Below are positions 1 to 36,166 of a stretch of DNA of 36,166 nt, one piece after another (position 1 is the first letter of the stretch; each line of letters begins with the position of its first letter). Below the pieces are notes generated by a model that searched no databases, had not been told where the DNA came from, and saw nothing but the letters and a program-made list of their open reading frames with translations. The position numbers and the translations under genes are program-made. The stretch comes from a bacterium (GTDB lineage: Bacteria; Actinomycetota; Aquicultoria; Aquicultorales; Aquicultoraceae): assembly GCA_902810715.1 (NCBI GenBank), contig CADDYS010000012.1, forward strand, positions 1 through 36,166. Direction: 5' to 3'.

Positions 1-1171
1 CTGCTCTTGCCGCCTCTATTGCTGCGTTAAGGGCAAGCAGGTTGGTCTGTTCTGCAATGTCGTCTATTACTTCTATGATTTCACCGATTTGTTTTGATTT
101 TTCTCCCAGTGCCTGGATTTTGGTGGCCGCTGCAAGAACCGTATCCCTCATAAGCTCCATTCCGCCTATCGCCTTATCAACAGCGGTTTTTCCTTTATCC
201 GCGGTACCGAGGCTCCCGGATGCAACCATGGCCACCGTCTGTGCGCTTTCAAGCACGCTTTGAACGGAGGAGGAGAGTTGATCTAACATACTATGGGCCT
301 CGGCGACATCTTTCGCTTGCTCATATGCACCGGTTGCAACCTGAGCCATTGCTGTAGTTATTTGGCCCACCAGGTCGTTAACTCCGGCAACGCCGTAAGC
401 CTGCCCCTCTGAGCCATGGGAAAACTCCTCAATAGAACCGGCTACCCTGGAGTTTGCATTCTCAATTTGAATTGAGCTTTGCGCAACCTCCTGCGAAGAC
501 CGGGACAGGTTTTTTGATACCTCGGATATCTTCTGCAGCATTTTCTTTAACGGTTCAACAATATGCGATTTCAGTATAACGAGGACTACCGTAAACAAAA
601 TTACCGATATGAACAGCAATAAGATATTTATGATATTTGCGCGTTTCTCAGTCGCTAATATCTGCCCTGCAAGCGCCGCTGAGTAGTTTTTTATAAGCCC
701 GTTGAGTTTCTCGACATCTCCTTTGGCCTTATCCGCAGCGATATCGAAATCATCCATTCTCGTCCCCGCGTTTTTTGCGTTATAACCCGCAAAAACTTCT
801 TGGGCTTTCTGATCGACCATGGTAAGGTCCTCTTTGATGCCCGCAGTTAGCCGCCGCGCCTCAGGGGTGGATAGTGATTTTGATAGATCGGCTATCTTTC
901 TGTCGATATCGGCGCGGATTTCCTTATACGTCTGCATTTTCGACGGGTCTTTGTAGATTATCAGATCGCCGATCGGCATTTTACTCTGCTCAATTGCAAG
1001 CTGAAGTTCACCGACTGTACGGGTTTTGCCCAATATATCGCGGTATGCGGAGATGCCATTTTTTGCGCCTGATTGCAATCCAAAATTACTTACACTTAGT
1101 AAAAAGGCCGGTACAAGCATTATCACAAATAAAAAAATGATTTTGGTACCGATAGGAAATCTATTCAACAT
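1..1171 (-). CDS. Methyl-accepting chemotaxis protein, C-terminus cut by window edge
   Basis: Transmembrane chemoreceptor that would signal through CheW/CheA to the flagellar motor. About 390 residues are visible from ATG at 1171, which follows an AGGGGGAA ribosome binding site; no stop is reached before base 1. Seen in order: a first membrane segment (about residues 8-26), an extracytoplasmic helical region of about 150 residues resembling a four-helix-bundle sensor, a second membrane segment (about 179-202), a short HAMP-like start (IVEPLKKM), then a long coiled-coil signalling domain. The last visible residues, QTNLLALNAAIEAARA, are the invariant hairpin tip that contacts CheA/CheW, so only the returning helix is missing. 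It is divergent from fliO. A sigma-28-like -10 box lies 32 nt upstream. The ligand cannot be inferred. Confidence 0.95.
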   Translation of the reverse strand, partial: MLNRFPIGTKIIFLFVIMLVPAFLLSVSNFGLQSGAKNGISAYRDILGKTRTVGELQLAIEQSKMPIGDLIIYKDPSKMQTYKEIRADIDRKIADLSKSLSTPEARRLTAGIKEDLTMVDQKAQEVFAGYNAKNAGTRMDDFDIAADKAKGDVEKLNGLIKNYSAALAGQILATEKRANIINILLLFISVILFTVVLVILKSHIVEPLKKMLQKISEVSKNLSRSSQEVAQSSIQIENANSRVAGSIEEFSHGSEGQAYGVAGVNDLVGQITTAMAQVATGAYEQAKDVAEAHSMLDQLSSSVQSVLESAQTVAMVASGSLGTADKGKTAVDKAIGGMELMRDTVLAAATKIQALGEKSKQIGEIIEVIDDIAEQTNLLALNAAIEAARA

Positions 1172-1202
1172 CTTTCCCCCTAGTGAGCGATAATTACTGT
1201 AC

Positions 1203-1229
1203 TTATCGTCAAATTGGGTGAATACTAAA
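1203..1229 (-). promoter_or_regulatory. Candidate sigma-28 promoter for the chemoreceptor gene
   Basis: On the minus strand GACGATAA (1210-1203) matches the sigma-28 -10 consensus GCCGATAA at 7 of 8 positions. Eleven nt further upstream TTTAGTAT (1229-1222) matches TAAAGTTT at 5 of 8. The -10 box lies 32 nt before the ATG, leaving room for a short leader with the ribosome binding site. Chemoreceptor genes are classical FliA targets and fliA is in this window. The -35 match is weak. Confidence 0.4.
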
Positions 1230-1391
1230 TAGTAACTTGGAAATTTTACCGGTAGCTTGCCGGTTATACAGGGTATTGCATTAGCAAGGCAATTCTGGGA
1301 TATTTATAAGTGTAGCAGTGCCGGTTAAGCCATCACTACCATACCGTAAATCGCAATAAATCAAGCAACAGTCTAGATAGGAAACGCAGCT

Positions 1392-2240
1392 ATGCACGTA
1401 GGTATAGGCCGGATTAACCATCCAATAATATATTCGCTCCTTCTCTCTCTTCTTTTAGCCCTATTTATATCGGGGATCGCTGCTGCGGAGCCTGGACTGT
1501 TACCTACCTCAAACCTTAAAAGCACCCATTCTACGACCTCAACCGATACGGCAGGCGGCGCAAAAGAGACGCCCCCTGGGGTCGCCAAGCCGAATTCAAC
1601 GCCGGACGGCAAGTTTTTAATCGGTGAATATGAAGACCCCGGAAAGCCAAAGGAAAAAGGAAATCTTTTTGTGCAGCTTATATCAACTGTATGGGATATA
1701 ATCAAGTACATTTTTTACCTAGCCCTCGTCCTTGCCGTCGGCTTTCTCGCTATTTATGGGATTAAGCTTTTTACAACCAAATACAACGCCATAACCGGCG
1801 GCGGAGCCGAGCTGATCAACGTCTTGGAGGTCAGGTACCTTGCCCCGGGCAAAGCGATATGTCTGGTGGAGATAGCAGGTAAAGTCCTCGCGCTTGGGTT
1901 ATCGGGAAACAGTATTAATCCTTTAAGCGAGTTTACGGATACCGGGCAAGTGGATGAGCTAAAGAAGGCCGCTGCAAAAAAACCGGAGCCCCTACAGCCG
2001 TTCCAGGGAGTCCTTGAAAAATTTACGAAGCGGTTCTCTAACCAACCGCAGGCAAAAACGTCAAAGGCTGTAAGGAAGCGGCGTGAGACCAGGTCTAGCA
2101 ACGATACGGAGTGGAAAGACGATCTCTACTCAACCGGTGATAATATCAGAAAACTTTTAGATGAGATCAAAGAGCATGAGCGAAAAACGAAGGGCCAAGG
2201 GCCAACATCTAAGCAGGATAGGGGTGAAGACAAGAATTGA
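1392..2240 (+). CDS. fliO: Flagellar biosynthetic protein FliO
   Basis: Accessory membrane protein that helps assemble the FliP ring of the flagellar type III export gate. 282 residues from an ATG preceded by AGGAAA. Residues about 14-32 form a hydrophobic signal or membrane segment, and a second membrane segment lies at about 98-122. A FliO-type domain follows (ELINVLEVRYLAPGKAICLV, then VLALGLSG), with a long charged cytoplasmic tail of about 90 residues. FliO is poorly conserved in general; position immediately before fliP settles the call. It opens the export-gate operon; its stop TGA overlaps the TTG start of fliP. No convincing promoter was seen in the 220-nt gap upstream. Confidence 0.9.
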   Translation: MHVGIGRINHPIIYSLLLSLLLALFISGIAAAEPGLLPTSNLKSTHSTTSTDTAGGAKETPPGVAKPNSTPDGKFLIGEYEDPGKPKEKGNLFVQLISTVWDIIKYIFYLALVLAVGFLAIYGIKLFTTKYNAITGGGAELINVLEVRYLAPGKAICLVEIAGKVLALGLSGNSINPLSEFTDTGQVDELKKAAAKKPEPLQPFQGVLEKFTKRFSNQPQAKTSKAVRKRRETRSSNDTEWKDDLYSTGDNIRKLLDEIKEHERKTKGQGPTSKQDRGEDKN

Positions 2241-3046
2241 CCGGGATTTCACCCAAGTTAAGAAAACGCCTGGTAAGAATCGAAATAATAGTTTTTATTC
2301 TCATGTTTACCGTGTTAAGCGGCTACGTCTCCGCCGAGCCCGGCACCGATGGTGTAGTATCGGGCAACCTTCCTCTGCCTAAGGTATCCTTCGGCGTCGA
2401 GGCCGCTAAGGGCCCGCAAGATATTGCGGTGAGCCTGCAGGTGCTCTTGCTCTTGACGGTGCTCTCCCTTGCACCGGCCCTTCTTATAATGGTGACTTCC
2501 TTTACAAGAATAATCATAGTCCTTGCCTTTATCAGAAACGCGCTCGGCACCCAGCAGATACCGCCCACGCAGGTACTGATCGGACTTGCGCTGTTCCTGA
2601 CACTTTTCGTCATGATGCCGGTCTTTGGGCAGATAAACGACCACGCAATCAAACCGTATACTGCCAAGCAAATAAGCTACGACCAGGCCTACGATAACGC
2701 GTCCCAGCCGATAAGGCAGTTCATGTTCAAGCAAACGCGCGAGAAAGACCTTTCCCTCTTTGTTCACCTGGCGAAGATCAAGCGGCCGAGAACCCAGTCG
2801 GATATCCCCACTTACGTGCTTATCCCCTCCTTTATAATAAGCGAGCTGCGGGCGGCCTTTATAATCGGCTTTTTGATATTTATCCCCTTTCTAATAATAG
2901 ATATGGTGGTTGCAAGCGTGCTCATGTCCATGGGTATGCTTATGGTCCCACCGGTCATGATATCGCTTCCGCTTAAGATATTGTTGTTTGTGTTGGTTGA
3001 CGGTTGGCATCTAATTACTAGAGCCTTAGTTATGGGATTTAACTAA
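2237..3046 (+). CDS. fliP: Flagellar export gate protein FliP
   Basis: Core channel subunit of the flagellar type III export gate, forming with FliQ and FliR the pore through which rod, hook and filament proteins leave the cell. 269 residues, a usual length. Start is TTG at 2237, overlapping the fliO stop and preceded by GGGGTGA. The N-terminus is a signal peptide ending near SAEP (about residue 33), as is typical for FliP. The family signature is present (IIIVLAFIRNALGTQQIPPT, about residues 93-112), as are the four membrane segments, the last pair near MLMVPPVMISLPLKILLFVLVDGW. The gene is intact and 18 nt upstream of fliQ. Confidence 0.98.
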   Translation: MTGISPKLRKRLVRIEIIVFILMFTVLSGYVSAEPGTDGVVSGNLPLPKVSFGVEAAKGPQDIAVSLQVLLLLTVLSLAPALLIMVTSFTRIIIVLAFIRNALGTQQIPPTQVLIGLALFLTLFVMMPVFGQINDHAIKPYTAKQISYDQAYDNASQPIRQFMFKQTREKDLSLFVHLAKIKRPRTQSDIPTYVLIPSFIISELRAAFIIGFLIFIPFLIIDMVVASVLMSMGMLMVPPVMISLPLKILLFVLVDGWHLITRALVMGFN

Positions 3047-3064
3047 CCTCAGGAGTGAAGAAAT

Positions 3065-3334
3065 ATGACTGATTCTATGGCCATGGAAGTCGGGAAAAAC
3101 GCGCTTATGCTTACCCTGCAGGTGGCTTTGCCGGTGCTGCTTTTTAGTTTGGTGGCCGGCCTGGCAATAAGCATAATGCAGGCGGTAACCCAGATACAGG
3201 AATTTACCTTAACCTTTATACCGAAGGTGCTTGCAACTATGCTTGCGCTTGCGCTTTTTGGGCCCTGGATGCTTCATAAAATCATTGACTTTACGGCTAA
3301 CTTGTTTATAAACTTGCCCAGCTATCTTAAGTAA
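3065..3334 (+). CDS. fliQ: Flagellar export gate protein FliQ
   Basis: Small inner-membrane subunit that wraps around the FliP/FliR core of the flagellar export gate. 89 residues, the normal size, with two long hydrophobic hairpin helices (about 15-40 and 52-75) and the conserved stretch QAVTQIQEFTLTFIPK between them. Start ATG follows AGGAGTGA with good spacing. It lies between fliP (18 nt upstream) and fliR (16 nt downstream) in the same orientation, so co-transcription and balanced expression are expected. Confidence 0.97.
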   Translation: MTDSMAMEVGKNALMLTLQVALPVLLFSLVAGLAISIMQAVTQIQEFTLTFIPKVLATMLALALFGPWMLHKIIDFTANLFINLPSYLK

Positions 3335-3350
3335 GTTAAGGAGAGCTGTA

Positions 3351-4121
3351 TTGGATATACTGCAGCCAGATGCCAGGCACCTGTTAACATTTTTGCTCAT
3401 ACTTACCCGAGTCTCGGGCGTGTTTTTCCTTGCCCCTGTCCTGGGCAGCCGAAATATACCGCCGCAAACCAAAATCGGTCTTGCGCTTATGACGTCGATC
3501 GCCCTCTTTCCCTTTATCCAAAGCCCCAATATAGCTAGCCAAATCAGTGTAATCGACTTTGCCTTATTAGTCGCCAAGGAAATAAGTGTGGGAGCTATTA
3601 TCGGGTTTACCGCAACTCTCGTTTTTATGGGGTTTTTGCTCGCCGGACAAATAATCGACTTTCAAATGGGCTTTGGAATGGTAAACGTAATTGACCCGCT
3701 AAGCAACATCTCCATCTCGGTCATCGGTCAGTTTAAAAACCTGCTGGCAATTTTGATCTTCCTGGCGATAAACGGACATCATTACCTTCTTACCGCACTT
3801 GCGAAGAGCTTTGAGATAGCCCCGCTCACGACCTTTACAATTACGCCGTCGGTCACCGGCAACTTCATCGATATGGTAATAAACATGTTTGTTATCGGCC
3901 TTAAAATCGGCGGTCCCGCTATAGGCGTTCTTTTCATAACAGATTTGGCCCTGGGCATAGTTGCAAGGACGGTGCCGCAGATGAATGTCTTTATCGTCGG
4001 GATTCCGCTTAAAATCATTGTTGCCTTTGCAACTCTAATAGCAACGCTCGCATTTTTTACCGCATACGTGATGAGGGTATTTGACCAAATGCCGTCGCAA
4101 CTCATTAGCTCGATCAAGTAG
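3351..4121 (+). CDS. fliR: Flagellar export gate protein FliR
   Basis: Single-copy gate subunit that completes the FliP5-FliR1 helical pore and docks to FlhB. 256 residues from a TTG start; AAGGAGAG sits 4-5 nt upstream and no better start is present. Hydrophobic throughout, with the family stretches GVFFLAPVLGSRNIP near the N-terminus and QMGFGMVNVIDP about residue 105, and a final membrane segment rich in aromatic residues (LAFFTAYVMRVFDQMP). Position between fliQ and flhB is the standard one. The flhB ATG follows 14 nt after the stop. Confidence 0.97.
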   Translation: MDILQPDARHLLTFLLILTRVSGVFFLAPVLGSRNIPPQTKIGLALMTSIALFPFIQSPNIASQISVIDFALLVAKEISVGAIIGFTATLVFMGFLLAGQIIDFQMGFGMVNVIDPLSNISISVIGQFKNLLAILIFLAINGHHYLLTALAKSFEIAPLTTFTITPSVTGNFIDMVINMFVIGLKIGGPAIGVLFITDLALGIVARTVPQMNVFIVGIPLKIIVAFATLIATLAFFTAYVMRVFDQMPSQLISSIK

Positions 4122-4135
4122 GAACGGAAGAGACG

Positions 4136-5206
4136 ATGGATAAAAAAAGCAAAACAGAAAAAGCAACGCCCCGACGAAGACAAGATGCTCGGGAAAAGGG
4201 CCAGGTTGCAAGAAGCATGGAGGTAAACTCCGCTCTAATAATATTGACGGTGTTTATCTCCCTTAGGATGCTCGGCCAAGGAATTTTTGAGAGTCTAAGC
4301 GATCTTATGCGGTTCTTTCTCTCAAGCCCGGCCTCGCTTGAGCTAAACGAGAAGGTAGTCTCGACTCTTTTTCTAAACCTCACGGTGTTTTTTTTAAAGA
4401 CGGTACTTCCTATAGCTTTAATTGCCCTGGCGGTAGGGGTCATAGCCAGCATCATTCAAATCGGCTTTTTATTTACCTCAAAGCCGCTTACCCCGGATAT
4501 GAAGAAGCTTAATCCGGTATCCGGGGCCTCAAGGCTATTCTCCCCGAAAGCTCTGGTCGAGCTTCTAAAATCCCTCACTAAGATATCTATCGTCGGTTAT
4601 CTCGCCTACTCCATCATAATGGGTCACTATGCCGACATGATAGACACTATCGACATGGATATCTGGGGGATGCTCTCAACGTTCGGTTCAATAGCTTATG
4701 AGATTGGGATAAAATGCGGTATCGTACTTTTGATAGTCGCCGCCTTTGACTACGTTTACCAGCGATACATGTTTGAGAAAAGCATCAAGATGACCAAGCA
4801 AGAGATAAAGGAAGAATACAAGATGTCCGAGGGAGACCCTCAGATTAAATCAAAGATCAGGCGCAAGCAAATGGAGATGAGCATGAATCGCATGATGCAG
4901 GCGGTGCCGACCGCAGATGTGGTCATCACAAACCCGACCCGGTTGGCGGTGGCTATAAAGTATGACCCCGATACAATGGGCGCGCCGAAAGTTGTCGCAA
5001 AAGGGCAGCGCCTGACAGCAGAAAGAATAAGAGACATCGCCAAAGAGCATAATGTCACAATCGTTGAGGATAAGGTGTTGGCGCAATCGTTGTTTAAGTC
5101 GGTCGAAGTGGACCAGGAGATACCGTATTCACTTTATAAGGCGGTCGCGGAAATACTCGCGTATGTTTATCAGATTAACCAAGGGTCCAGGGTAAAACAC
5201 CTATAA
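4136..5206 (+). CDS. flhB: Flagellar export switch protein FlhB, with NPTR in place of NPTH
   Basis: Membrane protein of the export gate whose cytoplasmic domain switches substrate specificity from rod/hook to filament proteins after self-cleavage between Asn and Pro of an NPTH motif. 356 residues, a usual length: a charged N-terminus (KTEKATPRRRQDAREKGQV), four membrane segments (about 30-210), a linker, then the cytoplasmic domain. At the cleavage site the sequence reads NPTR (N266, P267, T268, R269; codons aac ccg acc cgg), so the conserved His is replaced by Arg while the scissile Asn-Pro is kept. The rest of the domain is normal (AVAIKYDP, GAPKVVAKG, EDKVLAQSLF, IPYSLYKAVAEILAYVY). The flagellar neighbourhood makes a T3SS paralogue unlikely. 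Confidence 0.97.
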   Translation: MDKKSKTEKATPRRRQDAREKGQVARSMEVNSALIILTVFISLRMLGQGIFESLSDLMRFFLSSPASLELNEKVVSTLFLNLTVFFLKTVLPIALIALAVGVIASIIQIGFLFTSKPLTPDMKKLNPVSGASRLFSPKALVELLKSLTKISIVGYLAYSIIMGHYADMIDTIDMDIWGMLSTFGSIAYEIGIKCGIVLLIVAAFDYVYQRYMFEKSIKMTKQEIKEEYKMSEGDPQIKSKIRRKQMEMSMNRMMQAVPTADVVITNPTRLAVAIKYDPDTMGAPKVVAKGQRLTAERIRDIAKEHNVTIVEDKVLAQSLFKSVEVDQEIPYSLYKAVAEILAYVYQINQGSRVKHL

Positions 5207-5216
5207 AATTAGCGCT

Positions 5217-5247
5217 TTGATAGATATTCAAGCGCAAATAGTATAAA
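5217..5247 (+). promoter_or_regulatory. Possible sigma-A promoter in the flhB-flhA gap
   Basis: TTGATA (5217-5222) and TATAAA (5242-5247) are separated by 19 nt in the 89-nt gap between flhB and flhA. The gap is the largest in the fliO-flhG run. The spacing is longer than ideal, so this is only a candidate internal promoter for flhA-flhF-flhG. Confidence 0.25.
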
Positions 5248-5295
5248 ATATACACGCAAGAGATATGCAGTTGCAGAACTAACGCTGGAATAGAT

Positions 5296-7368
5296 ATGGC
5301 CACAGATCAAGCAGTTGATACATCATTGTTTGTACAAATCAGCAGATATAGCGATGCTATTCTTGCGCTCACCATCGCGCTGATTATTGCGCTCCTAATT
5401 ATACCAATTCCAAGTCCCTTGATAGACGCGCTCTTGATTTTTAACCTGGTTATCTCGGTTGTTGTTATCTTAGTCACTATGTTTAACAACGAGCCGCTCC
5501 AATTCTCTATATTTCCTACCCTGCTCCTGGTCATGACTCTTTTCAGGTTGGGCCTTTATATTTCAACTACAAGATCTATCCTGTCGACCGGGGCGGCGGG
5601 AAGCGTCGTTAACGCGTTCGGCTCGATTATCATCGGCGATAACTACGTCGTCGGTATCGTTATATTTCTAATCCTTACCGTAGTGCAATTTATAGTCATT
5701 ACGTCCGGAACCGCCCGGATATCTGAAGTAGCGGCAAGGTTTACTCTCGATGCTATGCCTGGCAAGCAGATGGCAATCGACGCCGACTTAAACAGCGGCC
5801 TGATAACCGAGGATGAGGCAAGAAAAAGGCGCCGGGACGTACAGCGCGAGGCCGATTTTTACGGGGCGATGGATGGTGCTTCTAAGTTCGTGCGGGGCGA
5901 TGCTACGGCCAGCATAATCATAGCCGCCGTTAACTTGATCGGCGGATTTGCAGTCGGAGCAACCCAGCAACATATGGACCTTCTCACATCGCTTCAGACC
6001 TTCGGGCGCATCGCGATCGGGGCGGGTCTTGCAATTCAGATACCGACGATACTTCTTTCTACCGCATCCGGCGTTATCGTAACCAGGGTGGCCTCAGATA
6101 ACGACCTTGGTCGGGACTTAACAAAGCAGCTTTTCACCCAACCTCGCGCGGTTATGATCGCGGGAGTCTTAGTTGCCATCTTCGGGCTGGTGCCGGGGCT
6201 TCCCAAGCTCCCCTTCTTCCTCATAGGGGGCCTGGCCGGGCTGGCATCATACTTTATGAACCAGTCAGCCCGGAAGGCGACCCTTGCCGAAGAGGGCGAG
6301 AGCACGGAGGAAAAACCCGCGACCACCGAGGACCTGATAGATATGCTTCAGGTCGACCCGATTGAGCTTGAGATCGGCTACAGCCTGATCCCGCTTGTCG
6401 ACCCGGATCAGGGCGGTGAGATTCTTGACCGCATAACCCTGATGCGCCGGCAGATTGCTATGGAGCTTGGCTACGTGATACCGCCGATTCGCATAAGGGA
6501 CAATATCCAGATCCCGGCAAGCGAGTACCGGGTTAAGATAAAAGGGGTCGATATTGCAAAGGTCGGGATAATCCCGGATTACCTGCTTGCAATCGACTCG
6601 GGTATGACCACAGGGCGAATCGCCGGTATAGAGACCAGCGACCCGGCCTTTGGCCTACCCGCCGTCTGGATCGTCCCGGAAGCACGGGAGCAGGCTGAGG
6701 TGATGGGATACACGGTTGTCGACCCGACATCGGCGGTTATAACCCACCTCTCCGAGATATCTAAGAGGTATGCCCATGAGCTTATAGGCCGCCAGGATGT
6801 ACAGCAAATTCTAGACAGCATAAAGCAGCATTACCCAGTAGTCGTCGAGGAGATCGTACCCAACGTGCTTACCGTCGGTGAAATACAGCAGGTGCTCCAG
6901 AACCTGCTATCTGAGCGAGTCTCAATAAGAGACATGGTCAGCATTCTTGAGACACTTGGCGATAGCGCGCGGGTCACAAAAAATACCGAACTTTTGACCG
7001 AGTATGTTCGCCGGTCACTTGGCAGAAACATCTGCAAGCAGCACCAATCGGAAGATGGCAGGCTAGATGTGGTAGCGGTTGACCCTCTAATTGAAAAAGA
7101 AATTTCTGAAGCGGTCGAGTACACCGACCAGGGCATCATGATATCACTTGATCCGGCAACTACGCAGAGGATAATGGATGAACTTTCCGGTTCAGTTGAG
7201 AGAGCTTTTGCCCAGGGAAGAAATCCTGTGATTATCTGCTCTGCAAATATAAGACGGCCACTTAGAAAAATTCTTGAGCGAAAGCTGCCCAATTTGGCTG
7301 TTTTATCTTACAATGAAGTTGCATCAGAATTTGAACTACAATCTGTCGGGATGGTGAGCCTAGCGTGA
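5296..7368 (+). CDS. flhA: Flagellar export protein FlhA
   Basis: Largest export-gate protein; a nonameric ring whose membrane part conducts ions and whose cytoplasmic ring receives chaperone-substrate complexes. 690 residues, full length. The first 330 or so residues hold about eight membrane segments and the FHIPEP-family signature (RISEVAARFTLDAMPGKQMA, followed by DADLNSGLI with the ion-coupling Asp region). The C-terminal half is the soluble domain (for example VDPIELEIGYSLIPLVD and DRITLMRRQIAMELGYVIPP). The ribosome binding site is modest (TGGAA). The stop TGA overlaps the GTG start of flhF (GTGA), indicating translational coupling. Confidence 0.98.
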   Translation: MATDQAVDTSLFVQISRYSDAILALTIALIIALLIIPIPSPLIDALLIFNLVISVVVILVTMFNNEPLQFSIFPTLLLVMTLFRLGLYISTTRSILSTGAAGSVVNAFGSIIIGDNYVVGIVIFLILTVVQFIVITSGTARISEVAARFTLDAMPGKQMAIDADLNSGLITEDEARKRRRDVQREADFYGAMDGASKFVRGDATASIIIAAVNLIGGFAVGATQQHMDLLTSLQTFGRIAIGAGLAIQIPTILLSTASGVIVTRVASDNDLGRDLTKQLFTQPRAVMIAGVLVAIFGLVPGLPKLPFFLIGGLAGLASYFMNQSARKATLAEEGESTEEKPATTEDLIDMLQVDPIELEIGYSLIPLVDPDQGGEILDRITLMRRQIAMELGYVIPPIRIRDNIQIPASEYRVKIKGVDIAKVGIIPDYLLAIDSGMTTGRIAGIETSDPAFGLPAVWIVPEAREQAEVMGYTVVDPTSAVITHLSEISKRYAHELIGRQDVQQILDSIKQHYPVVVEEIVPNVLTVGEIQQVLQNLLSERVSIRDMVSILETLGDSARVTKNTELLTEYVRRSLGRNICKQHQSEDGRLDVVAVDPLIEKEISEAVEYTDQGIMISLDPATTQRIMDELSGSVERAFAQGRNPVIICSANIRRPLRKILERKLPNLAVLSYNEVASEFELQSVGMVSLA

Positions 7369-8495
7369 AGATAAAGCGTTATGAGGCCTCAAGCATGGAA
7401 GAAGCAATAGCCAAGGTAAAGTTCGATCTAGGTCCCGAGGCTATAATACTTCATACCCGCCGCCTGCAAAGGTCCTGGCCCATGCGCCTCTTAAGAAATA
7501 ACTCGGTCGAGATAACCGCCGCGCTTGATGTCAACTTGATGGAGCAGAAAGAGAACACCAACGGGAACGGGATATCTAAAAACGGCACCGGTGAAGCTAT
7601 CGAGACAAGATTCGACCAAATACAACTCGAGGTCGAGGAGATAAAGTCAATTGTAAGAACCATTGCAAATCAACTGACCGATCCCCTCTTTCAGGAGGTT
7701 CCGGCCTGTTTCCTGGATGTTTACGAGAAGCTACTGCAGTCCAAAGTTGAAGATGAGATAGCCAAAAAGCTTATGAAGCAGGTGCAGGAGCAGCTCACAA
7801 CATCGCAACTTGCCACTCCGCAGATTCTGCAAGAGAAACTAATAAGCGAGATGGCCAAAATGATTCCGGTAAGCCCGCCGCTCTCTCTTGGGGACGAACA
7901 GAGAAAGGTCGTCGCACTGATCGGCCCAACCGGCGCGGGAAAAACAACCACCATCGCAAAACTTGCGGCAAGATACTGTCTCTACGAAGGCAAAAAGGCT
8001 GTCTTTCTAACTGCCGATACTTACCGAATCGCCGCAGTTGATCAACTGAAAACCTATGCGGAGATTATCGGTGCGCCGATTGAGATTGTCTTTAATAGCC
8101 AGGACGCAAGAGAAGCCCTCGAAAGACACGAGGATAAAGACCTGGTTCTAATAGATACGGCGGGCAGAAGCCCGCTTAACGAGACACAAATGAATGAACT
8201 TGCATCGCTGATGAATGTCTGCTCCCCCGACGAGATACATCTGGTCTTAAGCGTGACAACAAAGATGTCGGATCAAATGAATGCGATCAAACGTTTCTCA
8301 GTCGTACCGATAAACAGAATAATTTTCACCAAGTTAGATGAAACCAACACACCGGGAACAATGCTCAATATAGTAAACAAATCCAAAGTTGCCATCTCCT
8401 ATCTTACGGTAGGGCAAAACGTCCCCGAAGATATCAAGGTGGCCGAGTCACAGAAACTTGCCAATCTCATATTAGGGGTGCCGTTAGATGAATGA
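7365..8495 (+). CDS. flhF: Flagellar biosynthesis GTPase FlhF
   Basis: SRP-type GTPase that sets where flagella are built and recruits early components. 376 residues from a GTG start overlapping the flhA stop. The N-terminal B-domain opening (MKIKRYEASSMEEAIAKVK, then LGPEAIILHTRR) is typical. A charged linker is followed by the NG domain: P-loop GPTGAGKT (residues 187-194), DTYRIAAVDQLKTYAEIIGAP, the DTAGRSP switch and TKLDET for guanine recognition. FlhF homodimerises on GTP, and FlhG stimulates hydrolysis. The gene overlaps flhG by 8 nt, as expected for partners made together. Confidence 0.97.
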   Translation: MKIKRYEASSMEEAIAKVKFDLGPEAIILHTRRLQRSWPMRLLRNNSVEITAALDVNLMEQKENTNGNGISKNGTGEAIETRFDQIQLEVEEIKSIVRTIANQLTDPLFQEVPACFLDVYEKLLQSKVEDEIAKKLMKQVQEQLTTSQLATPQILQEKLISEMAKMIPVSPPLSLGDEQRKVVALIGPTGAGKTTTIAKLAARYCLYEGKKAVFLTADTYRIAAVDQLKTYAEIIGAPIEIVFNSQDAREALERHEDKDLVLIDTAGRSPLNETQMNELASLMNVCSPDEIHLVLSVTTKMSDQMNAIKRFSVVPINRIIFTKLDETNTPGTMLNIVNKSKVAISYLTVGQNVPEDIKVAESQKLANLILGVPLDE

Positions 8496-9618
8496 TCAAG
8501 CCAAAAAACTTCGAGAGTTAGCTCAAAAAATCAGAGAAGAAAGAGACCGCGCTAGCCTAATCTTTGACCCGGCGGCAAGAAGGTCCGAGAAAAACTTGCC
8601 TGTAAGGGGCACCACATTGCCAACCATGGGCGATATAATCGCCGAGCCTGAGAGCTTAGAGATAGGGCTCGGGGCAAGATTACAGCCAAACGTTGCAAAT
8701 GCAACCCCGGCGGCCGCCCCCCTACCCTCACCGCCCGTACCGCCGCCGCTAATCCAGCCCACAGCGCCGATATCTGTACCTACCCCTGCGCCAACGCCTC
8801 AACCATCCACCACCCGGGTTATTGCGGTAAGTAGCGGAAAAGGTGGGGTCGGAAAAAGCAACCTTGTTGCAAACCTGGGTATCGCGCTTTCTAAGCGCGG
8901 CAGGAAAGTCATGGTTTTTGACGCCGATTTGGGGCTTGCCAACATCGATGTTCTCTTTGGTATAAACCCGAAGTACAACTTAAAACAGCTTGTTGATGGA
9001 GAAAAAACCTTACCAGAAATCCTGGTAAAGGGTCCCTATTCCCTGAAGATTGTGCCCGGCGGCTCCGGCATCCCCGAGCTTGCCAACCTAAGTGACGAGC
9101 AGCAGCAAAAACTGCTTGAGAGCTTTGCCAACTTGGAGCGCGAGTTTGAAATCACCCTTGTAGATACCGGCGCAGGGATATCCAAGGACATAATCTCCTT
9201 TATCCTGGCAGCCCGTGAGGCGATAATTATCACCACACCCGAGCCCACAGCCATAACAGACGCCTACGGTATGATAAAAGTGCTAACGCAAAGAGACTCT
9301 TGCGTCGATATAAAACTAGTAGTAAACATGGTATCCGACGAGAAAGAGGGCCAGGATATCGCAAACCGGATTATTATGGCAACAAAGCAGTTCCTTGGCA
9401 AACGGATTGAAGTTCTCGGCTATATCGTAACGGACCCATCGGTCAATATGTCGGTTGTAAAACAATCACCCCTTATCCTCGGATACCCAAATTCAAGAGC
9501 CGCAAAGTGCATCATGCGGATTGCGGAAACCATTGACAAGACCAGCAAAAAAGATATCCGGCAAATTGCCGGAAGAAACGGTTTCCGCGGATTTCTTTCA
9601 AGATTTTTCGAAAGATAG
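8488..9618 (+). CDS. flhG: MinD-like ATPase FlhG (YlxH), with proline-rich N-terminal extension
   Basis: MinD/ParA-type ATPase that controls flagellar number and activates FlhF. 376 residues, longer than the roughly 300 usual for the family. The first residues MNDQAKKLRELAQ carry the DQAxxLR motif known to stimulate FlhF GTPase activity. After it comes an unusual extension and a proline-rich linker (about residues 70-108, with PLPSPPVPPPL and PTPAPTPQPS). The ATPase core begins at about residue 111 with the deviant Walker A SSGKGGVGKS (K118, K123), then FDADLGLANIDVLFG and VDTGAG. An amphipathic C-terminal helix is plausible (FRGFLSRFFER). Overlaps flhF by 8 nt. Confidence 0.96.
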   Translation: MNDQAKKLRELAQKIREERDRASLIFDPAARRSEKNLPVRGTTLPTMGDIIAEPESLEIGLGARLQPNVANATPAAAPLPSPPVPPPLIQPTAPISVPTPAPTPQPSTTRVIAVSSGKGGVGKSNLVANLGIALSKRGRKVMVFDADLGLANIDVLFGINPKYNLKQLVDGEKTLPEILVKGPYSLKIVPGGSGIPELANLSDEQQQKLLESFANLEREFEITLVDTGAGISKDIISFILAAREAIIITTPEPTAITDAYGMIKVLTQRDSCVDIKLVVNMVSDEKEGQDIANRIIMATKQFLGKRIEVLGYIVTDPSVNMSVVKQSPLILGYPNSRAAKCIMRIAETIDKTSKKDIRQIAGRNGFRGFLSRFFER

Positions 9619-9625
9619 GTGGGTT

Positions 9626-10303
9626 ATGCAAATCAGCAAGTTTTTAAAGCCCGGGCTTTTGATTACCATCGAGGTAAGCCCCGGTGAAAACTGGCCCTTT
9701 ACCATAGGTTATGTTTCTGAGGATTTCAAAGACATAACCTGCGAGCTTTTATTCGAACGTAACCGCCAGGTTGAGATAAAAAGCGGCGACGAACTCGCTA
9801 TCACCTACTCTGCTGAAGACGGTATCTACAATCTTAAGGCGAGAGTAAGCGACGCTGAATACGACCCACTGAAGCTGAACTTAACTCTTACTGAAGACGT
9901 GGCTCATACCCAGCGCCGGGAGTTTTTCCGCCTTATAAGACCGTTTGTAAGGGCAAGATATCGCGCCGTAAGCGGCCCTGAAGATATCTTTAACACCGAG
10001 TTAACCGAGGCCCCGGTAAGGGACCTAAGCGGAAACGGCATAGCTTTTATAATCCCCAAAGAGGACGAGCTACCCTCAGGAACGCCGCTTATAACCGAGG
10101 TTGAGCTCTCAAACGGCAATTTTATAAGCCTTGTCGGCGAAGTAATAAGATGTATCCCCGATCAACCGGTAGTTGGCAGAAGTCTCCTTTGCGTGCATTT
10201 CTCAGTTATTGAGGAGCGTGACCGCGACCGCATCATCGGTCACCTGTTTAGAGAACAGCTTGACCGCGCCGGAAGAAAGCGCCGTATGCACAGGAGAGGC
10301 TAG
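9626..10303 (+). CDS. PilZ-domain c-di-GMP receptor, YcgR-like (first copy)
   Basis: Likely c-di-GMP-dependent regulator of flagellar rotation, in the manner of YcgR/DgrA/MotI. Start is ATG at 9626, 7 nt after the flhG stop and preceded by AGGTGGG; a longer in-frame start at 9521 lies inside flhG and has no support. 225 residues: a YcgR-type N-domain (about 1-90), then PilZ with QRREFFR (R97, R98, R102) and DLSGNG (D133, S135, G138), the two c-di-GMP motifs. The very basic tail ends at a TAG located inside a 16-bp inverted repeat arm (10300-10315), so the C-terminus may have been reset by that element. Paralogous to 11912-12577. Confidence 0.93.
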   Translation: MQISKFLKPGLLITIEVSPGENWPFTIGYVSEDFKDITCELLFERNRQVEIKSGDELAITYSAEDGIYNLKARVSDAEYDPLKLNLTLTEDVAHTQRREFFRLIRPFVRARYRAVSGPEDIFNTELTEAPVRDLSGNGIAFIIPKEDELPSGTPLITEVELSNGNFISLVGEVIRCIPDQPVVGRSLLCVHFSVIEERDRDRIIGHLFREQLDRAGRKRRMHRRG

Positions 10304-10397
10304 TACAGCGTCACAAATAAAATGACGGTTTATTGTACTGACTACCTATCAGTAGTAATAATACTTATCGATCAAAAGAAGTGTGACGCTGTACTAG
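10300..10397. repeat. 98-bp element with perfect 16-bp terminal inverted repeats
   Basis: CTAGTACAGCGTCACA at 10300-10315 is perfectly inverted as TGTGACGCTGTACTAG at 10382-10397. The 66-nt AT-rich interior holds a smaller inverted pair (CTAC and GTAG around 10341-10356). The left arm includes the TAG stop of the preceding PilZ gene. The shape fits a small non-autonomous mobile element (MITE-like) or a long-loop transcriptional hairpin; there is no T-run, so a simple terminator is less likely. Confidence 0.6.
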
Positions 10398-10519
10398 AGA
10401 ATAGAAAATAGAGAAGAGAAAATAGATTGAATTATTGTGGGATAAGTTAGAAAGATGAGGGCAATGTCACTAAGACCATTTTCTATTCGGTCTATTCTCT
10501 ATTATCTATTTTCTTCTCT
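10396..10519. repeat. TAGA/AGAATAG-rich imperfect inverted repeat
   Basis: Left arm 10396-10426 is built of GAGAATAG, AAAATAGAG and AAGAGAAAATAG units. The right arm 10479-10519 is their complement (TCTATTCTCTATTATC and TATTTTCTTCTCT). About 50 nt lie between the arms. It abuts the 98-bp element and fills the rest of the 262-nt gap before the next gene. Composition resembles the CTAG-rich array at 35806-36064 and the short GAGAATAGAGA leader of mnmA. Confidence 0.55.
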
Positions 10520-10565
10520 GGCTATTTAAAGACTCTTATGGTTAGTTGATGTGATGGAGTATTAG

Positions 10566-10997
10566 ATGTCCAATGAGTCTATCAATAAGATAACAATCCT
10601 GTTTAGTTTGGCAATAAGCCTTATCTCCCTTCTCGTAGCATTCTTAACCGGCGATGATTTGTTTTTTATAATAACCACGCGCTTCCTCCTTGTCTTTGTA
10701 ACCAGCGCGGTTTTGGTCTGGACGGCTTTAACCATCGTAAAATCGGTCGTGGTTAAGGCAGCCCAAGAGTCCATAATTGAGCTAAATAAGGCCCTCGAGC
10801 AAGAGAACCGCCTTGCAGAAGACAAAGCAACCGAGGATTTTGCAAAATCGTTCCGCAAAGGGCAAAACCTTGACCTCACCTCCCTGCCGCAAGAGGACTT
10901 AAACCTCAACCTCGCAGCAGGTAGCGAAGAAAATCCTGAAATGAAGGTGTTTGAACCATTTAAGCCGAGAAGAATTGAGACCGATAAGAGTGAATAG
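10566..10997 (+). CDS. Two-span membrane protein of the flagellar operon, unknown function
   Basis: 143 residues, not recognised. Two hydrophobic segments (about residues 8-27 and 35-58) form a hairpin with a very short loop (TGDD), followed by an acidic, probably cytoplasmic tail with a helical stretch (ESIIELNKALEQENRLAEDK). Start ATG follows GATGGAG with 7-nt spacing. It sits between a PilZ receptor and fliA in the same direction, so a role in motility or its regulation is likely by context only. A sigma-28-like promoter for fliA may lie in its last codons. Confidence 0.8.
   Translation: MSNESINKITILFSLAISLISLLVAFLTGDDLFFIITTRFLLVFVTSAVLVWTALTIVKSVVVKAAQESIIELNKALEQENRLAEDKATEDFAKSFRKGQNLDLTSLPQEDLNLNLAAGSEENPEMKVFEPFKPRRIETDKSE
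10961..10987 (+). promoter_or_regulatory. Candidate sigma-28 promoter upstream of fliA
   Basis: TAAG (10961-10964), 15 nt, then ACCGATAA (10980-10987) closely resembles the Gram-positive sigma-28 pattern TAAA-N15-GCCGATAA/T. It lies in the last codons of the upstream gene and 46 nt before the fliA ATG. If real, it would give FliA positive autoregulation. Confidence 0.4.
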
Positions 10998-11033
10998 CAG
11001 CATTTAAGCAGGTCAATTTGGGAACGGTGAAAA

Positions 11034-11804
11034 ATGAATAAGACATTGGCTGCTCCAAGCAAATGGGTGCTCTATAAGGTACACAACAACCCGCAAGCAA
11101 AAGAGGAGCTAATATTGGAAAACATATCCCTGGTCAAGTACGTGGCCGAGCGAATCAAGAGTAACCTCCCTTCCGAGATTGACAGGGACGACCTCGTTAG
11201 CTACGGCACCTTCGGCTTAATCGACGCTATAGAAAAGTTCGACCACACCCGAGGACTAAAGTTTGAGACCTACGCCATTCCAAGGATTCGCGGGGCCATT
11301 CTGGACGGCCTCAGGGCGTTTGACATTGTCCCCAGGTCGATGCGGCAAAAGGCCAAGCAGATCGGCAAAGCCTACGCCGAGGTTGAAAACCGTCTTGGAA
11401 GAGCCGCAACAGATAAAGAGGTAGCCAAAGAGCTTGGGGTCGATACAGAATCATTTAACAGTATGCTTGCTGAAGTAAGCAGGCTCCCCCTTCTTTCACT
11501 CGATGACCTAGTACTGCAGGATGACGAGAACGGCGTAACGCTTGGCGAGCGAATTGAAAATAAAAACTCAAACGACCCCATTGAGCTGGTTGAATTAACC
11601 GAAGTCAGAGATGCCCTAATCAAGGGGATAGATTCCCTAAGCGAGCAGGAGAGATTGGTCGTCACTCTTTACTACTACGAAGGTCTAACCCTCAGAGAAA
11701 CCTGTGAGGTTATAGGATTATCCGAGTCAAGAGTATCCCAAATCAGGACAAAAGCGGTTTTAAAACTTCGTGAGCGGCTCTCGCACCTGCAGGATGACAT
11801 GTAA
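11034..11804 (+). CDS. fliA: RNA polymerase sigma factor FliA (sigma-28/SigD)
   Basis: Alternative sigma factor for late flagellar and chemotaxis genes. 256 residues, full length, of the FliA/WhiG group: region 2 (DRDDLVSYGTFGLIDAIEKF, KFETYAIPRIRGAILDGLR), region 3 (VPRSMRQKAKQIGKAYAEVE, RAATDKEVAKELGV) and region 4 with the HTH (LTLRETCEVIGLSESRVSQI). ATG at 11034 follows GGTGA. A neighbouring flgM anti-sigma gene is not seen in this window. Its location after flhF, flhG and pilZ and before a SwrB-like gene mirrors the end of the Bacillus fla/che operon (sigD-swrB). Confidence 0.97.
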   Translation: MNKTLAAPSKWVLYKVHNNPQAKEELILENISLVKYVAERIKSNLPSEIDRDDLVSYGTFGLIDAIEKFDHTRGLKFETYAIPRIRGAILDGLRAFDIVPRSMRQKAKQIGKAYAEVENRLGRAATDKEVAKELGVDTESFNSMLAEVSRLPLLSLDDLVLQDDENGVTLGERIENKNSNDPIELVELTEVRDALIKGIDSLSEQERLVVTLYYYEGLTLRETCEVIGLSESRVSQIRTKAVLKLRERLSHLQDDM

Positions 11805-11842
11805 GAAATTTGCCGCTAAAAACTATTATTTTTAAACATCAG

Positions 11843-11850
11843 GCCGATAA
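11843..11850 (+). promoter_or_regulatory. Exact sigma-28 -10 box upstream of second pilZ gene
   Basis: GCCGATAA at 11843-11850 is a perfect match to the sigma-28 -10 consensus, in the 107-nt gap between fliA and the second pilZ gene. The -35 is weaker: TATTATTT at 11824-11831, 11 nt upstream, matches TAAAGTTT at 5 of 8. Predicted transcription would start about 55 nt before the ATG at 11912. Confidence 0.5.
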
Positions 11851-11911
11851 CTAATATACAAGGTTTTACAGTATTTATGCAGTTTAGAAAAGTGGGCATT
11901 TGGAGTAGAAG

Positions 11912-12577
11912 ATGCAGGTTGAGGCACTGGAGCTAATAAAAACCGGCCAAATAGTCTACGTCGAGGACGAAGAGGGCCAATCCTGGCCTTTTGGCGTCAG
12001 TAACATCCCTAACCATGAGCTCGTAGTTTGCAATGCACTGGGAAGAAAATCCACCCCCATGAAAAGCTCATCAAGCACCGTGAAAATCATCATACCCGAA
12101 GAGAACGGGGCCTTTCTAGTTATGGCAAAAATTGATGAGGCTGATGGGACCAACAACCGCGTAACCCTTAAACCGTTCGGAGAAGTAAACCACGTCCAGC
12201 GCAGGCAATATTTTAGGATTTCGAAACCTTCGGTGCTGGTTCACTACCAGTTGGTCGAACGGGACGTGTACGAGGATATAATGAAGCTGGTTGAGGGCAT
12301 GGTCTGGGATTTGAGCGGAAACGGTATCGGGATGGTTATAAGAAACGCAAAAACTATCTACACGGGCTCCCCAATAAAAATGAATATCGCACTCCCCGAC
12401 GAGCCGCCGATTGAGATTGTCGGCGAAGTGGTGCGTGTCGTGCCGAAAAGCATTATTAAAAACGAGTATCTGCTCGGCGTAACTTTTAAAAAAATACGCC
12501 GTTCAGACCTGGATAGAATAGTAAAGTATATAACTCAAGAGCAGCTTGCGCTAAGGAAGCTTAAGAAAAAAGCGTAA
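11912..12577 (+). CDS. PilZ-domain c-di-GMP receptor, YcgR-like (second copy)
   Basis: 221 residues with the same two-domain plan as 9626-10303: a beta-rich YcgR N-domain, then PilZ with QRRQYFR (R97, R98, R102) and DLSGNG (D133 to G138). The motif residue numbers are identical to the first copy, so the two are ancient duplicates, yet the sequences between motifs are well diverged. Start ATG follows GGAG at 7 nt. The C-terminus is strongly basic (LRKLKKKA). Likely binds c-di-GMP and slows or stops flagellar rotation. An exact sigma-28 -10 box upstream suggests late-class expression, unlike the first copy, which is coupled to flhG. Confidence 0.93.
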   Translation: MQVEALELIKTGQIVYVEDEEGQSWPFGVSNIPNHELVVCNALGRKSTPMKSSSSTVKIIIPEENGAFLVMAKIDEADGTNNRVTLKPFGEVNHVQRRQYFRISKPSVLVHYQLVERDVYEDIMKLVEGMVWDLSGNGIGMVIRNAKTIYTGSPIKMNIALPDEPPIEIVGEVVRVVPKSIIKNEYLLGVTFKKIRRSDLDRIVKYITQEQLALRKLKKKA

Positions 12578-12603
12578 TCATACCTTCCGTAATATTTTTC
12601 TAC

Positions 12604-12632
12604 TTGGTGACCGCATAGCGAAATGCTATAAT
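12604..12632 (+). promoter_or_regulatory. Candidate sigma-A promoter
   Basis: TTGGTG (12604-12609), a 17-nt spacer and TATAAT (12627-12632) form a good housekeeping promoter 72 nt before the ATG at 12705. It would allow the two small downstream genes to be expressed apart from the flagellar operon. Confidence 0.55.
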
Positions 12633-12704
12633 TCATTGCAGGATTACAGGCTGATTGCTAGAACTGGATGCAGTAATAATGGCTCTTAGAGGAAAGGAAG
12701 AGCT

Positions 12705-13022
12705 ATGTCAATCCGGCCAACCGATTTGCAGATTATAGTCCAGAAGATGCAGGAAGTTGAGCGATTGCAGCAAACCCAGCAACAGCAGCCAAAAACGCAA
12801 CAGCAACAGTTTGCCGCTGAGTTGCAAAAGCAAAACGAGGCAAAAGAAAAACAGGTCAACTCTTCACCCCAAACGGATGAAGTAAAAATCAACACCAAGG
12901 AAAAAGACGCAGAGCAAAAGCAGCACGAGAGCAATAAACACAGGCAATCAGGTAAATCACCTGAGGATGAAAAAGAAAGCAAGCCATCAGATTCCGAGCA
13001 CATAATCGACATAAAGATCTAG
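12705..13022 (+). CDS. Small hydrophilic Gln-rich protein linked to flagellar genes
   Basis: 105 residues, no membrane segment. The N-terminus (MSIRPTDLQIIVQKMQEVER) resembles short conserved proteins found beside fliA in clostridial flagellar operons, recalled from general knowledge and not verified here. The rest is low complexity: Gln runs (about residues 24-40) then a Lys/Glu/Ser-rich, probably disordered tail. Start ATG follows AGGAAAGGAAG. It stands 12 nt before the SwrB-like gene and shares its likely promoter. Function unknown. Confidence 0.8.
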   Translation: MSIRPTDLQIIVQKMQEVERLQQTQQQQPKTQQQQFAAELQKQNEAKEKQVNSSPQTDEVKINTKEKDAEQKQHESNKHRQSGKSPEDEKESKPSDSEHIIDIKI

Positions 13023-13034
13023 GAGTTGGATAAA

Positions 13035-13583
13035 ATGTATATGGGGTTTGAGCCGATTATTATCGTATTAGCTGTTGCACTGATTTCGATCCCTATGCTA
13101 ACCTGGATAATCTTAAGAAGGATATCGGCCACCGATAAAATAAAAGACAGCAAAGAAGAACTTCGTTCCCTCGAAAACTCTCTCTCTCTGTTGATTAAAG
13201 AACTCCAGGACTCGGTCCAAAAAGCCTTGGGCGATATGGAAACCTCCGCCGATAGACTAAGCCGTATGATAGAAGATGCAGACGACCGTGTTCGCCAGCT
13301 TCAATACTATTACGAGTACGGCGAGGAGCTGCGCCCGATCGTATCCTCGCAGCCTCAGCCGCAGCCAACCGCCAGCAGTGCGGCAGCAACCCCGGTTGAA
13401 ACCAACCACGCGATAAAGCACAAGGAAGTGCACGAGTTAAGCCGTAAGGGCTGGAGCGCGGTGCAGATTGCAAAGCACACCGGTATGAGCACGGACGAAG
13501 TCCAGCTTATCATAAATTTGATGGAGATAAGCACGATGGATATGCAATCCCGGCCCCCGCAAACAAGGCAGCCGATGGTTTAG
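13035..13583 (+). CDS. SwrB-like membrane-anchored coiled-coil protein
   Basis: 182 residues from ATG at 13035, which has AGGAG 9 nt upstream; an in-frame TTG at 13026 touches that AGGAG and cannot use it. One N-terminal membrane anchor (about residues 5-25), a coiled coil (about 30-85), a Pro/Gln/Ala-rich linker (about 98-120), then a C-terminal helix-turn-helix-like segment (HELSRKGWSAVQIAKHTGMS, then TDEVQLIINL). This plan and the place after fliA match Bacillus SwrB (YlxL), which promotes export-gate assembly next to sigD. Assignment rests on architecture and position, not on close sequence identity. Last rightward gene of the flagellar block. Confidence 0.78.
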   Translation: MYMGFEPIIIVLAVALISIPMLTWIILRRISATDKIKDSKEELRSLENSLSLLIKELQDSVQKALGDMETSADRLSRMIEDADDRVRQLQYYYEYGEELRPIVSSQPQPQPTASSAAATPVETNHAIKHKEVHELSRKGWSAVQIAKHTGMSTDEVQLIINLMEISTMDMQSRPPQTRQPMV

Positions 13584-13584
13584 C

Positions 13585-13863
13585 TTAAGGTCTTAGGTGG
13601 TCCATTATTGCCCGGCGTTTTTCCAATACCTCCTCTATCTCCATAATGCCGGTCATAATTCGATACCGCCTTATCGGATCATCTTCCATCTCAAACGCCT
13701 TAATAAGATCTTCATACTCCTGGACTAAGATTTGGTCGACTGATTTTACGTGCGTACATAATTCCTTGAATTGCCTGTTTAGAATGTACTCCCATTTTTT
13801 ACTGACTAGAACCCATTTAAGCTTTGTAAACCACCGTCCGGCAAAACCTGCTATCCCCTCCAT
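13585..13863 (-). CDS. Hypothetical small helical protein
   Basis: 92 residues from ATG at 13863 with GAGGGG about 9 nt upstream; a TTG two codons earlier lies too close to that site. Not recognised. An N-terminal amphipathic stretch (MEGIAGFAGRWFTKLKWVLV) is followed by charged helices (SVDQILVQEYEDLIKAFEME, IMEIEEVLEKRRAIMDHL). It is convergent with the SwrB-like gene, with stop codons one base apart, and 23 nt downstream of an HTH regulator gene, with which it probably forms a two-gene unit. No function can be given. Confidence 0.7.
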   Translation of the reverse strand: MEGIAGFAGRWFTKLKWVLVSKKWEYILNRQFKELCTHVKSVDQILVQEYEDLIKAFEMEDDPIRRYRIMTGIMEIEEVLEKRRAIMDHLRP

Positions 13864-13886
13864 TACCAATCGCCCCTCAAAGAAAA

Positions 13887-14084
13887 TTAAGAAAAGAAGA
13901 TATCTTGCTCTGTCATGTCCAGCTCTCTTGCAATTTTTGTCATGGAGTGAGCTGACGGGATATGCCGCCCCTTAACCCACTTGTTCATGAGGCTCTTATC
14001 GACGCCAATCTTTCTTGCAAGCGCGCTTTGACTAATGTTGCGTTCGTGCAAGATCTTTTCAAGTTTGGTTGCAAAAGAGAGCAT
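13887..14084 (-). CDS. Small XRE/Cro-type HTH regulator
   Basis: 65 residues, essentially one helix-turn-helix domain of the lambda-Cro/XRE class (KLEKILHERNISQSALARKI, GVDKSLMNKWVKGRHIP, then SMTKIARELDMTEQDIF). ATG follows GGAG at 7 nt. Divergent from a second XRE gene at 14190, with a 105-nt control region between that holds inverted repeats. Likely an autoregulatory DNA-binding protein; the small downstream gene may be its partner. Phage-like origin is possible but no other phage genes are present. Confidence 0.88.
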   Translation of the reverse strand: MLSFATKLEKILHERNISQSALARKIGVDKSLMNKWVKGRHIPSAHSMTKIARELDMTEQDIFFS

Positions 14085-14100
14085 ACGAAAACTCCAGCGT

Positions 14101-14125
14101 ATTAACCATTAACTTGAAGGTTAAT
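14101..14125. promoter_or_regulatory. Operator-like inverted repeat between divergent HTH genes
   Basis: ATTAACC (14101-14107) and GGTTAAT (14119-14125) form a perfect 7-bp inverted repeat with an 11-nt spacer, 17 nt upstream of the leftward HTH gene. A second pair, AGTTGT (14151-14156) and ACAACT (14165-14170), lies in the rightward promoter. Both are plausible binding sites for the two XRE proteins. Confidence 0.5.
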
Positions 14126-14152
14126 AAAACTTTTTCCGGTTGTCAATAATAG

Positions 14153-14183
14153 TTGTCAAAAGTTACAACTTCGAGCTTATAAT
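14153..14183 (+). promoter_or_regulatory. Promoter for likely leaderless HTH transcript
   Basis: TTGTCA (14153-14158), a 19-nt spacer and perfect TATAAT (14178-14183). The ATG begins at 14190, exactly where transcription would start, and no Shine-Dalgarno sequence precedes it. A 6-bp inverted repeat (14151-14170) overlaps the -35 box, so repressor binding would block the promoter. Confidence 0.55.
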
Positions 14184-14189
14184 TATTTT

Positions 14190-14606
14190 ATGAACGCAAA
14201 CTTATCGACTAATCGTACATATAACGATTTCCCGAAGGCGCTGCGGGAGCTTATGGAAACCAGGGGCTTTAGCTTCCCCAAACTTGCAAGAGAGATAGGT
14301 CGAAAACTATCAACTACATATATTCATAACCTTGCTTCCGGCAAATCAAAGCCCACTAAGGAGAATATTGAAGTTATTGCAAAAGGGCTTAAAATCAGCC
14401 CTTCCTACTTTAAGGAATATAGAGAGTACCGGGCGAAAGAGAAAATAGGTAAAAATCCAAAAATAGCCGATTTAGTCCTAGACGAGAAAGCAATTGAATT
14501 AACTTCCGAAATTGAATCGCTAAGCGATGAGGAGAAGAAAGAAGTTGTAGAACTTATAAAGGAGTTCAAATCAAAGTACCGCACGCGCAGGAAAAATAAG
14601 TACTAG
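14190..14606 (+). CDS. XRE-family HTH transcriptional regulator
   Basis: 138 residues. An N-terminal Cro/C1-type helix-turn-helix (about residues 13-75: FPKALRELMETRGFSFPKLA, STTYIHNLASGKSKPTKENI, KGLKISPSYFKEY) is followed by a charged helical tail with an acidic patch (SEIESLSDEEKKEVVELIKE) that could mediate dimerisation. Translation probably starts on a leaderless mRNA, since TATAAT ends 6 nt before the ATG. Divergent from the 65-residue HTH gene, suggesting mutual control. It ends 4 nt into the 3' end of the convergent HD-GYP gene. Confidence 0.9.
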   Translation: MNANLSTNRTYNDFPKALRELMETRGFSFPKLAREIGRKLSTTYIHNLASGKSKPTKENIEVIAKGLKISPSYFKEYREYRAKEKIGKNPKIADLVLDEKAIELTSEIESLSDEEKKEVVELIKEFKSKYRTRRKNKY

Positions 14607-16060
14607 TTATCCACATCAGATGCTAGCTCGCCAATTAGCGTCATTAGCTCATCGGCGGTAATGGCAGGCTTGTCTTTTCGCTCCGCGCCCTTTTCCATCG
14701 CCTCAATGGATTCCTTCATCATCTCAACGAAGTGGCCGGCAAGAACCGGGTCGAACTGGGTCCCCTTATTTTGTTCGATAACCAGCAGGGCCTCTTTATA
14801 TGAAATGCCCTTGCGGTAAGGCCGGTCTGAGATCATCGCATCGAACGCGTCGGCAATCGCAACTATGCGTGCCAGAAAAGGTATCCGCTCGTCACTGAGG
14901 CCAAGTGGATAGCCCTTGCCATCATATCTCTCGTGATGATGCAAAACAATATCTGATATCTTTATCATGCTATCGATCGGATGGGTGATTTCATATCCCT
15001 TATACGCATGCTCTTTAATTATCCTGTATTCCTCTTCAACCAGCGCGCTGGTTTTATTAAGCATAAGCTCCGGAATCCCGATCTTTCCGATATCATGCAG
15101 GCGCGCACCTATATAGATTTTTTCAATTTCGGATTTGCTTAATCCCAGATAAGAGGCAAGTTTGACCGAAAGGCTTGCCACATTTCCCGAGTGCCCGCTT
15201 GTATAGGGGTCTTTAGCCTCAACAGCCTTTGAAAATGAGATTACGATTTTTAAGTAGGCCTTGCGCAAATCCTCCCAGAGTTTTGCGTTTCGTATTGCAA
15301 CAGACAGCCACATTGCAATGTCGTTTATAAACTGCTTTTGCTCAAAACTAAGCTCCATTCCCTTTTCACTAACCAGCAGGATAATGCCGATAAATTCCCG
15401 CTGGCTGCGCAGCTGCACCGCAACAGCCTTCTTTATCCCCATATCCTCCATCTTGCCGCATATTTGAAATTCCTTGTTACCGGTAATGTCCCGGGCGTAA
15501 ATGATGCCCTGCTCGGTCATGGAAAAGACAGAGAAGACCTCTTTGGCTGATAGGATGGAAATATCGATATCCGACTTGTACAATATGCCCTCAGACCATA
15601 TTAGCTCAAGGTACTCACTGCGCTTTGATGCAAGATACAGCGACGCCCCATCAAAGCTAAGTATTTCGAGCATCTCCTCGAGTGTCGACTTTGCGATCTG
15701 CTTAAGATCAAGCATATTGTTTATCTTCGTGCTGATGGTTTGCAGTACAGAGGATTGCCTGTTGTGAGTCTCGCGGTTTCTTTCCTCCACAAACTGCATG
15801 CTTAAGAAGAGATCCATAATAAGAAGCACCGGTATACCCATGCTCGGATAACTCATTAAAAGATGAAAAAGCGGCTGTGATGTAAAATCATAGCCGATAG
15901 AGAATATGCTTGTACTAAAAAACGAAAACAGGATGAGAAATAGAGCGAGGCGAAACCTGGTTTGCCCTAAATTGCCGCTACGCAACATATAATACAGGCC
16001 GACTGCGCAGAAGATTATGTTTAACGAGCGGATGATAATATCAAACGCCACTTCGACCAT
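14603..16060 (-). CDS. Membrane-bound GAF/HD-GYP c-di-GMP phosphodiesterase
   Basis: Predicted enzyme that hydrolyses c-di-GMP. 485 residues: three N-terminal membrane segments (about 5-25, 34-54, 64-88), a GAF domain (about 105-245) and an HD-GYP domain (about 270-460). The catalytic set is complete: the H of YTSGHSGNVA, HDIGKIGIPE (H322, D323), KEHAYKGYEI, LHHHERYDGKGYP (GYP at 383-385) and IADAFDAMISDRPYR. ATG at 16060 has AGG directly against it; GTG at codon 4, with AGGATGG upstream, is an alternative. The start overlaps the end of the small membrane gene at 16041-16343, so the two are coupled. It may lower c-di-GMP and thus relieve the PilZ proteins of the flagellar operon. Confidence 0.95.
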   Translation of the reverse strand: MVEVAFDIIIRSLNIIFCAVGLYYMLRSGNLGQTRFRLALFLILFSFFSTSIFSIGYDFTSQPLFHLLMSYPSMGIPVLLIMDLFLSMQFVEERNRETHNRQSSVLQTISTKINNMLDLKQIAKSTLEEMLEILSFDGASLYLASKRSEYLELIWSEGILYKSDIDISILSAKEVFSVFSMTEQGIIYARDITGNKEFQICGKMEDMGIKKAVAVQLRSQREFIGIILLVSEKGMELSFEQKQFINDIAMWLSVAIRNAKLWEDLRKAYLKIVISFSKAVEAKDPYTSGHSGNVASLSVKLASYLGLSKSEIEKIYIGARLHDIGKIGIPELMLNKTSALVEEEYRIIKEHAYKGYEITHPIDSMIKISDIVLHHHERYDGKGYPLGLSDERIPFLARIVAIADAFDAMISDRPYRKGISYKEALLVIEQNKGTQFDPVLAGHFVEMMKESIEAMEKGAERKDKPAITADELMTLIGELASDVDN

Positions 16061-16343
16061 CCTTTATATAATCGCTTCTAGCCATCCACACGATTGCCGC
16101 AACACATACAGTCTCGGCGGCCCCGGCAACGCCATGAAGCAGATGGATGCCTAAAATAACCGAAATTATATAGGCAATGCTCGCTACAAGGAATGCGGCT
16201 GAGCAGGCTAAATAATACGCATAGTATTGATTGGCCTTAAACCTGGCGCGATTACCAAGTATAAAAATAAGCGCCACCAATGCCAGGCCCAGGGGAAATG
16301 CATGACCGTATTCGTAAACGCTATGCGATAAAATCGTATGCAA
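16041..16343 (-). CDS. Small three-span membrane protein coupled to HD-GYP gene
   Basis: 100 residues from a TTG start with GGTGAT 5 nt upstream. Three hydrophobic segments (about residues 15-32, 42-63, 70-87) joined by short loops. Not recognised. It overlaps the HD-GYP gene by 20 nt and, with that protein's own three spans, would make a six-span sensor unit. It may be a separate sensor subunit or the product of an ancestral gene split. Function unknown. Confidence 0.65.
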   Translation of the reverse strand: MHTILSHSVYEYGHAFPLGLALVALIFILGNRARFKANQYYAYYLACSAAFLVASIAYIISVILGIHLLHGVAGAAETVCVAAIVWMARSDYIKDGRSGV

Positions 16344-16740
16344 AATATCACCAGCTTAAACATATAAATAGCTATATTTTAAATATCGACAAAGTGTACA
16401 GCACCCTTAAGTTCGGCTGGGACGGTCCTCCAAATATTCCAGATTCTCGTTAACGGCAAGCTGAAGTCTTTGCTGCATATCTCATCATGCCAAAGCTGAG
16501 ACTTACGACAAGGCATTACCAAACAGCAATTTTAAATTTAGTTGATGAATACGGCGTAACAGAGAAGTTTGCCGGGTTTCGGCTGAAATTATTACAATCT
16601 ACAAGCGGTAAAGAACACAAATAAATTTAACAAAATTTATCGGCATTTTTGTAAAAATCTTGTTGATTTAGGCCGATTATGAGGTAAAATAATGGTAGTA
16701 ATACTCAGTGTTACTAATCATAAATAATATGGAGGTGATT
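16344..16740. other. 397-nt gap with a 45-codon ORF and toxin-antitoxin promoter
   Basis: Left part: nothing certain. An ATG ORF at 16487-16624 encodes 45 residues (MPKLRLTTRHYQTAILNLVD, then EYGVTEKFAGFRLKLLQSTS) that look protein-like but lack a ribosome binding site; I regard it as a decayed remnant or chance ORF. Right part (16663-16740) is the promoter, operator-like palindrome and ribosome binding site of the CopG/PIN pair. Confidence 0.5.
16663..16716 (+). promoter_or_regulatory. Toxin-antitoxin promoter and palindromic operator
   Basis: TTGATT (16663-16668), a 16-nt spacer and TAAAAT (16685-16690). Around the expected transcription start is TAGTAATAC (16696-16704) inverted as GTGTTACTA (16708-16716), 8 of 9 bases matching. 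CopG-type antitoxins bind such palindromes and repress their own operon. A very strong ribosome binding site (GGAGGTGATT) follows at 16731-16740. Confidence 0.5.
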
Positions 16741-16989
16741 ATGTTGGGAAGAACAACGAGGGTTTTAACCTTCTCTCTACCCCCTGAAGCGGCAGAAGAA
16801 ATCGAGAAAATGGCCAAAAGTGAGAATCGCACCAGAAGCGAGTTACTTCGGGAAATGATTGGTGTATATAAAGAGCGCCAAGCCGAAGCGGCGTGGCAAG
16901 ATCTCTTTGCTTTCGGTGATAAGACGGCCAAGAGGTATGGTATCAAAAACGAGGAAGAGCTCTTTAAGATTCTTAATAGGACTTCGTAA
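16741..16989 (+). CDS. CopG/RHH-type antitoxin
   Basis: 82 residues from ATG at 16741, set by the GGAGGTG ribosome binding site; an earlier in-frame ATG at 16708 lies within the predicted operator and is rejected. The N-terminus is a ribbon-helix-helix DNA-binding domain (RVLTFSLPPEAAEEIEKMAK, ENRTRSELLREMIGVY). The C-terminal half (about 45-82) would bind and neutralise the toxin encoded immediately downstream. Expected to repress its own promoter, alone and with the toxin. Confidence 0.9.
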   Translation: MLGRTTRVLTFSLPPEAAEEIEKMAKSENRTRSELLREMIGVYKERQAEAAWQDLFAFGDKTAKRYGIKNEEELFKILNRTS

Positions 16990-17397
16990 ATGCTAAGGGT
17001 AGTCTTTGATACTAACGTTTACATATCGGGCCTTCTTTTCCCCGGCCCACCTAGGCAAGTCTTAGAGCTTGCCAGAAAACGGCAAGTTATCTTGATCGCC
17101 TCTGACGGCATCATTAATGAGACGGCTAGAAAACTTCGAGAAAAGTTTTCTTGGCCGGAACATAAAATCCAAGAATTCGTAAGAGAAACTAGCAGGTTGG
17201 CCAAACTTTATAACCCGAAAGTAAAGCTTTCCGTTGTAGAAGATGAGGCTGATAACAGAATACTGGAGTGCGCTGTTGCCGGAAAAGCCCACATAATACT
17301 ATCCGGTGACAATCACCTACTAAAGCTTAAAGAATATGAAAATATTCCAATCCAAAAGCCCAAGTACCTAACGTATCTAATGGAGCAAAAGGATTAG
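16990..17397 (+). CDS. PIN-domain toxin (VapC-like ribonuclease)
   Basis: 135 residues; starts with no gap after the antitoxin stop, so translation is coupled. A PIN domain with the four acidic metal-binding residues visible: D7 (RVVFDTNVYISG), E44 (IINETARK), D88 (DEADNRILECA) and D107 (IILSGDNHLL). The sequence fits the group annotated as putative toxin of a PIN-family toxin-antitoxin system. It would cleave RNA when freed from the RHH antitoxin. The RNA target cannot be inferred. Confidence 0.92.
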   Translation: MLRVVFDTNVYISGLLFPGPPRQVLELARKRQVILIASDGIINETARKLREKFSWPEHKIQEFVRETSRLAKLYNPKVKLSVVEDEADNRILECAVAGKAHIILSGDNHLLKLKEYENIPIQKPKYLTYLMEQKD

Positions 17398-17528
17398 GTT
17401 ATGAGCGAGACAATAAATATAAACCAAGCCATTGAGCATCTGTCAGATATCCATATGTAGTTGTGTTTGTTGTTGTCATGTTGCCGTTTACTGTTGTCTT
17501 GATTGTTTTTCGCCCCTTGCGTAATCCT

Positions 17529-17597
17529 GGTGTCAGACACCACTCACTTCCCCTGCCAGTACTAATATGCTTAAAACTTTGGGAATTTGTGATAAAT
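17529..17597. repeat. 69-bp direct repeat, left copy, with REP-like palindrome
   Basis: Begins with the perfect palindrome-like GGTGTCAGACACC and continues CACTTCCCCTGCCAG, ACTAATAT. A copy at about 75 percent identity occurs at 22820-22888 in the same orientation. GGTGTCAGACACC-type motifs are known as dispersed intergenic palindromes in many genomes. The two copies bracket the transposase, the unknown 372-residue gene and AbiE. Confidence 0.6.
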
Positions 17598-17656
17598 ATT
17601 TAATTGGTACCTCGAATATTGGCAAATAAAAATTTCTATAAAAACTAGGCAAAGAA

Positions 17657-17680
17657 AAAAGGGCTCTACAGAGCCCTTTT
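17657..17680. terminator. Bidirectional intrinsic terminator
   Basis: AAAAGGGCTC (17657-17666), loop TACA, GAGCCCTTTT (17671-17680): a perfect 10-bp stem, T-rich at the 3' side on either strand. It would stop transcripts leaving the toxin-antitoxin pair and shield the IS region. Confidence 0.75.
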
Positions 17681-17943
17681 CTATGTAGCCCTAATCCAAC
17701 ACTATTCGAACCAAAAAGAGCAGCTAGATAAGCTGGAGGGGTATTTTGAGAAGCTTTAATAAGCTTCAAATCCTATTTTATACAATACCGATCTTCCGCA
17801 GTAAATAGGCATATTTACCCCACCTAAAACCTAAAGTAGCAGCTCAGAGACCCGAGGGACGCCGGAAACGCTGAAAAATCGTAGGCACACGTATGGTAAT
17901 CATTACCTGTACCATCAAGCATTAGATGCTCTATCATATAGGC

Positions 17944-19569
17944 ATGTACTTGCGAACGATCGCCCGGAAAAACAAAGACGGCTCGGTGGTGCGCTACCTG
18001 CAGCTCGCCCACAACGAGCGCAACGAAAAGGGCCAGGCACAGGCCAATGTAGTTTACTCTTTTGGCAGAGAAGACAGACTTGACCGGGATGCGCTCGCGC
18101 GTTTAGTAAAAAGCATCTCTCGGTTTTTGGAGCCCGGCGTTATGCTTGAAGCAACGACAGCCCCGGATATCTCATTTATCTCGTCAAAGCCGATTGGCTG
18201 CACACGTCTTTTGGATGCACTCTGGGAACGCTTAGGGATCGCATCTGCCGTACAAGAACTTCTTAAAAACAGGCATTTTGCAACGGACGTCGAGCGCACC
18301 CTCTTTGCCCTTGTCGCCAACCGCGCAATTAATCCCACCTCCAAGCTCTCGGCCGTTGCGTGGATGAACGATGACGTTGTGATTAAAAACGCACGAGACG
18401 CAACCGATGATCATGCCTACCGCGCGATGGACTTTCTGCTCGAAGCTGAAGAGCATATCCAGCGCGAGGTCTTCTTCTCTGTCGCCAATCTGCTTAACCT
18501 GGAGGTCGATCTCTTGTTTTTCGACACCACCTCAACATACTTTGAGACCGAGGAGGAAGACGGATTTAGAAAATACGGCCACTCGAAAGATCACCGGAAC
18601 GATCGTCCCCAGGCAGTGGTCGGCCTTGCGGTCACGCGTGAGGGCATACCGGTTCGCTCCTGGTGCTTTCAGGGAAATACCGCCGATATGTCCCTGATCG
18701 AGCGGATCAAGGACGACCTTCGGGATTGGAAGCTGGGTCGGGTCATCATGGTAGACAGAGGCTTTGCCTCAGAGGAGAATTTGCGCTACATGCAACGAGC
18801 CGGTGGAGGATACATCGCCGGAGAAAAACTTCGCTCCGGCAGCCCACTGGCCGAAGCCGCGCTCTCGCGGCCCGGGCGACTCAAAGAGGTAAAAGACAAC
18901 TTAAAGGTAAAAGAGATAGTAGTCGGCGCTGGAGAGCGGCGCAAACGCTACATACTCTGCTACAACCCGGCCGAGGCTAAAAAGGATAAAGAGCTGCGCG
19001 ATGAGACCGTCTCGCGCCTGCAGGCAGAGCTTGCAAATATCAAGCAGCTCAAAGGAGCGCCGCATAAAAAAGCGACCTGTGAGCTTCGCAGCAACAAAAG
19101 CATGGGGCGCTACCTGAAACAACGCTCAGACGGCACCCTTGCACTCGACAAAGCCAAGATAAAGGCGGAGGAGCGACTCGACGGCAAATTCCTGCTTTCA
19201 ACCTCGGATGACACGCTCTCTTGCCAAGACGTGGCCCTTGGCTACAAGCAGCTACTCGAAGTCGAGCGCGGGTTTAAAGATCTAAAACACACGCTTGAGC
19301 TTCGCCCCGTCTATCACCGAAAAGAGGAGCGCATACGCGCTCACATTACCTTGTGCTTCTTAGCACTGCTGCTTATTCGGGTGGCCGAAGTTGAGACAGG
19401 TAAGACCTGGCGGTGTATCAAAACAGAACTGAGTCGCATGCACCTTGGTGAGTTTAAAGGGCCAGCCGGCAGAGTCCTGCAGCGAACCGAAATCACCGCT
19501 GCTCAAAAAGAGATATTTGCAGCTCTAAAGATCAAAGAGCCGCCGAAGTTCTTCGAGATAGCCCCGTAG
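17944..19569 (+). mobile_element. IS1634-family transposase gene, intact
   Basis: DDE transposase of the IS4 superfamily, IS1634 group. Start is taken as ATG at 17944, because family members begin MYxRT.xRKNKDGS; an ATG 18 nt upstream is possible. 541 residues with the catalytic triad visible: D194 (LLFFDTTSTYF), D271 (VIMVDRGFAS) and E441 in the YREK-like stretch (LLEVERGFKDLKHTLELRPV). An insertion domain lies between D271 and E441. No frameshift is present, so it could be active. CGTAGGCAC occurs both upstream (17880-17888) and across the stop (19565-19573). Terminal inverted repeats were not resolved, so the IS limits are unknown. Codon usage is more G+C-rich than the flanking AT-rich defence genes. 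Confidence 0.93.
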
Positions 19570-19742
19570 GCACTACACGCAGTTTAGCCACTTTCTATCC
19601 TTGCTGAATAACGCCCTGTTTGGGGCGGTGTTTGTCTACTCACTGCGGAACTCCGGCAATAGAGTTCAAGCCATTCTCTTAAAGCTGTGGTTGCCTTTCA
19701 GGCTATATGGGACAAGCAAGACTTAACCATGCAATCCGTCTC

Positions 19743-20861
19743 TTAGCTAATAGCCATTTTAACAGCGTCTTCAACTCTCAAGAGTGGGTTATAAATTATC
19801 GTTCTCTTTGAATAGTCCCATGTAAAGTAAATTAATCCGTATACAGGTGAAAGGTCTTCTGATTGTATTATTGTTACTGCCCCATCTTTTTCCCTACCAA
19901 CCATTTGAGCACCCGTTCTACGATCAACAATCCACTTTTCTCTCCCCAAGAACGCTTCTTCAAGATCGATCTCATCCATAATCGTTCCAAGGACAGGAAT
20001 GCATATAAAGTTAAGCTCATCTTTTGGCAGTTGATCCTTGGCTTTGTCTCTGATTTTGCCCCTTATGCGGACATTATCTTTCATCCATGCAGACCAAGGA
20101 TCCATATGTGCAGCATATTCTTCTTTTAGTTTATTTAAACGACTGATTGTCACAGCGGCAACTGCTCTACCCTCTTTATAGTACGGATATACACCAGGCC
20201 CCTTTTTCCTCATCTCTCGAATGAAATCTATGAAACCGGGTAAATCATTTTCGGTAAATTTTACCTCTGCAGATTCCTCTCCTAAAATATAATCAGCATC
20301 TTCCTTATCAAGTATCTCAAAGATATATTTGTATAACTGCTCTTCGACATCTGCCAGCCCTTGCTCTATTGCGACTTTAATTTTGTATCTAAAATCTGCA
20401 TGCTTTCTTATCCTTTCATCATCATGAATTCCGGTTACTTCAATATTTATTGGTTTATCTCCATTGCTGACCAGCGAAATATCAACGTTTTTGCCTGTTT
20501 CGGTTACCTTTCTCTCCCAAACAACGTTAATCATCGTATTGCATTTGAATTTTGTGCAATAGTATCCAGCGACGATTATCTCAGCTACAACCGCATCCTG
20601 ATCCAGATTCATATTGGTCTGAGAGAGCTTCTTCACAGCTTTAGAAAAATATCCTGGCTCATGGTAACTATTAATTGATTCAAGTGCACATTTAAGTAGA
20701 GGAAAAATTCGGGGATTTGCAAGAGAAAAAAATAAGGGATGTTGTTCTATTCTTAGTTTAGGTTTTAATAACTCCTGCTCCAATGTCTTGCTAAGCTTGC
20801 CATCAAAGATCGTGAGATTATTTCTTACTGCCTCAATCTCTTCGGGCTTAGTGTGAATCAT
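19743..20861 (-). CDS. Unknown protein beside AbiE, possible nuclease-like fold
   Basis: 372 residues, not recognised. ATG follows GGAG at 7 nt. Largely soluble and charged. One region (about 87-150) looks like a restriction-endonuclease-like core: a helix with AEIIVAGYYCTKFK, a strand, then KNVDISLVSNGDKPINIEVT, where D and E lie in predicted strands; but the usual final Lys of PD-(D/E)XK is not evident (EVT instead). The C-terminal part (about 260-372) contains beta-rich stretches (LNFICIPVLG, EKWIVDRRTGAQMVG). It is 107 nt downstream of abiEii in the same direction, and AT-rich like it. It may be a third component of the AbiE locus or an independent defence gene. Function is not assigned. 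Confidence 0.8.
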   Translation of the reverse strand: MIHTKPEEIEAVRNNLTIFDGKLSKTLEQELLKPKLRIEQHPLFFSLANPRIFPLLKCALESINSYHEPGYFSKAVKKLSQTNMNLDQDAVVAEIIVAGYYCTKFKCNTMINVVWERKVTETGKNVDISLVSNGDKPINIEVTGIHDDERIRKHADFRYKIKVAIEQGLADVEEQLYKYIFEILDKEDADYILGEESAEVKFTENDLPGFIDFIREMRKKGPGVYPYYKEGRAVAAVTISRLNKLKEEYAAHMDPWSAWMKDNVRIRGKIRDKAKDQLPKDELNFICIPVLGTIMDEIDLEEAFLGREKWIVDRRTGAQMVGREKDGAVTIIQSEDLSPVYGLIYFTWDYSKRTIIYNPLLRVEDAVKMAIS

Positions 20862-20968
20862 AGTTTTTCTCCTGTTAATGGGCTCCTCGAAATCCTTATC
20901 TAGTATTTCTATTAAGAATATTCTAAGAAACAGTAATATGAAATTTGAGTTAAAGCACTATAATCATA

Positions 20969-21820
20969 TTATCTGTGATCATTCCCACTAAAAATCATAT
21001 CAATCGCGGTTTTTAAATCTTCGATTACTTCTTGAAAATCAGGAACGTTTTCTAACTGATGGCCGAGCGAGTTTTCCCACGCGTTCATATGAGAATCAAA
21101 CCTTCCTGTTTCAAAAAACTCACTGACGCCATTAAAAGCAACCCCTTTATGCTCGCACTTATCATAGAATCCCTCTACGAGCTTTTGAGAATCAAAACTA
21201 TATTCATCTTGGCTAAGCAATCGCCAGAGATCATAAACATCTCGCGGCCTGGTTCTTTGTAGTATTGAGCGCAGCTTCTCAGCTAATACTTCCTCGATGG
21301 AATAGACCTCGATATTTCTGACACACGCTTCCTTATCGGTGTAGTTATGGATAAGCAGCCGACTTTTAACTGGAAAGATTATCTTTTCGTAAAAAGTGAT
21401 ATCTAATTTTATTCTCGGCAAAGAACCTGCTCGTTTGCCCATTGGACCTACATATTCAACCTTACCTTCATAAGCTTCTTCCCCAAAAACTTCACGGGTC
21501 TTCTCGAGGCTTACAAGGTCAAAGGAAATACCACTAAGTTTACTAGCCGTCTTGGCAGCATTTTGTAAGCTTGAATTAAGCACCTCTTCTGTAATCTCAT
21601 GATTTGCTTTAACTGTAAAATCAAGGTCTTCGGAAAATCGGTAACTTGGAAAGTAAGCTTTGCGAAGAGCGGTCCCGCCTTTAAAGACAAAGGCTTGCAA
21701 TAAGACGCTATCAGCATAAATACCGCTTAAGAACCAAGAAATCACATAATCCCGTTCAATTGTATTGGGATCGACATGTAGTTCCCTTGCAATTTTCATA
21801 ATTTCTTGTCTTGTAATCAT
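20969..21820 (-). CDS. abiEii: AbiEii-type nucleotidyltransferase toxin
   Basis: Type IV toxin of the AbiE abortive-infection family, a nucleotidyltransferase-like enzyme of the MNT superfamily. Start ATG at 21820 forms an ATGA overlap with the abiEi stop and has AAGGG 6 nt upstream; the in-frame TTG two codons earlier is too close to that site. 283 residues with the family motifs FVFKGGTALRK (about 45-55), RFSEDLDF (D65, D67), a third acidic strand (RIKLDITFYE) and the helix EEVLAEKLRSILQRTRPRDV followed by YDLW. All catalytic-type residues are kept, so the toxin appears functional. Confidence 0.93.
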   Translation of the reverse strand: MITRQEIMKIARELHVDPNTIERDYVISWFLSGIYADSVLLQAFVFKGGTALRKAYFPSYRFSEDLDFTVKANHEITEEVLNSSLQNAAKTASKLSGISFDLVSLEKTREVFGEEAYEGKVEYVGPMGKRAGSLPRIKLDITFYEKIIFPVKSRLLIHNYTDKEACVRNIEVYSIEEVLAEKLRSILQRTRPRDVYDLWRLLSQDEYSFDSQKLVEGFYDKCEHKGVAFNGVSEFFETGRFDSHMNAWENSLGHQLENVPDFQEVIEDLKTAIDMIFSGNDHR

Positions 21821-22710
21821 TTGCAACCCTTTTTATTAATTAAGTTAGGCTCAAAAACATTTATGATTAAATGCCACCTTGCGTTATACTGGCCTCGCTT
21901 CTGCTGGGTAGGGTCAAGTAGGCTATATCCCTTTGAGATGCTCTTTTGCCATTCATTAAGCCATGACTTAACCGGCAACTCTAAGCTTTCAGCCAAGAAG
22001 CCAAGACGCTTAAAGACAGTTGCATTACCGATTCTATGGGCATAAGATGATAGCTTGTCTAAATCAATGCCGTCCTTGAACCCTTCAGAAAGGCCCTTAG
22101 CCGCTTCAACTATTCCACCGCACAACCGAGGACGGTCAAGACAATCAATTATTGTCTTTTCTTTGTCCGTAATTTGCACTGGCTTATTTTCTTGCCACAC
22201 CGTTGTTAGACCAAAAAACTTCTTTGGCGACAAGAAAACGAGCTTATAAGGCATATCAAGTATTTCTTGATATGCTGAAGCCTCGCGCTTGGGCGTGCTT
22301 ACAAAAACAGTTCTTGGTATCTGCTCAGTATAGCCATAATAATTAAGAGCTGACCAATAAGAAATTGCATATTCTCTAGGCTGTATTTGTTGGTTGGGAT
22401 TAACGATATAAGCCCTGGCTGAAACTGTTGATGACTTTGATGCAATAGCGGAAGCCAAAACAAAAGAGTCCTCGCTCCACATATCAGGTGATTCTGCTTC
22501 CAGAGGGACAATCAAATAATGGCCCCTCTTTAGGCGGATAAGCCATCCAGACCGAACAAGACGGCTTAGAAGTTGCTTGACTGCAATGCTGTTCTTATCA
22601 GGTAGCAACTCTTGAGCATCCTTAAGAGAAAATACGGTTTTATTTTGCGAACTTAGGCTTCTTAGCAGCCTTGAACCAAGCTTACCTAGCGTTTGGTTTT
22701 CGACATTCAT
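21817..22710 (-). CDS. abiEi: AbiEi-type antitoxin and regulator
   Basis: Antitoxin of the type IV AbiE system, which counters AbiEii without direct binding and represses the operon. 297 residues: an N-terminal winged helix (VFSLKDAQELLPDKNSIAVK, LLSRLVRSGWLIRLKRGHYL), then the AbiEi C-terminal domains (YYGYTEQIPRTVFVSTPKRE, KTIIDCLDRPRLCGGIVEAA). ATG at 22710 follows AAGGAAT. The promoter region contains TATAAT (22728-22723, minus strand) and a short inverted repeat TAGTG/CACTA (22731-22748) that could be its operator. Low G+C compared with the flagellar and tld genes suggests transfer. Confidence 0.93.
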   Translation of the reverse strand: MNVENQTLGKLGSRLLRSLSSQNKTVFSLKDAQELLPDKNSIAVKQLLSRLVRSGWLIRLKRGHYLIVPLEAESPDMWSEDSFVLASAIASKSSTVSARAYIVNPNQQIQPREYAISYWSALNYYGYTEQIPRTVFVSTPKREASAYQEILDMPYKLVFLSPKKFFGLTTVWQENKPVQITDKEKTIIDCLDRPRLCGGIVEAAKGLSEGFKDGIDLDKLSSYAHRIGNATVFKRLGFLAESLELPVKSWLNEWQKSISKGYSLLDPTQQKRGQYNARWHLIINVFEPNLINKKGCK

Positions 22711-22819
22711 GATAATTCCTTCATTATAAGTAGTGTTTTATGTCACTAATTATGAACTTTTTATTACTATCGTCAAGAGTTTTGCTACCTGAAGCCTAAT
22801 TTAAAAATTCAAGAGGACC

Positions 22820-22888
22820 GGTGGCAGCCACTATTCACTTCCCCCGCCAGCACTAATATACCTTAAGGTTTGAGAATTCATGATTTAT
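22820..22888. repeat. 69-bp direct repeat, right copy
   Basis: GGTGGCAGCCACT followed by ATTCACTTCCCCCGCCAG and CACTAATAT; about 75 percent identical to 17529-17597, in the same orientation. The palindromic head has diverged from the left copy. It lies 110 bp upstream of AbiEi and marks the right side of the IS-plus-AbiE block. Confidence 0.6.
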
Positions 22889-22981
22889 AGATCCAGCAAT
22901 CACCGCTAAACAGCACACTGCTAACGTTTGTAAAGAATCGAAAGTTCAAATCCACTTCCGGGGTAATCGTTTCCCAAAATG

Positions 22982-23010
22982 AAAAAACCCCTTGCAAAAG
23001 GGGCTTTTTC
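22982..23010 (-). terminator. Terminator after initiator tRNA
   Basis: On the minus strand a CCCCTT/AAGGGG stem (arms 23003-22998 and 22993-22988) with a 4-nt loop is followed by a six-T run (22987-22982). It lies 16 nt beyond the tRNA 3' end. Confidence 0.75.
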
Positions 23011-23025
23011 AAGGTCTGAGCGTTG

Positions 23026-23099
<74 letters not shown>

Positions 23100-23282
23100 T
23101 CGTTTAGTCTTCTACCGACGATTACGATGATAACACACATTTTTTTACATTGCAAAAGCAAAAGGGCCATAATCTACATGTGTAGCATCATTTTAGCAGC
23201 ATATGGATTATTTACTTATAGCACTAGCAACCGCCATCTTTTTGTGTTAATATTCACTTAAGAAATCATTCAGGAGGACTAA

Positions 23283-24443
23283 TTGACTCGCCACGGGACT
23301 GTTAGTGCTTTTCTTTCAGTCTTGATGTTGTTTGTTTTGGTAAGTCCAGTTATAGCAGCACCGACACTAGATCTGACAACCACGACACCGACAGATAATA
23401 TAGTAGTAACGCCAAACCAACCGAATACCGAAACAACTGCCACGGCCGGCCTCGATCAAGCACTAGCTGAAGCCGATTTGGCCGTTAAACAAGCACAAGC
23501 TGAAAGAATTAAGCAAGAACTTGATATGCTCGGAGATGAGCTGGAGCGCTTAAATACGGACTACTATGCCGAAAGCGCTAAGCTATCCGCTATAGAGGGA
23601 AGCCTCAATGAGGCACGTGACAAGCTACGCTGGTACGAGGCGGAGCTTGATGCGCAGCGCCAGGTAGCAAACGACCGTGTTACTGAAATCTACAAGCATG
23701 GCGATGTCGAGCCGATTGATGCTATTCTTAATAACACAAGCTTCTCGGAGCTTTTCACCCGCCTAAGCTTTCTTCTAAAAATAAGCGAGCAGGACGAGCA
23801 ACTTCTGCAAAAACTGCAGAATCAAAAATCCAAAGTTGAAATCACCAAAAAAGCACTTGATGATCTTTACGCGCAGCAGAAGGAGATTACGATCGAGCTT
23901 GAAGGCCGAAAGAAGGCTATCGAGGACAAAGTAAAACAAGAGTCGGCTATTCTTGCAAGCATAGATTCGGAAACTAAAAAAATCCTCGATGAGGAGCGGG
24001 CAAAACAAGAACAGGCACAAGCTGAGCTTGTCACAAAACTTACCCAGAAAACCCAGAAAGATACGATATCATTACAGCCCGGCTCGATCTGCTATGAGGC
24101 GATCCAGTATCTCGGTATCCCCTACGTCTGGGGTGGCGAAGATCCCAAGATCGGTTTAGACTGCTCGGGTCTGGTTAAGATAGTGTTTGAGAAATTCGGT
24201 GTTGATCTGCCGCACTTTGCCGCATCGCAGGCACAGCTTGGCGCGCCGGTTCGCTATGAAGGGCTGCAAGCGGGCGATCTCGTCTTTTTCGGCAGCCCGA
24301 TACATCATGTTGGCATCTATCTTGGCGAGGGTTACTATATCCACGCGCCCAAGAGAAACGACTTTGTAAAAGTAAGTAGACTAAGCGACCGCAATGACTT
24401 TAACTGCGCCCGCCGTATTATAAGCGTGATCCCAGGACAGTAA
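23283..24443 (+). CDS. Secreted coiled-coil NlpC/P60 peptidoglycan endopeptidase
   Basis: Wall hydrolase of the CwlO/RipA type, likely a D,L-endopeptidase that cuts stem peptides during growth or division. Start TTG at 23283, with AGGAGG 5 nt upstream. 386 residues: signal peptide (about 1-26, cleavage after AAP or nearby), a Thr/Asn/Pro stretch, a long coiled coil (about 52-255) that would regulate or localise the enzyme, then NlpC/P60 (about 270-386). The catalytic residues are C294 (LDCSGLVK), H342 (HHVGIYLG) and H354 (YYIHAPKR). Single gene, divergent from the tRNA. A c-di-AMP (ydaO) riboswitch, common upstream of such genes, was looked for and not seen. Confidence 0.95.
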   Translation: MTRHGTVSAFLSVLMLFVLVSPVIAAPTLDLTTTTPTDNIVVTPNQPNTETTATAGLDQALAEADLAVKQAQAERIKQELDMLGDELERLNTDYYAESAKLSAIEGSLNEARDKLRWYEAELDAQRQVANDRVTEIYKHGDVEPIDAILNNTSFSELFTRLSFLLKISEQDEQLLQKLQNQKSKVEITKKALDDLYAQQKEITIELEGRKKAIEDKVKQESAILASIDSETKKILDEERAKQEQAQAELVTKLTQKTQKDTISLQPGSICYEAIQYLGIPYVWGGEDPKIGLDCSGLVKIVFEKFGVDLPHFAASQAQLGAPVRYEGLQAGDLVFFGSPIHHVGIYLGEGYYIHAPKRNDFVKVSRLSDRNDFNCARRIISVIPGQ

Positions 24444-24576
24444 ACTCCTTTTGCAAGCGCAAACCTTCCTTACCTTTACTTTGCAATCTGTTAACGAACG
24501 TGCTTAAATAGAGACGATTTTGGGAATGCAAGTTACATCCCGTTCGAATGACCAAAAACGTTCATAAGGAGTGTAA

Positions 24577-26019
24577 ATGAAGGACCTGACTTCTCTTGCC
24601 TTAGATGTCGCCAAGACCTACGGCGCAACCTACGCAGACATTAGAGTTATTGATGAAGAGCACGAGTCGATAGCTATAAAAAACGGGCGCGCTGAGGAAA
24701 TCACCGCTTCAACGAACTACGGTTTTGGAGTCAGGGTAATTGCGGACGGCTCTTGGGGATTTGCAAGTAGCTTCCTCGTCGAAAAAGCCGAGATTGAGCG
24801 CGTTGCACGGCTGGCGGTTGAGATAGCCAAGGCAAGCGCTATGATAAGGAAAGAAAGCGCGGTTCTCTCCCCCATTCCGGTAATCCAGGATAACTATAAG
24901 ACACACGTTGAGATCGATCCCTTCAAAGTATCGCTTGAAGATAAACTTGCGCTTCTCTCGCGCGCCGAGGAGACCGTGAGAAAAATCCCGGGAGTCTCGA
25001 TCTCGCGTGCCTCGATGGATATATTTCGCGAGAAAAAGGTGTTTGCGAGTCTTGAGGGCAGCTATATTGAACAAGAGATAACCGAGTCCGGCGCCGCCGT
25101 TGACGCTACCGCAATTAAGGGAAGCGATATCCAGGAGCGATCCTACCCTAACTCGCACGGGGGTGATGTTGCGACCGCCGGTTATGAGTTTATCAAAGGG
25201 CTAAGACTGGATGAGAACGCCGGGCGTGTCGGCGAGGAGGCCGTAGCGCTTCTTTCGGCAAAGCAGTGTCCAAGCGGCGAGTTTACGATAATTTTAGATG
25301 GAAGCCAGCTTGCGCTGCAGGTTCACGAGTCCTGCGGTCATCCCGTCGAGCTCGACCGTGTGCTCGGCATGGAGGCAAGCTATGCGGGGACCAGCTTTTT
25401 AACATTGGATAAGCTGAATAAGTTCCAATACGGCTCCCCTATCGTTAACATAAACGCCGACGCCACCATCCCGGGCGCACTGGGCACGTTTGGCTATGAC
25501 GACGAGGGCGTACCTGCACAGCGGTTTGATATTATTAGAGACGGGCTCTTTGTAGGATACTTAACCAACCGCGAAACCGCTCCGGTTATCGGGAGGCAGA
25601 GTAACGGCTGTGCCAGGGCGGATGGCTGGGGACGTATCCCTCTAATCCGCATGACCAATATAAATCTTCTTCCTGGGGACTCCTCTCTGGAGGAAATGAT
25701 AAGCGAGGTTAAGGACGGCCTGTATCTTGCAACCAATAGAAGCTGGAGTATTGATGACAAAAGGCTTAACTTCCAGTTTGCGACGCAGGTCGGCTGGGAG
25801 ATTAAAAACGGCAAACTTGGTGCAATGGTCAAAAACCCAAACTACACCGGGATTACCCCTGGGTTCTGGAACTCCTGCGATGCGATTGCCGGCAAAGACG
25901 AGTGGCGGGTCTGGGGTCTTCCCAACTGCGGTAAGGGCGAGCCGACCCAGATAATGCACGTGGCGCACGGCGCCGCGCCGGCCAGATTTAGAAACGTTAA
26001 GGTGGGTGTTGGTAGATGA
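24577..26019 (+). CDS. tldD: Metalloprotease TldD
   Basis: Catalytic subunit of the TldD/TldE metalloprotease heterodimer, which trims unfolded or modified peptides and matures some RiPPs. 480 residues, full length. The zinc motif HExxxH is present as HESCGHP (H250, E251, H255), with typical surroundings (ILDGSQLALQVHESCGHPVE and LDRVLGMEASYAG). ATG follows AAGGAGTG. The stop overlaps the tldE start (ATGA), matching the obligate pairing of the two proteins. No RiPP precursor was seen nearby, so a housekeeping role is assumed. Confidence 0.97.
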   Translation: MKDLTSLALDVAKTYGATYADIRVIDEEHESIAIKNGRAEEITASTNYGFGVRVIADGSWGFASSFLVEKAEIERVARLAVEIAKASAMIRKESAVLSPIPVIQDNYKTHVEIDPFKVSLEDKLALLSRAEETVRKIPGVSISRASMDIFREKKVFASLEGSYIEQEITESGAAVDATAIKGSDIQERSYPNSHGGDVATAGYEFIKGLRLDENAGRVGEEAVALLSAKQCPSGEFTIILDGSQLALQVHESCGHPVELDRVLGMEASYAGTSFLTLDKLNKFQYGSPIVNINADATIPGALGTFGYDDEGVPAQRFDIIRDGLFVGYLTNRETAPVIGRQSNGCARADGWGRIPLIRMTNINLLPGDSSLEEMISEVKDGLYLATNRSWSIDDKRLNFQFATQVGWEIKNGKLGAMVKNPNYTGITPGFWNSCDAIAGKDEWRVWGLPNCGKGEPTQIMHVAHGAAPARFRNVKVGVGR

Positions 26020-27353
26020 TAGATAAAGGCAAAATAGAAGAAGCGATGCAAACGGCAATAGGCTACTCAACAGCGGACCAGACCGAGGTTCTTGCCAGCA
26101 GCCGCAGTACGGCTCTCACGCGCTTCTCCAACAACTACATCCACCAGAATGTGGCCGAAACCAATATGAGCATATCGATTAGAGCGGTTATCGGCAAAAG
26201 ACAAGGCTATGCATCGACCAACCGCCTCGATAAAGATTCCATAAAAGAGACGGTCAACAAAGCAATTAAAATTGCGGAGCATCGCCCACCCGATCCCGAC
26301 TTTGTCTCACTTCCCGAGCCGGGGCCTATTATCCTGCGGGATATGGTATCCGACACAACAGTTAATTATACTCCTGGGCAAAGGGCGGCCGCCGTACAAA
26401 GACTGCTTGGCGTCATCATGCCGCGAAACCTTACCGCCGCCGGCGCCCTATCCACCGGATACACTACCGTAGGCGTGGCAAACTCGCTTGGCGTAAATGC
26501 GGTTGAGACTATAAGCGAGGCCAGCCTGAAGACCGTTGTGATGTCTCCAACCAGCTCGGCCTTTGGGAGCGCGGTTGCAGTAAATGTCGCCGATATTGAT
26601 ATTGAAAAAATTGCTCTTGAGGTTGAGAAAACAACCGTGCGGGGGCAAAACCCGGTGGAGCTTGAGCCAGGCAGATACACAGTGGTCCTATACCCTAACG
26701 CGGTCGCCGATATGGTTTCTTTTATGGCCTTTGCCGGATTCGGCGCGCTCTCCCTGCAGGAAGGCCGGAGCTTTATGAAGGATAAATTCGGCCAGCAAAT
26801 TATGAGTCAAAATATATCTATTTGGGACAATGCATACGATCCCAGCACGATCGGCTTTACTTTTGATTTCGAGGGTGTCCCCAAAGAAAAAGTAGTCTTT
26901 ATTGAAAACGGTGTGACAAAAGGCATCTGCTACGATAGCTACACGGCAAACAAGGAAGGTAAAAAATCAACCGGACACGCGCTTCCCGCACCTAATCCTT
27001 ACGGTCCTCTCCCCTTAAATTTAGTTATGGCGCCGGGCGGCTCGTCTTTGGCACAGATGATAAAAACTAGCGAGCGTGCAGTTCTCGTGAGCCGCTTCCA
27101 TTATACCAACCTAGAGGACCCGATAAGAACTGTTCTTACCGGGATGACAAGAGACGGCACATTCTTAATTGAGGATGGCGAGATAAAGACGCCGGTTAAA
27201 AATCTTCGTTTCACACAAAGCATTGTTGAGGCGCTTTCCAAAGTTGAGTTGGTATCGATGGATAGGGAGCTTAAAGAAGGTATGCTTGGCGCAAGTTATA
27301 TGCCATGGCTAAAGATCAGCGAATTTAACTTTACCGGAGTAACACAATTCTAG
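26016..27353 (+). CDS. tldE: TldE/PmbA-family subunit
   Basis: Partner of TldD that lacks the zinc-binding motif and shapes the active chamber. 445 residues. It starts on the ATGA overlap with tldD. Family features include the N-terminal SISIRAVIGKRQGYASTN stretch, the strand-rich middle (EPGRYTVVLYPNAVADMVSF) and the C-terminal glycine-rich region (NLVMAPGGSSLAQMIKTSER, then GTFLIEDGEI). No HExxxH is found, as expected for the E subunit. The gene ends 4 nt before the convergent ATPase gene. Confidence 0.95.
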   Translation: MIDKGKIEEAMQTAIGYSTADQTEVLASSRSTALTRFSNNYIHQNVAETNMSISIRAVIGKRQGYASTNRLDKDSIKETVNKAIKIAEHRPPDPDFVSLPEPGPIILRDMVSDTTVNYTPGQRAAAVQRLLGVIMPRNLTAAGALSTGYTTVGVANSLGVNAVETISEASLKTVVMSPTSSAFGSAVAVNVADIDIEKIALEVEKTTVRGQNPVELEPGRYTVVLYPNAVADMVSFMAFAGFGALSLQEGRSFMKDKFGQQIMSQNISIWDNAYDPSTIGFTFDFEGVPKEKVVFIENGVTKGICYDSYTANKEGKKSTGHALPAPNPYGPLPLNLVMAPGGSSLAQMIKTSERAVLVSRFHYTNLEDPIRTVLTGMTRDGTFLIEDGEIKTPVKNLRFTQSIVEALSKVELVSMDRELKEGMLGASYMPWLKISEFNFTGVTQF

Positions 27354-27357
27354 TGCA

Positions 27358-27828
27358 CTAGTCCCTGGTTAACTTCTTTTCCCTGGACCTCGGCCTCCGG
27401 ACTCTGGACCCTTTTTTAATACTCTTTACCAGGACGACTTCTGTGCCGTAGCCGCACTGGCTCTTGATCTTTATAGCATCAACGAGGTTATTCATAAGAG
27501 GAATACCCCGTCCGCCCTGTTTACTTGAAGGTGGGAAGGCACTTTTCGTAACGCTTGGCTCAAAACCACACCCCTTGTCAACCACCTTGCAGGTTAAGCA
27601 GCCGTCTTCAACATAAAATACCGTAGTAATGAGATCGCTTTTTGAATGCCTGATGGCATTGCTTGAGGCTTCGGTAACCGCAAGGCTGAAATCTAAGATT
27701 TCATCCTCGCCCAGGCGCGTACTGCGGGCAACGTCTAAAGCCAACTGCCTTATGCTCGCCAGATAATTGGCCTTGGCCGGTATAGTAAGACGAATCTTGC
27801 TTTTTGTCGCCTTCCCTAAGGTTTGCAT
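27358..27828 (-). CDS. RsbW-like serine kinase/anti-sigma ATPase
   Basis: 156 residues of the GHKL ATPase fold (HATPase_c_2). Visible motifs: N box (LAVTEASSNAIRHSKSD), G1 (VVDKGCGFEP) and the glycine-rich lid GGRGIPLMNNLVD; the last strand ends GTEVVLVKS. Proteins of this type phosphorylate STAS antagonists or sequester sigma factors, but no STAS or sigma gene is adjacent, so its partner is unknown. The C-terminal 15-20 residues are highly basic (SRVRRPRSREKK), an unusual tail. ATG follows AGGAGT. Read leftwards as a single gene behind a long upstream region containing a hairpin at 27947-27995. Confidence 0.9.
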   Translation of the reverse strand: MQTLGKATKSKIRLTIPAKANYLASIRQLALDVARSTRLGEDEILDFSLAVTEASSNAIRHSKSDLITTVFYVEDGCLTCKVVDKGCGFEPSVTKSAFPPSSKQGGRGIPLMNNLVDAIKIKSQCGYGTEVVLVKSIKKGSRVRRPRSREKKLTRD

Positions 27829-27946
27829 GCCTGCTACTCCTTTTGTAAGTTACAGTATTTATACCTTTATATCGGCGATATCTGACTGAAATTTAACCGC
27901 GGTATCGACAGAGGTTTGAATGATTTCGCATTTTTCCCAAAAATAA

Positions 27947-27995
27947 TAGACCCGGATAAGCAACTGGAGGGGCGCCATTACCTATCCGTGGTCTA
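27947..27995. promoter_or_regulatory. Long inverted repeat, possible attenuator of the RsbW-like gene
   Basis: TAGACC-C-GGATA (27947-27958) is inverted as TATCCGTGGTCTA (27983-27995), interrupted by a single unpaired base. On the minus strand the stem is followed by TTATTTTT, the form of an intrinsic terminator, located about 120 nt before the RsbW-like ATG. It could be an attenuator in that leader or the end of an unseen small RNA. Confidence 0.4.
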
Positions 27996-28172
27996 AATTA
28001 AAACATTATTTGGTCTATAACCAAGATTAACAGAATTATACTAATCATTGCAAGAGCTATTACTGATTACCCCAGGCAGCGTTCACTCATTATGCCTGTA
28101 TAATAACCCCGTAGTAATGGTATACCGGGTATAGCTGAACTTCCCCACCTGCCGTTTATCTCATGCAAAACA

Positions 28173-28188
28173 GGTTGTCTCGACAACC
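28173..28188. promoter_or_regulatory. Operator-like inverted repeat
   Basis: GGTTGTC (28173-28179), spacer TC, GACAACC (28182-28188): perfect 7-bp arms in the middle of the long gap. A compact repeat of this kind is usual for a dimeric repressor site, but no promoter boxes can be assigned with it. Confidence 0.3.
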
Positions 28189-28648
28189 AACCACAAAACT
28201 AACCGGCTTTTTCTGGAAGAAAAATGGAAATTTTAATATTTTTCCCACAAGGGCCGGCTACATGTTCCTACCTGGTATAAGTAATATTTTACAGTTAAGC
28301 GAATCTAACGGTATCGATATAGCTGGAAAATTTTGGTCTAGACAATTATGGTATTTTCGTTCACAATCTTAAACCTAGGGCTATAAGGAGAAGGAGTGAT
28401 GTAGAAAGAGACTATTAGTGCTAAAAATCTATTAATGATTAATTAGATAAAGCAGGAATCGAAATAATATCCCAGCAGCAATAAACAAAACCCCTTATGT
28501 CTAACAACTAACTCTCATCTAAATCCGCTTAGGAATCCAATAGTTAATAAACCATTAACTTAACCAGGTTAAAATTAGCGCTCCAATGAAAGTCGGAGTA
28601 TCCTTTTTGCCATTTCGGCTGTAAGAAACATGAAAGGAAGTGGTGTAT

Positions 28649-29782
28649 TTGCGTGTAAGAAAGCTAATGTTGATTTTACCGCTACTTATAGTAGTGTTTG
28701 TGCTTCTAAATATGCCGCTGGCCCTGGCAGCTCAGATTAACAGCTCCGGTCAGCAGATTGAGAAAATACAAGAACAGATAGCAAATAGCAGAGCCTCTCT
28801 AGAAACAGCAACCGCAGAATATGAGATATCATCCTCCGAAATCCAGTTGATTGATTTAAGGATTCGTGAAAATAACTCAAATTCAAGTTACATACAAAAC
28901 AAGCTAGACACATTAAGAAACCGTTTGAAAAAAGAAACCACTTACAACCGCAAAATAGGACCAGGCAATCTCCTCTCTGTTCTCGCGTTTTCTTCTAGCC
29001 TCAACGATTTAATTAACAGATTAGGCCTCTACGTGTTTTCAATTAGCCGCGACGCAAAAGCGGTAGAGGAACTTGAGTCTGTCAAGCACGGCCTTACCCA
29101 CAGCAAGATTAAACTTACCGATATGAGGAAAGAGAAAACCCGACAGTTGGCGAACGCGAGGCAAAAGCGCAACGACATGGAGCACGAATTGGCCTCCTTA
29201 AGAGATGCTTTTGTCAAGGCCAGCTTCGGGATAACCGCAAATCGCAGATTTGGGGGAGAGCCCGCCACAGCGATACTGCGGGCATCCTGGAGCAATATCC
29301 AGACGTCGCGCGGAGACACGCGCGGCGGCCCCAACTTCCCCGTTGCCGGTCCGCACAATTATACCGATAGCTGGGGATCGCCCCGCTCAGGAGGCCGCAG
29401 GCATAAGGGTACCGACATCATGTCGGCGCGCGGTACGCCAACCGTCGCCTGTGTGTCCGGAGTTATCGGCCAGACTTCACCCCTTGAGCGCGGGTTGGGC
29501 GGCATAACCATATGGCTCGTGGGTGATGACGGCAATGCTTACTACTACGCCCACCTTAACAAAATCGCGAACGGTATCATCAAGGGCGTAAGGGTTAACA
29601 CGGGACAGGTTATCGGTTTTGTAGGCAGTACCGGAAATGCGCCCGAGTCGGCACCGCACCTGCATTTTGAGGTGCATCCGGCAGGAGGTCGTGCCGTTAA
29701 TCCATATCCTATACTTCAAGCAATAGAGAACCAGAAGCAGGCATTGGGGGCCAGCAGTCAGCCGTCAGGAGAGCACGATTGA
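28649..29782 (+). CDS. Secreted coiled-coil M23 (LytM) peptidase
   Basis: Zinc metallopeptidase of the EnvC/LytM type acting on peptidoglycan. I chose TTG at 28649, since AAAGGAAG (28633-28640) is well spaced from it; GTG at 28643 or 28640 is also possible. 377 residues: signal peptide (about 1-28, ending ALAAQ), a coiled coil (about 30-190), then the M23 domain (about 230-365). The metal ligands are complete: H252 and D256 (HKGTD) and H339 in HLHFEVH, with H337 as catalytic partner. The architecture parallels the NlpC/P60 protein at 23283, so the two may act on the same wall material by different cuts. Confidence 0.94.
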   Translation: MRVRKLMLILPLLIVVFVLLNMPLALAAQINSSGQQIEKIQEQIANSRASLETATAEYEISSSEIQLIDLRIRENNSNSSYIQNKLDTLRNRLKKETTYNRKIGPGNLLSVLAFSSSLNDLINRLGLYVFSISRDAKAVEELESVKHGLTHSKIKLTDMRKEKTRQLANARQKRNDMEHELASLRDAFVKASFGITANRRFGGEPATAILRASWSNIQTSRGDTRGGPNFPVAGPHNYTDSWGSPRSGGRRHKGTDIMSARGTPTVACVSGVIGQTSPLERGLGGITIWLVGDDGNAYYYAHLNKIANGIIKGVRVNTGQVIGFVGSTGNAPESAPHLHFEVHPAGGRAVNPYPILQAIENQKQALGASSQPSGEHD

Positions 29783-29809
29783 TGGGTAAACCAAAGCTTG
29801 CCCCTATCA

Positions 29810-29868
29810 ACCTTGACAAAGGTAGGATAAAAGTATAATTTCAAAATCAGATACCTTACCGGTAAGGT
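29810..29868 (+). promoter_or_regulatory. Promoter with two palindromic operator candidates
   Basis: TTGACA (29813-29818) and TATAAT (29834-29839) are both perfect boxes, but the spacer is only 15 nt, so unassisted activity may be low. ACCTT-GACA-AAGGT (29810-29823) overlaps the -35 box. A perfect 16-bp palindrome, ACCTTACCGGTAAGGT (29853-29868), lies just after the expected start site. Both share ACCTT/AAGGT half-sites, implying one regulator. Confidence 0.6.
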
Positions 29869-29908
29869 TATTGCTAACCTAGTTACCAGGCTACTTAGGA
29901 GCTGCATC

Positions 29909-30679
29909 ATGAGCGATATTTTGTGCTCGTCGGGCGATTGCTGAGCACCTGCAAAATATACGGAAAACTGCATGGTATGCGGTGAAAAACTAGATTATAG
30001 AGCCAATCCCGAATCTCTTACGTGCTACTTCTGCGGAGAGACTAAACCCGGTAGTATATCCTGCCCGAACGGTCACTTTGTGTGCGATGCCTGCCATGGC
30101 AAAGACGCCTACAGCGCAATATCTGATATCGCCTTTAACACAGAGTCAAACGACCCGGTAGAGATCGCCGATCAGATGATGAGCCACCCATCCGTCCCCA
30201 TGATCGGGGGCGAACACCATGCGATTGTAGCTACTTCGATTATGGCCGCTCTGAAAAACAGCGACCCTTTCTTTTACAATGGACGGCAAATCACAGTAAA
30301 CAACGATCTTATTGAAAGAACCTTGGATAGGACATGGACCGACAAAGTCCCTTCCTGTACTTGTGCAAACTACGGTGCCTGTGGGGCGGCGCTAGCCTCT
30401 GGAGCGGTGTTTAGCCTATTGACCGACGCAACCTGTGATACCCCAAAAGCAAGAGAGAGGCAAATAGCAATGGAGGTCACCAACTACACGGCCTCAGATA
30501 TCGCGTGGTACCGTGGCACTTGCTGTAAACTCAGCGTAAAGCTTGCGATAGACGGCATTTGTTTAGCCATCAAAGAGCATATGGGCTTAGACCTACCCCG
30601 CAACCACACCAAGTGCCGGCATATGAAAAGAAATCCGTATAAGTGCTTTGGCGCACATTGTCCCTATTCTAAAGCTTAA
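29909..30679 (+). CDS. Candidate selenoprotein, DUF5714-type Cys-rich protein with in-frame TGA
   Basis: 256 residues if TGA at 29942-29944 is read as selenocysteine (residue 12), starting MSDILCSSGDCU. The start ATG has AGGAG 7 nt upstream. If TGA stops translation, the next start is ATG 29972 (235 residues), but that ATG sits inside the C21-M-V-C24 zinc knuckle and has only a weak GGA upstream. The full protein has a zinc ribbon (C21/C24 with C39/C42), a second Cys cluster (SCPNGHFVCDACHG), a helical core with EHHAIVATSIMAA, then SCTCANYGACGAA, GTCCKLS and a C-terminal NHTKCRHMKRNPYKCFGAHC. This resembles the DUF5714 family, function unknown; the abundance of Cys suggests redox or metal chemistry. 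A SECIS-like hairpin is at 29967-29983. The 3' end overlaps the convergent membrane gene by 11 bp. Confidence 0.72.
29967..29983 (+). promoter_or_regulatory. Candidate bacterial SECIS hairpin
   Basis: ACTGCAT (29967-29973), loop GGT (29974-29976), ATGCGGT (29977-29983): a 7-bp stem with one G-U wobble. The apical loop begins with G and lies 29 nt after the TGA. Known bSECIS elements have a small apical loop with G in its first two positions at roughly 16-37 nt from UGA, bound by SelB. The stem also encodes C-M-V-C, so it is under dual constraint. Confidence 0.6.
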
Positions 30680-31364
30680 ACACCGCTAGAATCCTAATTG
30701 TAAAGAAGGTTATCGCTATTGCCGCCAAAGCACGTAGGAGTTGGATGGGCATAATACCAAGTACCAGTATGCTCTTTGGGTATGAGGCAAAGAATAGTCC
30801 TGCAAATATTCCGTATAATAAGAAAGAAACAGCCGCCCCCCTGAAATCAACCACGATCTTTTTCAATCTAAGCTGTCGGAACCGTGCGGATATCTTTAGC
30901 AAAGCCATTGCCGCAAGCATAGCCGATGGGAACCCTAAAAACAGCCTGTAGATTACCTCTGTTCCAATAACATTTTCAAATGGGTTAATAGTAATTATAA
31001 AAAGCACGAGGGTAATGATTGGCGATACGTAAACAACCCACCTGATTTTGTGTGAACTCTTATCTAAAAATACCGACAACCCGAACAGGTACAGAAAAAT
31101 GTACGAACCGGCGATAAAATACTTGGCTGCCTTGAAAATAACCGCTAAATTAGTCTGAGAGATACTAAAGGCATGGGGTAGAACAAACAGAATATCTCCC
31201 AGGCCATGAAGCAAACCGAAACCAGCCAAATACATAAACGCGTTGACGAACTCAAAGTTTGCAGTATGCTCTCTCTCAAGGACTATGGCAAAGAATATAA
31301 CAAAGAAGCTGAGACTATAAAAAATGCTGATTAAAAAAAGGTTTTGTTGAAAAAAATCCCCCAT
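30669..31364 (-). CDS. Multi-span membrane protein coupled to PadR-PATAN gene
   Basis: 231 residues, not recognised. About seven hydrophobic segments (near 8-26, 38-60, 73-98, 110-130, 138-155, 177-197, 205-228) fill nearly the whole protein, with short basic loops between them, so it is an integral membrane protein with no soluble domain. It resembles the sensor portions of membrane signalling proteins that carry output domains elsewhere. ATG at 31364 follows AAGGATAG and lies 5 nt after the stop of the PadR-PATAN gene, implying co-translation. It could relay a membrane signal to that regulator; inferred from pairing only. Confidence 0.8.
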   Translation of the reverse strand: MGDFFQQNLFLISIFYSLSFFVIFFAIVLEREHTANFEFVNAFMYLAGFGLLHGLGDILFVLPHAFSISQTNLAVIFKAAKYFIAGSYIFLYLFGLSVFLDKSSHKIRWVVYVSPIITLVLFIITINPFENVIGTEVIYRLFLGFPSAMLAAMALLKISARFRQLRLKKIVVDFRGAAVSFLLYGIFAGLFFASYPKSILVLGIMPIQLLRALAAIAITFFTIRILAVFKL

Positions 31365-31369
31365 AATAG

Positions 31370-32899
31370 CTATCCTTCCAGTTTATATTTATCAAATCCA
31401 TGCCGAGTGTAGATATCGTGCATCTCCGGCGTCAGTTGACTGATAACGCTCTCTAAAACATGTTGTATAAATCTGGTGCCAAGCTGAGATCGGATAAACC
31501 CAAGCTGCATAAAATAAAACTCCTTTGCAAGTTTAACAAATTCATGGATGTCTTGCGGGACATCTATACTATCTATAAGCTTAAACTCACGCAGCATGAA
31601 CGACATCTTTTGTTCGGATGCCAGTTTGTTTAAGTCCTCTTCAACCTGCACAGCAATCTTTTCAGCCCTTATTGCTATCAGCCTCTCAAATAGCGCGTCA
31701 GAAAGGAACTTCAGAAGATCGAACAGTTCTCCCTTATCTTTGTTTGCAGTAACAACCAACCCGCAGATAGAAAAGGTATAAAGCACACGGCTTACGTCGA
31801 ATATGCTCAGCGAGGTTGCTGCAGCAAGCTTTTCAATATTTCGCATTCCGTTGATCTGGCTTAACACCGCCTCTTCGTCGCTATTCAGATTTATTTTATC
31901 GAGGACTTTTCGACTCTCGTCGAGTTCGTAAACTGTGTCACTTGAGGGTATTACTTTTCTTATGCGGTTCCAATCATCGACTACCCTACAGCCTGCAAAA
32001 ATAAGGCTACAGCTATCAACTTTAAGTGCAACGCCCCCCTCTTCGACAAGCAGATCAGGCGTAAAAACAAAACTGCCATCCGGCCATTTAAAAGGCTTTA
32101 AAATCCTATCCGGTATGGCGTTATCCGCGAGCTGATCATCTCCTTTACCTAGCAATCCGGACGAGCTAGCAGCGTATCTCACCTCACCCTTTATGAAGGT
32201 TATGGTTACGAGACTGGCGCCACGTTTAAGATAAAGAGTGCCAGTCCTCACCCCTGTAGTTATAGTGCGCATGACGTCTGCAAGCTGCACTTTGCTTAAG
32301 TCGCCACTGAGTGAGAAAACCGAAGCAGTGCCTTGCCTGTTGGGGGGATTATTTTCGCTTTCGATAAACGTTTCAAGCCAAGCGGTCTCATGCTCTGCAA
32401 ATGCAAGGGTGTGGCCTACTACCAATTTTAAAGTGGTCGGGTATACGTCACCATTCTTTGCCAACTTCAGTTGCTCCTGCAAACCCGCACGCCACTTCTT
32501 TAGATAACGTTTTCTTTTTTCTAAAACTTCAAAGGCCTTTTCCCTCGTAAATTTGTTAATAAAAAAAAGGCCTATATTATAGTCGAGAAACACTTTATCC
32601 TGCTCGGCTAATAACCTTGCAAGCGAATCAAAAAATAGCTTGCGGCCATACTCTGTTACCCTATAGATACTCCGGTCGGGTTTATTATATTGCTTCTCGA
32701 CCACTTCGGTTATCAAGCCCTGTTTTTTCAATCTCGTTAAAGAATAATAGACAGAAGTACGGCTGATATCAAGCCAGCTTTGCATATGGTCTGAGCTGAT
32801 GATTTGATTTATCTCATAGCCATGCATCGGCTTTTCCAGCACAAGACCAAGCACCATAAGGTCGATTTTAGAAATCAGCGTTTCTATTTTAGGTTTCAT
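31370..32899 (-). CDS. PadR winged-helix regulator fused to PATAN/DUF4388-like domain
   Basis: 509 residues. The N-terminal 95 or so are a PadR winged helix (LMVLGLVLEKPMHGYEINQI, SRTSVYYSLTRLKKQGLITE, RSIYRVTEYGRKLFFD), followed by the PadR C-terminal helical part (about 100-175). After a linker comes a PATAN/DUF4388-like domain (about 193-300: FSLSGDLSKVQLADVMRTIT, GTLYLKRGASLVTITFIKGE, RYAASSSGLLG). Residues about 340-400 look like a second winged helix (NSDEEAVLSQINGMRNIEKL, SIFDVSRVLYTFSICGL), as often follows DUF4388. The last 100 residues are helical. PadR proteins are usually 110-200 residues, so this is a large, unusual fusion. The GTATATATAC palindrome (32955-32964) upstream may be its own operator. 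Confidence 0.88.
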   Translation of the reverse strand: MKPKIETLISKIDLMVLGLVLEKPMHGYEINQIISSDHMQSWLDISRTSVYYSLTRLKKQGLITEVVEKQYNKPDRSIYRVTEYGRKLFFDSLARLLAEQDKVFLDYNIGLFFINKFTREKAFEVLEKRKRYLKKWRAGLQEQLKLAKNGDVYPTTLKLVVGHTLAFAEHETAWLETFIESENNPPNRQGTASVFSLSGDLSKVQLADVMRTITTGVRTGTLYLKRGASLVTITFIKGEVRYAASSSGLLGKGDDQLADNAIPDRILKPFKWPDGSFVFTPDLLVEEGGVALKVDSCSLIFAGCRVVDDWNRIRKVIPSSDTVYELDESRKVLDKINLNSDEEAVLSQINGMRNIEKLAAATSLSIFDVSRVLYTFSICGLVVTANKDKGELFDLLKFLSDALFERLIAIRAEKIAVQVEEDLNKLASEQKMSFMLREFKLIDSIDVPQDIHEFVKLAKEFYFMQLGFIRSQLGTRFIQHVLESVISQLTPEMHDIYTRHGFDKYKLEG

Positions 32900-32954
32900 C
32901 TAGAATCACACTCTTATCGATAACTGCCTTTAGATTGGGTATTGATTAGATATG

Positions 32955-33006
32955 CGTATATATACACCATAATAACAAATTCCTTCTTGAAATACATTTT
33001 ATGTAT
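32955..33006. promoter_or_regulatory. Two palindromes upstream of PadR-PATAN gene
   Basis: GTATATATAC (32955-32964) is a perfect 10-bp palindrome and ATACAT-TTT-ATGTAT (32992-33006) has perfect 6-bp arms. PadR regulators bind ATGT/ACAT-type dyads, although the canonical spacing differs. They lie 56-107 nt upstream of the padR-type ATG, between it and the 3' end of mnmA. Confidence 0.4.
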
Positions 33007-33036
33007 CAGTTATTTGCTACAAGGTGACTAAGAGCA

Positions 33037-34158
33037 TTAAAGATCGCGATTGGCAGCATCTGCGGCATGCATGAGAATTGTGCCGCCGCCAACCACTATG
33101 TCTCCATCATAAAAAACAACCGCCTGTCCAGGGGTTATCGCGGATTGGGGATGTTCAAACTCAACCTCCACTTCCCCCTCCAGCAGCGGTGAAATCACCG
33201 CGGGGGACTCAGGGGCCTTGTATCTAATTTTTGCGGTAACGGCCATAGGCTCTTTTAATTCGGCAATCGAAATTAAATTTATATCCTCTGCGATGAGCGT
33301 GGTTCTGCCAAGGTCTTCTTTAGTGCCAACTACAATGGCATCCTCTTCTTCTCTTATTGCAATAACATAAAGCGGAACCGGCGAGGATATACCCAATCCT
33401 TTTCTCTGCCCTATCGTATAGTGGATAATGCCCTTGTGGATCCCGATAACGTTCCCCTGTTTGTCATAAATCGGCCCGGGCCGCTCCGATCCCGGCACGT
33501 ACTCGCTTACAAATCTGGGATAATTTTTATCGGGAACAAAGCAGATTTCCTGGCTCTCCGGTTTTGCCGCAACGGATAGGCCGAGTTCTTCGGCTTTCTT
33601 TCGAGTCTCTCCTTTAGTCAACTCACCAAGCGGGAAAAGAGTGCGTGCAAGTTGATCCTGTGTTAAGACGTAAAGCACATAGGACTGGTCTTTGCTCTTG
33701 TCTATCCCTTTCTTAAGGATATACCTGCCCCTTGAGTCGTCGTAATCAATTCGCGCATAGTGCCCTGTTGCAATAAAATCGGCGCCGATTGCCATGGCCT
33801 TGTGAAGAAGGGCTTTGAATTTAACAAACTGATTGCACCGGATGCACGGATTGGGTGTGCGCCCGCGCCGGTATTCAGAGACAAAGTTCTCAATAACTTC
33901 TTCTTTGAACACCTCACGGAAGTCGAAGGTATAGTGCGGGATGCCGAGCTTATGGGCGACTTTCTTTGCATCGTCGGTTGCCGATAACGAGCAGCAGCCG
34001 CCAAATCGGTCGGCCTCGCCTGCTGTCTTAGGCGACGGCCATATGTTCATAGTTATGCCGATTACATCGTAACCGGCCTCAACAAGCAAAGCGGCTGCAA
34101 CCGAGCTATCAACCCCTCCGCTCATGGCGCAAACCACACGTTTTTTTACGTTAGACAT
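33037..34158 (-). CDS. mnmA: tRNA-specific 2-thiouridylase MnmA
   Basis: Adds sulfur to U34 of tRNA-Lys, -Glu and -Gln using ATP activation and persulfide sulfur from a cysteine desulfurase. 373 residues, full length: PP-loop SGGVDSS (13-19), the catalytic Cys pair C105 (NPCIRCN) and C206 (ESQEICFV), the tRNA-binding DKSKDQSYVLYVL stretch and the central IHYTIGQRKGLG. ATG at 34158 is preceded by a GAGAATAGAGA leader rather than a classical GGAGG. It follows iscU by 70 nt in an iscS-iscU-mnmA run, a common arrangement in which IscS supplies the sulfur. Confidence 0.97.
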   Translation of the reverse strand: MSNVKKRVVCAMSGGVDSSVAAALLVEAGYDVIGITMNIWPSPKTAGEADRFGGCCSLSATDDAKKVAHKLGIPHYTFDFREVFKEEVIENFVSEYRRGRTPNPCIRCNQFVKFKALLHKAMAIGADFIATGHYARIDYDDSRGRYILKKGIDKSKDQSYVLYVLTQDQLARTLFPLGELTKGETRKKAEELGLSVAAKPESQEICFVPDKNYPRFVSEYVPGSERPGPIYDKQGNVIGIHKGIIHYTIGQRKGLGISSPVPLYVIAIREEEDAIVVGTKEDLGRTTLIAEDINLISIAELKEPMAVTAKIRYKAPESPAVISPLLEGEVEVEFEHPQSAITPGQAVVFYDGDIVVGGGTILMHAADAANRDL

Positions 34159-34228
34159 TCTCTATTCTCTGCCTATTATCAATAGTAGTTGCCCCATTTA
34201 TGGGGCGAGAAGGGCGTATATAGATTCG

Positions 34229-34594
34229 CTACTTTTTCGATCGGTAATCCGCTATCGCCTCGCGCAGGCCGTCGGCGGCTAAGACCGAGCAGTGCATCTT
34301 CTGCGCCGGCAGGCCATCCAGCGCATCAGCGATGTCCTGCCTGGATATTTTCTCAGCATCCTCAAGCGGCTTTCCTATCGCAAGCTCGGTTATCATACTG
34401 CTTGTCGCAATCGCCGCGCCGCAGCCCAGGGTCTTAAATTTTACATCCTCGATTTTGTCGTCCTTAACTTTGATGGTAATGCGCATCATATCGCCGCATG
34501 TCGGGTTGCCGACCTCGCCGACACCATCCGGGTTCTCAACTTCGCCGACATTTCTCGGATTTCTAAAATGCTCCATTACTTTTTCGCTATACAT
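34229..34594 (-). CDS. iscU: Fe-S cluster scaffold protein IscU/NifU
   Basis: Scaffold on which Fe-S clusters are built from IscS-derived sulfur. ATG at 34594 is chosen because GGAGG lies 9 nt upstream and the family begins MYSEKVMEHF.NPRNVG; a longer in-frame start at 34636 overlaps iscS without need. 121 residues. The three cluster-binding cysteines are C33 (NPTCGDMM, with D35), C58 (TLGCGAAIA) and C102 (KMHCSVLA). The length and the lack of a C-terminal Nfu domain make it IscU-like. It begins 16 nt after the end of iscS. Confidence 0.96.
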   Translation of the reverse strand: MYSEKVMEHFRNPRNVGEVENPDGVGEVGNPTCGDMMRITIKVKDDKIEDVKFKTLGCGAAIATSSMITELAIGKPLEDAEKISRQDIADALDGLPAQKMHCSVLAADGLREAIADYRSKK

Positions 34595-34610
34595 ATAAGA
34601 AACCTCCGGT

Positions 34611-35789
34611 CTACTGCTTTCCTTTCCATGCCTCATCGAGCGGTGACATTGCCCTTAGTCGCTCGATAATGGGTGGAAGAATTTCCAACACGTAATCAAT
34701 ATCTTCCTTGGTCGTCTTGTCCCCAAGGGTAAGCCTTAGCGAACTGTGGGCTATCTCGGCCGGTATCCCCATTGCCAGAAGCACATGCGACGGCTCAAGC
34801 GTACCCGATGTGCACGCCGAGCCGCTGGATGAGCTTACGCCCTCCATGTCAAGGCTAAGAAGCATTGCCTCGCCTTCTGCGCCAACCAGGCAGGCGCTTG
34901 CGTTGTTGGGGAGTCTCTTTGTCGGATGCCCGGTCGGTCTCGCATTCGGGATTTTATCAACCATGCCGTGAAGCAGGCGGTCTCGGAGCTCGGTTAGCCG
35001 CTTTGCCTCAGATGCCATCTCTCTCTCGGCGATTTCAACGGCCTTGGCAAGCCCTACTATTCCGGCCACATTGTGCGTACCGGCCCTGCGGTTGTTCTCC
35101 TGGCTGCCCCCGTGCGCCGTCGGGACCATCCGGGTTCCCTTTCTTACATAAAGGGCACCAACGCCCTTCGGGCCGTAGAGTTTATGCGCGGAGACAGATA
35201 GCAGATCAACCCCAAGCTCGTTAACGTTTGTCGGGATGTGACCAAACGTTTGTACCGCATCGGTATGTAGATAAACACCCCTTGCACGTGTGATTTTGCT
35301 GATTTCTTCAAGCGGCTCGATTGTCCCAACCTCGTTGTTAGCATGCATAATGGATACAAGGACGGTTTTATCAGTGATCGCCTTCTCTACATCGGCCGGA
35401 TCGACCATCCCGTGCTCATCTACCGGAAGATAGGTGATCTCGTAGCCCCGCTTCGCCAAGAAGTGACAGGGTTCAAGCACCGCATGATGCTCAATCGGGG
35501 TAGTAATTATATGATTGCCCTTCTTCTCGTTGGCAAAAGCCACGCCTTTGATCGCCATGTTATCCGACTCGGTTCCGCCGCTTGTAAAAACAACCTCCCT
35601 CGGGTCCGCCCCCATAAAGGCGGCGACCCTGTCGCGGGCATCCTCAACCGCACCTCTTGCCTGCCTACCCAACGTGTAAAGAGAAGAGGGGTTGCCAAAA
35701 TCCTCTGTAAAATAAGGCATCATCGCCTCTAAAACTTCCGGGCGCATCGGCGTCGTGGCCGCATAATCAAGATAAATTAACCTGTCCAA
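34611..35789 (-). CDS. iscS: Cysteine desulfurase IscS/NifS
   Basis: PLP enzyme that takes sulfur from cysteine as a protein persulfide for IscU and MnmA. 392 residues from TTG, with GGAGG about 9 nt upstream. Family marks: YLDYAATTP at the N-terminus, TSGGTESDN, EHHAVLEP, HTDAVQTFGH, the PLP lysine K203 (SVSAHKLYGPKG) and the catalytic loop Cys C325 (SSGSACTSG). Because the neighbourhood may use selenium, this enzyme could also supply selenide, but nothing in the sequence separates that role. It lies downstream of a CTAG-rich repeat array and leads the iscS-iscU-mnmA run. Confidence 0.97.
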   Translation of the reverse strand: MDRLIYLDYAATTPMRPEVLEAMMPYFTEDFGNPSSLYTLGRQARGAVEDARDRVAAFMGADPREVVFTSGGTESDNMAIKGVAFANEKKGNHIITTPIEHHAVLEPCHFLAKRGYEITYLPVDEHGMVDPADVEKAITDKTVLVSIMHANNEVGTIEPLEEISKITRARGVYLHTDAVQTFGHIPTNVNELGVDLLSVSAHKLYGPKGVGALYVRKGTRMVPTAHGGSQENNRRAGTHNVAGIVGLAKAVEIAEREMASEAKRLTELRDRLLHGMVDKIPNARPTGHPTKRLPNNASACLVGAEGEAMLLSLDMEGVSSSSGSACTSGTLEPSHVLLAMGIPAEIAHSSLRLTLGDKTTKEDIDYVLEILPPIIERLRAMSPLDEAWKGKQ

Positions 35790-35805
35790 ACTTATTGCCT
35801 CCTAT

Positions 35806-36064
35806 CTAGATACTAGAAACTTCTAGAGACTAGAAACTTGAAACTAGACCGGACCTATCGGTCCTGACTAGAAACTAGATAAAACCTTCTAGAGACTAGA
35901 AACTTGAAACTAGAAACTAGATAAAACCATCTTTATAGATCTCTTATCTTTTAAACCCACAATCTAGACCTTCAACTCTAGTCTCTAGTTTCTAGTCTCT
36001 AGTTTCTAGTATCTAGTTTCTAGTCTCTAGTCTCTAGTCTCTAGCTTCTAGTCTCTAGTCTCTA
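35806..36064. repeat. CTAG-heptamer array arranged as a large inverted repeat
   Basis: The left half (35806-35926) is built of CTAGAAA, CTAGAGA and CTAGATA units and contains an exact 29-bp direct repeat (35820-35848 and 35886-35914). The right half (35964-36064) is the reverse complement type (CTAGTCT, CTAGTTT). A small hairpin GGACC-TATC-GGTCC lies at 35851-35864. The halves could fold into a long imperfect stem. The right edge runs into the 3' end of the next leftward gene and supplies its stop codon. Confidence 0.85.
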
Positions 36065-36166
36065 GCTCACATGCACCTATCTCATCTTCAATCGCTTCTT
36101 CAACAAGTCGAAGCGAAGGCGCATTTTGTTGTTTTGTAAGCTCCTCTATTTTTTGCTCAAGCTCTC
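36048..36166 (-). CDS. C-terminal 38 residues of a gene cut by the right edge
   Basis: A leftward frame open from the window edge to TAG at 36050-36048. Visible residues ELEQKIEELTKQQNAPSLRL, VEEAIEDEIGACELETRD: a charged, helical, possibly coiled-coil tail. Not identified; position upstream of iscS might suggest an Isc regulator, but the sequence does not match an IscR tail that I know. The last five codons and the stop are made of CTAGAGA-type repeat units, so the repeat array has invaded or generated the end of this gene. Confidence 0.55.
   Translation of the reverse strand, partial: ELEQKIEELTKQQNAPSLRLVEEAIEDEIGACELETRD

Follow-up and report, generated by a model that had tools for sequence, protein, structure and literature searches.

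The closest described system is MbdU, the "metal-binding double selenoprotein" of NCBIfam (model NF045648), which carries the selenocysteine (Sec) motif CU and two Sec residues (PMC13188914, where the source given is reference 64, Haft and Tolstoy 2025). In a full MbdU (L143, scoring 726 bits against a cut-off of 600), the sequence MTDEIKDKNPSACU-P precedes the DUF5714 domain and the second Sec is located in the DUF2284 part.

The gene described here has an M23 peptidase gene and mnmA as its neighbours in the window, that is, the whole stretch of 36,166 nucleotides analyzed. Its reading frame is interrupted by a single TGA at codon 12, and we estimate at about 0.88 the probability that it is a genuine DUF5714 selenoprotein gene with its start at 29909. 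The original prediction stated that the family had no established Sec member; this has to be corrected, as the curated MbdU already places Sec in the same N-terminal Cys-Sec pair.

Reading frame, start codon, and conservation of the TGA

The features of the gene, in window coordinates, are as follows:

29813 to 29839 (+): promoter-like TTGACA-15 nt-TATAAT, with a similar box pair in three relatives
29896 to 29901 (+): Shine-Dalgarno-like TAGGAG, 5' of ATG 29909; GGAG-type also in L018, L096, and L098
29909 to 30679 (+): predicted selenoprotein gene of the DUF5714 type, 256 residues including Sec-12, ending in TAA
29942 to 29944 (+): in-frame TGA (Sec-12), forming a CU motif with Cys-11 just before it; kept in five genomes
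29967 to 29983 (+): putative SECIS hairpin (7 bp, loop GGU) at a spacing of 29 nt from the UGA, ACUGCAU-GGU-AUGCGGU
29969 to 30034 (+): first Cys quartet (codons 21-42), C21-x2-C24...C39-x2-C42, with no exception at any of the four among 55 sequences
30062 to 30097 (+): second invariant Cys/His set, C52, H56, C59, and C62 (codons 52-63), with H63 nearly invariant
30119 to 30667 (+): DUF5714 domain (PF18978), profile match

The start codon at 29909-29911 is preceded by TTAGGAGCTGCATC, and the TGA at codon 12 follows CSSGDC and is followed by AP (DC-TGA-AP), after which the frame stays open for 244 codons up to the TAA stop at 30677-30679. This is the arrangement originally predicted, a start with a ribosome binding site and a TGA directly after a Cys, and it is preserved beyond the window. 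Among 36 genomes of the class, five, all from one bacterial family and the window's own included, have the gene with just one TGA, at this same position; no such gene was found in the class outside this family, and 396 genomes sampled from the phylum yielded no additional member of the type. The four relatives are 89, 80, 72, and 70% identical to the window protein over the full length. The ATG, the 11-codon lead, a Shine-Dalgarno-like site (GAGGAGAGG before the ATG in L019), and the C before U are common to all five genomes, and the region 5' of M22 is conserved as protein, its sole indel being of 6 nt. Because the same frame, with one TGA at the same place, recurs in four more genomes, it is not a product of chance.

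Upstream of the gene, both promoter-like hexamers (TTGACA at 29813-29818 and TATAAT at 29834-29839) are perfect, with a spacer of 15 nt. A generic promoter scan gave no match upstream of the gene because its rule requires a spacer of 16-18 nt. Three of the four relatives (L018, L019, and L098) likewise have a TTGACA-15 nt-TAT-type pair 5' of the gene. A palindrome had been noticed in this region as well, and it is a real and perfect one of 16 bp (29853-29868), but none was seen in the upstream sequences of the relatives examined.

An alignment of homologues was proposed as the decisive check, with Cys expected at residue 12 where selenium is not used. In the 42 aligned homologues that have the N-terminal extension, this column is Cys or Sec in 39 and mostly Cys, bearing in mind that the extension is short and gappy and that column assignment is less certain there than in the core. 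Two homologues with Cys at the column (L064 and L077, CCC in both) come from genomes where tRNA-Sec was not detected, which is the outcome that the proposed check had asked for. Four others (L024, L028, L029, and L042) also have Cys at the column, yet their genomes contain tRNA-Sec.

Selenocysteine machinery and the putative SECIS hairpin

A single 3.6-kb contig of the window's own genome assembly (2.43 Mb in 153 contigs, 98% complete) encodes tRNA-Sec (76 bits; SeC tca in ARAGORN), SelA (532 bits), and SelB (399 bits); this contig ends just upstream of selA. The fourth gene that had been suggested for the search, selD, was not found in this draft, the only matches being ThiL-like and PurM-like frames, named from their sequences and neighbours. 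Nonetheless, selD is present in 8 of 11 genomes of the family (L114-L121), each copy with one in-frame TGA, and in several of them it shares a contig with tRNA-Sec, at a distance of ~4-5 kb. We infer that its absence from the window's own draft is an assembly gap. One awkward point is the draft of the nearest relative (G006, which carries L018), where neither tRNA-Sec nor selD was found; we read this as missing contigs.

The window's own genome also has, in contig C41, a tRNA-Cys(GCA) of ~92 nt (L002:1501-1592) that scores 48.9 bits, above the Rfam tRNA-Sec cut-off, and a similar tRNA-Cys(GCA) in G007 (L133:1501-1593, 57.4 bits) passes it too. Both resemble the tRNA-Cys known as selC*, a kind that includes forms with an opal anticodon and whose reported hosts are Firmicutes, Thermodesulfobacteria, Nitrospirae, and Proteobacteria, Actinomycetota not being among them (PMC7609411).

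According to the bSECIS model, a bacterial element has a loop of 3-9 nt with G in its first two positions, a stem of 4-16 bp, a spacing of 16-37 nt, and a minimum free energy (MFE) at or below -7.5 (PMC13188914). The putative hairpin past the UGA falls within this model for its loop (3 nt, GGU, or GGC in L019), its stem (7 bp), and its spacing (29-35 nt across the five genomes, being 35 in L096), whereas its energy is marginal and its stem is without variation. The MFE of the region in the five genomes is -10.5, -9.7, -7.4, -9.8, and -10.2 against the -7.5 threshold, and that of the hairpin alone is -5.9; the hairpin is part of the MFE structure in three of the five, with the window and L098 folding otherwise at similar energy. 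The five-way codon alignment has 128 columns in which a degenerate amino acid is invariant; in 16 of these all five genomes use the same codon, and codons 19, 20, 21, 24, and 25 (E, N, C, C, and G) are five successive members of those 16. This fixed block of codons 19-25, which includes M22, sits 3' of the TGA and can fold as the hairpin. With no stem position varying, the alignment contains no covariation, and the codons of CMVCG lend themselves to pairing of this kind in any case, 4-7 pairs being possible at the same place in other homologues. The hairpin would be the SECIS element of the gene: the UGA of codon 12 would be read as Sec via SelB and tRNA-Sec, aided by this structure just 3' of it, which shares nucleotides with the coding sequence of the first Cys-x2-Cys motif. 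Bacterial elements of this kind are species-specific.

Three other readings of the TGA have to be weighed. The sole start past the TGA that opens the remaining frame is ATG 29972, that is, M22, within C21-M-V-C24, and the resulting ORF of 235 residues is the form that automatic callers would give. A true protein beginning there, with the TGA outside the gene, would agree with the position of M22 in the frozen nucleotide block and with the many DUF5714 homologues that have no N-terminal extension. However, such a start would remove a conserved ligand, since C21 is invariant, as is C24, in 55 of 55 homologues, as the original prediction anticipated for the short form. Also, homologues do not all start at the downstream Met (the 11-codon lead is kept in five genomes and an extension exists in 42 aligned homologues), and the upstream protein sequence with only its 6-nt indel, the ATG, the Shine-Dalgarno-like site, and the conserved promoter-like boxes all belong to ATG 29909, which makes a start at M22 very unlikely. 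That a Cys codon turned into TGA, either by a sequencing error or by mutation in a pseudogene, would fit the Cys found at the column in most homologues, but five assemblies with 70-89% protein identity share the same TGA and the remaining frame is open and conserved, leaving this explanation with a practically negligible probability.

The UGA could also be read through or recoded as another amino acid, for example as Cys by an unusual tRNA, and the tRNA-Cys of tRNA-Sec-like shape in the window's own genome, of the selC* kind (PMC7609411), would be a candidate for it. Nevertheless, its anticodon is GCA and not UCA, and a canonical tRNA-Sec(UCA) together with selA and selB is available in the same genome, so recoding other than to Sec appears highly improbable. 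The reading of the TGA as Sec with the start at 29909, which was the central claim of the original prediction, is in turn well supported by the Sec machinery, by the TGA in five genomes, by Cys in homologues from non-Sec genomes, and by the loss of a ligand in the short form.

Ligand residues, paralogues, and the possible role of the protein

The DUF5714 match covers residues 71-253 (8.5e-39; 133.3 bits against a gathering cut-off of 26.2). Eight residues, C21, C24, C39, C42, C52, H56, C59, and C62, are invariant in 55 aligned homologues. The AlphaFold model has a pLDDT of 90 and is confident save for residues 1-13, the CU tail being predicted as disordered. No function could be proposed from the fold because a Foldseek search of the model against the PDB gave no match below E 0.3. 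A PDB sequence search with the alignment returned weak Cys-rich matches only, the best at 0.0045 (CWC24), and these were discarded.

Two further DUF5714 genes are present in the same genome. The first, in contig C52 (L015; L140:5227-6396, minus strand), is MbdU-like, with an AhpD-type (CMD) domain that replaces DUF2284. It has Sec in CQPU of the AhpD-type domain and in a C-terminal DCUTP, with Arg-Arg at the N-terminal CU site, and a C-terminal part similar to its own occurs in G005 (L109). Beside it are a methylcobalamin:CoM methyltransferase (320 bits, cut-off 244) and an ArsR/SmtB-type regulator whose closest model is TsoR (87 bits, cut-off 115). This regulator (L140:7513-7821, minus strand) has an in-frame TGA of its own in the wing region (YIYY-TGA-LSD), which may be Sec, a nonsense mutation, or a true stop; a search of the family found the TGA-bearing protein in the window's own genome only. 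The second paralogue, in contig C32 (L113), has the N-terminal motif SGUC, with the pair in reversed order, and like paralogues occur in G005, G007, G008, and G010.

Translation from ATG 29909 would give a 256-residue selenoprotein able to bind soft metals, in which a flexible N-terminal tail with the vicinal Cys-Sec pair is followed by a module with the invariant Cys/His ligands, probably for zinc, and then by the Cys-rich helical DUF5714 core. The tail would probably bind or reduce a soft metal(loid), or an organometal species, and shuttle it between core and partner enzyme. On comparison with relatives, the N-terminal Cys/Sec pair would seem to serve metal(loid) or organometal chemistry, either as a soft ligand or as a redox pair. 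We give this role of the protein roughly even odds, as it comes from the fusions of DUF5714 (to radical-SAM/arsenite-methyltransferase-like, DUF2284, and AhpD-type domains) and from the neighbours of the C52 paralogue, that is, by association from paralogues and homologues; the flanking genes of the window gene itself are uninformative on metals.

A serious rival, concerning the role only, is a selenoenzyme acting as a thiol/selenol oxidoreductase instead of in metal(loid) binding or transfer. A selenylsulfide could arise within the vicinal Cys-Sec pair, and in one of the paralogues DUF5714 is joined to an AhpD-type domain with CxxU. On the other hand, the CU tail is predicted to be disordered and stands in front of Cys/His sets that look like metal ligands, and the fusion partners point to chemistry of the arsenite-methyltransferase type; the oxidoreductase role is the less probable of the two. 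A bolder reading, about as likely as not, is that MbdU has beside it a second and separate family of DUF5714 selenoproteins, short, with a single Sec and a clade of their own. Within one bacterial family the vicinal Cys/Sec pair occurs in both orders (CU and UC) and at either end of DUF5714 paralogues, three of which are in this genome, and on this reading that would point to a selenium-dependent pathway dedicated to metal(loid)s.

Comparison with MbdU and other DUF5714 proteins

Against the MbdU model, the window protein scores 196.1 bits, far below the cut-off of 600, and aligns to model positions 36-266 of 468, only from its own residue 16. The existing NCBIfam model therefore misses this type at its cut-off, and such genes would be called minus the Sec residue and one invariant ligand. 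In a tree built on the DUF5714 core, with the N-terminal tail left out, a split (100/98) sets 19 rows, those of the MbdU-type clade and of the window clade, against the 40 others, and the window clade forms its own branch (100/98) apart from the MbdU-type clade; as the tree is unrooted, the 19-row grouping is a split and not proof of one Sec origin. Identity between the window protein and the MbdU-type relatives nearest to it is ~38%. The claim of novelty is thus wrong in its original form, since a Sec-containing kind of DUF5714 protein was already known in MbdU, and what is new here is the short, single-Sec, DUF5714-only architecture and its separate clade.

This extends the use of Sec in DUF5714 past MbdU to the standalone domain. 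Moreover, paralogues with Cys and Sec in either order, together with Cys forms fused to arsenite-methyltransferase-like domains, offer a direct handle on DUF5714 function.

In Nitrospirae, two DUF5714 genes (L021:3760 and L022:3757) have a tail of the form ...CVT-TGA-KP-TGA, ~55 bases past the DUF5714 match, which is possibly a C-terminal CxxU; both genomes contain tRNA-Sec.

Among the related systems, fusions of ~1000 residues from Desulfobacterota and Campylobacterota (L028, L042, L024, and L031) combine a radical SAM domain, an arsenite-methyltransferase-like (ArsM-like) domain, a CxC linker, and DUF5714 at the end. As in the window protein, a Cys motif stands before the CxxC and DUF5714, but it is of Cys and not Sec, and two large enzyme domains lie in front. 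The UC-type paralogues of the same bacterial family as the window gene (L106, L110, L112, L113, L101, and L107) also have an N-terminal vicinal Sec/Cys pair with TGA at the corresponding place; however, their order is Sec-Cys (SGUC) and they are placed in the MbdU-side clade. Finally, MbdU shares with the window protein a Cys-Sec pair near residue 14 before the domain (ACU-PT in L143, DCU-AP here), followed by a CxxC motif and then DUF5714. Nonetheless, the linker is ~30 residues in MbdU and ~8 in the window protein, and the two belong to separate clades. MbdU continues to ~468 residues with a C-terminal DUF2284 and a second Sec, whereas the window protein, of 256 residues and with a single TGA, ends after DUF5714.
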